From assembly GCF_025144335.1 (NCBI RefSeq), contig NZ_CP083539.1, positions 2,481,501 to 2,545,500 on the forward strand: a DNA stretch of 64,000 bases. The letters are read 5' to 3'. Below the pieces are notes generated by a model, which was given only the letters and a program-made list of their open reading frames with translations, was not told the DNA's origin and did not search any database. This stretch comes from Jannaschia sp. W003. Lineage in GTDB: Bacteria; Pseudomonadota; Alphaproteobacteria; Rhodobacterales; Rhodobacteraceae. The position numbers were made by a program, and so were the translations under genes. Shown one piece after another: positions 1 through 64,000 of the stretch; position 1 is the stretch's first letter; the number at the start of each line of letters is the position of its first letter.

Positions 1-2170
1 CCTTGTGGCGGAACGTGGCCATCGCCTTGCGCAGGGCGTTGGCCTCGGGGCCCGAGAACTCGGCGGCGACCATGGCGATCTTCATGGCCTGCTCTTGGAA
101 GATCGGCACGCCCAGGGTGCGACCGAGGATCCGCTGCAGTTCGTCCTGCGGGTGCTGCGCGCCGGGGGCCGGGTAGACGATGCTCTCCTGTCCCTGGCGA
201 CGGCGCAGGTAGGGGTGGACCATGTCGCCCTGGATCGGGCCGGGGCGCACGATGGCGACCTCGATCACCAGGTCGTAGAAGCTGCGGGGGCGCAGCTTGG
301 GCAGCATCGCCATCTGCGCCCGGCTCTCGACCTGGAACACGCCCAGGGATTCGCCCCGGCATAGCATGTCGTAGGTCGGCCGGTTGCCGGGGCGGTCGGG
401 CCGGTCGTGCTCCTTGGGCACGGTGGCAAGGTCGAGGTCGATCCCGCAGTGGCGGCGCAGGAGCGCGAAGCCCTTGGCGAGGCAGGTCAGCATCCCCAGC
501 GCCAGCACGTCGACCTTGAAGATGCCGAGCGCGTCGATGTCGTCCTTGTCCCACTCGATGAACGAGCGGTCGGGCATGGCGCCGTTGCCCACGGGCACGA
601 TCTCGGTCAGCGGCGTCTCGGTCAGGATGAAGCCGCCCACGTGCTGGCTCAGGTGGCGCGGCATGCCGATCATCTCGTGCGCCAGCGCCAGCACCCGGCG
701 CAGGTAGGGGTCGTGGAGGTCCAGCCCCGCCTCGCGCACCCGCGCGTCGCCCACGCCGCTGCCGAAGTGCCCCCAGACCGTGGAGGCGAGCTTAGACGTT
801 ACGTCCTCGGTCAGCCCCATCGCCTTGCCCACCTCGCGGATGGCGGAGCGCGGGCGGTAGTGGATCACCGTGGCGCAGAGGCCGGCGCGGGCGCGGCCGT
901 ACTTGGCGTAGACGTACTGGATCACCTCCTCGCGGCGCTCGTGCTCGAAGTCGATGTCGATGTCGGGCGGCTCGTCCCGGTCCTCGGACAGGAAGCGCTC
1001 GAACAGGACGTCGTGCTCGGCGGGATCCACGCTGGTGACGCCGAGGCAGAAGCACACGGCCGAGTTCGCCGCCGAGCCGCGCCCCTGGCACAGGATGGGC
1101 GGGTCGACGCGGCGGCGGGCGAAATCGACGATGTCGTGGATGGTCAGGAAGTAGGTGGCGATGCGCTTCGAGCGGATCAGCGCGAACTCCTTATGGATCG
1201 TGCGCTCCACGTGCTCGGGGATGCCATCCGGGTAGCGCCCGCGCGCGCCCTCCCAGGTCAGGCGCTCCAGCTCCTCCTGGGGGGTGCGGCCCCGAGGCAC
1301 GACCTCGTGGGGATACTCGTAGCGCAGATCATCGAGCGTGAAGGCGATGCGATCCGCGAGCGCGCGGTTGGCCGCCACGGCGTGGGGCCACTCGGCGAAG
1401 AGGCGCGCCATCTCGGCGGGGGCACGCAGGTGCCGCTCGGCGTTGCGCTCCAGCAGCGGGCCGGCGGCGTCCACGGTGGTGCCCTCGCGGATGCAGCTCA
1501 TCACGTCCTGCAGGGGTCGCCTCGCGGGGTGGTGGTAGAGCACGTCGCCCGTGGCCAGCAGCGCGAGGCCTTCCGCGCGGGCTAGGGCATCCAGCCGGTT
1601 GATCCGCGCCCGGTCGTCGCCGTGCCACAGGCGCGCGGCGCCGAGGTGCGAGAGCGGCAGCGCGCGGCGCAAGGCCGGCAGCGCGCGCGCGAAGGCGTCG
1701 AGGTCGGCTCCCGGCATCGCCACGAGGTGCAGCCCCTCGGCGTGCTCGGCCAGCATGGCCGGCGTGATCTCGGTCACGTCCTTGCCCTGCCACGCCCCCT
1801 CGGGGGTGCGCATCTTGCCCCGCGACAGCAGCGAGGCGAGGCGTCCGTAGGCGGCGCGGTCGCCGGGATAGGCCAGCAGCTCCGCTCCGCAAGTCAGCAC
1901 GAGGCGGCAGCCCACCAGCGCCCGCACGTGGGCGGTCTTGCCCTCGACGTGCATCCGCACCACGCCGGCCAGGGTGTTGCGGTCGGCGATCCCGAGCGCG
2001 TCGTAGCCCAGGGCGTTGGCGGTGCCCATGAGGTCGCAGGCGTCGGAGGCCCCGCGCAGGAACGAGAAGGCCGAGGCCAGCCCGAACTCCACGAACGGCG
2101 CGCGGGCGTTGGGGCGGAAGCCGTTCGCGGCGCTGAGCGTGCGTTTCTCGGGGCCCTCGACGTCAGGCAT
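1..2170 (-). CDS. dnaE2: Error-prone DNA polymerase DnaE2 (ImuC), 3' part beyond the window
   Basis: C-family translesion polymerase, the catalytic member of the SOS-induced ImuA/ImuB/DnaE2 mutasome. Only the first 723 codons are present; the frame stays open to the left edge, so about a third of a typical ~1,080-residue protein is missing. Seen: a PHP-type N-terminal region with SFLRGAS (residues 36-42) and DRNTLAGV, the GRGSAANS motif (about 362-369), and the palm motif PDIDIDF (402-408) carrying the catalytic aspartates, so the polymerase looks active. The ATG at 2170 overlaps the upstream gene by 8 bp (ATGCCTGA), indicating translational coupling. It is the last of four overlapping genes downstream of the LexA box at 4870-4884. 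Identification is secure; the C-terminal OB region cannot be checked here. Confidence 0.95.
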   Translation of the reverse strand, partial: MPDVEGPEKRTLSAANGFRPNARAPFVEFGLASAFSFLRGASDACDLMGTANALGYDALGIADRNTLAGVVRMHVEGKTAHVRALVGCRLVLTCGAELLAYPGDRAAYGRLASLLSRGKMRTPEGAWQGKDVTEITPAMLAEHAEGLHLVAMPGADLDAFARALPALRRALPLSHLGAARLWHGDDRARINRLDALARAEGLALLATGDVLYHHPARRPLQDVMSCIREGTTVDAAGPLLERNAERHLRAPAEMARLFAEWPHAVAANRALADRIAFTLDDLRYEYPHEVVPRGRTPQEELERLTWEGARGRYPDGIPEHVERTIHKEFALIRSKRIATYFLTIHDIVDFARRRVDPPILCQGRGSAANSAVCFCLGVTSVDPAEHDVLFERFLSEDRDEPPDIDIDFEHERREEVIQYVYAKYGRARAGLCATVIHYRPRSAIREVGKAMGLTEDVTSKLASTVWGHFGSGVGDARVREAGLDLHDPYLRRVLALAHEMIGMPRHLSQHVGGFILTETPLTEIVPVGNGAMPDRSFIEWDKDDIDALGIFKVDVLALGMLTCLAKGFALLRRHCGIDLDLATVPKEHDRPDRPGNRPTYDMLCRGESLGVFQVESRAQMAMLPKLRPRSFYDLVIEVAIVRPGPIQGDMVHPYLRRRQGQESIVYPAPGAQHPQDELQRILGRTLGVPIFQEQAMKIAMVAAEFSGPEANALRKAMATFRHK

Positions 2171-2729
2171 CGCAGCACCGCATCGGAATGGCATCCAGCG
2201 CCTCCAGCGCGAAGGCGAGGCAGTCCGAGACCAGCAGGTAGGGCCGCGACAGCGCCCGGTCCCACCACAGGTTCGCCGCCGGCAGGCGGGCCGCGTCGAC
2301 GCGCGCGGCGTGGGCCAGCAGCGTGACGTGGCGCGGCAGGCCGAGGCGGGGCAGCGCCGGCTCCACGTGGCACAGGCTGCCCCGCTCGGTGATGGCCGCG
2401 CCCGTGGCCCGCACGATCAGGCCGTGGTGGGGGGCGCCCACGTCCACCGGCCAGAAGCGGTGGAGGCCGGGGTCGTGGGCCTCGATGACCTCGCGCGCCG
2501 CCTCCGAGGCCACCAGCAGCCCGGCGCGGGTGGCGAAGAGGTCGGGCACGGGATGGCGCAGGGGCCGCAGGCGGCGGGGCAGCTGCGCGTCCCGAAGCCC
2601 CGCCCCCTCGCCGTAGCCCATGAAGGCGCGCACCGCCTCGACGGCGTGCCCAGCCCGCAAGGCCCGGCTCGCCCATCCGCCGTCGTCGGTGGGGAACGGC
2701 GCGGCGCCGATGCGCAGGATACGGGTCAC
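2163..2729 (-). CDS. Small Imm11/DUF1629-like protein inside the SOS mutasome operon
   Basis: A 188-residue open frame filling exactly the gap between imuB and dnaE2. Its GTG start overlaps the imuB stop (GTGA, 2726-2729) and its TGA overlaps the dnaE2 start by 8 bp, so it is almost certainly translated as part of the operon. Seen: an N-terminal stretch with GGWASRALRAG, then PDLFATRAGLLVASEAAR followed by HRFWPVDVG, and near the C-terminus WWDRALSRPYLLVSDCLAF. These resemble the two blocks of the Imm11 (DUF1629) family, first named from polymorphic-toxin immunity proteins and widespread outside toxin loci. The match is from memory of the family pattern, not a search. No signal peptide or membrane segment. 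A role in mutagenesis is suggested only by position. Alternative: an unrelated operon passenger. Confidence 0.75.
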   Translation of the reverse strand: MTRILRIGAAPFPTDDGGWASRALRAGHAVEAVRAFMGYGEGAGLRDAQLPRRLRPLRHPVPDLFATRAGLLVASEAAREVIEAHDPGLHRFWPVDVGAPHHGLIVRATGAAITERGSLCHVEPALPRLGLPRHVTLLAHAARVDAARLPAANLWWDRALSRPYLLVSDCLAFALEALDAIPMRCCDA

Positions 2730-4249
2730 GGGAACAGGCCGTGGAGGAACCAGCGCGGCGCCCCGCCCCGGCCGTCGCCGGCGACGCCCTCGCGGAACAG
2801 CCAGTAGCGGCAGCCGTCGGCGTCCTCGATGCGGAAGTAGTCGCGCAGGCGGGTGCCGGCACGGTCGCGCCACCATTCGGGGGCGATGCGCTCGGGGCCC
2901 GCGTAGCGCACCACGTCGAGGCGGCGGCGGCGCCACTCCAGCCGCACCGGCGGCCCCTCGGGCACGGCGTAGAGCACGCGCACCTCCTCGGGCGGGCGGA
3001 GCAGCACGGGCGGGCGCGCGGCACGGGCGGCGGCAGCGGGGGTCTCGGGGGCGCGCAGGGCCTCGGCCCAGACCTCGGCCCGCTCGGGCACGTGGCTGTG
3101 GCGCAGCACGGGCCGCGTCACCGCGGCGGGGCCGAGGCGCGCCGAGAGGCGGTCGATCAGATGCGCGAGGGCCTCGCGCTCGTCGACCTGCCCGGCGAGA
3201 TCGGGCTGCGCGGCGTCGAGCCGCTCGGGCGACAATCCTTCCAGCACGAGGGCGTCGAAGCCGAAGCCGGGGTCGATGCGCTCCAGCCGCCCCTCGAAGA
3301 GCCGGGCCATGTGGGCGGGGTCGCGGGTGGGGCGCGCGAAGCCGGCCTCCACGCCGCGCACCTCGCCGTCGGTGCGGAACACGCGCAGGACGAGGCGGCG
3401 GCACCCCTGGCCGCCCCGGTCCAGCCGGGCCGCGAGCGCGCGGGCGAGGTCGGGCACCAGGGGCGCCGCGTCCTGCACCGGCTCGGGCAGGCGCAGGACG
3501 GCGCGCAGCGGCTCGGGGTCGCCCACGGGGGCCAGCGGCTCGGGCAGGAGGCCGGTGGCCTGGTCGAGCCGCACCAGCGGGTTGCCCCCGGGGGCGGCGC
3601 GCGCGAAGCGGCGCATCAGCGCGGGGCGCGGCACGGCGCGCAGGTGGCCGACGGTCTTGAGCCCCAACCGCGAGAGCGCGAGCGCGGCATCCCCGGGCAG
3701 GCGCAGAGCGGCCACGGGCAGCGGGTCGAGCGCGGCGGTGTCGGTGCACGTGGCGCGCACCGGGCCGAAGCGGGCCAGCGCCCAGGCCGCGCCCCAGGTG
3801 GGGGCGACGGCGAGCGCCGCGCTCAGGCCCAGCCCGGCGAGCCGCGCCTCCACGTCGCGCAGCAGCGCCGCCTCGCCGCCGAACAGGTGCTCCACGCCGG
3901 TGGTGTCCATGACCAGCCCGTCGCCATCCACGGCGACCCACGGGCTCCAGCGCTTCGCCCACTGCGCGAGGCGCTGGAGGAAGGCAGCGTCACCGGCAGG
4001 GTCGGACCACGCGACCGCGAGCGCGGGCGCGGCGGCACGGGCGTCCACCACGCGAGCGCCCACCCGCGCGCCCAGGGCGGCGGCCGCGCGCGAGACGGCG
4101 TGGATGACGGGGCCGTGGGAGCCTTCCGCCGCCAGGATCACCGGCAGGTCATCGGGCGGCGCGTCGAGCGCCTGCGCCCGCACCTTGCGCCACCGCTCCA
4201 TCGCCAAGGAGGGGAGCGAAACCGAGACGATCCTGCGCCGCGCCGTCAT
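2726..4249 (-). CDS. imuB: ImuB, Y-family polymerase-like mutasome subunit
   Basis: ImuB is a Y-family protein that has lost polymerase catalysis and acts as the hub linking ImuA, DnaE2 and the sliding clamp during translesion synthesis. The 507-residue product starts MTARRRIVSVSLPSLAMERW; the first catalytic motif of true Y-family polymerases (an acidic residue in this stretch) is absent, and the second reads VAVDGDGLVMDTTG instead of an S-x-D-E pattern, as expected for non-catalytic ImuB. The following HLFGGE is typical of the family. Length fits (~500 residues). The ATG at 4249 lies inside imuA (101-bp overlap), and the TGA at 2726 overlaps the GTG of the next gene. A canonical clamp-binding peptide was not recognised. 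Confidence 0.92.
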   Translation of the reverse strand: MTARRRIVSVSLPSLAMERWRKVRAQALDAPPDDLPVILAAEGSHGPVIHAVSRAAAALGARVGARVVDARAAAPALAVAWSDPAGDAAFLQRLAQWAKRWSPWVAVDGDGLVMDTTGVEHLFGGEAALLRDVEARLAGLGLSAALAVAPTWGAAWALARFGPVRATCTDTAALDPLPVAALRLPGDAALALSRLGLKTVGHLRAVPRPALMRRFARAAPGGNPLVRLDQATGLLPEPLAPVGDPEPLRAVLRLPEPVQDAAPLVPDLARALAARLDRGGQGCRRLVLRVFRTDGEVRGVEAGFARPTRDPAHMARLFEGRLERIDPGFGFDALVLEGLSPERLDAAQPDLAGQVDEREALAHLIDRLSARLGPAAVTRPVLRHSHVPERAEVWAEALRAPETPAAAARAARPPVLLRPPEEVRVLYAVPEGPPVRLEWRRRRLDVVRYAGPERIAPEWWRDRAGTRLRDYFRIEDADGCRYWLFREGVAGDGRGGAPRWFLHGLFP

Positions 4250-4847
4250 GGCCTGCCACCCAGGCGCCGGGCGCGCGGGAGCGCGAGCGGAACAGCTCGG
4301 CCCGCCAGCGCGGCACGCCGGGGGCGCGGTCGTCGAAGGGCGCGGGCGCCGACGGCAGCGAGGCCACGCGCCAGCGCTCGCGCGCCGCCGACAGCCCCGG
4401 CTCGGCACCCCGGCGCAGGAGCCAGCACGGCACGCCCGCGCCTTCCGCGCGCATGGCGAGCCGCTTGGTGGCGGTGAAGTCGAGCCGCGGCGCCTCGCCC
4501 CAGACCTCGCCCATGACGGCCGCGAGCGAGGGGCACGACAGCCCCATCTCCATCGCCGCGAGCAGGTCCGCGATGCGACCCGCCTGCACGTGGATCACCT
4601 GCCGCGCGAGGCCGGTGGCGTAGGGCCGCCCCGCCTCCAGCGCCGAGAGCCGGTCCTGCACCCAGAGCACCGGGCCGGGCCGCGTCACGGCGGCCAGCGC
4701 GAAGCCCGTGAGCGCGGCGTCCGAGGCCGCGGCCCACGCCTCGGACAGCGTGGCCCGCGAGGGGTCCGGGGGCGCGGCGGGCACGGCGGAAGGCATGGGG
4801 GGGCCGTCCGCTCCGGACGGGTCCGGAAAGGGGAGAATCTGCGTCAT
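4149..4847 (-). CDS. imuA: ImuA, RecA-like mutasome accessory protein
   Basis: ImuA is a RecA-related protein needed with ImuB and DnaE2 for damage-induced mutagenesis in bacteria lacking UmuDC. The 232-residue frame has the family features LSEAWAAASDAALTGFALA, WVQDRL, LARQVIHVQ and AMEMGLSCPSLAAVMGEVW. The ATG at 4847 sits 22 bp downstream of a perfect LexA box and is the first gene of the operon. The C-terminal ~34 residues overlap the imuB start in another frame; they still read like an ImuA tail (WVAGHDGAAQDRL), so a long natural overlap is more likely than a frameshift. Confidence 0.92.
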   Translation of the reverse strand: MTQILPFPDPSGADGPPMPSAVPAAPPDPSRATLSEAWAAASDAALTGFALAAVTRPGPVLWVQDRLSALEAGRPYATGLARQVIHVQAGRIADLLAAMEMGLSCPSLAAVMGEVWGEAPRLDFTATKRLAMRAEGAGVPCWLLRRGAEPGLSAARERWRVASLPSAPAPFDDRAPGVPRWRAELFRSRSRAPGAWVAGHDGAAQDRLGFAPLLGDGAVAQGAGAGARRAAR

Positions 4848-4869
4848 TCACGGCAGCCAACTTTGCGAT

Positions 4870-4908
4870 GTTCTACGTTTGTTCTAGTCACCCCCGGGGG
4901 CGAGTCAA
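4870..4908 (-). promoter_or_regulatory. SOS promoter of imuA: LexA box over the -10
   Basis: On the minus strand a -35-like TTGACT (4908-4903) is followed after 16 bp by TAGAAC (4886-4881). Overlapping the -10 is GTTC-N7-GTTC on the plus strand (4870-4873 and 4881-4884), equivalent to GAAC-N7-GAAC on the other strand, the LexA-binding consensus of alphaproteobacteria. LexA bound here would block RNA polymerase, so the imuA-imuB-Imm11-like-dnaE2 operon should be damage-inducible. The box is exact; the -35/-10 assignment is an inference from spacing. Confidence 0.88.
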
Positions 4909-5047
4909 ACGCTTCGCTGTGGACGAAATTCGGCCCCCAAGAGGTGGGGGATCGACGCGCCGGGGCACGCAACATGCTGGATTCGGTAGCGGATGACGCC
5001 CCGGCGCAAACGCGTCGCCGAGGCCGAATCGGCCCCCTACGCAAGCG

Positions 5048-5857
5048 TCAGTCGGCGGTGGCCGCCTCCAGGAACGCCCGGGCGCGCGCGGTCCAGCCCG
5101 GCGGCAGGCCGTGGCCGCCGTCGTGGAGGCACAGTCGCACGGGTGCGCCCCCGCAGGAGGACCACGTCCGGCAGCGGAACGGCGCATCCACCGCGATGAC
5201 GTCGGGCTCGGAGCGGCAGCCGTTGGCGGCGCGGCGGATCGCGAGCGCCTCGCCCACGTCGCCCTGGTGCCAGCCGCCAATGGCGCGCCCCTCCAGCGGC
5301 ACCTGACGGTCCGCGAAGCCGTGGACGTGCCAGAGGGGCACCGCGCCGACGCAGCGCTCCGGCAAGGGGCGGCGAAGGGCGCCCGCCACGGCGGCGACCC
5401 CGGCGATGCGCTCGGGCGCGGCGCAGCCCATCAGCCAGGCCATCGACCCGCCCGCCGAGAAGCCCGCGGCGAAGACCGGGCCAAGGGAGACGCGCGCGCC
5501 CACGTCGTCCAGCACGGCGAGCACGAAGGCCACGTCGCGCGCGCCCTGCGCCCCCTGCCCCGCCCAGGACCGGACCCCGTTCGCGCGCGCGGGGCCGTTC
5601 GGCGCGACAATGGCATAGCCCTGCTCCAGGAAGTCGCGCTCCAGCCCGCCGGCGCCGAAGACCATGCGCCCCGAGGCGTTGTGCCCGTGGAAGAACAGCA
5701 GCACCGGCACGGGCCCCTCCGCGCCGTCCGGCAGGCGCAGGTGGTAGGAGCCGACCTCGACCTCGCAGGGCGCGTCCGCGCCGCCGCAGCCCTGCGCGCC
5801 CGCCGCGCCCGCCGCCAGCAGCGCGAGCGCCACCAGCGCCGTTCCGATCCTGCCCAT
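5048..5857 (-). CDS. Secreted PHB-depolymerase/LpqC-type esterase
   Basis: Alpha/beta hydrolase of the extracellular polyhydroxybutyrate depolymerase/feruloyl esterase type (269 residues). Seen: a signal peptide (hydrophobic residues 5-21 ending AGAAGAQG), an oxyanion-type FFHGHN (55-60), the nucleophile elbow GFSAGG (132-137, Ser134), and a late HDGGHGLPPGW supplying a plausible catalytic His. Several cysteines suggest periplasmic or extracellular disulfides. The substrate cannot be told from sequence; short-chain PHB, feruloyl or acetyl esters are all possible. PHA synthesis genes occur at the far end of the window, but there is no operon link. Confidence 0.82.
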   Translation of the reverse strand: MGRIGTALVALALLAAGAAGAQGCGGADAPCEVEVGSYHLRLPDGAEGPVPVLLFFHGHNASGRMVFGAGGLERDFLEQGYAIVAPNGPARANGVRSWAGQGAQGARDVAFVLAVLDDVGARVSLGPVFAAGFSAGGSMAWLMGCAAPERIAGVAAVAGALRRPLPERCVGAVPLWHVHGFADRQVPLEGRAIGGWHQGDVGEALAIRRAANGCRSEPDVIAVDAPFRCRTWSSCGGAPVRLCLHDGGHGLPPGWTARARAFLEAATAD

Positions 5858-5971
5858 GGGTCCGCCCTCCCCCGGAACGGCTCGCGCGCCCGGCGCCGCA
5901 GGTCAAGCGTCGCGGGGAACCTGCCGCACGGGCACCGCCGTTGGTTCCCCGACCCAAGGAGGTGCCACCCC

Positions 5972-6298
5972 ATGCAACGCCCGATCCTCGCCGCCGCCGC
6001 CGCCCTCGCCCTGCTCGCCCTGCCCGCCGCCGCGCAGGACTACGACTGCCCGCCCGACGTGGCCGCCGACAGCCCGCGGTGCGTGCCGGCGGCGGGGCTG
6101 GCCGCCCAGGTCTACGCGATCGGCGACCGCCTGTCGGAGGAGATCCCCGTCGAGGCGGCGGACCGCGCCGACATGCCGCCGCTCCGGTCCGGCGAGGGCT
6201 TCGCGGAGCACGGGGGCAAGCTGATGCGGGTCAGGATCGAGGACCGCACGATCCTCGACGTGCTCGACGTGGAAGGGGCGGAGGACGCCCCGGACTGA
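5972..6298 (+). CDS. Small secreted protein, weakly RcnB-like
   Basis: A 108-residue protein with a clear signal peptide (hydrophobic residues 5-19, cleavage near PAAAQD) and a good ribosome site AAGGAGG at 5955-5961. The mature part has two cysteines (DYDCP and RCVPA) and a C-terminal block YAIGDRL...MPPLRSGEG...MRVRIEDRTILDVLD. That block resembles the periplasmic RcnB-like fold (short protein ending in a beta hairpin), but the match is weak. It ends 3 bp from the convergent uvrA stop. Function unknown. Confidence 0.7.
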   Translation: MQRPILAAAAALALLALPAAAQDYDCPPDVAADSPRCVPAAGLAAQVYAIGDRLSEEIPVEAADRADMPPLRSGEGFAEHGGKLMRVRIEDRTILDVLDVEGAEDAPD

Positions 6299-6301
6299 CG
6301 G

Positions 6302-9160
6302 CTACTCGGCGGCGATGCGGCGCGCCTCCAGCAGCGGCTTGAGGTAGTGGCCGGTGTGGCTGCCCTCGTGGGCGGCGATCTCCTCGGGGGTGCCGGTGGC
6401 GACCACTTCGCCGCCGCCGTCGCCGCCCTCGGGACCGATGTCGATCACGTGGTCGGCGGTCTTCACCACGTCGAGGTTGTGCTCGATTACCACCACCGAG
6501 TTGCCCTGATCCACCAGCTCGTGGAGCACCTCGAGCAGCTTGCGCACGTCCTCGAAGTGCAGACCGGTCGTGGGCTCGTCGAGGATGTAGAGCGTGCGGC
6601 CCGTGGACCGGCGCGACAGCTCCTTGGACAGCTTCACCCGCTGCGCCTCGCCGCCCGAGAGCGTGGTCGCCTGCTGGCCGACCTTGATGTAGCCGAGGCC
6701 CACCCGCATCAGCGCGTCCATCTTCTCGCGGATCGACGGGACGGCTTGGAAGAAGCCCTGCGCGTCCTCCACGGTCATGTCGAGCACGTCGGCGATGCTC
6801 CTGCCCTTGAACAGTACCTCCAGCGTCTCGCGGTTGTAGCGCTTGCCCTTGCAGGTCTCGCACTCGACGTAGACGTCCGGCAGGAAGTGCATCTCGATCT
6901 TGATGACGCCGTCGCCGCAGCAGGCTTCGCAGCGCCCGCCCTTCACGTTGAACGAGAAGCGGCCCGGCTTGTAGCCGCGCGCCTTGGCCTCGGGGAGCCC
7001 CGCGAACCAGTCGCGGATGGGCGTGAAGGCGCCTACGTAGGTCGCGGGGTTGGACCGCGGCGTGCGCCCGATGGGGCGCTGATCGATGTCGATCACCTTG
7101 TCGAGATGCTCCAGCCCCTTCACGGTCTCGCACGGGGCGGGCGTCTGGCGCGCGCCGTTCAACTTCATCGAGGCGGTCTTGAACAGCGTCTCGATGGTCA
7201 GCGTGGACTTGCCGCCGCCCGACACGCCGGTCACGGCTACGAACTTCGCCAGAGGGTAGTCGACCGTGACGCCCTTGAGGTTGTTGCCGATGGCCTTGAC
7301 CACCGTCACCTTCTTCCTGTTCCCCTTCCGCCGCGTTTCGGGAACCGCGATGGCGCGGCGGCCGGCGAGGTAGTCGCCGGTAACGGAGGCCGGGTTCGCC
7401 TCCAGTTCGGCGGGGGTGCCGCGCGCCACCACGGTGCCGCCATGAACGCCCGCGCCCGGGCCGATGTCGAACACGTAGTCGGCCTCGCGGATGGCCTCCT
7501 CGTCGTGCTCAACCACGATCACCGTATTGCCCTGGTCGCGCAGGTTCTTGAGCGTGGTCAGCAGCCGGTCGTTGTCGCGCTGGTGCAGGCCGATCGACGG
7601 CTCGTCGAGCACGTACAGCACGCCCGTGAGACCCGAGCCGATCTGGGAGGCCAGGCGGATGCGCTGGGACTCGCCGCCCGACAGGGTGCCGGCGTTGCGC
7701 GACAGGGTCAGGTACTGCAGGCCGACGTTGTTCAGAAAACCCAGCCGCTCGCGGATCTCCTTGAGGATGGCGCGGGCGATCTCGTTGTTCTGCTTCGACA
7801 AGCGCTCGGGCACCGCGGCGCACCAGTCGAGCGCCTCGCGGATGCTCATCTGCACGACCTGGCCCACGTGGAGGTCGGCGATCTTCACGGCCAGCGCCTC
7901 GGGGCGCAGGCGGTAGCCCGAGCAGGTGTGGCAGGGACGCGAGTTCTGGTAGCGCTCGAACTCCTCGCGGACCCAGGAACTCTCGGTCTCGCGGTAGCGG
8001 CGCTCCATGTTCGGGATCACGCCCTCGAACACGCGCGTCACCTCGTAGACCCGGCCGCCCTCGTCGTAGCGGAACTTGATCTTCTGCCGGCCGGACCCGC
8101 GCAGGAACACCTGCTGCGCCTCTTCGGGCAGGTCCTTCCACGCCAGCTTCTTGTCGAAGCCCATGTGCTTCGCGATCGCGTCGATGGTCTGCAGGAAGTA
8201 CGGCGACTTGGTCTTGGACCACGGCGCGATGGCGCCCTTGGCGAGGGTCAGGGCGGCGTCGGGCACCACCAGCCGCTCGTCGAAGAACAGCTCGGCGCCG
8301 AGGCCGTCGCAGTCCGGGCAGGCGCCGAAGGGGGCGTTGAACGAGAACAGGCGCGGCTCGATCTCGGGGATCGTGAACCCCGACACGGGGCAGGCGAACT
8401 TCTCGGAGAAGGTGATGCGCTCCGGCTCCCCCTCCTTGGGCGCCGTCTCGAGGATGGCGATGCCGTCGGCGAGGTCGAGCGCGGTGCGGAACGAGTCGGC
8501 CAGCCGCGTCTCCAGCCCCTCGCGCACCACGATGCGGTCCACGACGACGTCGATGTCGTGGCGGAACTTCTTGTCCAAGGTCGGCGGCGTGTCGAGGTCG
8601 TGGAACGCGCCGTTGACCTTGACCCGCTGGAAGCCCTGCTTGCGCAGCTCCAGCATCTCCTTGCGGTACTCGCCCTTGCGGTCGCGCACGATGGGGGCGA
8701 GCAGGTAGCCGCGCGTGCCCTCCTCCATGGCCATCACGCGGTCCACCATGTCCTGCACCTGCTGCGCCGTGATCGGCTCGCCCGTGGCGGGGCTGTAGGG
8801 CGTGCCGGCGCGGGCGAAGAGAAGGCGCAGGTAGTCGTAGATCTCGGTCACGGTGCCGACCGTGGAGCGCGGGTTCTTGGACGTGGTCTTCTGCTCGATC
8901 GAGATCGCCGGCGAGAGGCCCGAGATGTGGTCCACGTCGGGCTTCTGCATCATGTCGAGGAACTGGCGCGCGTAGGCCGACAGCGACTCGACGTAGCGGC
9001 GCTGGCCTTCGGCGTAGATCGTGTCGAAGGCGAGCGACGACTTGCCCGAGCCGCTGAGCCCGGTGATCACCACCAGCTCGTCGCGGGGAATGTCGACGTC
9101 GATGCCCTTGAGGTTGTGCTCGCGCGCGCCGCGCACCTCGATGAACTTCTGCTCGGCCAT
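6302..9160 (-). CDS. uvrA: UvrABC system protein A
   Basis: ATPase that scans DNA for bulky lesions and loads UvrB in nucleotide excision repair. The 952-residue product has the expected tandem ABC architecture: Walker [10 protein letters not shown] (34-42) and a second GVSGGGKST, signature motifs LSGGESQR and LSGGEAQR, and zinc-finger cysteine clusters (CPVSGF...[19 protein letters not shown]...CETCKG). The ATG at 9160 ([11 protein letters not shown]) is preferred over an in-frame start 78 bp upstream because it matches family N-termini. A perfect LexA box lies 104 bp upstream (9264-9278), so SOS induction is expected. Confidence 0.98.
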
Positions 9161-9263
9161 GCTGCCCCCGCCTGCGCGCCCCACGGCGGGGCCGGCTCCT
9201 TCACGTAGGGAACGCCCCCCGGACCGCAACGGGTCCATGCCGGAATTCCCGGCCGTGGCGGGC

Positions 9264-9278
9264 GAACAATGGGGGAAC
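9264..9278 (-). promoter_or_regulatory. LexA (SOS) box upstream of uvrA
   Basis: GAAC (9264-9267), seven bases, GAAC (9275-9278) on the plus strand, i.e. GTTC-N7-GTTC reading toward uvrA. This is the same exact consensus as at the imuA promoter. It lies 2 bp past the stop side of the upstream MFS gene and 104 bp before the uvrA ATG. A clear -35/-10 pair was not identified. Confidence 0.85.
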
Positions 9279-9280
9279 GC

Positions 9281-10441
9281 CTAGCAGTCTTCGGGGGCCG
9301 CCGCCAGCCCCCGGAGGCCGGCCTCGGCCCGTGCGCCGGACCACGCCGCCAGCACCGCGCCGAGGGCGCAGGCCGCCAGCACGAGGGCCAATAGCGCCTC
9401 GCGCCCCCCCGCCGCGAAGAGCAGCGCCATCACGGGCGTGCCCGTGACCGTCCCGAGGTTGCCGAACTGGGCGATCGCCCCGGTGGCGCGGGCGCGGCTG
9501 CGGGGATCGGCGTTCCAAGCGGCGATGGCGGCGAAGGACGCGCCCGGGACGAGGCCCATCGCGGCGAACATCGCCTCGGCGGCGAGGGGGACTCCCAGCG
9601 CGATGCCCCCCGCCCCCAGCGCCGTGCCCATGAAGCCGGCGACGGTCACCCACCATGGCGGCAGACGGCGGCACAGGGCGCCCCCGGCGAGCGTCGAGGC
9701 GAGGGTGACGAGAGACCAGACGCTCGCCGCCGCAACTGGGCGGCCCAGCGCCTCGGGCAGGAAGGTGAGCGCGGCGAGGAACAGGAAGGTGTAGGGAAAG
9801 AAGCCCAGCGCCGGGGCGACCTGGGCGAGGCGGCCATAGACCGCGCGGTGCACCGCGACGGGGCGCAGGTCGAGCGGAGCGCGGGCGATGCGCGGCACGC
9901 GGCGCCAGAGAAGCGCGGCCAGCGCCAGCATCGCCGCTCCGTTGGCGAGGAACAGGAGCGGCAAGCCCCCCGCCCCGACGAGCCGGGGGAACGCGAGCGC
10001 CGAGAGCGCAAGCGAGGTGCCGAAGAACGTGCCCCACAGCCCCATGGCGAGGGGGCGGTCCCGGTCCGAGGCGGCGGCGGCGATCAGCGGCGGCCCCGCC
10101 ACCACCAGCGCGAGGTGGGCGATTCCCTCCACCGCGCGCAGGGCGGCGAAGACGGGGAACGGCGGCATCGAGGCCAGCAGGAGCGACACGGCGCCCCCGA
10201 GGGCCAGCCCGCCGAGGTAGCTGCGCCCCGGCCCCAGCGCCGCCACCACGCCCCCCGCCATCGCCCCGAGCACCAGCCCCATCAGCCCCACGAGGCTGAC
10301 CAGCACCGCGACCCCGGCGACGTCGCGCCCGAAGGCCTCGGCCAGCAGGGGCAGCGTGAGCGCCGCCTTGCCGAACTGCGCGGCGGCGAGCAGGCCGCCG
10401 AGATAGACGAGGAGGATCAGCGGGCGGTCGGAGCGGTCCAT
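9281..10441 (-). CDS. MFS transporter, substrate unknown
   Basis: A 386-residue hydrophobic protein with about 12 predicted membrane segments, start [20 protein letters not shown] at the ATG 10441. The open frame extends 105 codons further upstream, but that part is arginine/proline-rich and unlike a transporter, so the ATG just before the first membrane helix is chosen. Major facilitator features include the A-type loop region after helix 2 ([14 protein letters not shown]) and a repeat of that topology in the second half. The gene directly precedes uvrA on the same strand, but the uvrA LexA box lies between them, so co-regulation is not implied. Confidence 0.85.
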
Positions 10442-10616
10442 GCGTCCCGCATGGCATCCCCCGCGCCCGGCGGCGAGTCCCGCGCGCGCAGGGGCGGCTG
10501 CGCAGCTGCGACCGGCGCGCGGCTTCCCCGTCCGCCGCGGGGCCCGGTGTGATACGCTCCGCACGCGGGGGGCGGACGGAGGCGGGGCGACGAGGCCCCG
10601 CAAGGGAGGACACCCG

Positions 10617-10919
10617 ATGTACGCGAGAATCACGCCGTTCAAGATGAAGCGCGACAAGGTCGACGCAGCGAAGCGCAAGGCCGAGGAGATGCGCCCGCGC
10701 ATCCTCGCCCTGCCGGGAATGAAGCACTTCACCCTAGCGATGGACGAGGACGGCAAGGGCTACGTCGTGTCCCTCGTGGAAAGCCGCGAGATCTCCGAGA
10801 AGAACAAGGAGAAGGTGAAGGCCCTCTGGGGCGAGCTGAAGGACTTCCTCGAGACAATGCCCAAGCCCGAAGGCTACGAGGTCGTCCACGACTGGCAGGC
10901 CGCCGAGGCCCACGCCTGA
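10617..10919 (+). CDS. Small dimeric alpha-beta barrel (ABM-like) protein
   Basis: A 100-residue cytosolic protein starting MYARITPFKMKRDKVDAA, with a strong ribosome site AAGGGAGG 8 bp before the ATG at 10617. The pattern of a short strand, a charged helix (RDKVDAAKRKAEEMRP), strands MKHFTLAMDEDGKGYVVSLVES and a second helix fits the ferredoxin-like antibiotic-biosynthesis-monooxygenase fold. No active-site signature is evident, so it may be a structural or stress-related relative. Divergent from the MFS gene and convergent with lpdA. Confidence 0.75.
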   Translation: MYARITPFKMKRDKVDAAKRKAEEMRPRILALPGMKHFTLAMDEDGKGYVVSLVESREISEKNKEKVKALWGELKDFLETMPKPEGYEVVHDWQAAEAHA

Positions 10920-10927
10920 ACGCGAAA

Positions 10928-10951
10928 GGCCACCGCCTCCCGGCGGTGGCC
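10928..10951. terminator. Hairpin between convergent genes (likely lpdA terminator)
   Basis: Perfect 10-bp stem GGCCACCGCC (10928-10937) / GGCGGTGGCC (10942-10951) with a 4-base loop. Read on the minus strand it is followed by TTTCGCG, so it fits best as the lpdA terminator. On the plus strand no T-run follows. It could act on both convergent genes. Confidence 0.6.
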
Positions 10952-10971
10952 CCCTGCCCCGTGCGGGCCGG

Positions 10972-12363
10972 TCAGAAGTGGATCGCGCGCCCGTCCGCGT
11001 CGAGCACGGACTCGTGCATCATCTCCGACAGGGTCGGGTGCGGGAACACCGTGTGCGCGAGATCCTCCTCGGTGGTCTCGAGCTGGCGGCCCACCACGTA
11101 GCCCTGGATCAGCTCCGTGACCTCGGCGCCCACCATGTGCGCGCCCAGCAGTTCGCCGGTCTCCTTGGAGAAGATCGTCTTGACCATGCCCTCGGGCTCG
11201 CCGAGCGCGATGGCCTTTCCGTTGCCGATGAACGGGAAGTGCCCGACCTTGATGTCGTGGCCCGCCTCCTTGGCCTGCGCCTCGGTCAGGCCGACGCTGG
11301 CGACCTGCGGGTGGCAGTAGGTGCAGCCGGCGATGCTCTCGGGCCGCACGGGGTGCACGTCGTTCCGGCCGGCGACCAGCTCGGCCACCATGACGCCCTC
11401 GTGGGAGGCCTTGTGGGCGAGCCACGGCGCGCCCGCGATGTCGCCGATGGCATAGACGCCCTCGACGCCGGTGCGGCAGTACTCGTCGACCACCACGTGG
11501 GAGCGGTCGATCTTCACGCCCGCCTCCTCGAGCCCGAGGCCTTCGACGTTGCCGACGATGCCCACGGCGGAGATCACGGTGTCGAACTCGTGGGTCTCGG
11601 CCTTGCCCTTGGACTCGATGGTGGCGACGACCTTGTCCGCGGAGCGGTCCAGCGACTTGACGATGGCCTTCTCGAGGATGGTCATGCCCTGCTTCTGGAA
11701 CTGCTTCTTGGCGAACTTCGAGATCTCCTCGTCCTCGACGGGAAGGATCCGGTCCATCACCTCGACCACGGTCGTGTCTGCGCCCAGCGTGTTGTAGAAG
11801 CTGGCGAACTCGATGCCGATGGCGCCCGAGCCGATCACGAGCAGCTTCTTGGGCATGTGCGGCGGCTGGAGCGCGTGCTTGTAGCTCCAGACCCGCTCGC
11901 CGTCGGCTTCCAGACCGGGCAGGTTGCGGGCGCGGGCACCGGTGGCGACCACGATGGCGGGGGCCTCCAGCGTCTCGGTGCCCTTGTCGGTGGTGACTTC
12001 GACCTTGCCCTTCCCGACCAGCTTCGCGTCGCCCATGATCGAGGTGACCTTGTTCTTCTTGAACAGGTGCCCGATGCCACCCGAAAGCTGCTTGGCCACG
12101 CCACGCGAGCGCTTCACCACCGCATCGAGGTCGTAGTCGATCCCTTCCGCCTTCAGCCCGAACTCCTTGGCCCGGTGCATGAGGTGGAACACCTCGGACG
12201 AGCGCAGCATGGCCTTGGTCGGGATGCAGCCCCAGTTGAGGCAGATGCCGCCGAGGTGCTCGCGCTCAATGCAGGCGACCTTCAGGCCCAGTTGCGCGCC
12301 CCGGATGGCGGCCACGTAGCCGCCGGGGCCCGCGCCGATCACGATCATGTCGTATGAAGCCAC
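10972..12363 (-). CDS. lpdA: Dihydrolipoyl dehydrogenase (E3)
   Basis: FAD-dependent E3 subunit that reoxidises dihydrolipoamide in 2-oxoacid dehydrogenase complexes. Seen: FAD-binding GAGPGG (10-15), the redox disulfide CLNWGC (Cys41/Cys46), an NAD-binding GSGAIGIEFASF, and the C-terminal catalytic HPTLSEMMHE (His about 443). Length 463 is standard. No E1/E2 genes are adjacent, so which complex it serves (pyruvate, 2-oxoglutarate or glycine cleavage) cannot be said from context. Confidence 0.96.
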   Translation of the reverse strand: MASYDMIVIGAGPGGYVAAIRGAQLGLKVACIEREHLGGICLNWGCIPTKAMLRSSEVFHLMHRAKEFGLKAEGIDYDLDAVVKRSRGVAKQLSGGIGHLFKKNKVTSIMGDAKLVGKGKVEVTTDKGTETLEAPAIVVATGARARNLPGLEADGERVWSYKHALQPPHMPKKLLVIGSGAIGIEFASFYNTLGADTTVVEVMDRILPVEDEEISKFAKKQFQKQGMTILEKAIVKSLDRSADKVVATIESKGKAETHEFDTVISAVGIVGNVEGLGLEEAGVKIDRSHVVVDEYCRTGVEGVYAIGDIAGAPWLAHKASHEGVMVAELVAGRNDVHPVRPESIAGCTYCHPQVASVGLTEAQAKEAGHDIKVGHFPFIGNGKAIALGEPEGMVKTIFSKETGELLGAHMVGAEVTELIQGYVVGRQLETTEEDLAHTVFPHPTLSEMMHESVLDADGRAIHF

Positions 12364-12468
12364 TGCGGCATCCTCCCGAACTCGTTCAACGTCGAACTAC
12401 CCGCAAAGCGCGTGTCAGGCCAGCGTCCGGGACGGCAAGGCGGCGATGCGCCGCGCGCAAGCGTGGGC

Positions 12469-13047
12469 TCAGGCGGCCTGGGCCTGCAACTCGCGCAGCA
12501 CGGCGCCGTAGCCGCCGGCCTCGACCATGGCGCGCTCGGCCTCGGTGCTCTCGCGGCCAAGCGCCTCGTTGCGGTAGGGGAAGCGCCCGTAGCGGCGGAT
12601 CACCTCGCGGTGGGCGCGGGCGTGGAGCAGCGTCTCGGTGGACTCCATCCGCCCGAGGATCAGCCGCACGGCGCGGTGCTGATCGGGCCCGGTCTCGGAA
12701 TGCTCAAGGGGCAGGTAGAAGAACTGCCGCCCGGGGTTCGGGATCTCGCGATCCTGTCCCGCGCGGATCGCCTGCTTGGCGACGGCGAGGGCGAGCGGGT
12801 CCGAGGCGAAGGCCCGTCCCGAGCCGCGGAACATATTGCGCGGGAACTGGTCGGTAAGGATCAGGAAGCCCAGCGCGCCGCGCGCGGTGGCGGGCCAGTC
12901 GTCGAGCGCCCCCGCCATCGCCGCCTCCCACGTGGGCAGGAAGCGCTCGCGGATGCGCGCATCCAGCGCGTCGTCGGCGACGTACCAGTCCTTCGGCTCG
13001 CACTCCTCGAGCCAGAAGCGGCAGACGGTCTCGGCGGTCTCGGTCAT
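12469..13047 (-). CDS. DUF924 family protein
   Basis: A 192-residue, largely helical cytosolic protein, start MTETAETVCRFWLEECEPKD at ATG 13047, preceded by GGGGGAAG. Motifs of the DUF924 family (TPR-like alpha-solenoid) are clear: FLILTDQFPRNMFRG and GRQFFYLPLEHSE. The family has no established biochemical function. The open frame runs far upstream, but only this portion has family character. It follows an MFS carrier gene on the same strand with a 53-bp gap. Confidence 0.88.
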   Translation of the reverse strand: MTETAETVCRFWLEECEPKDWYVADDALDARIRERFLPTWEAAMAGALDDWPATARGALGFLILTDQFPRNMFRGSGRAFASDPLALAVAKQAIRAGQDREIPNPGRQFFYLPLEHSETGPDQHRAVRLILGRMESTETLLHARAHREVIRRYGRFPYRNEALGRESTEAERAMVEAGGYGAVLRELQAQAA

Positions 13048-13100
13048 GCTGTTCTTCCCCCTGCATTCCCAACGCCCCGGGCCGGCCCGACGGTTCCCGT

Positions 13101-14387
13101 TCAGGCCGCGGATGCCGCCGGCGCCCCCTCGGGCTCGGTCCCGTCCCCGTCGGCCGCCTGCTCCTCCCACTCCTCGGCCATGGCGGTCATGGTCACGGGC
13201 GTGGCGGCAGCGGCCGACATCGGCAGAACCGGCGCCAAATCGCCCTCGTAGGCGGGACGCTGGGTCATGCGGTAGGCGGCGTAGGCGGCCAGCGCAGCCA
13301 TCAGCACGCCGATGAACAGGAAGAAACCGCCGGGGCCGACCAGCCCCATCACCCAGCCCGTGACCAACGGCCCCGAGATCGCGCCGAGGCCGTTGATGAA
13401 CAGCAGCCGCGCCGAGGCCGAGGCCATGTCCTCGGGCTCCAGGTAGTCGTTGGTGTAGGCCAGAAGCAGCGCGTAGAGGGGGTTGGCCATGCCGCCGATC
13501 AGGAAGGCCGCGAGCAGCAGGCCCCCGAAGCCGCCGACGCCGGCGAAGCCCAGGGCGCAGCCCGCGACGCCGATGACGGCCCCGCCGATCACCAGCTTGC
13601 GCCGGTCGTAGCGGTCCGAGGCCCAGCCCATCGGGTACTGCAGCAGCATGCCGCCGGTGTAGATGGCCGACACGAAGGCGGCGATCTCGGACGGCGTGAG
13701 GCGGGCGATGGCGCCGAACACGCCGGCCATGCCGAACACCGCGGAGAACACCGCGCCGAGCAGGAAGATGCCCACGCAGCCCAAGGGCGAGACGCGGTAG
13801 ATCTCGCGGAAGCTCATGGGCTTGGTGGTCTCGAAGGGCGGCACCGGGGTGGCGGCCAAGAGGATCGGCGTGAAGGCGAGGCTGACAAGCACCGAGATCA
13901 GCACGAACAGCGTGTAGCCCGAGGCGTCGCCGAAGGCGAAGATCGCCTGCGCGATCACGATCCCCACCATCTGAGCGATGATGTAGAGTGACAGGGCCCG
14001 GCCCCGCGTCTCGTTGGTGGTCGAGTTGTTCAGCCAGCTCTCGGCGACGATGTAGACGCCGCAGAAGCAGAAGCCGAGGCCGAAGCGAAGCGCCGTCCAG
14101 GCCATCGGGTCGCGCAGGAGAGGGAACAGGATCAGCCCCGCCGAAACGAGGCTGCCGAGGGCCGCGAACACGCGCACGTGGCCCACGGTGCGGATCAACT
14201 CGGGCACGATGCGGCTGCCGAGCAGGAAGCCCGCGAAGTAGCCGGTCATGACCACCGACATGGACAGCGTCGAGAAGCCCTCCAGCTCGCCGCGCACGCC
14301 GAGCAGCGTGCCCTGCATGCCGTTGCCGATCATCATCAGCAGGATCCCGAGCAGCAGGGCCCAGGAGGATCGGACGACAGAGAGCAT
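13101..14387 (-). CDS. MFS transporter, YcaD-like
   Basis: A 428-residue major facilitator starting MLSVVRSSWALLLGILLMM, with about 12 membrane segments and a soluble acidic tail (EEWEEQAADGDGTEPEG). The RFGLGFCFCGVYIVAESWLN block after helix 4 and the GWASDRYDRRKLVIGG loop between helices 8 and 9 resemble the YcaD group of putative carriers, whose substrate is unknown. Transcribed toward the DUF924 gene, possibly together with it. Confidence 0.85.
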   Translation of the reverse strand: MLSVVRSSWALLLGILLMMIGNGMQGTLLGVRGELEGFSTLSMSVVMTGYFAGFLLGSRIVPELIRTVGHVRVFAALGSLVSAGLILFPLLRDPMAWTALRFGLGFCFCGVYIVAESWLNNSTTNETRGRALSLYIIAQMVGIVIAQAIFAFGDASGYTLFVLISVLVSLAFTPILLAATPVPPFETTKPMSFREIYRVSPLGCVGIFLLGAVFSAVFGMAGVFGAIARLTPSEIAAFVSAIYTGGMLLQYPMGWASDRYDRRKLVIGGAVIGVAGCALGFAGVGGFGGLLLAAFLIGGMANPLYALLLAYTNDYLEPEDMASASARLLFINGLGAISGPLVTGWVMGLVGPGGFFLFIGVLMAALAAYAAYRMTQRPAYEGDLAPVLPMSAAAATPVTMTAMAEEWEEQAADGDGTEPEGAPAASAA

Positions 14388-14501
14388 GGCGGTGCCTCGC
14401 GGGGATGACTCGGCCCGCCCCTACGCCTCGCCCCGGCGCGCAGCCATCCCCGAAACGACGCCCCCCCGGACGGCACCGTCGCAAAGGCGCGGTTTCCCGC
14501 C

Positions 14502-15566
14502 TCAGGCCCCCTCGGGGGCACCCCCGCCGGGCAGCAGCAGCGAGGCGTCGCCGTAGGAAAAGAAGCGGTAGCCCTCCCGCACGGCGTGGGCGTAGGCGGC
14601 CAGCATCCGCTCGCGCCCCATCATCGCGCTGACCAGCATCAGCAGCGTGGACTGCGGCAGGTGGAAGTTGGTGATCAGTCCGTCGGCCACGCGGAACCGG
14701 TATCCGGGGCGGATGAAGATGTCGGTGGTGCCCCGGAACGGCGCGATGGCGCCGTCCGCGGCGGCGCTCTCGACGAGGCGCAGCGCTGTGGTCCCGACGG
14801 GGATCACGCGGCCTCCCGCCGCCTTCGTGGCGGCGATGGCCTCGGCGGCCTCGGGGCGCACCTCGCCCCACTCGGCATGCATGCGGTGGGTCTCCACGTC
14901 CCCCACCGTGACGGGCAGGAAGGTGCCCGCGCCGACGTGGAGCGTGACCTCGGTGAACTGCACTCCGCGTACGCGCAGCGCCTCCAGCAGCGGCTCGTCG
15001 AAGTGGAGCGAGGCGGTGGGCGCGGCCACCGCGCCCGCGTGACGCGCCCAGACCGACTGGTAGTCGTCGCGGTCCGCCGCGTCGGGCGCGCGCTTCGAGG
15101 CGATGTAGGGCGGCAGCGGCATGGCGCCGGCGCGCTCGATGGCCCGATCGAGCGCCTCGCCTTCGGCGTCGAAGCGCACCGCGAGGCGCGCGCCGGTCTC
15201 CAGCACCTCCGCCTCCAGCCCGTCGAACACGAGCCGGTCGCCCACGCGCATCTTTCGCATGGGCTTGGCCAGCGCCTCCCATGCGCCATTGGGCCGCGCC
15301 TCGGTCAGGGTCAGCTCCACCTTCGCCCGCCCCGAGCCGTCGCGGCTCGCGCGCACCCGCTCGCCCGTCAGGCGCGCCGGGATCACCCGCGTGTCGTTCA
15401 GCACCAGCCGGTCGCCCGGGCGCAGCCAGTCCACGAGGTCGGTCACCCGGCCGTCCGTCAGCCGGTCCGGCTCCACCACCAGCAGCCGCGCCGCGGAGCG
15501 GGGCCGCGCGGGGCGGGTGGCAATCAGCGCGTCGGGCAGCGCGAAGTCGAAGTCGCTCAGTTTCAT
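14502..15566 (-). CDS. queA: S-adenosylmethionine:tRNA ribosyltransferase-isomerase QueA
   Basis: Transfers and isomerises the ribosyl group of SAM onto preQ1-modified tRNA to make epoxyqueuosine. Seen: [55 protein letters not shown] and [19 protein letters not shown], all QueA signatures. Length 354 is normal. It starts 9 bp after the stop of the large envelope gene upstream, so the two may be cotranscribed. No tgt gene is visible in the window. Confidence 0.96.
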
Positions 15567-15575
15567 GGCCCGCCC

Positions 15576-18500
15576 CTACTGCGAAGGCGGGGCGCGGCGG
15601 AAGATGTCGCGGAACCGTCCCGGCGTCAGGATCGACAGCGGGTCGACCGAGACGGACGGGGCGGCGGTCGCCCCCGCGAGGCGGTAGGTGAAGCCGAACA
15701 GGCCCTCGCCGCGCCGCGCGAACAGGGCGCCGAACAGGCCGTTCACGAAGTAGATCGGCGAGACCACGCCGCGGATGTCCATGCGCTTCGCGCCCATGTC
15801 GAACACCCCGTCGGCGGTGATCGACATGCTCGGCCCCACGGCGGCGGCGCGGCGGACGTCGATCCGCGAGGGGCCGAGCGTGAAGTCCGCCTCCACGGTC
15901 TCGAAGGGGAGCCCCTGCCCGCCGAGCTGCTCCACCAGCCCCACCACCGAGAGGGCCTGCAGCAGCGAGGCCACCGCGGGCACGTCGCGCACGCGGATGC
16001 CGCCGCCCACGATGCGGCCTCGCAGCACGCCCGCGGTGTCGGACGGCGCCAGCGTCAGGCGCATCGCGCCGCCGCGCGCGTCGCGGAACAGCCCCGCCGC
16101 CCGCAGCACCGCGCCCGCGTCGTCGGACCGCACCCGGACCACCGTGCCGCCCGCGTCCGGCTCCAGCGTCCCCGCAACCAGTGGTCCGCCGTTGACACGG
16201 CCCGAGAACTCACCGCTTCCGCCCCCCAGCCGCGCGCGCAGGTCGCCCAGCGCGATTCCATCGGTGATCTGGAGGCGGTCCAGCGTCACGGCGACGGGCG
16301 CTCCCTCGCCGCTCCCGCCGCCGCCTGCCTCGCCCAGTGCGGCCAGCGCGCCGCGCAGGTCCGCGCTCGCGCCGCTCGCGCGGATCTCGGGCGGCTTGCC
16401 CCGCCCGCGCCCCTGGAACGCGACCGCGCCGCGGAACCAGGGCGTGCGGACCCCCTCGAACCGCGCCGCTTCCAGCGCGCCGCCGGGGCGCAGGGTGACC
16501 CGCCCCGCGCCGCGCAGGCCCGGCGCTTCCAGCGAGAGGCGCGTGACTTCGGGCACCGACCCCAGGGTCGCCTCGGCCTCCAGCGTGGCGGCGGTGCCCG
16601 CCGCCTTGCGCCAGCCGATCGCCGGGATGCGGGCGGCCATGCCGCGCAGGTCGCTGCGCGCGCTCAGGCGGGGCGGCCCGCCGGGCGGCAGAGCGACGTC
16701 GAGCGCGACCGCCGTGCGCCCCGACAGCGCCACCGCATCGAGCGCGATCCCCAGCCGCGCCAGCCCCTCGGGCGTGGCCGTGGCCGTGCCCCGCAGCCGT
16801 CCGGGCGGCATCCGCGGGGGCGTTCCCGGCCCGGGCGTCGCGCGGGGCGGCGGCAACGGCTGGCGCCACGTGCCCCGGAACGGGACGCCCTCGAAGCGCG
16901 CGTCGCCCGCGATCTCCACCGCCTCCCAGCTCGCCCGCAGGTCCAGCGCGTCGGCCTCGATGCGACGGCCAGGGATCAGACGCTCGGACACGACATCCGC
17001 CAGGCGCACCTCCGCGTTCCACGCGACGTCGGCGGGGGCATTGCCTGGCCGCAGCGGCAGAGCGATCGCGACGGCGGCCTCGGCCCGGCCCGACACCAGC
17101 GCGGGGGTGCGGCCGATCCGCTCCATCAGCCGGAACGGTGGGCGGTCGAGCACGCGCAGCACGTCGCCCACGGCGCCCGACGCGCGCAGCGCGATCTCGG
17201 CGCGGATCGGTTTCACGGCGACATCGGGCAGCACCAGCCGCGTGCCCGCCACGTCGAGCACACCGCCCGCCTCGTCGGCCTGCACGGTCCCGCTATCCAG
17301 ACGCACCGCGAGGCGTCCGTCCTGGAGCTGCAACGCGCCGCGCCCGCCCGTGGCGGGGGGCATGGTACGCATCCAGCGGACGGTAGCATCCTCGAACCCG
17401 AAGCTTGCCGCGAGCACGGGCTTCGCGCCCGGCACGGCCCGCAGCGAGGCGCGCACGTAGCGCGCGGTGCCCTCGGCGACGTTCTCCGCGAACCACCGCC
17501 GCGCACCCGGTGCCACCGCGGGGGGCCAGAGCGCGCGCAGCGGCTCCACCGCCATGCGCGGGATCGCCGCCTCGCCGCCCACGTGCCAGCCATTCGCTTC
17601 CTGCCGCGCCGTGCCGCGCGCGGTGAGCGCGCCCGACGGACCGGACAGGGTCGCCCGGCCCAACTCCACCCGCAGCGGCGCGCGGGTGATCCGCAGCGAC
17701 AGCGCGCCGTCGTCGAACCGGGCGGCCTGCTTCAGCAGGCCGTCGGGGTCGAGCCGCAACGCCCCGATCCGCGCCTGCGCCGAGACGGGACCGTTGAGAC
17801 GCTCGGGCAGGATCAGCCGGCCCGACGCGTCGAGCGAAAGGCCCGGCCCCCGGGCGGCGATCTCCGGCAGTTCGACCGCGGTGGCGCCCGGCATCCACCG
17901 CATGCGCAGTCGCGTCCGGTCGAGCACGCGGCCCGCGGCGGCGACGTCTCTCGCCTCGGCCCGCGCCGTCACGGGCAGGAGCGTGCCGTCGGGCGCGAGG
18001 CGCATCCGCGCGTCGACCCGTACGCGTCCCGCGATGTCCGGAGGCGTGCCCGAGCCGGGTAGCGCCGCCATCAGCGTCGCGAGAGCGGTCTCCTCCAGCG
18101 CCAACCGCGCCTGCACGCCGCGGGCGTCGCGTGTGGCATCCAATCGCAAGACGGCGCCGGACGACTCGGCCTCCGCCTCCAGCTGCACGGTGCTGCCGCG
18201 CCGGCGGATCGCCGCGTCGAGCGCGACGATCTGCTCCCCCGCGAGGGCCGGAGCGTCGACGAGAAGGCGCGCTCCGTCGAGCCGCACCATCTCGAGCGCC
18301 TCCACCAGCGGCGAGGCGAGCGCCGCGTCCAGCGCTGCCAGCGCCTCCGCGCCGTTCGCCGGCAGCCGCCCCCCGCCGCCCCCGAAGGCCAGCGACCACC
18401 GCCCGTCCGCGCCGCGCCGGAGCGCCGCCTCGGGCCGCTCGATCACCACCGCGCGGGGCCGCACCCGGCCCCGCAGCAGAGCGCCTCCGTCCAGCGCAAC

Positions 18501-18794
18501 CCGCAGCGCCGGCAGCGCCAGCACCGGCGTGCCCCCGCGCTGCAACACCGCCCCGCGCACCACCAGCCGCAGCGCCGCCGCGTCGCGGTCGAAGGCTAGG
18601 GCAACGCCACCCACGCTGACGGAGGCGTCGCCGAGCCCGCGGTTCGCGCGCGCCTCGATCCGCTCCACCGCCCAGCGCGGCAGCGCGGCGGGCGCGTGGG
18701 CGAGCCGCACCGCCGTGCCCGCCGCCAGCCCCGCCGCCACGAGCGCGAGCAGAAGCGCGAGGCGCAGCAGATGGAGGGCGGAGCGGCGGACCAT
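15576..18794 (-). CDS. YhdP/AsmA-like large envelope protein
   Basis: A 1,072-residue protein with one N-terminal membrane helix (about residues 7-25 from the ATG at 18794) and a long periplasmic region rich in beta-type repeats. The C-terminus has the AsmA/YhdP-type ending DVRRAAAVGPSMSITADGVF...YFVNGLFGALF and ...PSVSVDPLSILTPG. Relatives (AsmA superfamily, DUF3971) are thought to form lipid-transfer bridges for phospholipids between the membranes; that role is inferred from family. Length is typical of YhdP (~1,100-1,270). It is divergent from bcp with only 62 bp between starts. Confidence 0.85.
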   Translation of the reverse strand: MVRRSALHLLRLALLLALVAAGLAAGTAVRLAHAPAALPRWAVERIEARANRGLGDASVSVGGVALAFDRDAAALRLVVRGAVLQRGGTPVLALPALRVALDGGALLRGRVRPRAVVIERPEAALRRGADGRWSLAFGGGGGRLPANGAEALAALDAALASPLVEALEMVRLDGARLLVDAPALAGEQIVALDAAIRRRGSTVQLEAEAESSGAVLRLDATRDARGVQARLALEETALATLMAALPGSGTPPDIAGRVRVDARMRLAPDGTLLPVTARAEARDVAAAGRVLDRTRLRMRWMPGATAVELPEIAARGPGLSLDASGRLILPERLNGPVSAQARIGALRLDPDGLLKQAARFDDGALSLRITRAPLRVELGRATLSGPSGALTARGTARQEANGWHVGGEAAIPRMAVEPLRALWPPAVAPGARRWFAENVAEGTARYVRASLRAVPGAKPVLAASFGFEDATVRWMRTMPPATGGRGALQLQDGRLAVRLDSGTVQADEAGGVLDVAGTRLVLPDVAVKPIRAEIALRASGAVGDVLRVLDRPPFRLMERIGRTPALVSGRAEAAVAIALPLRPGNAPADVAWNAEVRLADVVSERLIPGRRIEADALDLRASWEAVEIAGDARFEGVPFRGTWRQPLPPPRATPGPGTPPRMPPGRLRGTATATPEGLARLGIALDAVALSGRTAVALDVALPPGGPPRLSARSDLRGMAARIPAIGWRKAAGTAATLEAEATLGSVPEVTRLSLEAPGLRGAGRVTLRPGGALEAARFEGVRTPWFRGAVAFQGRGRGKPPEIRASGASADLRGALAALGEAGGGGSGEGAPVAVTLDRLQITDGIALGDLRARLGGGSGEFSGRVNGGPLVAGTLEPDAGGTVVRVRSDDAGAVLRAAGLFRDARGGAMRLTLAPSDTAGVLRGRIVGGGIRVRDVPAVASLLQALSVVGLVEQLGGQGLPFETVEADFTLGPSRIDVRRAAAVGPSMSITADGVFDMGAKRMDIRGVVSPIYFVNGLFGALFARRGEGLFGFTYRLAGATAAPSVSVDPLSILTPGRFRDIFRRAPPSQ

Positions 18795-18802
18795 GCGCCT
18801 TC

Positions 18803-18831
18803 TTGACGCCCGCCCGCCGGGGTTCCAAGAC
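18803..18831 (+). promoter_or_regulatory. Candidate promoter of bcp
   Basis: TTGACG (18803-18808), a 17-bp spacer and CAAGAC (18826-18831) precede the bcp ATG by 25 bp. The -35 is good and the -10 poor. It is the only plausible promoter in the 62-bp gap to the divergent envelope gene. Confidence 0.35.
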
Positions 18832-18856
18832 CGCCACCACCTTTCGGGAGATGCCC

Positions 18857-19318
18857 ATGACCCTCGCACCCGGCCAGCCGGCCCCCGACTTCGAGCTGCC
18901 CCGCGACGGCGGCGACACGGTGCGCCTGTCCGCGCTGCGCGGCGCGCCCGTCGTGCTGTTCTTCTACCCCCGCGACGACACGCCCGGCTGCACCCGCGAG
19001 GCCACCGCCTTCACGGCGCTCCTGCCGCGCTTCGAGGCCGCGGGCGCCCGCGTGCTCGGCATCTCGCGCGACACCGTGGCGAAGCACGAGCGGTTCCGCG
19101 ACAAGCACGATCTGGCGGTGCCGCTCTTGTCGGACGAGGACGGCGCGGTCTGCGAGGCCTACGGCGTGTGGCGCGAGAAGACGATGTACGGCCGCACCTC
19201 CATGAGGATCGAGCGCACCACGGTGCTGGTCGGCGCGGACGGCACGATCACGGAGATCTGGCGCCGCGTGCGCGTCGACGGCCACGCCGAGGCGGTGCTG
19301 GCCGCCGTGGAGGCGTGA
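18857..19318 (+). CDS. bcp: Bcp/PrxQ-type peroxiredoxin without the usual resolving cysteine
   Basis: Thiol peroxidase reducing hydroperoxides, 153 residues. Seen: DFELPRDGGDTVRL, then YPRDDTPGCTREATAF with peroxidatic Cys45. The position of the resolving cysteine in E. coli Bcp (Cys50) is Thr here, so the enzyme is either a 1-Cys type or uses Cys99 (DGAVCEAYGVW) as partner. The start at 18857 is chosen over ATG 18851 because GGGAG at 18846-18850 would leave no spacing for the latter. The stop overlaps the GTG start of the next gene. Confidence 0.92.
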   Translation: MTLAPGQPAPDFELPRDGGDTVRLSALRGAPVVLFFYPRDDTPGCTREATAFTALLPRFEAAGARVLGISRDTVAKHERFRDKHDLAVPLLSDEDGAVCEAYGVWREKTMYGRTSMRIERTTVLVGADGTITEIWRRVRVDGHAEAVLAAVEA

Positions 19319-20124
19319 CCGCCACGCTCGCCGCCATGGCCGAGGCCGTGCTGCGCACCGCCGGCAGCCGCGAGAAGTGCGCCCTCAGCCGCGCCTCCGC
19401 CGCCCGGTGGCGCGAGATGCGCGCGAGCGGTGAGGCGGCGGTCGGCACCGCCTCGCCCCCGGACCGGCCCGCCCGTCCCGCCGAGCCGCCGTTGGTCGCG
19501 CCCCGCGACGTGCCGCGCCGCCGCCCCGGCACGCCCGAGGGCCGACAGGCGATCCTCCATGCGGTCGCCCACATCGAGCTGAACGCCGTGGACCTTCACT
19601 GGGACGTGATCGCCCGCTTCGCCCACGTGCCCCTGCCAGTGGGCTTCTTCGACGACTGGGTGAAGGCGGCCGATGAGGAGTCGAAGCACTTCGGCCTCCT
19701 GTGCGACCGGCTCGAGGCCGGCGGCTCGCGCTACGGCGCCCTGCCCGCCCACGCCGGGATGTGGCGCGCCGCCGAGGACACTGCGCACGACCTCATGGCC
19801 CGCCTCGCCGTGGTGCCGATGGTGCTGGAGGCGCGCGGCCTCGACGTGACGCCGGGCATGATCGCGCTGTTTCAGCGTGCCGAAGATGCCGAGAGCGTGG
19901 CCGCGCTCGAGACGATCTACGCCGAGGAGGTGCATCACGTCGCCTACGGCTCGAAGTGGTTCCACTTCCTGTGCGGGCGCCACGATCTCGACCCGGCGCC
20001 CACGTTCCGCGACCTCGTGCGCCGGCACTTCCGCGGCCCCCTGAAGCCGCCGTTCAACGAGGAGAAGCGCGCCGAGGCGGGGCTTCCACCCGATTTCTAC
20101 TGGCCGCTGGCCGACGAGCCCTGA
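19315..20124 (+). CDS. DUF455 ferritin-like protein
   Basis: A 269-residue protein with a GTG start fused to the bcp stop (GTGA, 19315-19318). Family features: an N-terminal helix region, then AILHAVAHIELNAVDLHWD, AADEESKHFGLLCDRLE and ETIYAEEVHHVAYG. The E/H pattern AHIEL, EESKH and EEVHH provides ligands for a di-iron ferritin-like four-helix bundle. The role of DUF455 proteins is not established. Coupling to a peroxiredoxin suggests oxidative stress or hydroxylation chemistry, which is inference. An internal ATG at 19336 is an alternative start. Confidence 0.87.
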   Translation: MTATLAAMAEAVLRTAGSREKCALSRASAARWREMRASGEAAVGTASPPDRPARPAEPPLVAPRDVPRRRPGTPEGRQAILHAVAHIELNAVDLHWDVIARFAHVPLPVGFFDDWVKAADEESKHFGLLCDRLEAGGSRYGALPAHAGMWRAAEDTAHDLMARLAVVPMVLEARGLDVTPGMIALFQRAEDAESVAALETIYAEEVHHVAYGSKWFHFLCGRHDLDPAPTFRDLVRRHFRGPLKPPFNEEKRAEAGLPPDFYWPLADEP

Positions 20125-20296
20125 CGGAAACGGGCAGGATCACGCCGATTTCGGGGCTGCGGACGGGGGGGGCCGGTTGTCCCCTTCCCCCCGCCCCCCT
20201 ATCAAACTCGCTATCGCCTCGGGCCCCGGTGGGACGAAGGGGGCCGGCGATCACGGGGAACCGCAGCACGGCGTGCCGCGAAACGGGGAGACACGC

Positions 20297-21619
20297 GTGA
20301 CGCGCTTGTCCGAGAAGATGGCCTTGCGCCTCGATCGCGTGCTGCCCGAGCAGCGCCTTTACCTCAAATCCGACGAAGGCACGCGGTTCTTCCGCCTCCG
20401 CGCCGGCACCCAGATCGGCCTCCTGATGGGCGGCGCCCTCCTCGTGGGCTGGTCGGTGATCGTCACCGCGTTCTTCCTCCTCGACAACATCGCCGCCGGG
20501 AACTCGCGCGACCAGTCCGAGCGGGCGCAGCTGGCCTACGAGGGCCGGCTCGAGGCCCTGAGCGAGGAGCGCGACGCCCGGGCCGGCGAGGCCGAGCAGG
20601 CGCTGGAGCGCTTCTACGTCGCGCTCGAGGAGGTCTCGAAGATGCAGGAGGCGCTGCTGGCCTCCGAGCAGCGCGTGCGCGAGCTGGAGACCGGCGTCGA
20701 GGTGATCCAGCGCACCCTGCGCCGCGCCGTGGCCGAGAGGGACACCGCCCGCGAGGAACGCCGCGTTGCGCTGGCCCAACTCGAGAACGCGCCCGCCGCC
20801 GCCGCCGCGGCGCAGGCCGCCCGCGCCGACGCCGAGGACACCGCGACCGCCCTCGCCGAGGTGCTCGGGCACACTGCGCTGGAGCGCGACGAGGCGATCG
20901 GCGTGGCCCGTTCCGCGGATGCCGAGATCGCCCGCATGGCCGCTGCCGCCGAGCGCGTCGCCGAGCGGAACGACCGCATCTTCGGGCGGCTCGAGGACGC
21001 GATGGAGACCTCGCTGAAGCCCCTGCGGCAGGTGTTCGAGCGCTCCGGCGTCTCGCCCGATTCCATGCTGCAGGAGGTCCGCCGCGGCTACTCCGGACAG
21101 GGCGGCCCGCTGGAGCCCACGATCTCGACGCGCGGCGACGCGTCGGTGATGGACCGCGACACCTCGCGGGCCAACCGGCTCCTGAACGAGATGGAGGAGA
21201 TCGACCTCCACCGCATCGTCGCCGAGAGCCTGCCCCTCGACCATCCGGTCCGGGGCGCCCATCGCCGCACCTCGGGCTTCGGTCCGCGCTGGGGGCGGAT
21301 GCATTCCGGCATGGACTTCGCCGGCGCGCGGGGCACGCCGATCCACTCCACCGCCGACGGCGTCGTGACCTACGCCGGCTGGCAGTCGGGCTACGGCAAG
21401 CTGGTCAAGATCCGGCACGCCTTCGGCTTCGAGACGCGCTACGCGCACCTCAATCAGATCCGGGTGACCAAGGGCCAACGGGTCTCGCGCGGCGAACGCA
21501 TCGGTGATATGGGAACCACCGGTCGGTCGACCGGCGTTCACCTGCACTACGAGGTCCGGCGCAACGGGTCGGCCATCAACCCGGCAACCTTCATCACGGC
21601 AGGGCAAGATGTTTTCTAA
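20297..21619 (+). CDS. Membrane-anchored M23 (LytM) endopeptidase
   Basis: Peptidoglycan DD-endopeptidase of the M23 family, 440 residues from a GTG at 20297 with GGGGAG just upstream. Topology: short cytosolic N-terminus, one membrane helix (about 38-63), a long alanine/glutamate-rich coiled coil (about 70-260), then the catalytic domain with zinc ligands HSGMD (His336, Asp340) and HLHYE (about 415-419), so it looks catalytically intact. It overlaps the bactofilin gene by 11 bp. M23-bactofilin pairs act in cell-shape control in several bacteria, the cytosolic bactofilin scaffold positioning the periplasmic hydrolase. Confidence 0.93.
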   Translation: MTRLSEKMALRLDRVLPEQRLYLKSDEGTRFFRLRAGTQIGLLMGGALLVGWSVIVTAFFLLDNIAAGNSRDQSERAQLAYEGRLEALSEERDARAGEAEQALERFYVALEEVSKMQEALLASEQRVRELETGVEVIQRTLRRAVAERDTAREERRVALAQLENAPAAAAAAQAARADAEDTATALAEVLGHTALERDEAIGVARSADAEIARMAAAAERVAERNDRIFGRLEDAMETSLKPLRQVFERSGVSPDSMLQEVRRGYSGQGGPLEPTISTRGDASVMDRDTSRANRLLNEMEEIDLHRIVAESLPLDHPVRGAHRRTSGFGPRWGRMHSGMDFAGARGTPIHSTADGVVTYAGWQSGYGKLVKIRHAFGFETRYAHLNQIRVTKGQRVSRGERIGDMGTTGRSTGVHLHYEVRRNGSAINPATFITAGQDVF

Positions 21620-22136
21620 GAACAAGATGAACCCCCACGGCGAGCCGACCCCGGGCGAAGCGCCGCCGCGGCCCGCCGGCCCCCCTTCCGGCGGCCAGAC
21701 CCCGCCGTCCCGCCCCGCCGGCATGGACAGCAGCCCGCAGCCGTCCTCGGCGCCCAAGCAGAAGGTGCCCGCCTCGGTCCTGAGCCAGGACCTGATGATC
21801 AAGGGCGACATCAAGACGTCGGGCGACATCACCGTCGAGGGCGAGATCGAGGGCAACATCCACGCCCACCTGCTGACCGTCGGCGAGGGCGCCGTGGTGC
21901 GCGGCGAGATCGTGGCCGACGACATCGTCGTCAACGGCCGGGTGATCGGGCGCGTGCGCGGCATCAAGGTCCGCCTCACCTCGACCGCGCGCGTCGAGGG
22001 CGACATCATCCACAAGACGATCGCCATAGAGTCGGGGGCCCACTTCGAGGGCGCCGTTCAGCGGCAGGAAGACCCGATCGGGACCGGCAAGTCCGCCGCC
22101 CCGGCGCCGAAGCCCGCGGGCCAGGCCAAGGCCTGA
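21609..22136 (+). CDS. Bactofilin
   Basis: A 175-residue cytoskeletal polymer protein. It has a proline-rich flexible N-terminus (residues 1-55), a central right-handed beta-helix domain with the bactofilin pattern MIKGDIKTSGDITVEGEIEG and GEIVADDIVVNGRVIG, and a short disordered tail. The ATG at 21609 lies 11 bp before the end of the M23 gene, so translation is coupled. It probably recruits or positions the M23 enzyme at the membrane. Confidence 0.95.
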   Translation: MFSKNKMNPHGEPTPGEAPPRPAGPPSGGQTPPSRPAGMDSSPQPSSAPKQKVPASVLSQDLMIKGDIKTSGDITVEGEIEGNIHAHLLTVGEGAVVRGEIVADDIVVNGRVIGRVRGIKVRLTSTARVEGDIIHKTIAIESGAHFEGAVQRQEDPIGTGKSAAPAPKPAGQAKA

Positions 22137-22156
22137 CGGCCGGGGGAAGGCGGCGC

Positions 22157-23545
22157 ATGACCGAGATCGACACCACGTCGCCTCCCCTCGCCTGGAGCGG
22201 CGTGCGCCGCCTGCCCGGCCTCGAAGGGCGCATCCACCTGCCGAACCGGGGCGCCGTGCTGCTGTCGACCATCGGCTCGCTCGGCGACCTCTACCCCGTC
22301 CTCTCCGTGGCCCGCGCGATCGAGCTGGCCGGACTGGAGCCGCGCCTCGCCCTATCGCCCGACGACTGCGAGATCGCCCGCTCCTGGGGCCTCTTGGCGA
22401 CCCCCGTCGGCCCCACGCAGGCCGAGCTGTGCGAGCGACTCGGCGTCTCGCGCGACGAGATCGCCGCCTCGATCCTGCGCGATCCCGGCCCGCTGATGCG
22501 CGACGTGATGATCCCCATGCTGCCCGCCCTGATCGAGCAGATGGCCCCGCTGATGCCCGGCGTCTCCGTGGCCGCGGGCACGACCTTCGCGCTCGCCGCG
22601 CCGCTGGCGGCCGAGCAGGCGGGTGTGCCTTACGTACCCCTGCTGCTGCAGCCGATGATGATGTTCTCGGCCATCGACCCGCCCACGGGGCGCCTGTTCA
22701 AGCTCGCGCGGCAGAACCCCGGCACCGCGGGGCAGGTCTGGAACCGCGCGCTCTTGTCCTGCGCCCGCGCCGTCCTGCGCTCGCGCCACGCCTCGGACCT
22801 CTCGGACGTGCGCGACCGGCTGGCCCTGCCGCCGCAGCCGGGCACGCCGCTGCTCGATCACGGCGGCGAGGTGCCCATGCGCCTCGCCCTGTGGGACGAG
22901 CACTTCGCGCCGATCCCCGACGATGCCCCTGAGGGCCTGCGCGCGGTGGGCTTCCCGCCGCGCCCCGAGGGGATGCTGGACCCCGAGGTGCGCCGCTGGA
23001 TCGCCGGAGGACCGCCGCCGCTGGTGGTCACGATGGGATCGATCGCCCACGGGCTCGGCGGGCCGAAGTTCTGGCAGCGCGCGGTCGACCTCGGGCGCAG
23101 CCTCGGACTAAGGGTCGTGCTGCTACACGGTCAGGCGGAGGTGCCCGAGGGCGACGACGTCCTCGCCCTGCCCTATGCCCCCCATTCCGGCCTGTTCCCG
23201 CTAGCCGCCGCGATCGTCCACCACGGCGGCATCGGCACCACCGCCGAGGCGGTCCGCGCGGCGCGCCCGCAACTGGTGCTGCCCGTGGGCGGCGACCAGC
23301 CCGACAACGCCGCGCGGCTGGAGCGGATGGACCTCGCCGCGGTGCTGCCGGTACGCCGCTTCGGCGTGCGGCGGGCGCAGCAGATGCTCGGCGACCTGCT
23401 GGAGCGGTTCGACTACGCCGCCGCCGCCAAGCTCGGCGAGGCGGTCGCGGACCGCAACGGCGCCGGCGAGGCCGCGCTGCATCTCGCGCGCATCGCCCTC
23501 GCCTCGCGCGACCGCCGGATGGGCCGCCCGGCCACCGCCGCCTGA
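22157..23545 (+). CDS. GT1-family glycosyltransferase
   Basis: A 462-residue UDP-glycosyltransferase-like (GT-B fold) protein. Seen: the N-terminal acceptor domain with STIGSLGDLYPVLSVARAIE and the C-terminal nucleotide-sugar motif HHGGIGTTAEAVRAARPQLV followed by LPVGGDQPDNAARL, typical of GT1 enzymes acting on lipids, sterols or natural products. It starts 20 bp after the bactofilin stop and may be cotranscribed. No signal peptide or membrane helix. The acceptor is unknown. Confidence 0.88.
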   Translation: MTEIDTTSPPLAWSGVRRLPGLEGRIHLPNRGAVLLSTIGSLGDLYPVLSVARAIELAGLEPRLALSPDDCEIARSWGLLATPVGPTQAELCERLGVSRDEIAASILRDPGPLMRDVMIPMLPALIEQMAPLMPGVSVAAGTTFALAAPLAAEQAGVPYVPLLLQPMMMFSAIDPPTGRLFKLARQNPGTAGQVWNRALLSCARAVLRSRHASDLSDVRDRLALPPQPGTPLLDHGGEVPMRLALWDEHFAPIPDDAPEGLRAVGFPPRPEGMLDPEVRRWIAGGPPPLVVTMGSIAHGLGGPKFWQRAVDLGRSLGLRVVLLHGQAEVPEGDDVLALPYAPHSGLFPLAAAIVHHGGIGTTAEAVRAARPQLVLPVGGDQPDNAARLERMDLAAVLPVRRFGVRRAQQMLGDLLERFDYAAAAKLGEAVADRNGAGEAALHLARIALASRDRRMGRPATAA

Positions 23546-23578
23546 GGCCGCCGCCGCGGGGCGGGGACGCGTGCCGGG

Positions 23579-25255
23579 TCAGGCGTGCTCCTCGGCCGCG
23601 GTCGCAGAGAGCGCCCGGTTGAAGACCCGCAGGGCGTCCACGAACAGCAGCACCCCCACCACCTCGGGTCCGTCGTCGCGCAGGCGCACCACCGGAAGGA
23701 AATCCGTGCCACCCCGCTCGAACAGCGGCATGGCCCGCTCCAGCGTGTCGGAGGCGCCGACGAACAGCGCCTCGTGCACCGCCGCGCGGACCCGCTCTGA
23801 ACCGGGCGCCTGGGGGTGCTCGGGGGCCTTCATCACCGCCGAGACGCGGATCGTCGCGAGCAGGTAGCGCTGCGGCCCGTCGGCAAGGTGGATGCCCCGC
23901 CGCTCGAGCTGCGTGAGGAAGAAGCTGCGCGCCACAAGCCGCGAGGCCAGCGTGGAGGCGATCGACACCGTGACCATGACGGCGAGGCCGGTCTGCCAGT
24001 CGCCCGTCAGCTCGAACACGATCAGCGTGGTCGAGATCGGCGCGCCCAGCACGGCGGCGGCCACGGCGCCCATGCCGGCCAGCGCGTAGAGCGTCTCGGC
24101 GCCGGACACCTCGGGGAACACCGCGGTCGCAATCATGCCGAAGGCGAGGCCCGTGAGCGCCCCGGTCATCAGCGCGGGCGAGAACACGCCCCCGCCCATG
24201 CGTCCGCCCACGGTGATCGACACCGCGGCGACCTTGACGACCGCGAACACGATGGCCTCGTGCAGCAGCAGCGTACCCGACAGCGCGGCCGAGGTGGTCT
24301 CGTAGCCGACGCCGATGATGTGCGGGAAGGCGATGGCGATGGCCCCCAGCATCAGCCCCGCGAGGGCGGGCCGCAGGATCACCGGCAGGCGCAGGCGGCG
24401 CTGGATCCAGCTTCCGACATCCTCGGCCAGGAAGATCGAGCGCATGAGCGCGTAGCCCACCACGCCGCAGGTCAGACCCAAGAGCACGAAGGCCGGCAGT
24501 TCGGCGTAGAACGCGAGGTGCGAGGTCGAGGGCAGCACGAACTCGGTGACGTCGCCGAAGTGGACGCGGCTGACCACCGACCCCGCGGCGGCGGCGATGG
24601 TGATGGGCGCGAAGGCGTGCACGGCGAAGTGCCGCAGCACCACCTCCAGCGCGAAGAGCGCGCCAGCGAGGGGCGCGTTGAACGAGGCGGCGACGCCGGC
24701 GGCCACGGCGCAGCCCAGAAGCTCGCGCCCGGTCACGCCGCCGGCGTTGATGCGGTTCGAGACCCAACCCGCGATCAGTCCCACCATGTGGACGACGGGG
24801 CCCTCCCGCCCCGAGGATCCGCCGGAGCCCAAGGTGATGAGCGAGGCGGCGATCGAGGCGAGGCCGGCGCGGCGCTCCACCCGGCCCTCGCGCAGGGCGG
24901 CGGCCTCGATCACCTCGGCCACGCCGCGCACGCGGGCGTCGGGCGTGAAGCGCTGGAGGATGAAGCCGACCGCGAGACCGCCCATGCAGGGCAACGTGAG
25001 CACCCACCACCACGGCATCGTCTCGGCGAAGCTATGGAGGCCACGCACGTCGCCGGAGCCGTAGAACAGCGACTGGAGCGCGGCGATCGAAAGCATGAAG
25101 CCCACGGCCATGTAGCCCGAGGCGACCCCGATCGCGAGGGCGATGAACCAGAACTGGACCTGGCTCGGCCCCTTCTCCAGCACCACCGCCCACGCGCGGT
25201 GGAGCCGCGCCGAGATGCGCGCGGCGATGGGCTGGGAATCGGGGCGGTCGGTCAC
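23579..25255 (-). CDS. CLC chloride channel/transporter with CBS domains
   Basis: A 558-residue CLC-family membrane protein with a C-terminal CBS pair (about 460-545). Seen: the gating-glutamate motif GREGP (Glu151), GGGVFSP on helix N, and FNAPLAGALFALEVV. Relative to E. coli ClcA the proton glutamate (E203) aligns with Val205, and the GSGIP motif reads VRGVA with Arg in place of the pore serine. Valine at the inner-glutamate site is typical of CLC channels, so this may be a chloride channel or an uncoupled carrier; that is inference from alignment by eye. Confidence 0.9.
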   Translation of the reverse strand: MTDRPDSQPIAARISARLHRAWAVVLEKGPSQVQFWFIALAIGVASGYMAVGFMLSIAALQSLFYGSGDVRGLHSFAETMPWWWVLTLPCMGGLAVGFILQRFTPDARVRGVAEVIEAAALREGRVERRAGLASIAASLITLGSGGSSGREGPVVHMVGLIAGWVSNRINAGGVTGRELLGCAVAAGVAASFNAPLAGALFALEVVLRHFAVHAFAPITIAAAAGSVVSRVHFGDVTEFVLPSTSHLAFYAELPAFVLLGLTCGVVGYALMRSIFLAEDVGSWIQRRLRLPVILRPALAGLMLGAIAIAFPHIIGVGYETTSAALSGTLLLHEAIVFAVVKVAAVSITVGGRMGGGVFSPALMTGALTGLAFGMIATAVFPEVSGAETLYALAGMGAVAAAVLGAPISTTLIVFELTGDWQTGLAVMVTVSIASTLASRLVARSFFLTQLERRGIHLADGPQRYLLATIRVSAVMKAPEHPQAPGSERVRAAVHEALFVGASDTLERAMPLFERGGTDFLPVVRLRDDGPEVVGVLLFVDALRVFNRALSATAAEEHA

Positions 25256-25331
25256 GGGGTGCCTCGCGGGTCGCGGGCGATGCTAGGAGCGCGCCGGGGC
25301 GGGAACAAGGCGCCCCCGCAGGGACGGGACC

Positions 25332-26978
25332 TCAGGCGGCGCGCAGCAGGGCGCGCGCGGCGGCGCGCGCGGCGTCCGTGACCGTGTCGCCAGCCAGCAT
25401 CCGCGCCAGCTCGTCGACGCGGTCGGCCCGGTCCACGGGCACCACGCGGCTGAGGGTCACCTCGCCCTCCACCCGCTTCTCGACGCGCCAGTGCCGCGCA
25501 CCCAATGCGGCCACCTGCGGCGAGTGGGTCACGACCAGAACCTGCCCGCCCTCGGCCAGCGCCTTGAGCCGGCGGCCCACGGCGTCGGCGGTGGCGCCGC
25601 CGACGCCGCGGTCGATCTCGTCGAAGATCAGCGTCATGGAGCGGTCGCCGCCCGTGAGGCAGACCTTCAGGGCCAGGAGGAAGCGCGACAGCTCGCCCCC
25701 CGACGCGATCTTGTCGAGCTTGCCCGCGGGCGCGCCGGGGTTGGTGGCGACCTCGAAGGCCACCTCGTCGCGCCCCTCGGGGCCGGGCGTGCCGGGGGCG
25801 ACGCGCGTGACGAAGACGGCGCGCTCCATCTTGAGTGGCCCCAGCTCGCCGGCCATCGCCGCATCCAGCCGGCCCGCCGCCTCGCGACGCGCCTCGGTCA
25901 GCGCGCTGGCGGCGGCGTCGTAGCGCGCCTCGGCCGCGGCCACCGCCTCGGAGAGCTTGCGCATCCCCGGTCCCGACGAATCGAGCAGGTCGAGCTTCCC
26001 GCGCAGATCCTCAACCAGCGCGGCGAGATCGTCGGGGGCCACGCCGTGCTTGCGCGCGAGCCCGCGCATGGCGAACAGCCTCTCCTCGGTGCGCTCCAGC
26101 TCCGAGGGATCGAAGTCGAGCGCATCGAGCGTCGACTCAACGCCCGCTTGCGCCTCGCCCAGCTCGTTGAGCGCGCGCTCCAGAGCGGCAATCGCCGGGG
26201 CGAGGCTGTCGGCGGCCTCCCCTGCCCCCTCCATCCAGCGCAGGGCGTCCACCATGCGCCCCTCGGCCCCGTTGCCGCCGATGGCCTCCAGCGCGCGCGC
26301 GACGTCGCCGCGGATCTTCTCGGCGCCCTGCATCAGGCGGCGACGGGCATCGAGCGTGCCCTCCTCGCCCGGCTCGGGGGCGAGCGCGTCCAGCTCGTCC
26401 ACCGCGTGGCGCAGGAACTCCTCCTCGGAGCGGGTCGCCTCGACCTGCGCCTGCGCGGCCCGGAGCGCCTTGCGGGCGGCGGACAGCTCGGCCCAGGCGG
26501 CGCGCACCGAAGCGAGGTCCACGCCCGCGAAGGCGTCGAGCAGCGCGCGGTGGCCAGCCGCATCGAGCAGCCCGCGATCGTCGTGCTGGCCGTGCAGCTC
26601 CAGCAGCGTGTCGGAAAGCTGGCGTAGCACCTCGCCGGTGACGCGGGTGCCGTTGACCCAGGCGGTCTTGCGTCCCTCGGCGGTGTTCACCCGGCGCAGC
26701 AGCAGCTCGCCGTCCTCGGCCTCGATGCCCGCCTCGGCCAACACCGCGCGCGCCGCGTGGCCCTCGGGCAGGTCGAAGCCCGCCGTCACCTCGCCCTGCG
26801 CGGCGCCAGCGCGCACGAGGGCCGCACGGCCCCGCCAGCCCAGCACGAAGCCGAGCGAATCCAGAAGGATCGACTTGCCCGCACCGGTCTCGCCCGTGAG
26901 CACGTTGAGGCCTGGACCGAGCTCCAGCGAGAGCCGGTCGATGATGAGCATGTCGCGTATGTCGAGGGAGCGGAGCAT
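25332..26978 (-). CDS. recN: DNA repair protein RecN
   Basis: SMC-like ATPase aiding recombinational repair of double-strand breaks. The 548-residue product starts MLRSLDIRDMLIIDRLSLEL (ATG 26978), with Walker A GETGAGKS (29-36), a long central coiled coil, a signature-like SGGELSRFLLALK and Walker B TLIFDEIDRGVGG. Upstream in-frame starts (26984, 26990) are possible but less like family N-termini. It follows bamD in the dcw-derived order lpxC-bamD-recN. No GTTC-N7-GTTC box was seen in the 104-bp gap, so LexA control is not evident. Confidence 0.96.
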   Translation of the reverse strand: MLRSLDIRDMLIIDRLSLELGPGLNVLTGETGAGKSILLDSLGFVLGWRGRAALVRAGAAQGEVTAGFDLPEGHAARAVLAEAGIEAEDGELLLRRVNTAEGRKTAWVNGTRVTGEVLRQLSDTLLELHGQHDDRGLLDAAGHRALLDAFAGVDLASVRAAWAELSAARKALRAAQAQVEATRSEEEFLRHAVDELDALAPEPGEEGTLDARRRLMQGAEKIRGDVARALEAIGGNGAEGRMVDALRWMEGAGEAADSLAPAIAALERALNELGEAQAGVESTLDALDFDPSELERTEERLFAMRGLARKHGVAPDDLAALVEDLRGKLDLLDSSGPGMRKLSEAVAAAEARYDAAASALTEARREAAGRLDAAMAGELGPLKMERAVFVTRVAPGTPGPEGRDEVAFEVATNPGAPAGKLDKIASGGELSRFLLALKVCLTGGDRSMTLIFDEIDRGVGGATADAVGRRLKALAEGGQVLVVTHSPQVAALGARHWRVEKRVEGEVTLSRVVPVDRADRVDELARMLAGDTVTDAARAAARALLRAA

Positions 26979-27082
26979 CGGCATCCACATAGCGGCGCGG
27001 CGGCACCGCTGCCAGCGCCGAGCGCATCCGTGCGCCCCGGAAAGCGAGCGCGGATGCACGGGCGGGGGCGATAGGCCCCCCG

Positions 27083-27907
27083 CTAGAGCCAGTTGCCGGC
27101 GATGGTCTGCCGATAGATCTCCGCCAGCCAGTTCGAGCCGCGCGCCTCGAGCGGCAGCCCGCGTCCGGTGAGCTGCCCGTAGGCGTCCTGGTAGAATGGC
27201 GAGCCGCGGAAGTTGTGGCCGAGGATCGCGCCCGCGGTCTGCGCCTCGGCGTTCAGGCCGAGCGACAGGTACGCCTCCACCAGCCGCATCAGCGCCTCGG
27301 GGGTGTGCGAGGTCGTCTCGAACTCCTCGACCACGGCGCGGAAGCGGTTGATGGCGGCCGCGTGGTGGCCGCGCTTCAGGTAGTAGCGCCCGATCTCCAT
27401 CTCCTTCGCCGCGAGGTGGTCGAAGGCGAGGTCGAACTTCAGCATCGCCGAGCGGGCGTATTCCGAGTCCGGGTAGCGCTCGATCACCTCGCGCAGGCCC
27501 TGGAGCGCCTGGAAGGTCAGGCCCTGGTCGCGGCCGACGAGGTCTATCTGGTCGTAGTAGCTGAGCGCGAGCAGGTACTGCGCGTAGGCTGCGTCCCCGT
27601 CGGCGGGATAGAAGTCGAGGAAGCGCTGGGCGGCGGCGCGGGCGCTCTCATAATCGCGCGCCTCGTGGTAGGCGAAGGCCTGCATGATCAGCGCGCGCCG
27701 GGCGAAGTCCGAGTAGGGATAGAGGCGCTCCACTTCCGAGAAGAGCTGCGCCGCGCCCTCGGGGTCGTTCTGTGCGAGCTCGGCCTCGGCGCGCACGAAG
27801 ATCACGTCGGGCGCGGTGTCCTCGAGCGCGACGTCGGCGTCTCCGCCGCCGCATCCGGCGAGCGCGGCGAGCGCGAGTCCCGCCGCGGCGAGCTTGATCG
27901 TTGCCAT
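27083..27907 (-). CDS. bamD: Outer-membrane assembly lipoprotein BamD
   Basis: Essential lipoprotein of the BAM complex that folds outer-membrane proteins. The 274-residue precursor has a lipobox LAALAGC with Cys19, then TPR units (FVRAEAELAQNDPEGAAQLF, LYPYSDFARRALIMQAFAYH, RYPDSEYARSAMLKFDLAFD, YYLKRGHHAAAINRF). The ATG at 27907 places the signal peptide at the N-terminus; the frame is open further upstream. Position between lpxC and recN is the conserved alphaproteobacterial order. Confidence 0.95.
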   Translation of the reverse strand: MATIKLAAAGLALAALAGCGGGDADVALEDTAPDVIFVRAEAELAQNDPEGAAQLFSEVERLYPYSDFARRALIMQAFAYHEARDYESARAAAQRFLDFYPADGDAAYAQYLLALSYYDQIDLVGRDQGLTFQALQGLREVIERYPDSEYARSAMLKFDLAFDHLAAKEMEIGRYYLKRGHHAAAINRFRAVVEEFETTSHTPEALMRLVEAYLSLGLNAEAQTAGAILGHNFRGSPFYQDAYGQLTGRGLPLEARGSNWLAEIYRQTIAGNWL

Positions 27908-28016
27908 GCGTCCCGGCCCCCGTCCGTCCGTCCCGGCGCGCACCCTAGCCCCGCCCGCCGGGGGTGTGAAGCGGGGTGGCGTCACGTCCGCGAAGGCCGG
28001 GGCCGATTGATGCCCG

Positions 28017-28931
28017 TCAGACGTGGGCGAAGCGGTCGTGCTCCAGCCCGGCGCCCGGAAGGATGCGGCATTCCTCGGTCGAGAGCGTGCGGATGCGGTA
28101 GGCCAGCGGGTCGGCGAACAGGGCGTGGAGCAGCTTGTTGGTCATGGCGTGGCCCGCGCGGATGCCCTCGTAGCGGCCGAGGATCGGCGCGCCGGCGAGC
28201 GCGAGGTCGCCCAGGGCGTCGAGCATCTTATGGCGCACCGCCTCGTCGCCGTGGCGCAGGCCGCCGGGGTTGAGGACGCGGTCGCCGTCCACCACCACCG
28301 CGTTGGCCAGCGTGCCGCCGAGCGCCTTGCCGGCGGCGCGCATGGCGTCCACGTCGGCCTGGCGGCAGAAGGTGCGGCTGTCGCACAGCTCGCGCACGAA
28401 GGTGCCGTTCGACAGGCGCAGCACCTTGTGCTGGTGGCCGATGGCGCGGTCCGCGAAGTCGATCGAGAAGTCGATCTCCAGCTCGTCGGCGGGCATGAGC
28501 GCAGCGGAGGCGCCGTTCTCGTGCACGGCCACGCGGCGCAGCACCTCGATGGCGTGGACCGGGGCCGCGAGGCGGCGGACGCCAACGGCGAGGATCGCGC
28601 GCACGAACCCGACCGCAGAGCCGTCGAGGATGGGAACCTCGGGGCCGTCGACCTCGACGATGGCGTTGAGGACGCCGCAGCCCGCGAGGGCGGCCATGAC
28701 GTGCTCCACGGTGGAGACCGAAACGCCGGCCTCGTTCACGAGCAGCGTGCAGAGCGGCGAGCGGACCACCGCGTCGTGGCGCGCGGGGATCATCGTGTTG
28801 CCCGACATGTCGGAGCGGCGGAACCAGATGCCGTGGTGGGCACCCGCGGGATGAATCGACAGACGCGCCGGGCGGCCGGTGTGGAGGCCGGTGCCGGAGA
28901 GATGGATCGGAGCGTTGACCGTGGTCTGCAT
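28017..28931 (-). CDS. lpxC: UDP-3-O-acyl-N-acetylglucosamine deacetylase LpxC
   Basis: Zinc enzyme for the committed step of lipid A synthesis, indicating that this organism makes LPS. The 304-residue product has VEHVMAAL (zinc His77) and HKMLDALGDL (zinc His and Asp), plus HLSGTGLHTGRPA and the late GHAMTNKLLHALFAD. Length is normal. It lies downstream of ftsZ after a 315-bp gap with an apparent terminator, so it probably has its own promoter. Confidence 0.97.
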   Translation of the reverse strand: MQTTVNAPIHLSGTGLHTGRPARLSIHPAGAHHGIWFRRSDMSGNTMIPARHDAVVRSPLCTLLVNEAGVSVSTVEHVMAALAGCGVLNAIVEVDGPEVPILDGSAVGFVRAILAVGVRRLAAPVHAIEVLRRVAVHENGASAALMPADELEIDFSIDFADRAIGHQHKVLRLSNGTFVRELCDSRTFCRQADVDAMRAAGKALGGTLANAVVVDGDRVLNPGGLRHGDEAVRHKMLDALGDLALAGAPILGRYEGIRAGHAMTNKLLHALFADPLAYRIRTLSTEECRILPGAGLEHDRFAHV

Positions 28932-29246
28932 GGTGCTGCCTTCCCGTAGGGTGCGAGCGTCCCGCCGGGTCGCTGCAAGGGTCAGGTAGGCGCAGGGGGC
29001 ATTCCACTCAATTCAACCTCGGTTACGGGTTGAAACGTTGGCGCCCGGCGCTTCGGCCAGATCGCGCGTACGAAGGCGCGACGGCCGATTCCGCCAATGG
29101 ATCAAGGGGTTTGCCGGGCAACACGCGCCGGCGCGTCCCGCCGGACGCCGGTCAATTCGTGAACGCGCGAATGGGCCGAAACGCGAAGCGGCGGCCTCCG
29201 ATCCGGAGGCCGCCGCCGTGCGACGCGAGGGAGAACGCGTCTGCCG
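28932..29246. other. Intergenic region ftsZ-lpxC (315 bp)
   Basis: No credible gene in either strand. It holds a strong hairpin next to ftsZ (29188-29216) and, nearer lpxC, a less GC-rich stretch (about 29005-29040) where the lpxC promoter is likely to lie. No convincing -35/-10 pair, CtrA site (TTAA-N7-TTAA) or LexA box was found. Confidence 0.6.
29188..29216 (-). terminator. Terminator-like hairpin downstream of ftsZ
   Basis: Perfect 13-bp stem (29188-29200 with 29204-29216) and a 3-base loop. On the minus strand it is followed by TTCGCGTTTCGG, a broken T-rich tail. It lies 31 bp beyond the ftsZ stop and would separate ftsZ from lpxC. Confidence 0.6.
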
Positions 29247-30848
29247 TCAGTTCGCCTGGCGGCGCAGGAAGGCGGGGATCTCGATCCGCTCCTCGTCGCC
29301 GTCGCGCGATTCGGGCGCGCGGGGGGCCGGCGCGGCGGGCTGGTGCGCCGCGTGCCCGTGATCGGGCGCGCCGGTCATGCGGTTGATGAGGCTGCCGATG
29401 CCGAAGCGCGCCGGGTCCTGCCCGCGATGGGCGGCCTCGGGCGCTGCCGGGGCGCGGGGCGCGTCGCCGCGCGCCTCGCCCTTCTGCACGGCCGCGCGCA
29501 GGCGGTCCATGGCCTCGGCGGTGGGCACGCCGGCCCGGGGCGCGGCCACGGGGGCCTGCGGCGCGGGCGCGGGCGCCTCGGCAGCCTCGGCCGGGGCGCT
29601 GCGGGGCTCGCGGTCGAAGAAGGACGCCGCGGTGGCTTCCTCCTCGGCGGCGTGCTGGGCCTCCATCGCGTCGAAGAACGAGGCCGGGGCGCCGGCGGCG
29701 GCCGGGGCGACCGCCTCGGGGGCGGTCATCGTGCGGCCGGCCTCGACCATCGGGCGCGGCGCGGCGGGCATCGGCGCGGGGGCCGGCTCGGGCTCCTCGA
29801 CGGCCACCGGGGCGGCGACGGGCGCGGCGGACCCGGCGAGGCGGCGGCGCGGCAGCGGCATCTCGGAGGAGGCCACGGCGTCGATGCCGGTGGCGACCAC
29901 GGACACGCGCATCACGCCTTCCATCGACGGATCGAGCGTGGAGCCGACGATGATGTTGGCGTCCTCGTCGACCTGCTCGCGGATGGCGTTGGCGGCCTCG
30001 TCCATCTCGAAGAGGGTGAGGTCGTAGCCGCCGGTGATGTTGATCAGCACGCCCTGCGCGCCCTTGAGCGACAGCTCGTCGAGCAGCGGGTTGGCGATGG
30101 CCTTCTCGGCGGCCTGCACGGCGCGGTCCTCGCCCTCGGCCTCGCCGGTGCCCATCATGGCCTTGCCCATCTCGTCCATCACCGAGCGCACGTCGGCGAA
30201 GTCGAGGTTGATCATGCCGGGCCGGACCATGAGGTCGGTCACGCCCTTCACGCCCTGGTAGAGCACGTCGTCGGCGAGGCTGAACGCCTCGGTGAAGGTG
30301 GTGCGCTCGTTGGCGAGGCGGAACAGGTTCTGGTTCGGGATGATGATGAGGGTGTCCACGACCTTCTGGAGCGCCTCGACGCCCTCCTCGGCCTGGCGCA
30401 TGCGCTTGGAGCCCTCGAAGGCGAACGGCTTGGTCACGACGCCCACGGTGAGGATGCCCAGCTCGCGGGCGGCCTGGGCGATGATCGGCGCGGCGCCGGT
30501 GCCGGTGCCGCCGCCCATGCCGGCGGTGATGAAGCACATGTGGGCGCCGGCGAGGCGGTCCACGATCTCCTCGATGGTCTCCTCGGCGGCGGAGGCGCCG
30601 ACCGACGGACGGGCGCCCGCGCCGAGGCCCTCGGTCACGCGGACGCCGAGCTGGATGCGCGCGGGCGCCTTGTTCTGCTGCAGGGCCTGGGCATCGGTGT
30701 TCGCGCAGACGAACTCGACCCCCTCCAGGTCCTTCTCGATCATGTTGTTGACCGCGTTCCCGCCGGCGCCGCCGACGCCGAAGACCGTGATGCGCGGACG
30801 CAAGTCGTGCTCGGGCGCGCCGCCCGGCATGGAGAGGTTCAATGTCAT
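29247..30848 (-). CDS. ftsZ: Cell division protein FtsZ
   Basis: Tubulin-like GTPase forming the Z ring. The 533-residue protein has the nucleotide-binding [12 protein letters not shown] (22-33) and the tubulin signature GGGTGTG (112-118), a T7 loop with [11 protein letters not shown], a long alanine/proline/glutamate-rich disordered linker (about 335-510), and the C-terminal peptide [14 protein letters not shown] that binds FtsA and other partners. The ATG at 30848 gives the usual short N-terminus. Longer than E. coli FtsZ because of the linker, as in other alphaproteobacteria. Confidence 0.98.
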
Positions 30849-30985
30849 CGCTCGATCCACCTGTGTTGTCCCGGACACCGCCTAGCGTCCAACTGCCTAA
30901 CCGCTTTTCCGCGTTGTTATCCCCAGACCGTAACCCGCCTAAGGCGGCGCGTCACCCCGGAACGAATCGCTGTGTTGCGAAAACC

Positions 30986-32314
30986 TCACCAGTTGTCGCG
31001 AAACCACCGCACTGCGCGGCGAAGACTCCGGTGGGAGTGGCGTGCGGGTTGCGCGTCGAAGTCCCAGAACTCGTCCTGCGGCTCGGCGCCCTGCATGCAA
31101 AGGCCCACGGCGGCGGCGAAGGCCGGCCCCTTGGCGGCCTCGGGCAGGCCCTGGACCCGCAGCGGGCGGCCGAGGCGCACCTGGTTGCCGAAGATGCGCG
31201 CGGCCAGCCCGTCGAGCCCGGGCAGCTGACTCGCCCCCCCGGTGAGCACGATGCGCTGGCCGGGCAGCGATCCGAAGCCCGCGCGGTCGAGCCGCATGCG
31301 CGCCTCCTCGAGGATCTCCTCGACCCGGGGGCGGATGATGCCGATCAGCTCCGTGCGGGTGACCGAGCGACGGTCGTGGTGCCAGTCGCCGGTCTCGGCC
31401 TCCAGAGGGATGACCTCGCGATCATCCACGCCGGTCGCGTGGACCCCGCCGAAGCGGCACTTGATGCTCTCGGCCATCTCGCGCGGCACGCGCAGGCCCT
31501 GGCTGATGTCGGAGGTGACGTGCTCGCCGCCCATGCGGACGGTGTCCGCATAGACCATGTGGCGACGGCAGAAGATCGACACGCCGGTGGTGCCCCCGCC
31601 GAGGTCGATGCAGGCGGCGCCCAGTTCCTTCTCGTCCTCGACCAGCGCCGAGGTCGCGGCCGCATACGGCGCGGAGGCGAGGCCCGCGACCTCCAGGTCG
31701 CAGCGGTGCAGGCAGGTCAGGAGGTTCTCGATCGCGTGGTCGTCGACCGACAGCAGGTGCATGTCGGCGCGGAGCATCTCGCCGGTCTGGCCGCGCGGAT
31801 CGCGCAGGGTGGTGCGGTGGTCGAGGCCGAAGTTCACGGGCTGCGCGTGGAGCACCTCGCGGCCCGGTCCGAGGTCAGGCGTGTCGATCGAGGCGAGCAC
31901 GCGGCCCACGTCGTGAACCGTGCAAGGCCCATGCTCCAGCATCACCTCGCCCGACAGACCGTAGGAGCCGGGGCGTCCGCCCGAGAAGCAGGCGATCACG
32001 TGATCCACGCGCACGCCGGCCATCTTCTGCGCGCCCTGCACCGCGGTGCGGATGGCGCGCTCGGTCTCGGGCATGGAGTCGACCTCGCCCATGGCGACCC
32101 CGCGCGAGCGGGTGGTGGTGGCGCCGATCACGCGGAAGTTCGACTGCCCCGCCATGTGACCCACGCCCTCGCCCTGGGGCGTGTTCTCCTCGAAGCGCAG
32201 CACGAGGCAGGCGGTCTTGTAGGTGCCGACGTCGAGGATGGCGATCACGCCTCGCTGCAGTGCGGCCATGCGCTTGCGCCGCATGGCGCGCTGGGCATGG
32301 TACAGTCGGCTCAT
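30986..32314 (-). CDS. ftsA: Cell division protein FtsA
   Basis: Actin-like protein tethering FtsZ to the membrane. The 442-residue product has the phosphate-1 loop AILDVGTYKTACLVLR, the 1C domain, CIDLGGGTTGVSIF (phosphate 2) and IVLTGGASQLPGL, and ends in a basic/aromatic amphipathic stretch HRSLRRAVRWFRDNW suited to membrane binding. Its ATG overlaps the ftsQ stop (ATGA, 32311-32314). A 137-bp gap separates it from ftsZ, enough for an additional ftsZ promoter. Confidence 0.97.
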   Translation of the reverse strand: MSRLYHAQRAMRRKRMAALQRGVIAILDVGTYKTACLVLRFEENTPQGEGVGHMAGQSNFRVIGATTTRSRGVAMGEVDSMPETERAIRTAVQGAQKMAGVRVDHVIACFSGGRPGSYGLSGEVMLEHGPCTVHDVGRVLASIDTPDLGPGREVLHAQPVNFGLDHRTTLRDPRGQTGEMLRADMHLLSVDDHAIENLLTCLHRCDLEVAGLASAPYAAATSALVEDEKELGAACIDLGGGTTGVSIFCRRHMVYADTVRMGGEHVTSDISQGLRVPREMAESIKCRFGGVHATGVDDREVIPLEAETGDWHHDRRSVTRTELIGIIRPRVEEILEEARMRLDRAGFGSLPGQRIVLTGGASQLPGLDGLAARIFGNQVRLGRPLRVQGLPEAAKGPAFAAAVGLCMQGAEPQDEFWDFDAQPARHSHRSLRRAVRWFRDNW

Positions 32315-33201
32315 TCCTGATCTCCCTCGGTGTCGTAGCTCAGGCGCTCCAGCTCCTGGAGGCGCACGAGTTCGGTGCGTGCGGCGGCCGAGAGCCGCAG
32401 CGTGGGGCGGTGGCGCAGGCGCAGGTCCAGCGCGGCGACGTCGCGGCCGAGCACGTCCTTCGCGGCGTGCATGGCCAGCGCCCGGTCCAGCGCCTCGGCG
32501 GGCGCGGCCTCGGGCAGGAGGATGCGCTGCCCGCCGGTCATCTTGACGTCCCAGCGGCGCCCGCCGACGCGCACCAGCCCGACGAAGCGGTCCTGCACCG
32601 GGCGGGCCGCCTCGATCAGCGCCAGGGCCTCGGGCACGTGGTCGCCCGCGCCCTCGCCCGCGATGAGGGGCAGCGCGCCGGCCGAGGAGACGTCCTCGAG
32701 CGTGGCGACGCGCGTTCCGGTGGCGTCGAGCACGTCAACGCCCTGCTCCGTGATCCAGGCGACGGCAGGCGTGCGCTCGGTGACGCGCAGCAGCAGCACC
32801 CCGCCCGCCCGCACCCGCACCTCGGCCTGTCGCACCGGGTCGAGCTGCTCGAGCGCGGCGCGCACCTGGGCGGTGTCGATCTTCCACTGGCTCAGGGGCA
32901 GCTCGATGGGCAGCGCCTCGCCGATGTCCGCCTGGAGCTGCTCGGAGGCGCCCTCGATCCGCAGGAGCCCGACCATGAACTCGGGCCGGTCCTGCACGGC
33001 GTTCACGGCGTCGGTCCAGCCCTGGGCGATGGCCTCGATGCGGGTCTCGTCGTTCACGTACCATGTGAACAGGAAGACGAAGCCGAACGACGGGATGCCG
33101 GTACGGATCAGCGCGCGGAACAGCGGCGTGAGCCAGAGCCGCTCCAGCCGGTAGGACCATTTCGACGGCGCCGGATCGCCCGCGCCCCTCACCCGTGCCA
33201 T
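32311..33201 (-). CDS. ftsQ: Cell division protein FtsQ
   Basis: Bitopic divisome protein linking cytoplasmic and periplasmic parts. The 296-residue protein has a basic N-terminus, one membrane helix ([14 protein letters not shown], about 36-49), a POTRA domain ([11 protein letters not shown]...[16 protein letters not shown]) and the FtsQ beta domain with [20 protein letters not shown]. The ATG at 33201 overlaps the ddl end by 13 bp and the TGA overlaps ftsA by 4 bp. Confidence 0.94.
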
Positions 33202-34094
33202 GCGTCCTCCACCAGCATCCGGCAGAGCGCGCCGAAGGAGATGCCGGCCTCGGCGGCCTGCTCGGGGGTCAGCGAGGTCGGCGTCATGCCGGGCTGGGTG
33301 TTGGTCTCCAGGATCACGAGGCCCGCGCCGCCCTCGTCCCAGCGGAAGTCGGTGCGGCTGACGGAGCGGCAGCCCAGCGCGGCATGGGCGCGCAGCGCGA
33401 AGTCGCGGCAGGCCTCGGCCACGTCCGCGGGGATCTCGGCCGGGATCACGTGACGCGAGCCGCCCTCGGCGTACTTCGCCTCGTAGTCGTACCAGCCGTC
33501 GGTGACGATCTCGGTCACCGCTAGGGCGCGGTCGCGCAGCACGGTGCAGGTCAGCTCGCGGCCCGCGACGTAGGCCTCCACCATCACGCTGTCCGGCATG
33601 GTGTCGGCCAGCGCGGGCGGCCTGTTCGCACCCTCGGCGACGATGTAGATGCCCACCGAGGAGCCCTCGTCGTTGGGCTTGACCACGTAGGGCGGCGGCA
33701 GCACGTGGCGCGCCTGCGCCTCCGCGCGGGGGACGATCACGCTCCGGGCGACCGGCAGTCCGGCCGCGGCCAGCACGTCCTTGGTGCGGGTCTTGTCCAT
33801 GGCCAGCGCAGAGGCCAGCACGCCGGAATGGGTGTAGCGCAGGCCCATCCAGTCCAGCAGGCCCTGCACCGTGCCGTCCTCGCCCCAGCGGCCGTGGAGC
33901 GCGTTGAAGCACACGTCGGGACGCAGCTCGGCGAGGCGCGCGGCGAGGTCCCGGTCCGCATCGACCTCGGTGACGCGGAAGCCCTCGCCGCGCAGCGCCG
34001 AAGCGCAGCCGCGTCCCGTCGACAGCGACACCTCGCGCTCCGACGACCAGCCGCCCATGAGGACGACGATATGCTGGGGGGATTCGCCCGCCAT
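33189..34094 (-). CDS. ddl: D-alanine--D-alanine ligase
   Basis: ATP-grasp ligase making the D-Ala-D-Ala terminus of the peptidoglycan stem. Seen: [61 protein letters not shown] and [20 protein letters not shown]. Length 301 is typical of DdlB. It follows murB after a 72-bp gap and overlaps ftsQ, as in many dcw clusters. Confidence 0.97.
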
Positions 34095-34166
34095 GCCCGT
34101 TCTACCGCCTCTGCCCGGAGCCTTCGTGGGCCCCTTGTCACCTGCCCGCGGTCTCTGCTGGACCGC

Positions 34167-35090
34167 CTAGGGCTTTGCGGGTTCTCCGACCCGTCTGATT
34201 TCCCACTCTAGGCGTATTCCCGCCTTGTGGAAAACCCTTTTCCGGACCTCTTCCCCCAACGTCTCGAGGTCCGATGCCGTGGCGCCACCATCGTTGACGA
34301 GGAAGTTGGGGTGCTTCTCGCTCATCACCGCGCCGCCGTGGCGGGCGCCGCGCATGCCGGCGTCGTCGATCACCTTCCACGCCTTGAGATCGTGCACGTC
34401 GTCGGCCCGGCCCGTGGAGCTGTGGCCCGCCGGGTTGCGGAACGTCGAGCCGGCGCTGCGCTCCTTCGTGGGCTGCGAGGCGTCGCGCCGGGCGAGCTGC
34501 TCCTGCATGCGCCGCTCCAGAGCCTCCGGGTCGTCCTCGGGCGGGCGGAACGTGGCTCGCGTGATCACGCAGCCGTCGGGCAGCGCGGAGGACCGGTAGC
34601 GCAGATCCAGATCGGCGGCGGGGATCGTCACCGCGGCGCCCGCCCGCATGACGGCCTCCACCTCGACCAGCACGTCAGAGACGTAGGCGCCGTAGCATCC
34701 CGCGTTCATCCGCACCGCGCCGCCGATCGAGCCGGGGATGGTGCGCAGGAAGGTCAGGTCGCGGCCCACGCCCGCGCAGCGGCGCGCCACATGGGCGTCG
34801 AGCGCGGCGGCGCCGGCGTGGACGAGGCCGTCGTCGATGGCGATTTCGTTGAAGCCGCGGCCCAGCCGGATCACCACGGCGCGGATGCCGCCGTCGCGCA
34901 CGATGAGGTTCGAGCCGACGCCCATGGGGAAGACGTCCACCTCCGGGGGCAGCGCGGCGAGGAAGTCCTGGAGGTCGGCGCGGTCCGCCGGCTGGAACAG
35001 CGCGTCGGCCGGCCCGCCCACGCGCAGCCAGGTCAGCGACGCCAGATCGCGCCCCTCGGTCAGGGTGCCGCGCACCTCGGGGTAGGTCAT
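34167..35090 (-). CDS. murB: UDP-N-acetylenolpyruvoylglucosamine reductase MurB
   Basis: FAD enzyme reducing UDP-GlcNAc-enolpyruvate to UDP-MurNAc. The 307-residue product has [26 protein letters not shown] (FAD site), [17 protein letters not shown], the catalytic serine region [12 protein letters not shown], and the catalytic glutamate near EKHPNFLVN. The ATG at 35090 overlaps the DUF2484 stop (ATGA). The frame is open upstream, but that part is shared with DUF2484 in another frame. Confidence 0.97.
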
Positions 35091-35329
35091 CCGATGATCC
35101 TCCGCCTGAGCCAGCGCAGCCCGTAGCGCAGCGGCCAGCGCAGCACCAGAGCGGCGACGGCGAGGCCGGCGAGCGCCCCGCCCGCCCCCGCCTCGGCGCC
35201 GAGCCATGCGATCAGCGGCACGAGCAGCGCGACGAGGCCGTAGGCCGCGGGCCAGGACTGCCGCGCGGTCAGAACCGACTGCAGCACCCAGGCCAGCACG
35301 ACCCAGAGGCAGAGCGCGGCGAGGGCCAC
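35087..35329 (-). CDS. DUF2484 small membrane protein
   Basis: An 80-residue protein almost entirely hydrophobic: about three membrane segments ([47 protein letters not shown]) and a basic C-terminus [13 protein letters not shown]. It lies between murC (10-bp gap) and murB (4-bp overlap), the position where DUF2484 genes are found in Rhodobacteraceae. Function unknown; location suggests a link to cell-wall synthesis or division at the membrane. Confidence 0.88.
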
Positions 35330-35339
35330 GGGCGGCCGC

Positions 35340-36749
35340 TCAGGCGGCGACCCTGGCGAGCCGATCGGCCAAGCCGGTGGCCCAGGCCGAGATGGTGCCG
35401 GCGCCGAGGCAGATCACGATGTCGCCGGGGCGCGCCTGCTCGCGCACGAGGCGCTCGAGGTCGTCCTCGCCGTCGACCGCGCGGGCGTGGCGGTGACCGG
35501 TTCCGATCAGCCCGGCGACGAGGCTCGCCTGGTCGGCGCCCTCGATGGGCTCCTCGCCTGCCGCGTAGACCGGGGCGATGCCCACCACGTCGGCCTCCGC
35601 GAAGCAGCCGCAGAAGTCGTCGAAGAGGGTGGAGAGGCGCGAGTAGCGGTGCGGCTGGTGCACCGCGATCACCCGGCCCCCGTCGCCGATGGCCTGCCGC
35701 GCGGCCTTCAGCACGGCGGCGATCTCCACCGGATGGTGGCCGTAGTCGTCGATGATCGGCACGCCGCGCCATTCGCCCACGCGGGTGAAGCGCCGCCCCA
35801 CCCCGCCGAAGCTCGCCAGCCCCTCGCGGATCACGTCGCGCGCCACGCCCAGCTCGCGCGCCACGGCCACGGCGGCCAGCGCGTTCGAGACGTTGTGGTC
35901 GCCCGGCATAGGCAGCGAGCAGCCCTCGATCACCGCGTCCTCGGCCTGCAGCGCTATGTCGAACCGCGCGATGCCCGCCTCGTAGTGCAGGTTCACGGCG
36001 CGGATGTCGGCCTGGGCATTGAACCCGTAGGTCACGACCCGGCGGTCCGAGACGCGGCGCACGAGGGCGCGGACCTCGGCGTGGTCGGTGCACAGCACGG
36101 CCAGGCCGTAGAACGGAATGTTCGACACGAAGTCAGTGAAGCCCCGGCGCAGGTTCTCGATGTCGCCCCAGTGCTCCATGTGCTCGGGGTCGATGTTGGT
36201 GACGATGGCGATGGTGGCCGGCAGGCGGTTGAAGGTGCCGTCGGACTCGTCGGCCTCGACCACCATCCACTCGCCCCCGCCCTCGCGGGCGTTGGACCCG
36301 TAGGCGTGGATGATGCCGCCGTTGATGACCGTGGGATCGAGCTTGCCCGCGTCGAGCAGCGCCGAGACCATCGTCGTGGTGGTGGTTTTGCCGTGGGTGC
36401 CGGCCACGGCGACGTTGGACTTCAGGCGCATCAGCTCGGCCAGCATCTCGGCGCGGCGCACCACGGGCAGGCCGCGGGCGCGCGCCGCGTCCAGCTCCGG
36501 GTTGCCGGGCTTGATCGCCGAGGAGATCACCACGACCTCGGCGCCGTCGAGGTTGGCAGCGTCCTGGCCGATGAACACCCGCGCCCCCTTCTCGCCGAGG
36601 CGGTCGGTTATCTTGGAGCGCTTCAGGTCCGAACCCTGCACGGCGAAGCCCTGCCCGAGCAGCACCTCGGCGATGCCCGACATTCCGATGCCGCCGATGC
36701 CCACGAAGTGGATCGGGCCGGTCTGGCTGGGAAGCTTGGTTCGGTTCAT
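35340..36749 (-). CDS. murC: UDP-N-acetylmuramate--L-alanine ligase MurC
   Basis: Adds L-Ala to UDP-MurNAc. The 469-residue product has the UDP-binding [16 protein letters not shown], the ATP loop [11 protein letters not shown] (116-126), [11 protein letters not shown], the MurC-type [11 protein letters not shown] and [14 protein letters not shown], and HQPHRYSRL. Its ATG overlaps the murG stop by 4 bp (36746-36749). Confidence 0.98.
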
Positions 36750-37834
36750 GATCTCTCCGCCAGTTGCTCGCACAAATCCGCCAAGCGCCCTACCGCATCG
36801 ACCACCGCGACGGAATGGGCGGCGCGCGCCATGCGCGAGGCGCCGTCGCCGTCGGCGAGGATCAGCCCGACCTGCTCCGCCAGGATGGCGGGCGTCATCC
36901 GCCGCTCGGGCACCAGGATCGCCGCCCCCGCCTCCACCAGCGCGCGGGCGTTGGCGGTCTGCTCGTCGCGGATCGCGGCGGCCAGGGGCACGAGGATCGA
37001 GGGGCGCCCGATCATCGCGAGGTCGGCCACCGTGGAGGCGCCCGAGCGCGCGATCACGAGCTGCGCGTCGGCCATGCGGCGCGGCATGTCGTCGAAGAAC
37101 TCCACCACCTCGGCGCGCATCCCGATCTCGGCGTAGGCGGTCTCGACGCGCGCGACGTCCTCGGGGCGGGCCTGGTGGGCGACGCGCAGGTTGCGCCGCG
37201 TCTCGTCGGGCAGGAGGCGCATCGCCTCGGGCACGACGTCCGAGAGGATGCGCGCGCCCTGGCTGCCGCCGGTCACGAGCACCGTCATGGGAAGGTCGCC
37301 GGGCGCGATGTAGGGCGCGTTCTCGCGCGCCCGAATCGCGCTGCGCACCGGGTTGCCGACGTGCAGCCCCTCCACGCCCTCCGGCAGCGCCGTGGGCCAC
37401 GTGCCGCAGGCCACGACGTCGACGCGCCGGGCAAAGACCTGGTTGACCCGGCCCAGCACGCCGTTCTGCTCGTGGATCAGGGTGGGCAGCTTCAGCAGCG
37501 CGGCGGCCGCTAGCGCCGGGATCGAGGGGTAGCCGCCGAAGCCTGCCACCACGTCGGGCCGGTCGCCGCGGAAGCTGCGCATGGCCCGCCACGTGCCGCT
37601 CGCGAGGCGCAGGGGCACCGCCGCCTTCGCCGCCATCCCGCCCCGCGCGAAGGTGGCCGCGGGCACGACCTCGACCGGCACGTCGTCGGGAAAGCCCCGG
37701 CTGTAGCGCGCGCCGCGCTCGTCGGTCGACAGGGTCACGCGCCAGCCGCGATCGAGCATCTCCTCGGCGAGGCTCTGGGCGGGGAACATGTGCCCGCCGG
37801 TGCCGCCCGCGGCGATGACGAGGTGCCGGCTCAT
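36746..37834 (-). CDS. murG: Lipid II synthase MurG
   Basis: Membrane-associated GT28 transferase adding GlcNAc to lipid I. The 362-residue product has [10 protein letters not shown] (10-19), [37 protein letters not shown] and [20 protein letters not shown], all MurG motifs. It overlaps ftsW upstream and murC downstream by 4 bp each (ATGA), a fully coupled arrangement. Confidence 0.98.
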
Positions 37835-38997
37835 CGCGAGCTGCTCAGCAGCACGTCGCCGATCTCGTTTTGCGGCCGAAGGCGCGTGAAGCACAGCAGC
37901 ATCCCCGCCAGACCCCCCATCGCGATCAGCGACGAGCCCCCGTAGGAGACGAAGGGCAGCGTCATGCCCTTGGCGGGCAGGAGGCGCACCGCCACCCCGA
38001 GGTTGATGAAGGCCTGCGCGGCGATCAGCACCGTGAGCCCCGTTCCCGCCAGCCGGGCGAACATGTCGCGCTCGCGCGTCAGGCGCATCAGCGAGCGCAG
38101 CGTGATCGTCGCGAAGAGCGCGGTGACGAACAGCACCATCAGCAGGCCGTACTCCTCGGCGGCGACGGCGATGATGAAGTCGGTGTGGGCATCGGGCAGG
38201 GTCCACTTCACGGTGCCCTCGTTCACGCCCGCGCCGAAGAAGCCCCCCTCGCGGATGGCGTTGGTCGCGTAGCCCATCTGCGTGCGCGGATCGATCTCCG
38301 GGTCGAGGAAGCCGTCGATGCGGCGGGCGAAGTGCTCGGAGTTGTGGTAGCTCACGATGCCGGCCAGCCCGACGAACACGATCACGGCGGTGATCAGCAC
38401 GATCGGCGCGCCGGCCACGAAGTAGACGGCGGACCAGGCGATCACGTGAAGCATCGCCTGCCCGAAGTCGGGCTGCGCGGCGAGGAAGGCCAGGATCACG
38501 AGGGTGATGCAGGCGGAGATGGTCTTGCCCGGCGGGCCTCCCGGCACGTGGGAGGCGGCCATGAGCCACGCGGTCACCACCACGAAGCAGGGCTTGAGGA
38601 ACTCCGAGGGCTGCACGCTCGCGAAGCCGAACGAGAACCAGCGCACCGCGCCCTTGCCGAAGTCGGTGCCCGCGACGGGCAGCAGCATCACCGCGGCAAG
38701 CGTAATCGCGAAGGCGACCACGGCGAGGCGCCGGACCACCGAGGGGCGCATCATCGAGGTCACCAGCATCACCGCGAAGGCCATGACGCCGAACACGATC
38801 TGTCGCTCCACGTAGTGGAACTGCGGCAGGCCGTTGCGCTCGGCCAGCGGCACGCTCGCGGCCAGCCCCAGCAGGATGCCCACGGCGAACAGCGCCACGA
38901 GGCACCCCAGCACCACCTTGTCCACGGTGCGCCACCAGCGCGAGAGGATGGCCTCGCCCGGCAGGGCCACGACGGTCCCGTGCGCGATCTCTGTCAT
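37831..38997 (-). CDS. ftsW: Peptidoglycan glycosyltransferase FtsW
   Basis: SEDS-family polymerase of septal peptidoglycan, 388 residues with about ten membrane helices. Seen: [34 protein letters not shown], the large periplasmic loop with [19 protein letters not shown] and [21 protein letters not shown], and [13 protein letters not shown]. It is the first gene of the continuous run down to ftsZ. Upstream is chrA rather than the murD/mraY genes usual in this cluster. Confidence 0.96.
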
Positions 38998-39071
38998 TGA
39001 ACTGCCCGCATCTGCCCGCCCGGGTTGTCCCGGGTCTGTCCCCCGAGTGTAGCGGATGGCGATTCGCCCCG

Positions 39072-40307
39072 CTACCCCCCCGGCGCGAGGAGATGGAGCG
39101 CAAGGCCCCCGGCGGCGCAGGTCCCGAGCGTCGGCAGGAGGCGCGCCCGGCCGCTCCACAGCAGCGCCGCCGCGGCTCCGGCGAGGATGGCGGCGCCCGC
39201 GTCCAGCCCTCCCGGGCCGTCGCCCCCGAGCAACACCGCCGCCCCGAAGCGCACCGCGAGGCTCGCGATCACGCCCGCCACGGCGGCCGTGACGATGCCC
39301 AGGGCGGCACCGATCCGCGGCGCGTCGGCCAGCCGTTCCACGTACGGCGCGCCGGCGAAGATCCACAGGAAGCACGGCGCGAACGTGGCCCACAGCGTCA
39401 CCCCGGCGGTGGCGAGCGCGACGGGCCATCCGCCCGCCGCCGCGCCGCCGAGCCAACCGGCGAAGACCGTCACCAGCACCAGCGGCCCCGGCGTGGTCTC
39501 GGCCAGCCCGAGGCCGTCGATCATCGCCTCGGGCGTGAGCCAGCCGTGCCCCTCGACGGCGTACTGCGCGAGCGCGGCCAGCAGCGCGTAGGCCCCGCCG
39601 AACGAGACGGCGGCCAGCCACGAGAACAGGGCCGCCGCCTCGGCGGGCGGCGTGCCGGGCGCGAATAGGAGCACCGGCAGGAGCGGCGCCCACCACACGG
39701 CGAGCCAGACCGCCACGGTGCGCAGCGTGGCGCGGATGGGATACGCCGGGCCGGATGCCGCGGGAACCTCGCCCGCGGCGGCGGGCCGCAGCAGGCCGAC
39801 GGCGAGCGCCGCGCCGATCACCACCGGGAACGGGACGTCGAGCAGCAGCGCCGTGAAGGCCCCCACCGCCACCGCCCCGGCGAGCGGTCCCGACAGGGCG
39901 TGGACCCGCAGCTTCCACAGCGCCGTGGCGACGATCGCCAGCACCGCGGCCTTCACCCCGAGGAACGCCGCCTCGACCGCCTCGACGCGGCCGAAGGCGA
40001 CGTAGAGCGCCGACAGCGCGATCATCACCGCCGCCCCCGGCAGCACGAACAGGAGCCCCGCCAGCACGCCGCCCCGCCACCCCCGCATGCGCCATCCGGC
40101 GAAGGTGGCTAGCTGCATCGCCTCGGGCCCCGGCAAGAGCGTGCAGAAGCCCAGCCCCCGCAGGAACGTCGCGTCGTCGATCCAGCCGCGCCGCTCGACC
40201 AGCTCGCGGCGCATCACCGCGATCTGCGCGGCCGGCCCGCCGAAGCTGGCGACCCCGATGTGCCCGAACGCCGCGACCATCGCGGGCCAGGGGGGCGGCG
40301 GGCTCAC
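39072..40307 (-). CDS. chrA: ChrA-type chromate transporter (fused two-domain)
   Basis: CHR-family carrier of about 411 residues made of two homologous halves: [20 protein letters not shown] and [16 protein letters not shown] in the first, [20 protein letters not shown] and [19 protein letters not shown] in the second. Members efflux chromate in some bacteria, but many have other or unknown anion substrates. Start: GTG 40307 ([16 protein letters not shown]) is preferred; an ATG at 40352 or at 40280 is possible. It stands between ftsW and folE2 with gaps of 74 and 81 bp. No chrB or chrR regulator is visible. Confidence 0.88.
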
Positions 40308-40388
40308 GTGCCGGTCCCGGCAGGCGCATTCCTTACGTGAACGTCGCCCCACAACCCGTTGACACCCCGGTGATCCGTCGCCGCGCCC

Positions 40389-41444
40389 CTAGCTACCGTG
40401 CGTCAGCGTGCCGAACAGGCGCGGCTCCAGCGTGGCGGCCTCGAACAGCGGGCCGGACGACAGCACCGACACCGCGTCGTGGCTGTGGAGGCTCTCCTGA
40501 TGCGAGCAGGCGATGCGGTAGTCGCCCGCCCCCGGCAGGGCATCCAGCGCCTCGGCCAGGAGGCGCGCGGCGTCCTCGACGAAAATCGGGTTCGCGGCGT
40601 TCAGCTCCGCGAAGGCCTGCTCGTCCTCGCGCTTCACCATCACCTGCGTCTCGGTCGGGATCGCGCGGCGAGCGGCCTCCACCAGGTCCTCGACCGAGAG
40701 CGGGCCGCGGACCTCCACCGACAGGCGCGCCACGGAGCGCTGCGAGTGCGGCGTGGCCAGCCGCCCCCGCTCGCGGCGCGCGTGCTCGGACAGGGCCAGC
40801 GAGCAGGGGCAGGTCGAGGAGTAGACGTAGTCGAGGTGCAGCACCCGGCGGCGCAGGCCGCCCGATTGGACGACCTCCATGGCGCAGTCGTAGTACTGCC
40901 AGCCCGCCAGCCCCGAGCGCAGGGCGCGCTGCTCCAGCGGCAGCGAGAAGCGCAGCAGGATGCGCGCGTCGAGGGCGCCCAGCTCGGCGAGGTAGCCGTC
41001 GAGCGCCGCGTCCACCGCGTCGAAGCCCATCGTGCCGTCCGCGCCCGCGTAGAACGAGCGCATGATGCGCGACATGTTGATGCCCTTGGCCCCGGCCTCC
41101 AGGCTCACGGTGCCGGTGACGGCGGCGTCCACGGTGCGGGCGCCGGCGCGCGTGGGCACCCAGAGCGGCAGGCGGAAGTTCGAGATGCCCACGTGCTGGA
41201 TGCGCCGGTCGGCGCCGCGGATCGTCGAGGCGGGACCGTTCTGCAAATCGGGCAGCGTGGCGCGGTAGGCGTCATCAGCCTGCAGGCCCGCGTCGAACAC
41301 GGCGGCGAGGGCGGGGTACTCGCCCGGAAGCCCCGCGCGCGCCTCGGGCGCCTGCTGGGCGGCGTAGCGGCGCAGGAGCGCGAGCGCGTCCTGCGCTTCG
41401 GCCTCGGAGACGTCGCGGTCAATATCCGGTGCATGGACGTTCAT
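40389..41444 (-). CDS. folE2: GTP cyclohydrolase FolE2 (type IB)
   Basis: Metal-dependent enzyme converting GTP to dihydroneopterin triphosphate for folate and queuosine pathways. The 351-residue protein has the family motif YSSTCPCSLALSEHARRE with the essential cysteine, plus MSRIMRSFYAG and IPTETQVMVKREDE. FolE2 works with metals other than zinc and is Zur-regulated in some bacteria; no Zur box was recognised here. The start is ATG 41444 (MNVHAPDID). queA in this window shares the queuosine pathway. Confidence 0.95.
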   Translation of the reverse strand: MNVHAPDIDRDVSEAEAQDALALLRRYAAQQAPEARAGLPGEYPALAAVFDAGLQADDAYRATLPDLQNGPASTIRGADRRIQHVGISNFRLPLWVPTRAGARTVDAAVTGTVSLEAGAKGINMSRIMRSFYAGADGTMGFDAVDAALDGYLAELGALDARILLRFSLPLEQRALRSGLAGWQYYDCAMEVVQSGGLRRRVLHLDYVYSSTCPCSLALSEHARRERGRLATPHSQRSVARLSVEVRGPLSVEDLVEAARRAIPTETQVMVKREDEQAFAELNAANPIFVEDAARLLAEALDALPGAGDYRIACSHQESLHSHDAVSVLSSGPLFEAATLEPRLFGTLTHGS

Positions 41445-41596
41445 CTCGTCCCCCCTTCGGTTCACGCTGCGTCCCATGTGCGCCTTCCAGCCCCGGAATC
41501 CCACCCCCCCTTATCGCAGGGCATGCCCGCGGCGTGCCGCCCGGACGCGACGCCCCGGGCGGGTGGGGCGGCGTGCCGGACCGCGCGGGCCGGACC

Positions 41597-42790
41597 TCAG
41601 GCCGCGTCGAGCGCGCCCCGCAGGTCGGCCAGCAGGTCGTTCGCGTCCTCCAGCCCGACGCTCAGGCGGACGAGCCCCGGCGTGATGCCGAGCTGCGCCT
41701 TCTGCGCGTCGGGCAAGCGCTGGTGCGTGGTGGTCGCGGGGTGGGTCGCGATCGATTTCGCGTCGCCGAGGTTGTTCGAGATCGTCACGATCCGGAGCGC
41801 GTTGAGGAACCGGAACGCCGCCGCCTTGCCGCCCGCCAGATCGAGGCTCAGGACGGTGCCGCCGCCGTCCATCTGCCGCCGCGCCAGCGCGCCCTGGGGG
41901 TGCGAGGCGAGGAACGGGTGCAGCACGCGCGCCAGCTTCGGATGCCCCTCCAGCGCCTCGGCGAGGTGCAGGGCCGCGTCCGCCTGCGCGCGCACGCGCA
42001 GGTCCATGTGCTCCAGCCCCTTGAGCATCACCCAGGCGTTGAACGGGCTCATCGCCCCGCCGGTGTGCTTGAGGTAGGGCTCCGCCACCTTGCGCACGAA
42101 CGCCTCCGTCCCGCAGATCACGCCGCCGAGGCAGCGCCCCTGCCCGTCCACGTGTTTGGTGGTGGAATAGACGACCACGTCGGCCCCCTGCTCCACGGCG
42201 CGGCTGAAGGTGGGCGTGGCGAACACGTTGTCGACGATCACCGTGGCGCCGACGGCATGGGCGAGCTTGGCGACCGCCTCTATGTCCACGATCTCCAGCG
42301 CCGGGTTCGACACGCTTTCGAAGAACACGGCCTTGGTGCCCGCGCGGATCGCCCCCTCCCACGCCGCGAGGTCGGTGCCGTCGACGAGCATCACCTCGAC
42401 GCCGTAGCGCGGCAGGATCTCGTCGAGGATGTAGAGGCACGAGCCGAACAGCGCGCGCCCCGCCACCACGTGGTCGCCCGCGCGCAGCATCGACACCAGC
42501 GCGCCGTTCACGGCGGCCATGCCGCTGGCGGTGGCGAAGGCGGTCTCGGTGCCCTCGATGGCCGCGATGCGGTCCTCGAACATGGCGACCGTGGGATTGC
42601 CGTAGCGGGCGTAGATGAACTCGTCGCGCGCGGCCTCCACGAAGCGCGCCTCGGCGGCCTCGGCGGTCTCGTAGACGAAGCCCTGCGTCAGGAACATCGC
42701 CTCGGACACCTCGCCGTACTGCGAGCGGCGGGTCCCCGCGTGGACGGCGCGGGTGCGCGGGTGCAGCGGTCTGTCTGTGGTGTCCTTCAT
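41597..42790 (-). CDS. metZ: O-succinylhomoserine sulfhydrylase MetZ
   Basis: PLP enzyme making homocysteine directly from O-succinylhomoserine and sulfide. The 397-residue product has RYGNPTVAMFEDRIAAIEG, ATASGMAAVNGAL, VDNVFATPTFSRAVEQGAD and the PLP lysine in YSTTKHVDGQGRCLGG (Lys212). The start ATG 42790 has GAGGAGG 6 bp upstream. A promoter and a SAM-II riboswitch precede it, so expression should fall when SAM is plentiful. The enzyme could also accept O-acetylhomoserine. Confidence 0.95.
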   Translation of the reverse strand: MKDTTDRPLHPRTRAVHAGTRRSQYGEVSEAMFLTQGFVYETAEAAEARFVEAARDEFIYARYGNPTVAMFEDRIAAIEGTETAFATASGMAAVNGALVSMLRAGDHVVAGRALFGSCLYILDEILPRYGVEVMLVDGTDLAAWEGAIRAGTKAVFFESVSNPALEIVDIEAVAKLAHAVGATVIVDNVFATPTFSRAVEQGADVVVYSTTKHVDGQGRCLGGVICGTEAFVRKVAEPYLKHTGGAMSPFNAWVMLKGLEHMDLRVRAQADAALHLAEALEGHPKLARVLHPFLASHPQGALARRQMDGGGTVLSLDLAGGKAAAFRFLNALRIVTISNNLGDAKSIATHPATTTHQRLPDAQKAQLGITPGLVRLSVGLEDANDLLADLRGALDAA

Positions 42791-42852
42791 GTCGGCCTCC
42801 TCGACCGTGGCGATGGACCGGGGAAGCCGCGGGGCGCCGTGCCCGCGCGAGA

Positions 42853-42904
42853 CCTCTTTAGCGGTTTTTTTAACGAGGGCCGCAAGCCGGAACAAATCCC
42901 CTCG
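42853..42904 (-). ncRNA. SAM-II riboswitch (metA RNA motif)
   Basis: A 52-nt element with the features of the SAM-II H-type pseudoknot. P1 is CGAGGG (42904-42899) pairing with CCCTCG (42879-42874). Between them are the conserved GATTTG and CCGGCTTGCGG. After P1 comes the A-rich GTTAAAAAAA, then CCGCTAAAGAGG, whose CCGC (42864-42861) can pair with GCGG (42883-42880) to form P2. The 3' end carries the Shine-Dalgarno-like AAAGAGG seen in this family. SAM binding is known to stabilise the pseudoknot and lower expression of methionine genes. Unusually, the metZ ATG lies 62 nt downstream and has its own ribosome site. Confidence 0.88.
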
Positions 42905-42911
42905 GGGGCGG

Positions 42912-42940
42912 CGGATAGGCCCCCGCCGGGGAACGGTCAA
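42912..42940 (-). promoter_or_regulatory. metZ promoter
   Basis: TTGACC (42940-42935), a 17-bp spacer and TATCCG (42917-42912) on the minus strand. The expected transcription start, about 7 nt downstream (near 42905), coincides with the first base of the riboswitch pseudoknot, which supports both calls. Confidence 0.65.
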
Positions 42941-42996
42941 GCGGGCGGGTTGCGCGCGCGTGTCCGGGCGCCATGTTGTGCGGGAAGGAGACGCCC

Positions 42997-43689
42997 ATGC
43001 CCATCCAGCTGCACTACTGGCCCACGCCGAACGGCTGGAAGGTCTCGATCGCGCTGCACGAGATGGGTCTCGACTACGACCTGCACCTCGTGGACATCCG
43101 CGCAGGCGACCAGCGGCGGCCCGGGTTCCTCGCCCTCAGCCCCAACGGCCGGATGCCGGCCATCGTCGACCCCGACGGGCCGGACGGCGCCCCCATCTCG
43201 CTGTTCGAGAGCGGCGCGATCCTGCAGTACCTCGCCCGCAAGACGGGGCGCTTCGGCGGATCGACCGAGCGCGAGCGCATCGAGGTCGACCAGTGGCTTA
43301 TGTGGCAGATGGGCGGCGTCGGGCCGATGGCGGGGCAGGCGCACCACTTCCTGAAGTACGCGCCGCAGATGGGCCACGACATCGCTTACGCGAAGGACCG
43401 CTACCGCGGCGAGGTGGCCCGGCTCTACGGCGTGCTCGACTGGCGCCTCGCTGACCGCCCCTTCGTGGCCGGCGACGCCTTCACCATCGCGGACATGGCG
43501 ATCTGGCCCTGGGCTTCGCTGTGGGAGGGCCAGCAGCAGACGCTGGACGACAAGCCCCACCTCGCGCGGTGGCTGGACACGGTCGGCGCGCGCGAGGGCG
43601 TGCGGGCGGGCCGCGCCCTTCGGGCCGAGCTGCGCGATGAGGCGCCCAATGCCGCCGCCCGCGCGCAGATGTTCGGGCGGCGGGAATGA
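42997..43689 (+). CDS. Glutathione S-transferase family, YfcG/YghU-like
   Basis: A 230-residue GST-fold protein starting MPIQLHYWPTPNGWKVSIAL at ATG 42997 with GAAGGAG 7 bp upstream. The N-terminal thioredoxin domain has the TPNG motif of the Nu-class disulfide-bond oxidoreductases, then NGRMPAIVD and SLFESGAILQYLA (glutathione site). The C-terminal helical domain has RPFVAGDAFTIADMAIWPW. It probably acts on mixed glutathione disulfides. Divergent from metZ. Confidence 0.92.
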   Translation: MPIQLHYWPTPNGWKVSIALHEMGLDYDLHLVDIRAGDQRRPGFLALSPNGRMPAIVDPDGPDGAPISLFESGAILQYLARKTGRFGGSTERERIEVDQWLMWQMGGVGPMAGQAHHFLKYAPQMGHDIAYAKDRYRGEVARLYGVLDWRLADRPFVAGDAFTIADMAIWPWASLWEGQQQTLDDKPHLARWLDTVGAREGVRAGRALRAELRDEAPNAAARAQMFGRRE

Positions 43690-43877
43690 TCCGGGCGGGC
43701 CGCCTCGCGGGCTTCGCGCTGGCACCCCGGCGCGGCGGGACCTATGGTGCCGCCGACGACGAAGGGCGGAGCGCGAGTCTCGTGAAATCGGACGGAGTTC
43801 GGAAGGTGGCCTTCGCGGCCTTCGCCGTGCTGGTCGCGCTGGCCGGGGCCGGCGTGCTGGACGGGAGCGGCCTCTAG
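43686..43877 (+). CDS. Possible very small membrane protein
   Basis: An open frame from an ATG overlapping the GST stop (ATGA at 43686) to a TAG directly before the next ATG (43878). The first part reads like random coding. An alternative GTG at 43782, with GGAG upstream, would give a 31-residue peptide with one hydrophobic helix (KVAFAAFAVLVALAGAGVL). It may be a real single-span peptide at the head of the XpaC-TelA run, or untranslated leader. No homologue recognised. Confidence 0.35.
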   Translation: MIRAGRLAGFALAPRRGGTYGAADDEGRSASLVKSDGVRKVAFAAFAVLVALAGAGVLDGSGL

Positions 43878-44765
43878 ATGGCCCGGCGCTACGGCGGCGC
43901 GTTCAGCCCCCGCCCCTCGCAAAACGGTGCCGAGGCGCCGCCCCCGCCCGCGCTGGGCCGCCCGCTCCGGGGCCGGGCGCGCACCACCATCCTCATGGCC
44001 TTGGCCGCGATCCCCGTCGCCACCGCCTTCGCGCAAGGCAGCGCCACCGCGCTGGCCGTGAACCTCCTCGCCGGCGGCGCCCTCTTCGCCGCGGGCGTCC
44101 TGACCCGCGAGGGGCTGAAGGCCGAGGCGGCGTGGGCCGAGCGCAAGGTCGCCCGCCGCCCCGCCTGGCCGCGCAAGATGTTCGGCGCGGCCCTTTCCGG
44201 CGTCGGCGTCACGCTCGCCGCCATGACCGGCCTTGACGGCATCGGCCCCGCGCTGATCTACGGGATCGTGGCCGCCGCGCTCCACGTCGCCGCCTTCGGG
44301 CTCGATCCGATGCGCGACAAGGGCATGGAGGGCGTGGACCGACTCCAGACCGACCGCGCCGCGCGCTCCGTCGAGGAGGGCCGCCGCCTGCTCGCGCAGA
44401 TGCGCGACGCCGTGCTGCGCGCCCGCGACCGCGAGGCGCTGGAGGCGACCGAGCGCTTCGCCGCGAAGGCCGAGGCCATGTTCCGCACCGTCGAGGACGA
44501 CCCCCGCGACCTCACGGCGGCGCGCAAGTACCTCGGCGTCTACCTCATGGGCGCGCGCGACGCCGCCGCCAAGTTCGCCGACATCCACGCCGCGCGCCCC
44601 GACGCGCAGGCGAAGTCCGACTACCTCGCGCTGCTGGGCGAGCTGGAGCAGGGCTTCGACGCCAAGCGCGAGCGCCTGCTCCTCGCCGACCGCACCGACC
44701 TCGAGGTCGAGATCGAAACGCTGAAGGACCGTCTGCGCCGCGACGGCCTGCCGACCGAAGGATGA
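43878..44765 (+). CDS. XpaC-like (5-bromo-4-chloroindolyl phosphate hydrolysis) family protein
   Basis: A 295-residue protein with a proline-rich cytosolic N-terminus, about four membrane helices between residues 35 and 135 (TTILMALAAIPVATAFA, ALAVNLLAGGALFAAGVL, MFGAALSGVGVTLAAM, LIYGIVAAALHVAAFG), then a soluble coiled-coil C-terminus ending VEIETLKDRL. XpaC-type proteins occur beside TelA, as here (4-bp overlap), and are linked to toxic-anion and envelope stress; the hydrolysis name is historical and no enzyme motif is seen. Confidence 0.82.
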   Translation: MARRYGGAFSPRPSQNGAEAPPPPALGRPLRGRARTTILMALAAIPVATAFAQGSATALAVNLLAGGALFAAGVLTREGLKAEAAWAERKVARRPAWPRKMFGAALSGVGVTLAAMTGLDGIGPALIYGIVAAALHVAAFGLDPMRDKGMEGVDRLQTDRAARSVEEGRRLLAQMRDAVLRARDREALEATERFAAKAEAMFRTVEDDPRDLTAARKYLGVYLMGARDAAAKFADIHAARPDAQAKSDYLALLGELEQGFDAKRERLLLADRTDLEVEIETLKDRLRRDGLPTEG

Positions 44766-45961
44766 CACCCATGGACAGCAAGACCCGAGCCGGAGCCGAG
44801 GCGCTCGTCGCCGAGGTGGACGCCGCCGCCCTCCCCCTGCCCCAGCCCGCGCAGGAGCTGGTGCCACTGGAGCGCGCCGAGCCGGCCGAGGCCGACGCGA
44901 TCCGCCGCCGCATGGACGAGATCGACCTCGCCGACACCAACTCGATCATCGCCTTCGGGTCGGCCGCGCAGGCCGAGCTGCAGCAGATCAGCCAGGCCAT
45001 GCTGCAGGACGTGAAGAACAAGGACGTCGGCCCCGCCGGCGAGTCCCTGCGCGGCATGGTCTCGGCGATCCGCGGCTTCTCGGTTTCGGAGCTGGACGTG
45101 CGCCGCAAGCGCTCGCTCTGGGAGCGGATCACGGGCCGCGCCGCGCCCTTCGCCCAGTTCATCGCCCGCTACGAGGACGTGCAGGAGCAGATCGACCGCA
45201 TCACCGAGGAGCTCCTGCGCCACGAGCACGCGCTCCTCAAGGACGTGAAGGCGCTCGACAAGCTCTACGAGAAGACCCTGGAGTTCTACCGCGAGCTGGG
45301 TCTCTACATCGCCGCCGGCGAGGCCAAGCTGGGCGAGCTCGACGGCACCGAGATCCCCGCCAAGGAGCGCGCCGTCGAGGCGCTGCCCGAGGAGGACCAG
45401 ATGATCGGCGCCCAGGAGCTGCGCGACCTGCGCGCCGCCCGCGACGACCTGGAGAGGCGCGTCCACGACCTGAAGCTGACGCGGCAGGTCACCATGCAGT
45501 CGCTGCCCTCGATCCGGCTGGTGCAGGAGAACGACAAGAGCCTCGTCACCAAGATCAACTCCACGCTCGTGAACACTGTGCCGCTGTGGGAGACGCAGCT
45601 CGCTCAGGCCGTCACGATCCAGCGCAGCCGCGAGGCCGCCGAGGCGATCCGGGGCGCGAACGACCTCACGAACGAGTTGCTCACGTCGAATGCGGCGAAC
45701 CTTCGGGAGGCCAACGCCGTTGTACGTAAGGAGATGGAGCGCGGCGTCTTCGACATCGAGGCCGTGCGCACGGCGAACGAGCAGCTGATCGCGACGATCG
45801 ACGAGTCGCTGCAGATCGCCGACGAGGGCAAGGCCCGCCGTGCCGAAGCCGAGAAGGAGCTCGAGAAGATGGAGGCGGAACTGCGCGACACCTTGGCCTC
45901 GGCGCGCGCGCGCCGCGACGGCCCCGGCGACACCGCGGGCACGGCGGTGCCCGCCCGGTGA
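44762..45961 (+). CDS. TelA/KlaA toxic-anion resistance family protein
   Basis: A 399-residue, strongly helical cytosolic protein of the TelA family, named for plasmid tellurite resistance but broadly linked to toxic-anion and membrane stress. Seen: FSVSELDVRRKRSLWERITG, YEDVQEQIDRITEELLRHEH, LEFYRELGLYIAAGEAKL, TMQSLPSIRLVQENDKSLVT and LVNTVPLWETQLAQAVTIQR, all conserved in the family. It overlaps the XpaC-like gene by 4 bp and the next gene by GTGA. Molecular function is unproven. Confidence 0.92.
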   Translation: MTPMDSKTRAGAEALVAEVDAAALPLPQPAQELVPLERAEPAEADAIRRRMDEIDLADTNSIIAFGSAAQAELQQISQAMLQDVKNKDVGPAGESLRGMVSAIRGFSVSELDVRRKRSLWERITGRAAPFAQFIARYEDVQEQIDRITEELLRHEHALLKDVKALDKLYEKTLEFYRELGLYIAAGEAKLGELDGTEIPAKERAVEALPEEDQMIGAQELRDLRAARDDLERRVHDLKLTRQVTMQSLPSIRLVQENDKSLVTKINSTLVNTVPLWETQLAQAVTIQRSREAAEAIRGANDLTNELLTSNAANLREANAVVRKEMERGVFDIEAVRTANEQLIATIDESLQIADEGKARRAEAEKELEKMEAELRDTLASARARRDGPGDTAGTAVPAR

Positions 45962-46911
45962 GACGCGCGGTCCCCCTCCTCGCGGCGGCGCTCGCCGCGT
46001 GCCAGCCCGCGGCCCCTCCGCCCCAGCCGCAGGCCCGCGCCGCGGTGATCGCGCCCACGGCCTCGCCGCGCCCCGCGCCCGTGCGCCGCGGTCCCTCCAC
46101 CGAGAGCCGCTCCGCGGCCGACTTCTACCGCCGGATCGAGGCGCAGCTCCTCGACCGCGGCCTCCTGCGCCGCGACGGCGGCGGGGCCGACGCGCGCTTC
46201 ACCGCCGACATGCTGGCGCGCAACTTCGAGCGCATCGCCCTGTTCTCGGAATACACCCAGATCGGCGGGCGCTACGTGCCCCAGCAGAGCCGGGCGCAGC
46301 TCCGCCGCTGGCCCGGCCCGGTGCGCCTCGAGCTGCACTTCGGCGCGAGCGTCGACGCCGCCACCCGGCAGGCCGACCGCGCCCGCGTCGCGGCCTACGT
46401 CTCCCGGCTCGCCCGCCTGACGGGCCACGACATCTCGATGGTGCCCTCGGGCGGCAACTACCACGTCTTCGTCGCCTCGATCGACGAGCAGCGCGCCCTC
46501 GGCCCCGAGATCAGCCGGCTGGAGCCGGGCCTGAGCCGCCAGACCGTGCGCGAGATCACCGAGCTCGACCGCACCACCTACTGCGCGGTCTACGCCTCCT
46601 CCACCTCGGACCGCCCCCACGCCTACGTCTCGGCGATCTCGCTGATCCGCTCCGAGCATCCCGACCTCATGCGCCTCTCGTGCTACCACGAGGAGATCGC
46701 GCAAGGCCTCGGGCTGGCCAACGACAGCCCTGCCGCGCGCCCGTCGATCTTCAACGACGACGAGGAGTTCGCGCTGCTGACCGATCACGACGCCCTGCTG
46801 CTGCAGATGCTCTACGACCCGCGCCTGCGGGTCGGCATGACGGCCGAGCAGGCCCGGCCCGTGATCCAGCGGATCGCGCGCGAGCTGGTGGGAGACCGCG
46901 GCCCGGTGTGA
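45958..46911 (+). CDS. DUF2927 lipoprotein
   Basis: A 317-residue precursor from a GTG fused to the telA stop (GTGA). The signal peptide ends with a lipobox LAAALAAC (Cys15), followed by a proline/alanine-rich linker, then a DUF2927 domain (LARNFERIALFSEYT, PGPVRLELHFGASV, and a late SCYHEEIAQGLGLANDSPAA...SIFNDDEEFALLTDHDALLL). DUF2927 proteins are common in Rhodobacteraceae and resemble metalloprotease-like folds; the CYHEEIAQ motif is suggestive, but activity is unknown. Predicted to sit in the envelope as part of the TelA gene run. Confidence 0.87.
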   Translation: MRRAVPLLAAALAACQPAAPPPQPQARAAVIAPTASPRPAPVRRGPSTESRSAADFYRRIEAQLLDRGLLRRDGGGADARFTADMLARNFERIALFSEYTQIGGRYVPQQSRAQLRRWPGPVRLELHFGASVDAATRQADRARVAAYVSRLARLTGHDISMVPSGGNYHVFVASIDEQRALGPEISRLEPGLSRQTVREITELDRTTYCAVYASSTSDRPHAYVSAISLIRSEHPDLMRLSCYHEEIAQGLGLANDSPAARPSIFNDDEEFALLTDHDALLLQMLYDPRLRVGMTAEQARPVIQRIARELVGDRGPV

Positions 46912-46991
46912 CCCGGGACGCATGGGGGGGGATGCGCGGCGGGGGCCGCGCGCCCATATAGCGGCAGCACGGAACGCCGGGGGAGACAGCG

Positions 46992-48113
46992 ATGCCCATC
47001 ATGAACTTCATCAAGGGCCAGTTCATCGACGTCATCGAGTGGACGGACGACAGCCGCGACACGCTGGTCCACCGCTTCGAGCGCTACGGCAACGAGATCA
47101 AGTACGGCGCCAAGCTCACGGTGCGCGAGGGCCAGGCCGCCGTGTTCGTGCACGAGGGCCAGATCGCCGACGTGTTCATGCCCGGTCTCTACATGCTCGA
47201 GACCAACAACATGCCGGTGATGACCACGCTGCAGCACTGGGACCACGGCTTCCGCTCGCCGTTCAAGTCCGAGATCTACTTCGTCGCCACCCGCCGCTTC
47301 ACGGACCTGAAGTGGGGCACCAAGAACCCCGTGACCTTGCGCGATCCCGAGTTCGGCCCCGTGCGCCTGCGCGCCTTCGGCACCTACGCGATCAAGGTCG
47401 CCGACCCGGCGCTCTTCATCCGCGAGATCGTGGGCACCGACGGCGACTTCACGCAGGACGAGATCCAGTTCCAGATCCGCAACATGATCGTGCAGTCGGC
47501 GAGCCGCGCGCTGGCCTCCAGCCGCATCCCCGTGCTCGACATGGCCGCCGCCACCGACCAGCTCGGGCGCATCGTGGCCGAGCAGATCACCGCCTCGATC
47601 GCCGAGTACGGCCTCGCCGTGCCCGAGCTCTACTTCGAGAACATCTCCCTGCCCCCCGCCGTGGAGGCCGCGCTCGACAAGCGCACGTCTATGGGCGTCC
47701 TGGGCGATCTGTCGAAGTACCAGCAGTACGCCACCGCCGAGGCCATGCAGACCGCCGCCGCGACGCCGAACTCCGGCATGGGCGCCGGGCTCGGCATGGG
47801 GATGGGCATGGGCATGGCCCAGGGCATGGCGCAGGCCGGCCCCTGGGGCGCCGCGCCGGCGGCCCGCTCGCCCGCGCAGGCCGCGCCGCCGCCCCCGCCC
47901 CCCGTAGAGCACGTCTGGCACGTGGCCGAGGGCGGCGCGACCAAGGGCCCGTTCTCGAAGGCCCGGCTGGGCCGCATGGTCGCCGACGGCGAGATCACCC
48001 GCGAGACCTACGTGTGGACCCAGGGCCAGGACGGCTGGCAGCGCGCCGAGGACGTGGACGAGCTGGCCCAGCTCTTCACCGTGATGCCGCCGCCCCCGCC
48101 GCCGGGGGTGTAG
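46992..48113 (+). CDS. SPFH/Band 7 protein with C-terminal GYF_2 domain
   Basis: A 373-residue protein: an N-terminal SPFH-like domain without a membrane helix (about 20-250; FIDVIEWTDDSRDTLVHRFE, VFVHEGQIADVFMPGLYML, LRAFGTYAIKVADPALF), a glycine/methionine-rich low-complexity stretch (about 262-285), a proline run, and a GYF_2 domain (about 311-365; WHVAEGGATKGPFSKARLG). Such proteins are predicted membrane-associated scaffolds found near TelA, zinc-ribbon and DUF4178 genes. GYF_2 may bind proline-rich tails. It starts 80 bp after the DUF2927 gene. Confidence 0.88.
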   Translation: MPIMNFIKGQFIDVIEWTDDSRDTLVHRFERYGNEIKYGAKLTVREGQAAVFVHEGQIADVFMPGLYMLETNNMPVMTTLQHWDHGFRSPFKSEIYFVATRRFTDLKWGTKNPVTLRDPEFGPVRLRAFGTYAIKVADPALFIREIVGTDGDFTQDEIQFQIRNMIVQSASRALASSRIPVLDMAAATDQLGRIVAEQITASIAEYGLAVPELYFENISLPPAVEAALDKRTSMGVLGDLSKYQQYATAEAMQTAAATPNSGMGAGLGMGMGMGMAQGMAQAGPWGAAPAARSPAQAAPPPPPPVEHVWHVAEGGATKGPFSKARLGRMVADGEITRETYVWTQGQDGWQRAEDVDELAQLFTVMPPPPPPGV

Positions 48114-48245
48114 GGGCCCCTAGGACACATCCCGCCCCGGCCGTGCGCCGGGGGCTCGGCGATGGGGTCGGGAATTTGTCGCCCGATCCGAAGGCCACCC
48201 CCGCATCACCTCGTTCCGCGGCGCCATCACCTGCGGCCCGCCGGG

Positions 48246-48266
48246 GCCCCGGCGCAAGGCCGGGGC
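48246..48266. repeat. Palindromic element A
   Basis: GCCCCGGC, loop GCAAG, GCCGGGGC: a perfect 8-bp stem. The same unit occurs in opposite orientation 26 bp to the right (48293-48313), suggesting a dispersed REP-like intergenic repeat. Confidence 0.5.
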
Positions 48267-48292
48267 GCGTTCCGCAAAGTTGATCCCGCCAC

Positions 48293-48313
48293 GCCTCGGA
48301 CTTGCTCCGGGGC
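48293..48313. repeat. Palindromic element B, inverted copy of A
   Basis: GCCTCGGA, loop CTTGC, TCCGGGGC: an 8-bp stem with one G-T wobble. The loop is the reverse complement of element A's loop, so A and B form a head-to-head pair. Confidence 0.45.
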
Positions 48314-48423
48314 CTAGGGGGCAAGCTGGTGATACCGTTGGGAAACTGAGAATTGCTCCGGCAGGCCTTCGCTGCATCCTTTGCGTTACCCAATCCCCGA
48401 TGCCAGCACTAACTGCCACCAGA

Positions 48424-48440
48424 GGCCCCGGCTCGGGGCC
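48424..48440. repeat. Palindromic element C
   Basis: GGCCCCG, loop GCT, CGGGGCC: a perfect 7-bp stem with arms related to A and B but a different, shorter loop. Confidence 0.4.
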
Positions 48441-48531
48441 GGGACGAGGTCCGCATTCCGCCCCCCTCACGATCCGCTGATCCCCCACGCCCGCCGTTGC
48501 CCCGCGCCCCCGGCCCCGCCATGCTCGCCCC

Positions 48532-49080
48532 ATGACATGGCCCCCGCCCCTTCCGGTCCGCCGCACCGTGCTCAAGTGGTTGCACTGGTCGATGCTGCCA
48601 CTGTTCGTGTGGTTCCTCGTGGTCCAGCCCCGCGACGTGGCGCGCTGGGGCGACTGGGCGGTGGACCTGCACAGCGTGTTCGGCCTCATGTTCGTGTCGG
48701 GCGCCCTGTTCTGGACCGCGATGCACCTGCGGCGCGGCCTCGCCTCGCGTCCCGGCCCGAAGCTGCGCGGCTGGGCCCGGCGCATCCACCGGCCCATGCA
48801 CCTGGCCCTCGTGTGGGGTCTGTTCGGCGTGGCCCTCACCGGCTTCCTGATCGGCCTGACCTCGTCGCGCCTCCTGTTCGCGGGCACGATCCTTCCCATC
48901 GCCCCGCCGCTCGGCTTGCCGGGGGCCAACGCGCTCGTCGGCATGGTCCACTCGGTGGAGTTCTACCTGCTCGGCCTCCTCGCCGCCGGCCACGCGGCGT
49001 TCCACGTCTGGCGCCACCTGCGCCTTCGCGATAATGCCCTCCGCATCATGGCACCCCGCATCCTCCACCGTTTCCTGTGA
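48532..49080 (+). CDS. Cytochrome b561-type membrane protein
   Basis: A 182-residue four-helix membrane protein with histidines placed as heme ligands: VLKWLHWSMLPLFVWF (helix 1), AVDLHSVFGLMFVSGALF (helix 2), HRPMHLALVWGLFGVAL (helix 3) and VEFYLLGLLAAGHAAFHVW (helix 4). This fits the prokaryotic cytochrome b561/Ni-hydrogenase cytb superfamily, which moves electrons between quinol and periplasmic or membrane partners. Its stop overlaps the GTG of the next gene, which ties it to the zinc-ribbon protein. Confidence 0.87.
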   Translation: MTWPPPLPVRRTVLKWLHWSMLPLFVWFLVVQPRDVARWGDWAVDLHSVFGLMFVSGALFWTAMHLRRGLASRPGPKLRGWARRIHRPMHLALVWGLFGVALTGFLIGLTSSRLLFAGTILPIAPPLGLPGANALVGMVHSVEFYLLGLLAAGHAAFHVWRHLRLRDNALRIMAPRILHRFL

Positions 49081-50246
49081 GCATTCCGTCCCCCTGGGAG
49101 CGCCCGGCCAACGTGCCCGCGCGCCACGAGCACCGCTTCCCCTGCGACGAGTGCGGCGGCGACATGCGCTTCGATCCGGGCGGCGACCAGCTCGTTTGCG
49201 ACCACTGCGGCAACGTTGAGAAGCTCGGCCGCCACCCCACCGAGGTGATCGACGAGATCGCCATCGCCGAAGGACTGGGCGCGGGCGGCGCCGAGACCGA
49301 GGAGACGCAGGTCACCGACTGTCCGAACTGCGGCGCCCGGTTCGAGTTCGACCCCGCGATCCACGCCGCCGAATGCCCGTTCTGCGCCACCCCCGTGGTG
49401 GCCGACACTGGCACCGACCGGCACATCAAGCCCGCCGCGCTGGTGCCCTTCAAGCTGGAGGAGCGCGTCGCCCACCGCGCCATGACCGAATGGCTGGGCG
49501 CACTGTGGTTCGCGCCGAACGGGCTGAAGCGCTACGCCCGCCACAACGAGACGCTCAAGGGCATCTACGTGCCCTACTGGACCTTCGACGCCCAGACCGA
49601 CACCGCCTACTCGGGCGCCCGCGGCGACACCTACTACGAGACCCGCACCGTGATCCGCGACGGCAAGCGCCAGCAGGTGCAGGTGCCGAAGATCCGCTGG
49701 ACGCCCCGCCGGGGCCGCGTGCGGCGCTTCTTCGACGACGTGCTGGTGCTGGCCTCGCCCTCGCTGCCCAAGACCCACACCGACGCGCTGGAGCCTTGGG
49801 ACCTGTCCGGCCTCGCGCCCTACGCCCCCCAGTACATCGCCGGCTTCCGCGCCGAGGCCTACCGCGTCTCGCTCGAGGACGGGCTCGTCGAGGCCCGCCG
49901 CCGCATGGACGCGGTGATCGCCCGCGACATCCGCATGGACATCGGCGGCGACCGCCAGCGCGTCGACCACGCCGAGACCACCATGACCGACGTCACGTTC
50001 AAGCACGTGCTGCTGCCGATCTGGGTCGCGGCCTACCGGTACCAGGGGCGCAGCTTCCGCTTCGTGGTGAACGGCCAGACGGGCCGCGTGCAGGGCGAGC
50101 GGCCCTGGTCGAAGTGGAAGATCGCGGCCGCCGTGCTCGCCGCCCTCGTGGTGGCGCTGGTGGCCGGATACGTCTACGCCATGCTGGAGGGCGGGGGCGG
50201 CCTGCCCTCGGGGGGCTTCGGCGGACCCGACTGGCTGAACGACTGA
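49077..50246 (+). CDS. Double zinc-ribbon membrane protein
   Basis: A 389-residue protein with a GTG start fused to the upstream TGA. Two zinc ribbons lie at the N-terminus (CDECGGD...CDHCG, about 23-44; CPNCGARF...CPFC, about 82-102), followed by a beta-rich region ([40 protein letters not shown]) and one membrane helix near the C-terminus ([20 protein letters not shown]). Relatives are often mislabelled as primosomal protein N' or helicase because of the ribbon; no helicase motif is present. Probably a membrane-tethered cytosolic adaptor. Confidence 0.85.
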
Positions 50247-50257
50247 CGGAGATTCCG

Positions 50258-51139
50258 ATGATCCTGTGCGCGGGCGAAGCCCTGATCGACATGCTCCCCC
50301 GCGAGACCCCGGAAGGCACCGCGTTCCTGCCGGTCCCCGGCGGCGCCGTGTTCAACACCGCGATCGCGCTCGGCCGCCTCGGCGCCCCGGTCGCCATGTT
50401 CACCGGCCTCTCGGACGACCTGTTCGGCGCCCGCCTGGCGGACGCCCTCGCCGCCTCGAACGTCGAGGACCGGGCCGCGCGCGCCGACCGTCCCACCACG
50501 CTCGCCTTCGTCACCCTCACCGACGGCCACGCCGAGTACGCCTTCTACGACGAGGGCACGGCGGGCCGCATGCTGGCGGAATCCGACCTACCCGACATGT
50601 CCGGCATCTCCGCGCTGTTCGTCGGCGGCATCTCCCTCGCGGTGGAGCCCTGCGCGCGCGCCTACGAGGCGCTCGCCCTCGCCCACCCCAACCTCCCGGT
50701 GATGATCGACCCCAACATCCGCCCCGGCTTCATCCGCGACGAGGCCGCGTTCCGCGCCCGCCTCGACCGCCTGTTCGGCGTGGCCGGCATCGTGAAGCTG
50801 TCGGACGAGGACATGGGCTGGCTCGGCATGACGCCCGAGGACGTGCTCGCCCGCGGCGTGCGCGTGCTCTGCCTGACCGAGGGCGCCAAGGGCGTCACCG
50901 CGATCACGCCCGAAGCGCGCGTCTCGGTCCCGGCCCGCCGGGTCGAGGTCGTGGATACCGTGGGCGCGGGCGACACGTTCAACGCCGGCCTCATGGCCGG
51001 CCTCCACGAGCGCGGCGTGCTCGGCGCCGAGACGATCCCCGAGGACGCCCTGCGCGGGGCGCTGGAGCTCGGCGCCGCCGCCGCCGCTGTCACGGTCAGC
51101 CGCGCGGGCGCCAACCCGCCCCGCCGCGACGAGTTGTGA
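50258..51139 (+). CDS. PfkB-family carbohydrate kinase (fructokinase-like)
   Basis: A 293-residue ribokinase-fold sugar kinase. Seen: [14 protein letters not shown], the GG-containing [30 protein letters not shown], and the anion-hole/catalytic motif [17 protein letters not shown]. It resembles bacterial fructokinases, but the sugar cannot be fixed from sequence. It starts 11 bp after the zinc-ribbon gene and overlaps dtd by GTGA. Confidence 0.92.
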
Positions 51140-51573
51140 GGGCGCTGGTCCAGCGCGTCGCGGAAGCCTTCGTCACCGTCGACGGCGAGATGGTCGGACG
51201 CTGCGGCCCTGGCCTCCTCGTTCTGGTCTGCGCCATGCAGGGCGACGCCGAGGCCAACGCCCTCGACCTCGCCGCCCGCACCGCGAAGCTCCGCATCTTC
51301 CGCGACGACGAGGGGCGCATGAACCGCTCGCTCCTCGACATCGGGGGCAGCGCACTCGTCGTCTCGCAGTTCACGCTTGCCGCCGACACCTCGCGCGGCA
51401 ACCGACCGGGTTTCTCGGCCGCCGCCGCGCCCGAGGACGGCGAGCGCCTCTACGAAGCCTATGCCGCAGCCCTCCGCGACCTCGGCGTCGCGGTCGAGAC
51501 GGGCCGCTTCGGCGCCGACATGCGGGTCTCGCTGGTGAACGACGGCCCCGTGACGATCATGCTGGAGCGATGA
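51136..51573 (+). CDS. dtd: D-aminoacyl-tRNA deacylase
   Basis: Removes D-amino acids (and misattached glycine) from tRNA. The 145-residue product starts at a GTG fused to the pfkB stop ([18 protein letters not shown]) and has the two active-site motifs VSQFTLAAD (with the preceding GGSALV) and LVNDGPVTI. Length is normal. Its TGA overlaps the speD ATG. Confidence 0.95.
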
Positions 51574-51926
51574 TCGGCCGCCACCTCCTCCTGGAGCACT
51601 GGGGCGGGCGGGGCCTTCGCGACGCCGCCCTGCTGGAGCGGTCCATGCGTGCCGCCGCCCGCGAGGCCGGCGCCCACATCCTCGGCGCCCACTTCCATCC
51701 GTTCGAGGGCGGTGGCGTCACCGGCGTCCTCCTGCTCGCCGAGAGCCACGTGACCGTGCACACCTGGCCCGAGCACGGCTATGCCGCCCTCGACCTCTTC
51801 ATGTGCGGCGAGGCCCCGGTGGAGCGGGCGGCCGACGTTCTCGACGCCATGCTCGCCCCCGAGCGCTCCGAGCGACGGACGCTCGCCCGCGGCTACCGGA
51901 ACCAGGCGTCCCAGCCCGCCTCGTAG
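51570..51926 (+). CDS. speD: S-adenosylmethionine decarboxylase proenzyme SpeD
   Basis: Pyruvoyl enzyme making decarboxylated SAM, the aminopropyl donor for spermidine. The 118-residue class 1B proenzyme has the self-cleavage site [20 protein letters not shown]: Ser59 becomes the pyruvoyl group, His64 and Cys79 (FMCG) are the expected catalytic partners. The last 11 codons overlap the convergent speE gene in antisense. It forms a functional pair with speE. Confidence 0.96.
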
Positions 51927-53440
51927 GCCGCCACGAGGGGGTGCGACGACAGCCGGTTCACCGGCCCCCCGCGCGGCCCCGTGGCGGCGTCGAACACGCG
52001 GGCGGCGGCGAAGGCCTCCGGCGTCAGCACCTCCAGCCCCTCGGGATAACGCGCCTGCCGCAGGCGCATCCCTTCGGGCAGGCCCAGCACGAAGCCCCAC
52101 ATGCCGAAGCTCGGCACGTAGGCGTGGTAGGCCGCGGGGTCGAACGCCTTGCCCACGGTCCGCTCCACGATCCAGAAGGCGTCCGGCGCGAAGACCGGCG
52201 AGCCGGCCTGCGTCGCGATCACTCCGCCCGCCCCCATGCGCCGCCGCAGGAGGCGGTAGAACTCCGCGGAATACAGGCGCGACAGCGACAGGGTGCGCGG
52301 GTCGGGCAGGTCTAGGATCGCCACGTCGAACGCGTCGCCTGGCTCCTGCACCCAGGCGAACGCGTCGGCGTGGACCACCTCCACCCGCGGATCGCGCAGG
52401 GCCTCGTCGTTCAGCGCCGCGAGGTCGTCGCGCCCGCGGAACAGCGCGGTGACGTCGGGGTCGAGGTCCACCAGCGTCACCGAGTCGGGCCCCCACCGCA
52501 GCACCTCGCGCGCGGCCATGCCGTCGCCGCCGCCGAGGATCAGGACGCGGGCGCGGCGCGGCGCGGCGGCCATGGCGGGGTGGACCAGGAACTCGTGGTA
52601 ACGACGCTCGTCGGCGGTGTCGAACTGGACCGCGCCGTCGAGGAACAGCCGCGTGCGGTCCCGGAACCGCGTGACGGTGATGCGCTGGTGCGCGGACCGT
52701 TCGGCCAACACGATCTCGTCCTCGTACAGCCGCGCGTCGAGCGCCCCCTGCACCGGCCCCGACAACACTAGCAGGGCCGCGACCGCCACCATCGCCCCCG
52801 CCCACGCGCCCCGGTCGGCCCAGCCTAGCCGATCCCGGAACAGCACCAGCGTGCCCAGTGCGACGAGGAGGTTCAGCAGCCCGAAGGCGGCGCCCGCGGC
52901 GACCAGCGACAGGTGCGGCACGATCAGGACGGGAAAGGCCAGCGAGGCCAGCAGCGCGCCGAGGTAGTCGACGCTCAGCACGTTCTCGAACCGGAACCGC
53001 CCCGCGCCGATCTCCCCCAGAATGCGCGCCAGCAGCGGGATCTCCATGCCCGACAGCGCCCCCACCATCACCAGCGCCCCATAGAGTGGCACCGCCACCG
53101 CGCCCGTGGTGCTATAGGCGAAGAAGGCCACGGCCGCCGCCGTGCCCCCGAACAGCCCCAGCCCCACCTGCGCCCGCACGAAGCCCGCGACGGCGTCGCC
53201 CACGAAGCGCGACGCCCAGGCCCCCGCCCCCATCGAGGCCAGGAACACCCCGATCACGAACGAGAACTGCCGCACGCTGTCGCCCAGCAGGTAGGACGAC
53301 ACGGTGGCCGCGATCAGCTCGTAGATCAGCCCCGCCACGGCGACGACGAAGGTCGCCGACAGCAACCAGACCTCCGCCCCCCTTCCTCTGGCAGTAGATA
53401 TCTCGGGGGGTCCGGGGGGCTGGCCCCCCGGCGCCTCCAT
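51893..53440 (-). CDS. speE: Spermidine synthase fused to an N-terminal membrane domain
   Basis: A 515-residue protein in two parts: about seven membrane helices (residues 25-230), then an aminopropyltransferase domain. The latter has VLILGGGDGMAAREVLRW (dcSAM site), LVDLDPDVTALF, HADAFAWV and the catalytic LDLPDPRTLSLSRLYSAEFY. The active-site aspartates are present. It belongs to the membrane-bound SpeE-like group found with DUF350 and DUF4178, and the product may differ from plain spermidine. The start is ATG 53440; a GTG at 53449 fused to the DUF350 stop is equally possible. Tail-to-tail overlap with speD is 34 bp. Confidence 0.92.
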   Translation of the reverse strand: MEAPGGQPPGPPEISTARGRGAEVWLLSATFVVAVAGLIYELIAATVSSYLLGDSVRQFSFVIGVFLASMGAGAWASRFVGDAVAGFVRAQVGLGLFGGTAAAVAFFAYSTTGAVAVPLYGALVMVGALSGMEIPLLARILGEIGAGRFRFENVLSVDYLGALLASLAFPVLIVPHLSLVAAGAAFGLLNLLVALGTLVLFRDRLGWADRGAWAGAMVAVAALLVLSGPVQGALDARLYEDEIVLAERSAHQRITVTRFRDRTRLFLDGAVQFDTADERRYHEFLVHPAMAAAPRRARVLILGGGDGMAAREVLRWGPDSVTLVDLDPDVTALFRGRDDLAALNDEALRDPRVEVVHADAFAWVQEPGDAFDVAILDLPDPRTLSLSRLYSAEFYRLLRRRMGAGGVIATQAGSPVFAPDAFWIVERTVGKAFDPAAYHAYVPSFGMWGFVLGLPEGMRLRQARYPEGLEVLTPEAFAAARVFDAATGPRGGPVNRLSSHPLVAAYEAGWDAWFR

Positions 53441-53445
53441 CCCGC

Positions 53446-53670
53446 TCACGCCCGGATGACGGCCGAGATGATGATCGCCAGCGCGATGAACATGGCGCCC
53501 ATCACGATGCCCACGGCGATGTTCTGGTCCTCCTCCAGCTCCTTGCGCAGCGAGAACGGGGTGAACGCCTCGATCAGCCACCACGAGGCGAGCAGCAGGA
53601 ACAGGCCGAAGAACGAATAGAAGATCGTCGAGACGATCTCGCTGAAGAGGATGCCCTCGAAGGCGCGCAT
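53446..53670 (-). CDS. DUF350 membrane protein
   Basis: A 74-residue protein with two membrane helices (EIVSTIFYSFFGLFLLLASWW, about 10-30; IAVGIVMGAMFIALAIIISAVI, about 51-72) separated by a charged loop SLRKELEEDQN. This matches a single DUF350 (YjfL-like) unit. DUF350 genes accompany DUF4178, SpeD and SpeE-like genes in many genomes. Function unknown; it may form a small membrane channel or platform. Confidence 0.88.
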   Translation of the reverse strand: MRAFEGILFSEIVSTIFYSFFGLFLLLASWWLIEAFTPFSLRKELEEDQNIAVGIVMGAMFIALAIIISAVIRA

Positions 53671-53680
53671 GGTGGTCTCC

Positions 53681-53857
53681 CTACTTGATCCGTGAGCTTC
53701 CCGGCCCGCGAAGGCCCGCCGAGCCGGCGCGGATGGCGCCGCGCGTGGCGGCGGCGCCCGATGCGGAGGACACGGTGCCGAGGCCGAAGCCCGTCCACGC
53801 CCCGTAGCCCGATGCGCTGAGCAGCGCGAGCGAGACGACGATCACCGCCAGACGCAT
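53681..53857 (-). CDS. 58-residue small protein between DUF350 and DUF4178
   Basis: A short frame with a strong ribosome site GGAGGAGG upstream, ATG at 53857, one base after the TGA of the DUF4178 gene. The product starts MRLAVIVVSLALLSASGYGA, a hydrophobic N-terminal segment (anchor or signal), followed by a glycine/serine/alanine-rich tail ending GSSRIK. It is easily missed because of length, but spacing and ribosome site favour real translation. No domain recognised. Confidence 0.68.
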   Translation of the reverse strand: MRLAVIVVSLALLSASGYGAWTGFGLGTVSSASGAAATRGAIRAGSAGLRGPGSSRIK

Positions 53858-53858
53858 C

Positions 53859-55136
53859 TCAGTCCTCCTCCGACCAGTCGCCGCGCGCGCGGCGCATCAT
53901 GCCATGGCGCAGGCGGCCCGTGCCCGCCCAGAGCGCTAGCAGCGCGAAGGCAGCGGCGGCGATCAAGGGCCAGCGCACGGCGCGCACGCCCTCCTGCGCC
54001 ACGACCTGCGCCGCGCGCGCCCCCGCGTCGCCCCGCTCTCCGGCCGAGACGCGCACGGCATGCGGCCCCGTGCCCGCCGGCATCACGCGGAACGCAGCAT
54101 CGGGGCTGCCCTCGCTCCAGCTCTCGCCGTCCTCAAAGCCGCGGTAGTAGGACACCGGCGCATGGACGGTGGCGACCGGCGCGCCGCCCGGCCCGGCCAC
54201 GTCGACCGCGAACTCGATCCAGCCGTTCTCGGCGTCGGTCTCGACGGCGATGGCGAGGGGCCGGGAGGGGTCGGCGACGTCCACCGACAGCGCCACCGGC
54301 AGCTCCGCCACCGCGCCCTCCCACAGGACCGCGCGGGGCGGCTCGGCGCCCGCGACGAACACCGCCGTGGCCAGCGAGGCCGCCGCCATCGCCCCGAACC
54401 ACGCCGGATAGAAGCGCCCGCGCGCAGTGTAGCGCTCCAGCGGATGCAGCTCGCCCGGCTCCGGCGTCTCGGCCCCGAACGCGGCGAAGGCCTCGGGGGC
54501 GTGGCGCGACAGCTCCAGCTCGCGCTCGCGCGCCCCCTCCACGAAGCCCAGCATCTCGGGCACGCCCGCAACCTCGCCGAGGCAGGACACCGTGGTGCCC
54601 CGGTCGCCGCGCGCGGGCCGGAAGTTGAACGCCCCTTCCGCGAAGTGCACCGCCCACTCCGTGGTCTGGAAGTAGCGGTAGCTCCGTCCCCCCACGGTCC
54701 GCACCGGGGGCTTCTCGGCCCGCTCCACCTCGGCAGGCGACAGCCAGCCCTCGCGGGGCCGCTCGCGCGTCTTGCGGGTGAACACCGCGTGACCGTCCTC
54801 GACCGTGAGCCAAGCGTAGCCGTGGGTGGGCGAGAACAGCATGTGGTCGACCCACCGCTCCACCGTGCCCCGCCAGCGCTCCTCCAGCCCCAGCGTGCCG
54901 ATCACCGTCCAGCGCACGCCGCGGATCTCGCCCTCCATGCCGAGGCGGAACGGCGAGGCGGGCCGCTCCATGTTCGCGAACACCTCCAGCACCCGGAAGG
55001 CGTCGGACGCGTCCAAGGCGGCGCCGCAGTAGCCGCAGACCTGCACCGCGACGCGCCCGCCGCCCAGCACGGGCAGGCCCGCGCCGCAGTTCGGGCAGTC
55101 GATCGCGCGGACCGATCCGGCGGCGGCGGCGCTCAT
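53859..55136 (-). CDS. DUF4178 protein with zinc ribbon and membrane helices
   Basis: A 425-residue protein: N-terminal zinc ribbon (CPNCGAG...CGYCG, about 14-37), a DUF4178 domain (about 60-200; FRLGMEGEIRGVRWTVIGTL and RYFQTTEWAVHFAEGAFNF), then a membrane helix (about 245-262), a beta-rich extracytoplasmic part and a second helix near the C-terminus (WPLIAAAAFALLALWAGTG). DUF4178 function is unknown; the domain is associated with polyamine-type gene sets. It overlaps the second DUF4178 gene by 4 bp (55133-55136). Confidence 0.88.
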   Translation of the reverse strand: MSAAAAGSVRAIDCPNCGAGLPVLGGGRVAVQVCGYCGAALDASDAFRVLEVFANMERPASPFRLGMEGEIRGVRWTVIGTLGLEERWRGTVERWVDHMLFSPTHGYAWLTVEDGHAVFTRKTRERPREGWLSPAEVERAEKPPVRTVGGRSYRYFQTTEWAVHFAEGAFNFRPARGDRGTTVSCLGEVAGVPEMLGFVEGARERELELSRHAPEAFAAFGAETPEPGELHPLERYTARGRFYPAWFGAMAAASLATAVFVAGAEPPRAVLWEGAVAELPVALSVDVADPSRPLAIAVETDAENGWIEFAVDVAGPGGAPVATVHAPVSYYRGFEDGESWSEGSPDAAFRVMPAGTGPHAVRVSAGERGDAGARAAQVVAQEGVRAVRWPLIAAAAFALLALWAGTGRLRHGMMRRARGDWSEED

Positions 55137-55741
55137 GCGGGGCGCACCCGGAACGGGTCGACCCAGCGGCCGAGGAACCAGGCCTCGCCCCCCGCCCAGC
55201 GCTCGCCCGACAGGATCATGCCGCGCTCACCCGAGAAGTTGGCATACAGATGCACGTCGCCCACCGCGACCGGCTCCGGCAGCTGCCCACGGAACGCCGT
55301 CAGCGTCGCGTTCTCCACCTCGTCCACGGTGAACCGCTCGCCCCCGACCTCGGCCTGCGCGCCGAGGCGGAACGCCGCGCCGCGGGGCCAGCGCTCGCGC
55401 GGCAAGGCGGTCTGCACGGCCACGTCGCCCTCGTCCACCGCGACCCAGAGCAGCGCACCGCCCAGCAGCGCGCCGTGATACTCGTCCCAGTGGCCGCGGC
55501 CGTAGTCGTAGCGCAGGTGTCCCGTGGCGGTGAACACGCCCTCGTCCCCCAGCTCCACCGCGCGGCCCAGCCCGATCAGCTCCGGCGCATCGAGCATCGT
55601 GCCCGCCTCGCCCGCCACCCGCAGCGCCGCGTCCTCCAGCATCACCGACGAGCCGCAGAACCCGCAGTCCACCATGCGCGCGTGGGCGAGCAGCCGCGGC
55701 AGCGCCGCGCCGCAGTTCGGACAGGTGCGGGCCTCGGCCAT
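55133..55741 (-). CDS. Second DUF4178 protein with zinc ribbon
   Basis: A 202-residue soluble paralogue of the downstream gene: zinc ribbon CPNCGAAL...CGFCG (about 7-31), then a DUF4178 domain with LGRAVELGDEGVFTATGHLR, WDEYHGALLGGALLWVAVDE and DVHLYANFSGERGMILSGE. No membrane helix. Start ATG 55741. The pair suggests a soluble and a membrane-bound DUF4178 working together. otnK upstream ends 29 bp before this start. Confidence 0.87.
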   Translation of the reverse strand: MAEARTCPNCGAALPRLLAHARMVDCGFCGSSVMLEDAALRVAGEAGTMLDAPELIGLGRAVELGDEGVFTATGHLRYDYGRGHWDEYHGALLGGALLWVAVDEGDVAVQTALPRERWPRGAAFRLGAQAEVGGERFTVDEVENATLTAFRGQLPEPVAVGDVHLYANFSGERGMILSGERWAGGEAWFLGRWVDPFRVRPA

Positions 55742-55770
55742 CGCGCGATCCTCCTCGGGAGAGGCTAGCG

Positions 55771-57024
55771 CTACTGCGCGGCGACGGCACCCCCCTCCAG
55801 CATCGCGAAGGCGTCCGAGAAGAACCCCGCCTCGCCGAAGTTCCCCGACTTCAGCGCCAGCGCCGGACCGCCGGCGGCGAAGCACCACGGCACGCCCGGC
55901 GCAATCTCGGGGCCGATGCGCAGGCGCGTGACGCCCAGCGCCGTGGTCACCGCGCCCGAGGTCTCGCCGCCCGCGACCACGATGGCGCCCACGCCCCGGC
56001 CGGCGGCGTCCGCGGCCAGGGTGGCGAGCGCCTTCTCCACCAGCGCCCCGGCGCGGGCCACGCCCAGCACCTCCTGCGCGCGGGCCACGGCGTGGGGCTC
56101 GGCGGTGGCGTAGACGATCGGGCCGCTCGCGGGGTCCTGCTGCTCCAGCCAGTGGCGCGCATCGGCGAGCCCGCCGCGGCTCAGCTCCACGGGGTCGAGC
56201 CGGTAGCCCTCGGCACGGCGCAGGTAGTCGGCCACCTGCCGGCGGGTCATCTCCGAGCACGATCCCGACAGCACCAGCCGCCCCGGTCCCGGCACGGGCA
56301 GCGGCGGCACGGTCGCCTCGGGCACCGCGTCGCGCAGGTGCCGCGCGATCGGAAGGGCCACCGCCGAGCCGCCGCAGACCAGCGGCATCGCGTGGATCGC
56401 CTCGGCCAGCACGGCGAGGTCCGCGTCGTCCACCGCATCCAGCACCACATGCCCCGCCTCGGCCTCCACCGCGGCGCGCACCGCCGCCGCGCCCTGGCGC
56501 ACCGTGGGCCAGTCCACCAGCGCGGTGCCGCGCGTCGTCTGCGGCTTCAGGAGGCGCTGGAGCGAGCTGTCGCGCATCGGGGTCAGCGGGTGGTCCCGCA
56601 TCGAGCTCTCGTGCAGCGGCAGGGCGCCCACGAAGAGGTGGCCCATGAACACCCTCCGCCCGTTCTCGGGGAACGCCGGCACGTGCACCGTGCGGGGCGC
56701 GCCCAGCGCGCCCATCAGCATCTCGGCCACGGGGCCGATGTTGCCGCGCGGCGTGGAATCGAAGGTCGAGCAGTACTTCCAGAACACGTGCCGCACCCCG
56801 GCGCCCTGCAGCCAGCGCAGGGCGGCACGGGCCTGGGCCACCGCCTCCTCGGGCGGAAGCGTGCGGATCTTCAGGGCCACCACCTCGAAGGCCGTGGCGC
56901 GCGTCCCGGCCTCGGGCACCCCGATCCGCAAGGTCACGGGCACCCCTGCCCGCGCGAGCATCGCCGCCAGATCCGTCGCGCCGGTGAAGTCGTCGGCGAT
57001 CGCGCCGAAGAAGGCCTCGTTCAT
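55771..57024 (-). CDS. otnK: 3-oxo-tetronate kinase OtnK
   Basis: A four-carbon acid sugar kinase (DUF1537 family), 417 residues. Seen: the N-terminal GAIADDFTGATDLAAMLARA (substrate domain), WKYCSTFDSTPRGNIG, and the C-terminal nucleotide domain with GAIVVAGGETSGAV and PEIAPGVPWCF. Such kinases phosphorylate 3-oxo-tetronates in L-threonate, D-threonate or erythronate catabolism, usually beside OtnC (aldolase) and a dehydrogenase, neither of which is visible here, so its pathway is incomplete in the window. It may be cotranscribed with the DUF4178 genes. Confidence 0.9.
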   Translation of the reverse strand: MNEAFFGAIADDFTGATDLAAMLARAGVPVTLRIGVPEAGTRATAFEVVALKIRTLPPEEAVAQARAALRWLQGAGVRHVFWKYCSTFDSTPRGNIGPVAEMLMGALGAPRTVHVPAFPENGRRVFMGHLFVGALPLHESSMRDHPLTPMRDSSLQRLLKPQTTRGTALVDWPTVRQGAAAVRAAVEAEAGHVVLDAVDDADLAVLAEAIHAMPLVCGGSAVALPIARHLRDAVPEATVPPLPVPGPGRLVLSGSCSEMTRRQVADYLRRAEGYRLDPVELSRGGLADARHWLEQQDPASGPIVYATAEPHAVARAQEVLGVARAGALVEKALATLAADAAGRGVGAIVVAGGETSGAVTTALGVTRLRIGPEIAPGVPWCFAAGGPALALKSGNFGEAGFFSDAFAMLEGGAVAAQ

Positions 57025-57075
57025 GTCGTGTATCTCCCCGACGGAAGTTTGCCCCGCACGAGGGCCGGTGATGAA

Positions 57076-57106
57076 GCGCAAGCCCTTCACCCGGAGGGGT
57101 TTGCGC
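57076..57106. promoter_or_regulatory. Inverted repeat in the otnK/aminotransferase divergent region
   Basis: GCGCAAGCCC (57076-57085), 11 bases, GGGTTTGCGC (57097-57106): 10-bp arms with a single G-T mismatch. It lies 52 bp from the otnK start and 84 bp from the aminotransferase start, a plausible operator for a shared dimeric regulator, which is not encoded nearby. A transcribed hairpin is the alternative. Confidence 0.4.
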
Positions 57107-57189
57107 GCGCAGTGATGCCGGAATGCCGCGCATGGACGCCGCACGCGGCGGGGCGTAGCGTCGCGGCTCGACCACCACGGAGCCGCGCC

Positions 57190-58575
57190 ATGCCCGAAGA
57201 CCATCCGAACTCCTGGGACGCCCGCGCCAAGGCGGCCAGCTTCTTCGGCTTCACCGACCTGCCCACGATCCGCGAGCGCGGCACCGTGGTGCTGCGCGGC
57301 GGCGAGGGGCCCTACGTGATCGACACCGAGGGGCGCCGCTACCTCGACGCCAATTCGGGGCTCTGGAACATGGTCGCGGGCTTCGACCACCCCGGCCTCG
57401 TCCGGGCCGCGCAGGACGCCTACGCCAGGTTCCCGGGCTACCACGCCTTCTTCGGCCGCATGGCCGACACGACCGTGGAGCTGTCGGAGAAGCTCGTCGC
57501 CCTCTCGCCCTTCGAGGACGGGCGCGTGTTCTACACCAACTCCGGCTCCGAGGCGAACGACACCATGGTCAAGATGCTGTGGTTCCTCCACGGCTCCGAG
57601 GGCCATCCCCAGCGCCGCGCCATCGTGACCCGCTGGAACGCCTACCACGGCGTCACGGCCGTCTCCGCCTCGATGACCGGCAAGCCCTACAACGCCGTGT
57701 TCGGCCTGCCCCTGCCCGGCTTCCACCACCTCACCTGCCCCCACTACTGGCGCGAGGGCCGCGCGGGCGAGAGCGAGGCCCAGTTCGTGGCCCGCCTCGC
57801 CGAGGAGCTGGAGCAGCTCATCGCCCGCGAGGGCCCCGGCAGCATCGCCGGCTTCTTCGCCGAGCCCGTCCAGGGCGCCGGCGGCGTGATCCCCCCAGCG
57901 GCGGGCTACTTCGACGCGATCCTCCCGATCCTGCGCCGCCACGGCATCCCCGTTATCGCCGACGAGGTCATCACCGGCTTCGGCCGCACGGGCGCGGCGT
58001 GGGGCTGCGAGAGCTACGGGTTCACGCCCGACGCCATCATCGCCTCCAAGGCCATGACCGCCGGCTTCTTCCCCATGGGCGCCGTGATCCTCGGACCCGA
58101 GCTGGCGGACCGCCTCCAGCACGCCGTGGACCGGATCGAGGAGTTCCCCCACGGCTTCACCGCCTCGGGCCACCCTGCCGGCTGCGCCATCGCCCTGAAG
58201 GCCGCCGAGGTGATCCTGGAAGGCGCCGACGGCGCCCCGCCCCTCATCGACAACGTGCGCGCGCTCACCCCCCGCTTCGAGGCCGGCATGGCCCGCCTCG
58301 CCGAGCACGAGCACATCGGCGAATGGCGCGGCCGAGGCCTCATGGGCGCCCTCGAGGCGGTGCGCGACCGCGCCACCGGCGAGCCCTGGCCCTCGGACCT
58401 GTCGGTCTCGGAGCGCATCGCCAACGCCTGCACCGACCGCGGCCTGATCTGCCGCCCCCTCGGGCAGGCGGTGGTGCTCTGCCCGCCCTTCATCCTCACC
58501 GAAGCGCAGATGGACGACATGTTCGCCCGCCTCGGCGACGCGCTGGATGCGGTGTTCCGCGAGATCGGCGGCTGA
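57190..58575 (+). CDS. Class III aminotransferase
   Basis: A 461-residue PLP-dependent omega-amino acid/diamine:pyruvate-type transaminase. Seen: GRRYLDANSGLWNMVAGFDH, YTNSGSEANDTMVKMLW, NAYHGVTAVSASMTG, EPVQGAGGVIPPAAGYF, VIADEVITGFGRTGAAWGCE and the PLP lysine in AIIASKAMTAGFFPMGAVI. Putrescine, beta-alanine, GABA or taurine are possible amino donors; the nearby polyamine genes make a diamine attractive but do not prove it. Divergent from otnK. Confidence 0.93.
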   Translation: MPEDHPNSWDARAKAASFFGFTDLPTIRERGTVVLRGGEGPYVIDTEGRRYLDANSGLWNMVAGFDHPGLVRAAQDAYARFPGYHAFFGRMADTTVELSEKLVALSPFEDGRVFYTNSGSEANDTMVKMLWFLHGSEGHPQRRAIVTRWNAYHGVTAVSASMTGKPYNAVFGLPLPGFHHLTCPHYWREGRAGESEAQFVARLAEELEQLIAREGPGSIAGFFAEPVQGAGGVIPPAAGYFDAILPILRRHGIPVIADEVITGFGRTGAAWGCESYGFTPDAIIASKAMTAGFFPMGAVILGPELADRLQHAVDRIEEFPHGFTASGHPAGCAIALKAAEVILEGADGAPPLIDNVRALTPRFEAGMARLAEHEHIGEWRGRGLMGALEAVRDRATGEPWPSDLSVSERIANACTDRGLICRPLGQAVVLCPPFILTEAQMDDMFARLGDALDAVFREIGG

Positions 58576-58628
58576 CGCGGGCGCGCGCGGCGCGTAGCAT
58601 GGCGGCGACCGCTTCCCGGAGGCCCCCC

Positions 58629-59876
58629 ATGCGCATTCCCCTCGCCGCCACCGCCGCCCTCGTCCTCGCCTCGCCCCTCGCGGCGCAGGAGGCGCCGATC
58701 TGCGGCGGCATCAGCCCCGTGGGCGAATGGGTGGGCGGCGAGCCGGCGCAGTCCGACCCCGGCAGCGCCGAGGTTCCCTTCGCGATCGCGGGGCGCGTGC
58801 CGATCGCCGGCCACCTCGTGCGCATGTTCACCCTCGCCGAGGACGGCGCCGTGCGCATCGACGTCGCCGCGGTCCCCTCGGGCGACCCCTACGTGGCCTT
58901 GTTCGACGCCGAGGGCACCGAGGTCGCGGCGGACGACGACGGGGGCGAGGACTTCGCCTCCAGCCTCGTGGCCGACCTGCCCGCGGGCACCTACTGCCTC
59001 GCCGTGCGCTCCTATGAGTCGGGCGCCACCGAGGTCGCCGGCCGCCTCGGCCGCCCCGACCAGTTCGAGGGCGACTTCGAGGAGGCGCTCCCCGCCGCCG
59101 AGGCCCCCGCGGGCGCCGGATGCGGCGAGCCGGACGTGGCCGCGCTCGCCCCCGCCCCGTTCGGCGCCGCCGCGCTGGATGCGGGCGTCGGCTCCGCCGC
59201 CTCCGCCGAGAGCCGGCCCGCCGCCGAGTTCGAGCTGGCCGAGCCGCTCGCCCTCACCGTCACCGCCCGCGGCGAGGGCGGGGGCGATCCCTACATCCGC
59301 CTCCTCGACGCCACCGGCGCCACGCTGGCCGAGAACGACGACCACGACGGCCTCAGCAGCCGCATCGACATGGCCGAGCCGCTCGCCGCCGGGCGCTACT
59401 GCGTGGAGATCGAGGATCTCAGCGGCGGCGGCACGCCCATCGACCTGCAGCTCGCCCGCTTCGACCCCGCCGCCGACCGCCTCGCGCGGATCGGCGCCAT
59501 GGAGTTCCCGCCCGCCGAGGGCGATTCGGTGGAGACGCGCGAGCTCGGCACGCTCGGCACCACCCTGCGCGTCGACGCGCCCGCGGACGCCGCGGCGCGC
59601 TGGTTCGCGCTCGACCTGCCCGCCGGGGGCCTCCTGCTCGTGGAGGCCGCCGGCGCCGCCGAGGGCGCCGACCCGGAGGTGGCCCTGTTCGACCGCCTGG
59701 GGCGCGAGGTTGCGCGCAACGACGACGGGCCCGAGGGGCTCGACAGCTTCCTCGTCCACCGCGCCCAGCCGGGCCGCTACGTGGTGGGGGTCCGCGACCT
59801 GTCGGGCGGGGGCGCGCCGGCGGGCGGCGCCGGCACGATCCGCCTCCTCTTGGAGCGCTACGTGCCCGCGCCCTGA
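58629..59876 (+). CDS. Secreted protein with three PPC-like repeats
   Basis: A 415-residue protein with a signal peptide (MRIPLAATAALVLASPLAAQ) and three repeats, each centred on DPYVALFDAEGTEVAADDD, DPYIRLLDATGATLAENDD or DPEVALFDRLGREVARNDD followed by an aG(T/R)Y(C/V) strand. This is the pattern of bacterial pre-peptidase C-terminal (PPC) beta-sandwich domains, with conserved acidic loops that could bind calcium. No catalytic domain is attached. Paired cysteines in the first two units suggest disulfides in the periplasm. Function unknown. Confidence 0.82.
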   Translation: MRIPLAATAALVLASPLAAQEAPICGGISPVGEWVGGEPAQSDPGSAEVPFAIAGRVPIAGHLVRMFTLAEDGAVRIDVAAVPSGDPYVALFDAEGTEVAADDDGGEDFASSLVADLPAGTYCLAVRSYESGATEVAGRLGRPDQFEGDFEEALPAAEAPAGAGCGEPDVAALAPAPFGAAALDAGVGSAASAESRPAAEFELAEPLALTVTARGEGGGDPYIRLLDATGATLAENDDHDGLSSRIDMAEPLAAGRYCVEIEDLSGGGTPIDLQLARFDPAADRLARIGAMEFPPAEGDSVETRELGTLGTTLRVDAPADAAARWFALDLPAGGLLLVEAAGAAEGADPEVALFDRLGREVARNDDGPEGLDSFLVHRAQPGRYVVGVRDLSGGGAPAGGAGTIRLLLERYVPAP

Positions 59877-59883
59877 GGCGCCG

Positions 59884-60453
59884 CTACTTGTTCATCTTGG
59901 CCAGCATCGCCTGCATCTCGGCGAGCTGGCGGCGGATCGCGTCGAGGTCCTCGCCCGACTTCGGCGCCTCGTCCTCGCCCGCCTTCGCGGGCGGCGGCGC
60001 CATCCCGGCCGGCGGCCAGGCCCCGCCCGACATCGCCTTGAAGAAGGCGGCCTGGCTCTCCTGCATCGCCTTAAGCCCCGGCATCTGCGCCATCGGGTTC
60101 ATGGAGGCCATGTTCTCGATGATCTTCGACTGTCCGCCGCGCAGCATCTCGAAGCTGGCCTGCAGGAAGTCCGGCACCACCGAGCGCGTCGCACCGGTGT
60201 AGGAGCGCACGAGGTCGGTCAGCACCGCCAGGGGAAGCACCGCGTCGCCCTTCGCCTCGTGCTCGGCAATGATCTGCAGGAGGTACGACCGGGTGAGGTC
60301 GTCGCCCGACTTCAGGTCCACGATCTTCACCTCGCGCCCCGCCCGGATGAACCCGGCGATGTCCTCCAGGGTCACGTAGTCGCTGGTCTCGGTGTTGTAG
60401 AGCCGGCGGCTCGCGTAGCGCTTGATCAGAAGCGGCTTCGTGTCGTCCGCCAT
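59884..60453 (-). CDS. phaR: Polyhydroxyalkanoate synthesis repressor PhaR
   Basis: A DNA- and PHB-binding repressor controlling phasin and PHA genes. The 189-residue product has the N-terminal PHB/PHA regulator domain (LLIKRYASRRLYNTETSDYV, about 8-65), the PHB_acc region (VLTDLVRSYTGATRSVVPDF) and a C-terminal coiled coil with an acidic linker. The ATG at 60453 gives the canonical MADDTKPLLIKRY start. It is separated from phaP by lysR and a DUF4242 gene, unlike the contiguous phaC-phaP-phaR order common in relatives. Confidence 0.95.
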   Translation of the reverse strand: MADDTKPLLIKRYASRRLYNTETSDYVTLEDIAGFIRAGREVKIVDLKSGDDLTRSYLLQIIAEHEAKGDAVLPLAVLTDLVRSYTGATRSVVPDFLQASFEMLRGGQSKIIENMASMNPMAQMPGLKAMQESQAAFFKAMSGGAWPPAGMAPPPAKAGEDEAPKSGEDLDAIRRQLAEMQAMLAKMNK

Positions 60454-60532
60454 GGCGGGCCTCCCCTCGCAGTTGCAGCGGACGATACCGCGCATGCCGC
60501 ACCGTGCAACGGGATTCGCCCCCGCGCGCGCC

Positions 60533-61420
60533 TCAGCCCGGCCAGGCGAAGCGCCGCGCCGCCCCCAGCAGCGCCGCGACGGCCGGCGGATGGCGCCGCC
60601 CCGGCGCGGTGGCGACGACGATCCGGCGGCTCACCTCGGGCTCCACGAGCGGGCGCTGGGCCAGCCCCGGCAGCGTCACCGAGTACTCCGGCATGAACGC
60701 GAAGCCGATCCCCGCCAGCACCATCGCCTGCACCCAGTCCTCGCGCTCCGAACGGAACCGGGCATAGAGCGCGACCCCGGCCCCCTCGCACGCCGCCATC
60801 ACCATCTCGCGCATCTCGCAGCCGAGCCGGTCCACGTAGGGCTCGCCGTCGAGCGCGGCGAGCGGAACCGCGCCCTCCCCCAGCAGGCGGTGGCCGGGCG
60901 GCAGCACCACCACGTAGCGCTCGGCGTAGAGCGGCAGCGCCTCGAAGCGCGGCGCCGCCCCCGCCGCCGGCTCCGCGGCGCCGGTGATCGCCACGTCGAT
61001 CGCGCCCGCCTCCAGCCGGTCGGCCAGCGCATCGGCCATCCCTGTTTCGACGCCGAGTTCAAGCGCGGGGTGCTCGCGCTCCAGCCGCGCGAGGAACCGC
61101 GCCAGCCGCACGTGGCCCACGGTGTCCAGCACCCCCACCCGCAGCGGCACGCGCTCCAGCAGGCGGTGCGCGCGCGCCGCGGCGCGCACCGCCTCGGCGC
61201 CCTCCCGGATCTGCTGGAGGCAGGGCAGCATCCGCTCGCCGAAGGCGGTCAGCGTGACGCGCTTGTGCTCGCGCAGGAACAGCAGCGCGCCCAGCTCCGT
61301 CTCCAGCGCCTTCACCCCCTTCGTCAGCGCCGGCTGCGTCACGCCGCAGGCCTCGGCCGCGCGCGTGAAGTTCAGCCGCTCCGCGGCGGCCAGCGCGTAG
61401 CGGACCTGCGCCATCTCCAT
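60533..61420 (-). CDS. LysR-family transcriptional regulator
   Basis: A 295-residue LTTR with an N-terminal winged helix-turn-helix (FTRAAEACGVTQPALTKGVK, about 18-37) and a C-terminal co-inducer domain (about 92-290). The target is probably the divergent DUF4242 gene and its own promoter, by the usual LTTR arrangement. The effector is unknown. It lies between phaP and phaR, but nothing in the sequence ties it to PHA control. Confidence 0.94.
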   Translation of the reverse strand: MEMAQVRYALAAAERLNFTRAAEACGVTQPALTKGVKALETELGALLFLREHKRVTLTAFGERMLPCLQQIREGAEAVRAAARAHRLLERVPLRVGVLDTVGHVRLARFLARLEREHPALELGVETGMADALADRLEAGAIDVAITGAAEPAAGAAPRFEALPLYAERYVVVLPPGHRLLGEGAVPLAALDGEPYVDRLGCEMREMVMAACEGAGVALYARFRSEREDWVQAMVLAGIGFAFMPEYSVTLPGLAQRPLVEPEVSRRIVVATAPGRRHPPAVAALLGAARRFAWPG

Positions 61421-61454
61421 GCCCCGTCCTCCCGGCCGGCGTCCGAACCCTCGG

Positions 61455-61467
61455 TTATCCTACCATA
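61455..61467 (+). promoter_or_regulatory. Candidate LysR box (T-N11-A)
   Basis: TTATCCTACCATA in the 121-bp gap between the divergent LysR and DUF4242 genes, with the partial dyad TAT-N6-ATA. It is the only AT-rich dyad in the gap. Weak evidence because T-N11-A is common by chance. Confidence 0.25.
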
Positions 61468-61541
61468 TCCGCCCGTGCCCTGTCGCGGAGACGCCCGCGG
61501 TGCGATCCTCGGGGCGCAACCGCAGGCCAGGGGAGGAACCC

Positions 61542-61805
61542 ATGACGACCTACATGGTGGAACGGAATCTCGGCGGCATCTCGCGCGAGGATCTCGGCGG
61601 CGCCCAGCGCGCGGCGATCGCCACCGCGAGCGCGATGCGCGAGCAGGGCGAGAACGTGCGCTACCTCCGCTCGACCTTCGCGCCGGACGACGGGCGCTGC
61701 TTCTGCCTCTTCGAGGCGGACACGGACGAGCAGGTGCGCCGGCTCAACGACGACGCGGGCCTGCCCTACGATCGCGTCACCCCGGCGCTCGACCTCGCGC
61801 CCTGA
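61542..61805 (+). CDS. DUF4242 small protein
   Basis: An 87-residue cytosolic protein, start MTTYMVERNLGGISREDLGG with GGGGAGG 6 bp upstream. The pattern of strand-helix-strand with VRYLRSTFAPDDGRCFCLFE and a final helix matches the DUF4242 (ferredoxin-like, nickel-binding SCO4226-type) family. The cysteines in RCFCLF are where family members have a conserved C-x-C-like strand. Function unknown. Divergent from the LysR gene, which probably regulates it. Confidence 0.85.
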   Translation: MTTYMVERNLGGISREDLGGAQRAAIATASAMREQGENVRYLRSTFAPDDGRCFCLFEADTDEQVRRLNDDAGLPYDRVTPALDLAP

Positions 61806-61817
61806 CCGGCACGACGG

Positions 61818-61845
61818 AAAAGGGCGGCGCCTCGCGGCGCCGCCC
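61818..61845 (-). terminator. Rho-independent terminator of phaP
   Basis: Perfect 10-bp stem GGGCGGCGCC (61822-61831) / GGCGCCGCCC (61836-61845) with loop TCGC. On the minus strand the stem is followed directly by TTTTCC. It lies 36 bp beyond the phaP stop. On the plus strand there is no T-run, so it serves DUF4242 less well. Confidence 0.75.
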
Positions 61846-61881
61846 TCGGGTCGGTCGGTGCGTCCCCCGAAGGGGCGCGGA

Positions 61882-62331
61882 TCACTTCGCGGCGGTGGCG
61901 GCGCGCTTGGGGGCGTTGGAGGCCTGCACGGTGGCCTTCTTCATGGCCACGGTGGCGTCTTCCTGGGCTTCCTTGCCGGCGGCCATCAGCACTTCCATGG
62001 TCTCGGTCTGGACCTTCTTCGCCACCTCGGCGAAGGCGGCCATGTTCTCGGCCGACACTTCGGCGTAGGACGAGGCGAAGTCGGTCATGGCCTTGGCGTA
62101 GTCCGAGGCGTCCTCCTTCACGGTGGCGACGGGCGCCATCTTCGAGAGGGTCTCGCGGGTCCACTTGTGGCCGATCTCGGCCGACTGCTCGGCGGCGCCC
62201 AGGGCGATGCGCGAGAGCTTCTCGGCGAACTGGGCCTGGGTGCGGAAGGCTTCCTGCATGGCGGCGTTGTCGACGGGCATGGAGCCCATGAAGTCGGTGA
62301 CGTACTTGGTGAAGTCGTTGGAGCGGGTCAT
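61882..62331 (-). CDS. phaP: Phasin PhaP
   Basis: A 149-residue helical granule-associated protein coating PHA inclusions. Phasin features: DFTKYVTDFMGSMPVDNAAM, FAEKLSRIALGAAEQSAEI, a central amphipathic helical region, and a lysine/alanine-rich C-terminal tail (KKATVQASNAPKRAATAAK). It is downstream of phaC on the same strand with a 152-bp gap holding a direct repeat, and is expected to be repressed by PhaR. Confidence 0.93.
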   Translation of the reverse strand: MTRSNDFTKYVTDFMGSMPVDNAAMQEAFRTQAQFAEKLSRIALGAAEQSAEIGHKWTRETLSKMAPVATVKEDASDYAKAMTDFASSYAEVSAENMAAFAEVAKKVQTETMEVLMAAGKEAQEDATVAMKKATVQASNAPKRAATAAK

Positions 62332-62438
62332 GGCATCGCCTTTCGGTATGTGTCTCTGGCGAGCCTCTGGACGCTCGGTCCCGGTCGCCTTGCTGCGGAT
62401 GCGAGGTAACTAGATGCTGCGCCGCGGCATTGCAAGCT

Positions 62439-62471
62439 TTTTCCGCAGCGCAGCAAAAATTTTCCGCAGCG
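62439..62471 (-). promoter_or_regulatory. 12-bp direct repeat between phaC and phaP, candidate PhaR operator
   Basis: TTTTCCGCAGCG occurs at 62439-62450 and again at 62460-62471, a 21-bp period (two helical turns). On the minus strand both copies read CGCTGCGGAAAA, within TGC-rich DNA (further TGC triplets at about 62391-62435). PhaR of related bacteria is known to bind TGC-rich sites ahead of phaP. The repeat lies 13 bp beyond the phaC stop and about 110-140 bp upstream of phaP. Confidence 0.5.
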
Positions 62472-62483
62472 GCACCCGAAGCC

Positions 62484-64000
62484 TTACGCGGCGGCCTTCG
62501 CGGGCCGCACGTAGGTCCCCGGCGCCGGCGCCAGCACGGGATGCTCCGGCCCGCCCGGCGCGCGCGCCTTCACCTGCGGCCCCGAGCGCTTGCGCAGCCA
62601 CGCCTCCCAGCGCGGCCACCACGAGCCCTCGTTGTACTCGGCCGCCTCCAGCCACGCCTCGGGCGTGCCCTCCACGGCGCCGCCGCGGGTGTAGTGGCCG
62701 TACTTCTTCTTGGACGGCGGGTTCACGATGCCGGCGATGTGCCCGCTCTCGCTTAGGATGAAGGTCTTGTCCTTGGACCCCATCCGCCGGATCCCCTCGA
62801 ACGAGCCCTTCCACTGCGCGATGTGGTCGGTCTCGCAGGCGATCGCGCAGAGCGGCACCTGCACGTCCTCAAGCGACACGGTCTCGCCCAGCAGCGGCCA
62901 GCCGCCCTCGGCTAGCCGGTTGCCGAGGCACAGGTCGCGCAGGTAGCCCGTCACCATCGGCCCCGGCAGGTTGGTGCCGTCGCCGTTCCAGTGCAGCAGG
63001 TCGAAGGCGGGCGGCGCCTCGCCCATCATGTAGGAGCGCACCGCCGGCGCGTACACGAGGTCGTTGGAGCGCAGGTACGAGAACGTGCGCCCCATGAAGA
63101 ACTTGTCGAGATAGCCCTTCTTGGCCGCCTCGCGCTCGATCCCGCGCACGAAGTCCTCGTCGAGGAACACGCCCATCTCGCCGGGGTCCGAGAAGTCCGT
63201 CATCGTGGTGAAGAACGTGGCCGAGCGCACCGAGTCGTCGCCGCGCTTCGCCATCAGCCCCAGCGTCGCCGACAGCGTGGTGCCCGCGATGCAGTAGCCG
63301 ATCGCGTTCACCTGGTCCTCGCCGGTGATCGCCTTGGCCTGCGCCACCGCCTCCAGGAAGCCGTCCTGCACGTAGTCCTCCATGCCGACGTCGCGGTGCG
63401 AGGCGTCGGGGTTCACCCAGGACACCACGAACAGCGTGTAGCCCTGGTCCACGACCCACTTCACGAAGCTGTTCTGCGGCTTCAGGTCGAGGATGTAGAA
63501 CTTGTTGATCCAGGGCGGGAACAGCACCAGCGGCGTGCGGCGCACCTTCTCGGTGGTGGGCGCGTACTGGATCAGCTCGAACAGGCGGTTGCGGTACACC
63601 ACCGAGCCTTCCGTGGTGGCGATGTTCTCGCCCAAGGTGAAGGCGTCGGGGTCCGACAGGGTGACCAGCCAGTCGCCCTCGTTGCGCTCGATGTCGCGCA
63701 CGAGGTTCTCCAGGCCCTGCACGAGGCTGTCGCCTTCCGTCTCGATCGCGCGCCGCATGGCCTCGGGGTTGGTGGCCAGGAAGTTGGTGGGCGCGAAGAG
63801 ATCCACGATCTGCTGCGAGAAGAACGCGACCCGCCGCTTGTCGTTGGCGTCGAGCCCCTCCAGCCCGCCGACCATGTCCCGGATCGCGTCGGCGCTGATC
63901 TGGTACTGCTGGCGTAGGTGGCTGAACCACGGGTTGTCGCGCCACACCGGGTCCTTGAACCGCTTGTCGGCCGGCAGCTCGTCCTTCGGCGACTCGCCGC
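62484..64000 (-). CDS. phaC: Class I polyhydroxyalkanoate synthase PhaC, N-terminus beyond the window
   Basis: Polymerises 3-hydroxyacyl-CoA into PHA on granules. The last ~505 codons are present; the frame is open to the right edge, so roughly 90 N-terminal residues of a ~600-residue class I enzyme are missing. Seen: WRDNPWFSHLRQQYQ, the lipase-like box GYCIAGT with the nucleophile Cys codon at 63291-63293, the catalytic Asp in CETDHIAQW, the His in SGHIAGIVNPP, and LVLFPPWINKFYILDL. The C-terminus EAWLRKRSG...YVRPAKAAA is typical. Confidence 0.96.
   Translation of the reverse strand, partial: GESPKDELPADKRFKDPVWRDNPWFSHLRQQYQISADAIRDMVGGLEGLDANDKRRVAFFSQQIVDLFAPTNFLATNPEAMRRAIETEGDSLVQGLENLVRDIERNEGDWLVTLSDPDAFTLGENIATTEGSVVYRNRLFELIQYAPTTEKVRRTPLVLFPPWINKFYILDLKPQNSFVKWVVDQGYTLFVVSWVNPDASHRDVGMEDYVQDGFLEAVAQAKAITGEDQVNAIGYCIAGTTLSATLGLMAKRGDDSVRSATFFTTMTDFSDPGEMGVFLDEDFVRGIEREAAKKGYLDKFFMGRTFSYLRSNDLVYAPAVRSYMMGEAPPAFDLLHWNGDGTNLPGPMVTGYLRDLCLGNRLAEGGWPLLGETVSLEDVQVPLCAIACETDHIAQWKGSFEGIRRMGSKDKTFILSESGHIAGIVNPPSKKKYGHYTRGGAVEGTPEAWLEAAEYNEGSWWPRWEAWLRKRSGPQVKARAPGGPEHPVLAPAPGTYVRPAKAAA

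Follow-up and report, generated by a model that had tools for sequence, protein, structure and literature searches.

A gene of the Imm11 family lies between imuB and dnaE2 in Jannaschia sp. W003, and we suggest, giving this explanation about an even chance, that it is an orphan immunity gene which was captured and kept in the SOS-type imuA–imuB–dnaE2 operon of one Jannaschia lineage. The operon is found at one end of the 64,000 nucleotides of the W003 genome that were analyzed (the window). From the same DNA it had been predicted that an Imm11-like gene of 188 codons is embedded in this mutasome operon, that its GTG overlaps the imuB stop codon in the motif GTGA and that its own stop codon overlaps the start of dnaE2 by 8 bp. 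These features are all present in the sequence. The gene starts with GTG at 2729–2727 and stops with TGA at 2165–2163, and imuA, imuB, the Imm11 gene and dnaE2 are all encoded on the minus strand, each overlapping the next:

4870..4884, motif on the plus strand: SOS (LexA)-type box GTTCTACGTTTGTTC, pattern GTTC-N7-GTTC, 22 bp ahead of the imuA ATG
4149..4847, minus strand: imuA, weak match to NF033429 ImuA (17.7 bits, cutoff 150), called mainly from its place between the SOS box and imuB
2726..4249, minus strand: imuB, judged by its family a presumably inactive Y-family polymerase, PF00817 and PF11799 above cutoffs
2726..2729, minus strand: GTGA, shared by the stop of imuB and the GTG of the Imm11 gene, read from the sequence
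2163..2729, minus strand: Imm11-family gene, 188 codons, PF07791 with 23.3 bits, fold match to 6a4c, GC3 0.957
2163..2170, minus strand: ATGCCTGA, 8-bp overlap of the Imm11 gene end (stop) with the dnaE2 start (ATG), read from the sequence
2..2170, minus strand: 5′ part of dnaE2, continuing beyond the window edge, NF004225 as well as PF07733, PF17657 and PF02811

Apart from the additional gene, the operon of W003 agrees with the known imuA–imuB–dnaE2 cassette in gene content, in gene order and in the SOS-type box ahead of it, with the reservation that imuA matches its profile weakly; the partial DnaE2 protein scores 897.5 bits against the error-prone polymerase profile NF004225 (cutoff 939). 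That the classical cassette has no fourth gene, as was also stated in the original prediction, is overstated, since SRAP/DUF159 genes and stand-alone ImuB-C genes adjoining such operons are described in part of a published report (PMC3765255).

In agreement with the SOS mutasome operon of the original prediction, a SOS-type box is found in front of imuA. Sites of the type GTTC-N7-GTTC, which we take to be the alphaproteobacterial LexA box, occur three times in the window compared to 0.6 expected from the base composition, and LexA would probably control the operon in the cell. J. aquimarina likewise has a box of this type ahead of imuA, and in the Jannaschia genome G132 one is located between imuA and dnaE2, which are divergent there; the contig of Jannaschia sp. 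LMIT008 stops within imuB and the promoter of its operon lies outside the available sequence. No convincing SOS box was seen ahead of the Jannaschia Imm11 genes away from the junction. In four loci (L072, L075, L078, and L117) one identical SOS-like motif is located within an Imm11 gene. A further SOS-box-like sequence of the window, GTTCCCCCATTGTTC at 9264–9278, lies just ahead of a uvrA frame.

The assignment of the 188-residue protein to the Imm11 (PF07791, DUF1629) family is supported by sequence profiles and by a predicted structure, with a marginal pass of the profile: the match reaches 23.3 bits at a cutoff of 22.1 and covers profile positions 56–96 of 194. The two other proteins found at imuB–dnaE2 junctions (see below) score 23.2 bits, summed over the frame, and 28.7 bits. 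Each of the six proteins in alignment A2 has PF07791 as its sole family match at E ≤ 1, and NCBIfam gave no match for the W003 gene. The AlphaFold2 model, with a mean pLDDT of 64 and a pTM of 0.70 (28–47 for the four other models), can be trusted only moderately and has one clear match in the PDB, namely MXAN_0049 (6a4c), a solved Imm11 member with which the W003 protein shares 14% identity; this fold search was a second look at the matches returned by Foldseek and is limited to the families listed there. When the PDB was searched by sequence, phmmer yielded no useful match and a profile search returned 6a4c only with an E-value of 0.2; the resemblance to MXAN_0049 thus rests on the fold comparison. 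Taken with the profile matches, the predicted fold agrees with the Imm11/DUF1629 likeness that had been proposed from two conserved-looking blocks.

We could rule out a chance frame by the PF07791 match, the fold match, the codon-position G+C, and the conservation of the frame. The G+C contents at the three codon positions are 0.81/0.56/0.96 for the Imm11 gene, 0.84/0.57/0.96 for imuB and 0.73/0.47/0.96 for dnaE2. The frame is free of stops in all three junction copies and, between W003 and J. aquimarina, is the best conserved of the six frames (62%), followed by an antisense frame with stops (55%). For this pair the dN/dS values are nearly the same for the Imm11 gene (0.28), imuB (0.26) and dnaE2 (0.28), and point to constraint on the Imm11 gene. 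Compared to LMIT008 the constraint is less clear and the values are not clearly purifying, with 0.81 (W003) and 0.51 (J. aquimarina) for the Imm11 gene versus 0.27 and 0.22 for dnaE2; all these values come from our own Nei–Gojobori count with Jukes–Cantor correction, on which G+C bias and saturation have an influence. The Imm11 gene changes faster than imuB and dnaE2. On the protein level, W003 shares 62% with J. aquimarina and 42% with LMIT008 for Imm11 versus 78% and 72% for DnaE2, and such a drop is more in keeping with an immunity protein than with a subunit of a polymerase.

Among 20 Jannaschia genomes, 18 carry dnaE2, and two (G123 and G124) have only its replicative paralogue. An Imm11 gene between imuB and dnaE2 was found in three of these 18 loci, that is in W003, in J. 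aquimarina GSW-M26 (62–63% identity to the W003 protein) and in Jannaschia sp. LMIT008 (42%). Whereas a search of the genome contigs with the single protein found nothing, the alignment-based search recovered the latter two loci. The gene is therefore present at two further imuB–dnaE2 junctions, and the original prediction, which was to fall if homologues were missing at such places and dN/dS looked neutral, stands in this respect. The 4-bp overlap with imuB is kept in all three copies. On the side of dnaE2 the overlap measures 8 bp in W003 and 10 bp in LMIT008, and in J. aquimarina there is none as dnaE2 starts ∼98 bp past the stop of the gene. It had also been claimed that the gene cannot be lost without disturbing its neighbors. 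The constant overlap with imuB is in line with this claim; on the contrary, the overlap missing in J. aquimarina and the absence of the gene from the locus of G132, which retains imuA, imuB and dnaE2, are not. In G132 (L082, 1–3571) imuA–imuB is inverted relative to dnaE2 with one SOS-type box between them, and the C-terminus of its ImuB deviates, ending in WWLQGISG where others end like WFLHGLF.

The remaining 14 Jannaschia dnaE2 loci are devoid of an Imm11 gene, and the distance between imuB and dnaE2 ranges from −1 to 445 bp in them. In the family, 169 of 198 genomes have a DnaE2 match at E ≤ 1e-150, which may include other DnaE paralogues. Of the best 30 of these 169 matches, 29 are from other genera. 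For 28 of these 29 the flank that could be read includes imuB upstream of dnaE2, and in none of these 28 loci was an Imm11 gene found at E ≤ 0.01; the gaps, with the end of imuB estimated from alignment, reach up to about 440 bp. Thus, with 3/18 loci in Jannaschia and 0/28 readable loci in other genera, the gene is not co-conserved with imuB–dnaE2. Two candidate remnants were rejected. The match in the junction of G058, a genome of another genus (best E 6e-4), involves one distant Imm11 protein, spans 33 residues and does not lie on the same strand as dnaE2, and that in G132 has a best E of 0.003; both were judged to be due to chance because 35 queries were run against G+C-rich DNA with no low-complexity filter.

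In the Jannaschia DnaE2 tree a branch (100/100) separates the three gene-bearing species and G132 from the rest, with G132 adjoining J. aquimarina (92/80). When other genera are included, G058, which has no Imm11 gene, falls among these four (98/35). The simplest account would be that the junction gene was gained once and lost once or twice. Nevertheless, the same four species are not united in the DnaE1 tree, and only 50% of the bootstrap trees of Imm11 place the three junction proteins together in one clade (in this tree the rows L065 and L070 were shortened by the chosen start, all fetched proteins were made to begin with M, and only exact duplicates were dropped), so that the gene may also have arrived independently. 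The DnaE2 of W003 is 73–75% identical to that of several other genera (L122–L128) versus 64–67% to that of 14 other Jannaschia; the whole cassette may have been transferred between genera, or the genus may be broad.

Imm11 genes of the genus are mostly orphans, as PF07791 is matched at E ≤ 0.001 in 9 of the 20 Jannaschia genomes (60 genomes were examined in this search, 11 had a match, and 9 of these were above the curated cutoff) and the AHH toxin family in one of the 20. At the same threshold AHH was not found in the W003 genome. The junction gene has imuB and dnaE2 as its neighbors and no toxin gene beside it; we therefore file the protein under Imm11 but do not count the locus among the toxin–immunity pairs. 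Other Imm11 genes lie at unrelated places, in W003 at proS/lolE, in G129 at glnD/murJ, and in G123 near rpsL (neighbors identified by eye). Alignment searches, which scored at most eight candidates per genome and may miss weak Imm11 genes, were run on 394 genomes of the family, of which 13, W003 among them, had an Imm11-like match, and on 385 genomes of the class, of which W003 alone had one. The 12 family genomes besides W003 account for 21 such matches, and in no case does the flank (up to 1.5 kb, less at contig ends) contain imuB or dnaE2. Tandem or repeated Imm11 genes were seen in L117 (G264), L118 (G274), L121 (G022), and L092 (G123). In G022 short frames with GHH/GHD motifs alternate with the Imm11 genes; they look AHH-like by eye and were set aside as they match nothing in Pfam at E ≤ 0.1. 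A longer frame beside an Imm11 gene of G001 has no Pfam match in its first 1000 residues.

The operons of nuclease colicins offer a comparison, as they hold a DNase immunity gene under LexA control together with the toxin gene. W003 likewise has a putative immunity gene in a SOS-type operon, but without the toxin gene. In Myxococcus xanthus the Imm11 protein MXAN_0049 binds and neutralizes the AHH nuclease MXAN_0050, and AHH–Imm11 pairs, additional Imm11 genes and cross-binding at 46% identity have been described (PMC12077181). The likeness of the W003 protein to this system is its predicted fold. The difference is an identity of 14%, no adjacent toxin gene, and a SOS-type mutagenesis operon in place of the pair. 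Imm11 is listed together with AHH, HNH, and SHH nuclease toxins and also in polyimmunity loci in part of a further report (PMC3482391); such orphan and polyimmunity genes likewise have no adjacent toxin, as is the case for the other Jannaschia Imm11 genes inspected. A DNA-damage operon is not described for them in the part of PMC3482391 used here, whereas the W003 gene overlaps imuB and dnaE2. In the open-licence literature, with most subscription papers outside the search, we found no report that brings imuB, dnaE2, and DUF1629 together.

How could an orphan immunity gene be of use in this operon? DNase toxins turn on the SOS response in E. coli according to parts of two reports (PMC9635880; PMC6688995), and with the Imm11 gene behind a SOS promoter the antidote might be made in answer to the attack. 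An injected nuclease toxin of the AHH/HNH-EndoVII type would cut the DNA, the repression by LexA would be lifted and the operon transcribed. The overlapping start and stop codons, which suggest translational coupling of the gene to imuB and dnaE2, would allow the Imm11 protein to be made together with ImuB and DnaE2, and it would bind and block the nuclease while the mutasome handles the lesions. Binding of a nuclease toxin by the junction protein is inferred, as is any benefit of the damage-induced production. If this holds true, a defense against nuclease weapons would be triggered by the very damage they cause and be tied to mutagenic repair, giving a simple link between conflict among bacteria and mutation. 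It would occur in a few related marine bacteria, where the antidote is perhaps made whenever the DNA is damaged.

The immunity-gene reading is favored by the PF07791 match, the six of six matches of A2, the MXAN_0049-like predicted fold, the SOS-type box, the mostly orphan state of Imm11 in the genus, the reported SOS induction by DNase toxins, the dN/dS of the close pair, and the drop in protein identity compared to DnaE2. Against it argue the missing neighboring toxin and AHH not being found in W003 at E ≤ 0.001, as well as the marginal Pfam pass, the middling model with 14% identity to MXAN_0049, the dN/dS values versus LMIT008, and the 50% clade of the junction proteins. In addition, the production of an antidote only after the damage might not be in time to help. 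The variable junction and the orphan Imm11 genes at unrelated places in the genus give weight to a rival view, which we take seriously, that the gene is a passenger, one of many orphan Imm11 genes in a gap that tolerates insertions, its SOS placement having no functional meaning and the gene, if kept at all, serving ordinary immunity. The wide range of gap lengths in Jannaschia and in other genera, a gap that holds another element in several genomes, the missing gene in G132, and the dN/dS of 0.81 and 0.51 versus LMIT008 all fit this view, but the overlap with imuB is the same in three of three copies, all three frames are intact, and the closest pair shows a dN/dS of 0.28. We regard the passenger as possible but doubtful.

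The original prediction had favored an accessory factor of translesion synthesis or a modulator of its mutagenicity, with the Imm11 protein now acting on translesion synthesis through contact with ImuB or DnaE2. The common operon with its overlapping frames and SOS-type box, the placement kept in three species, and the purifying dN/dS of the closest pair could be taken in its favor. The sparse distribution speaks against this idea, as do the loss of the gene in G132, where imuA, imuB, and dnaE2 are kept, and the faster change compared to imuB and dnaE2; in addition, the protein clearly resembles nothing but a nuclease antidote, and the other Imm11 genes lie away from mutasome genes. Nothing in our analysis supports a role in translesion synthesis, and we consider it unlikely. 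In its most specific form, the idea would make the antidote fold of one Jannaschia lineage a fourth component of the DnaE2 mutasome that is induced by damage, binds to ImuB or DnaE2 and determines the mutagenicity of repair; this appears quite improbable.

A conserved RNA-like element was noticed in the imuB–dnaE2 gap of five other Jannaschia (G121, G126, G130, G133, and G134) and in four of the gaps read in other genera (G065, G175, G206, and G006), the loci being L032, L034, L040, L042, L043, L131, L132, L140, and L147. It is ∼80–100 nt long, is predicted to form two hairpins, and occurs in either orientation relative to dnaE2; the copy of G134 is flanked by inverted repeats. Ten copies were aligned, of which 8 come from such junctions, and by raw count 12 of the 25 predicted pairs have both sides changed in at least one sequence. 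Rfam gave no match at E ≤ 1 in 10 loci including five of these junctions. With a covariance model built from the 10 copies, whose E-values are roughly calibrated, matches were found in 101 of 149 family genomes at E ≤ 1e-4, with 1–4 per genome among the matches listed, and in 19 of 20 Jannaschia genomes at E ≤ 0.001. Jannaschia sp. W003 itself has three matches, one copy in L151, and all of them lie outside the window.
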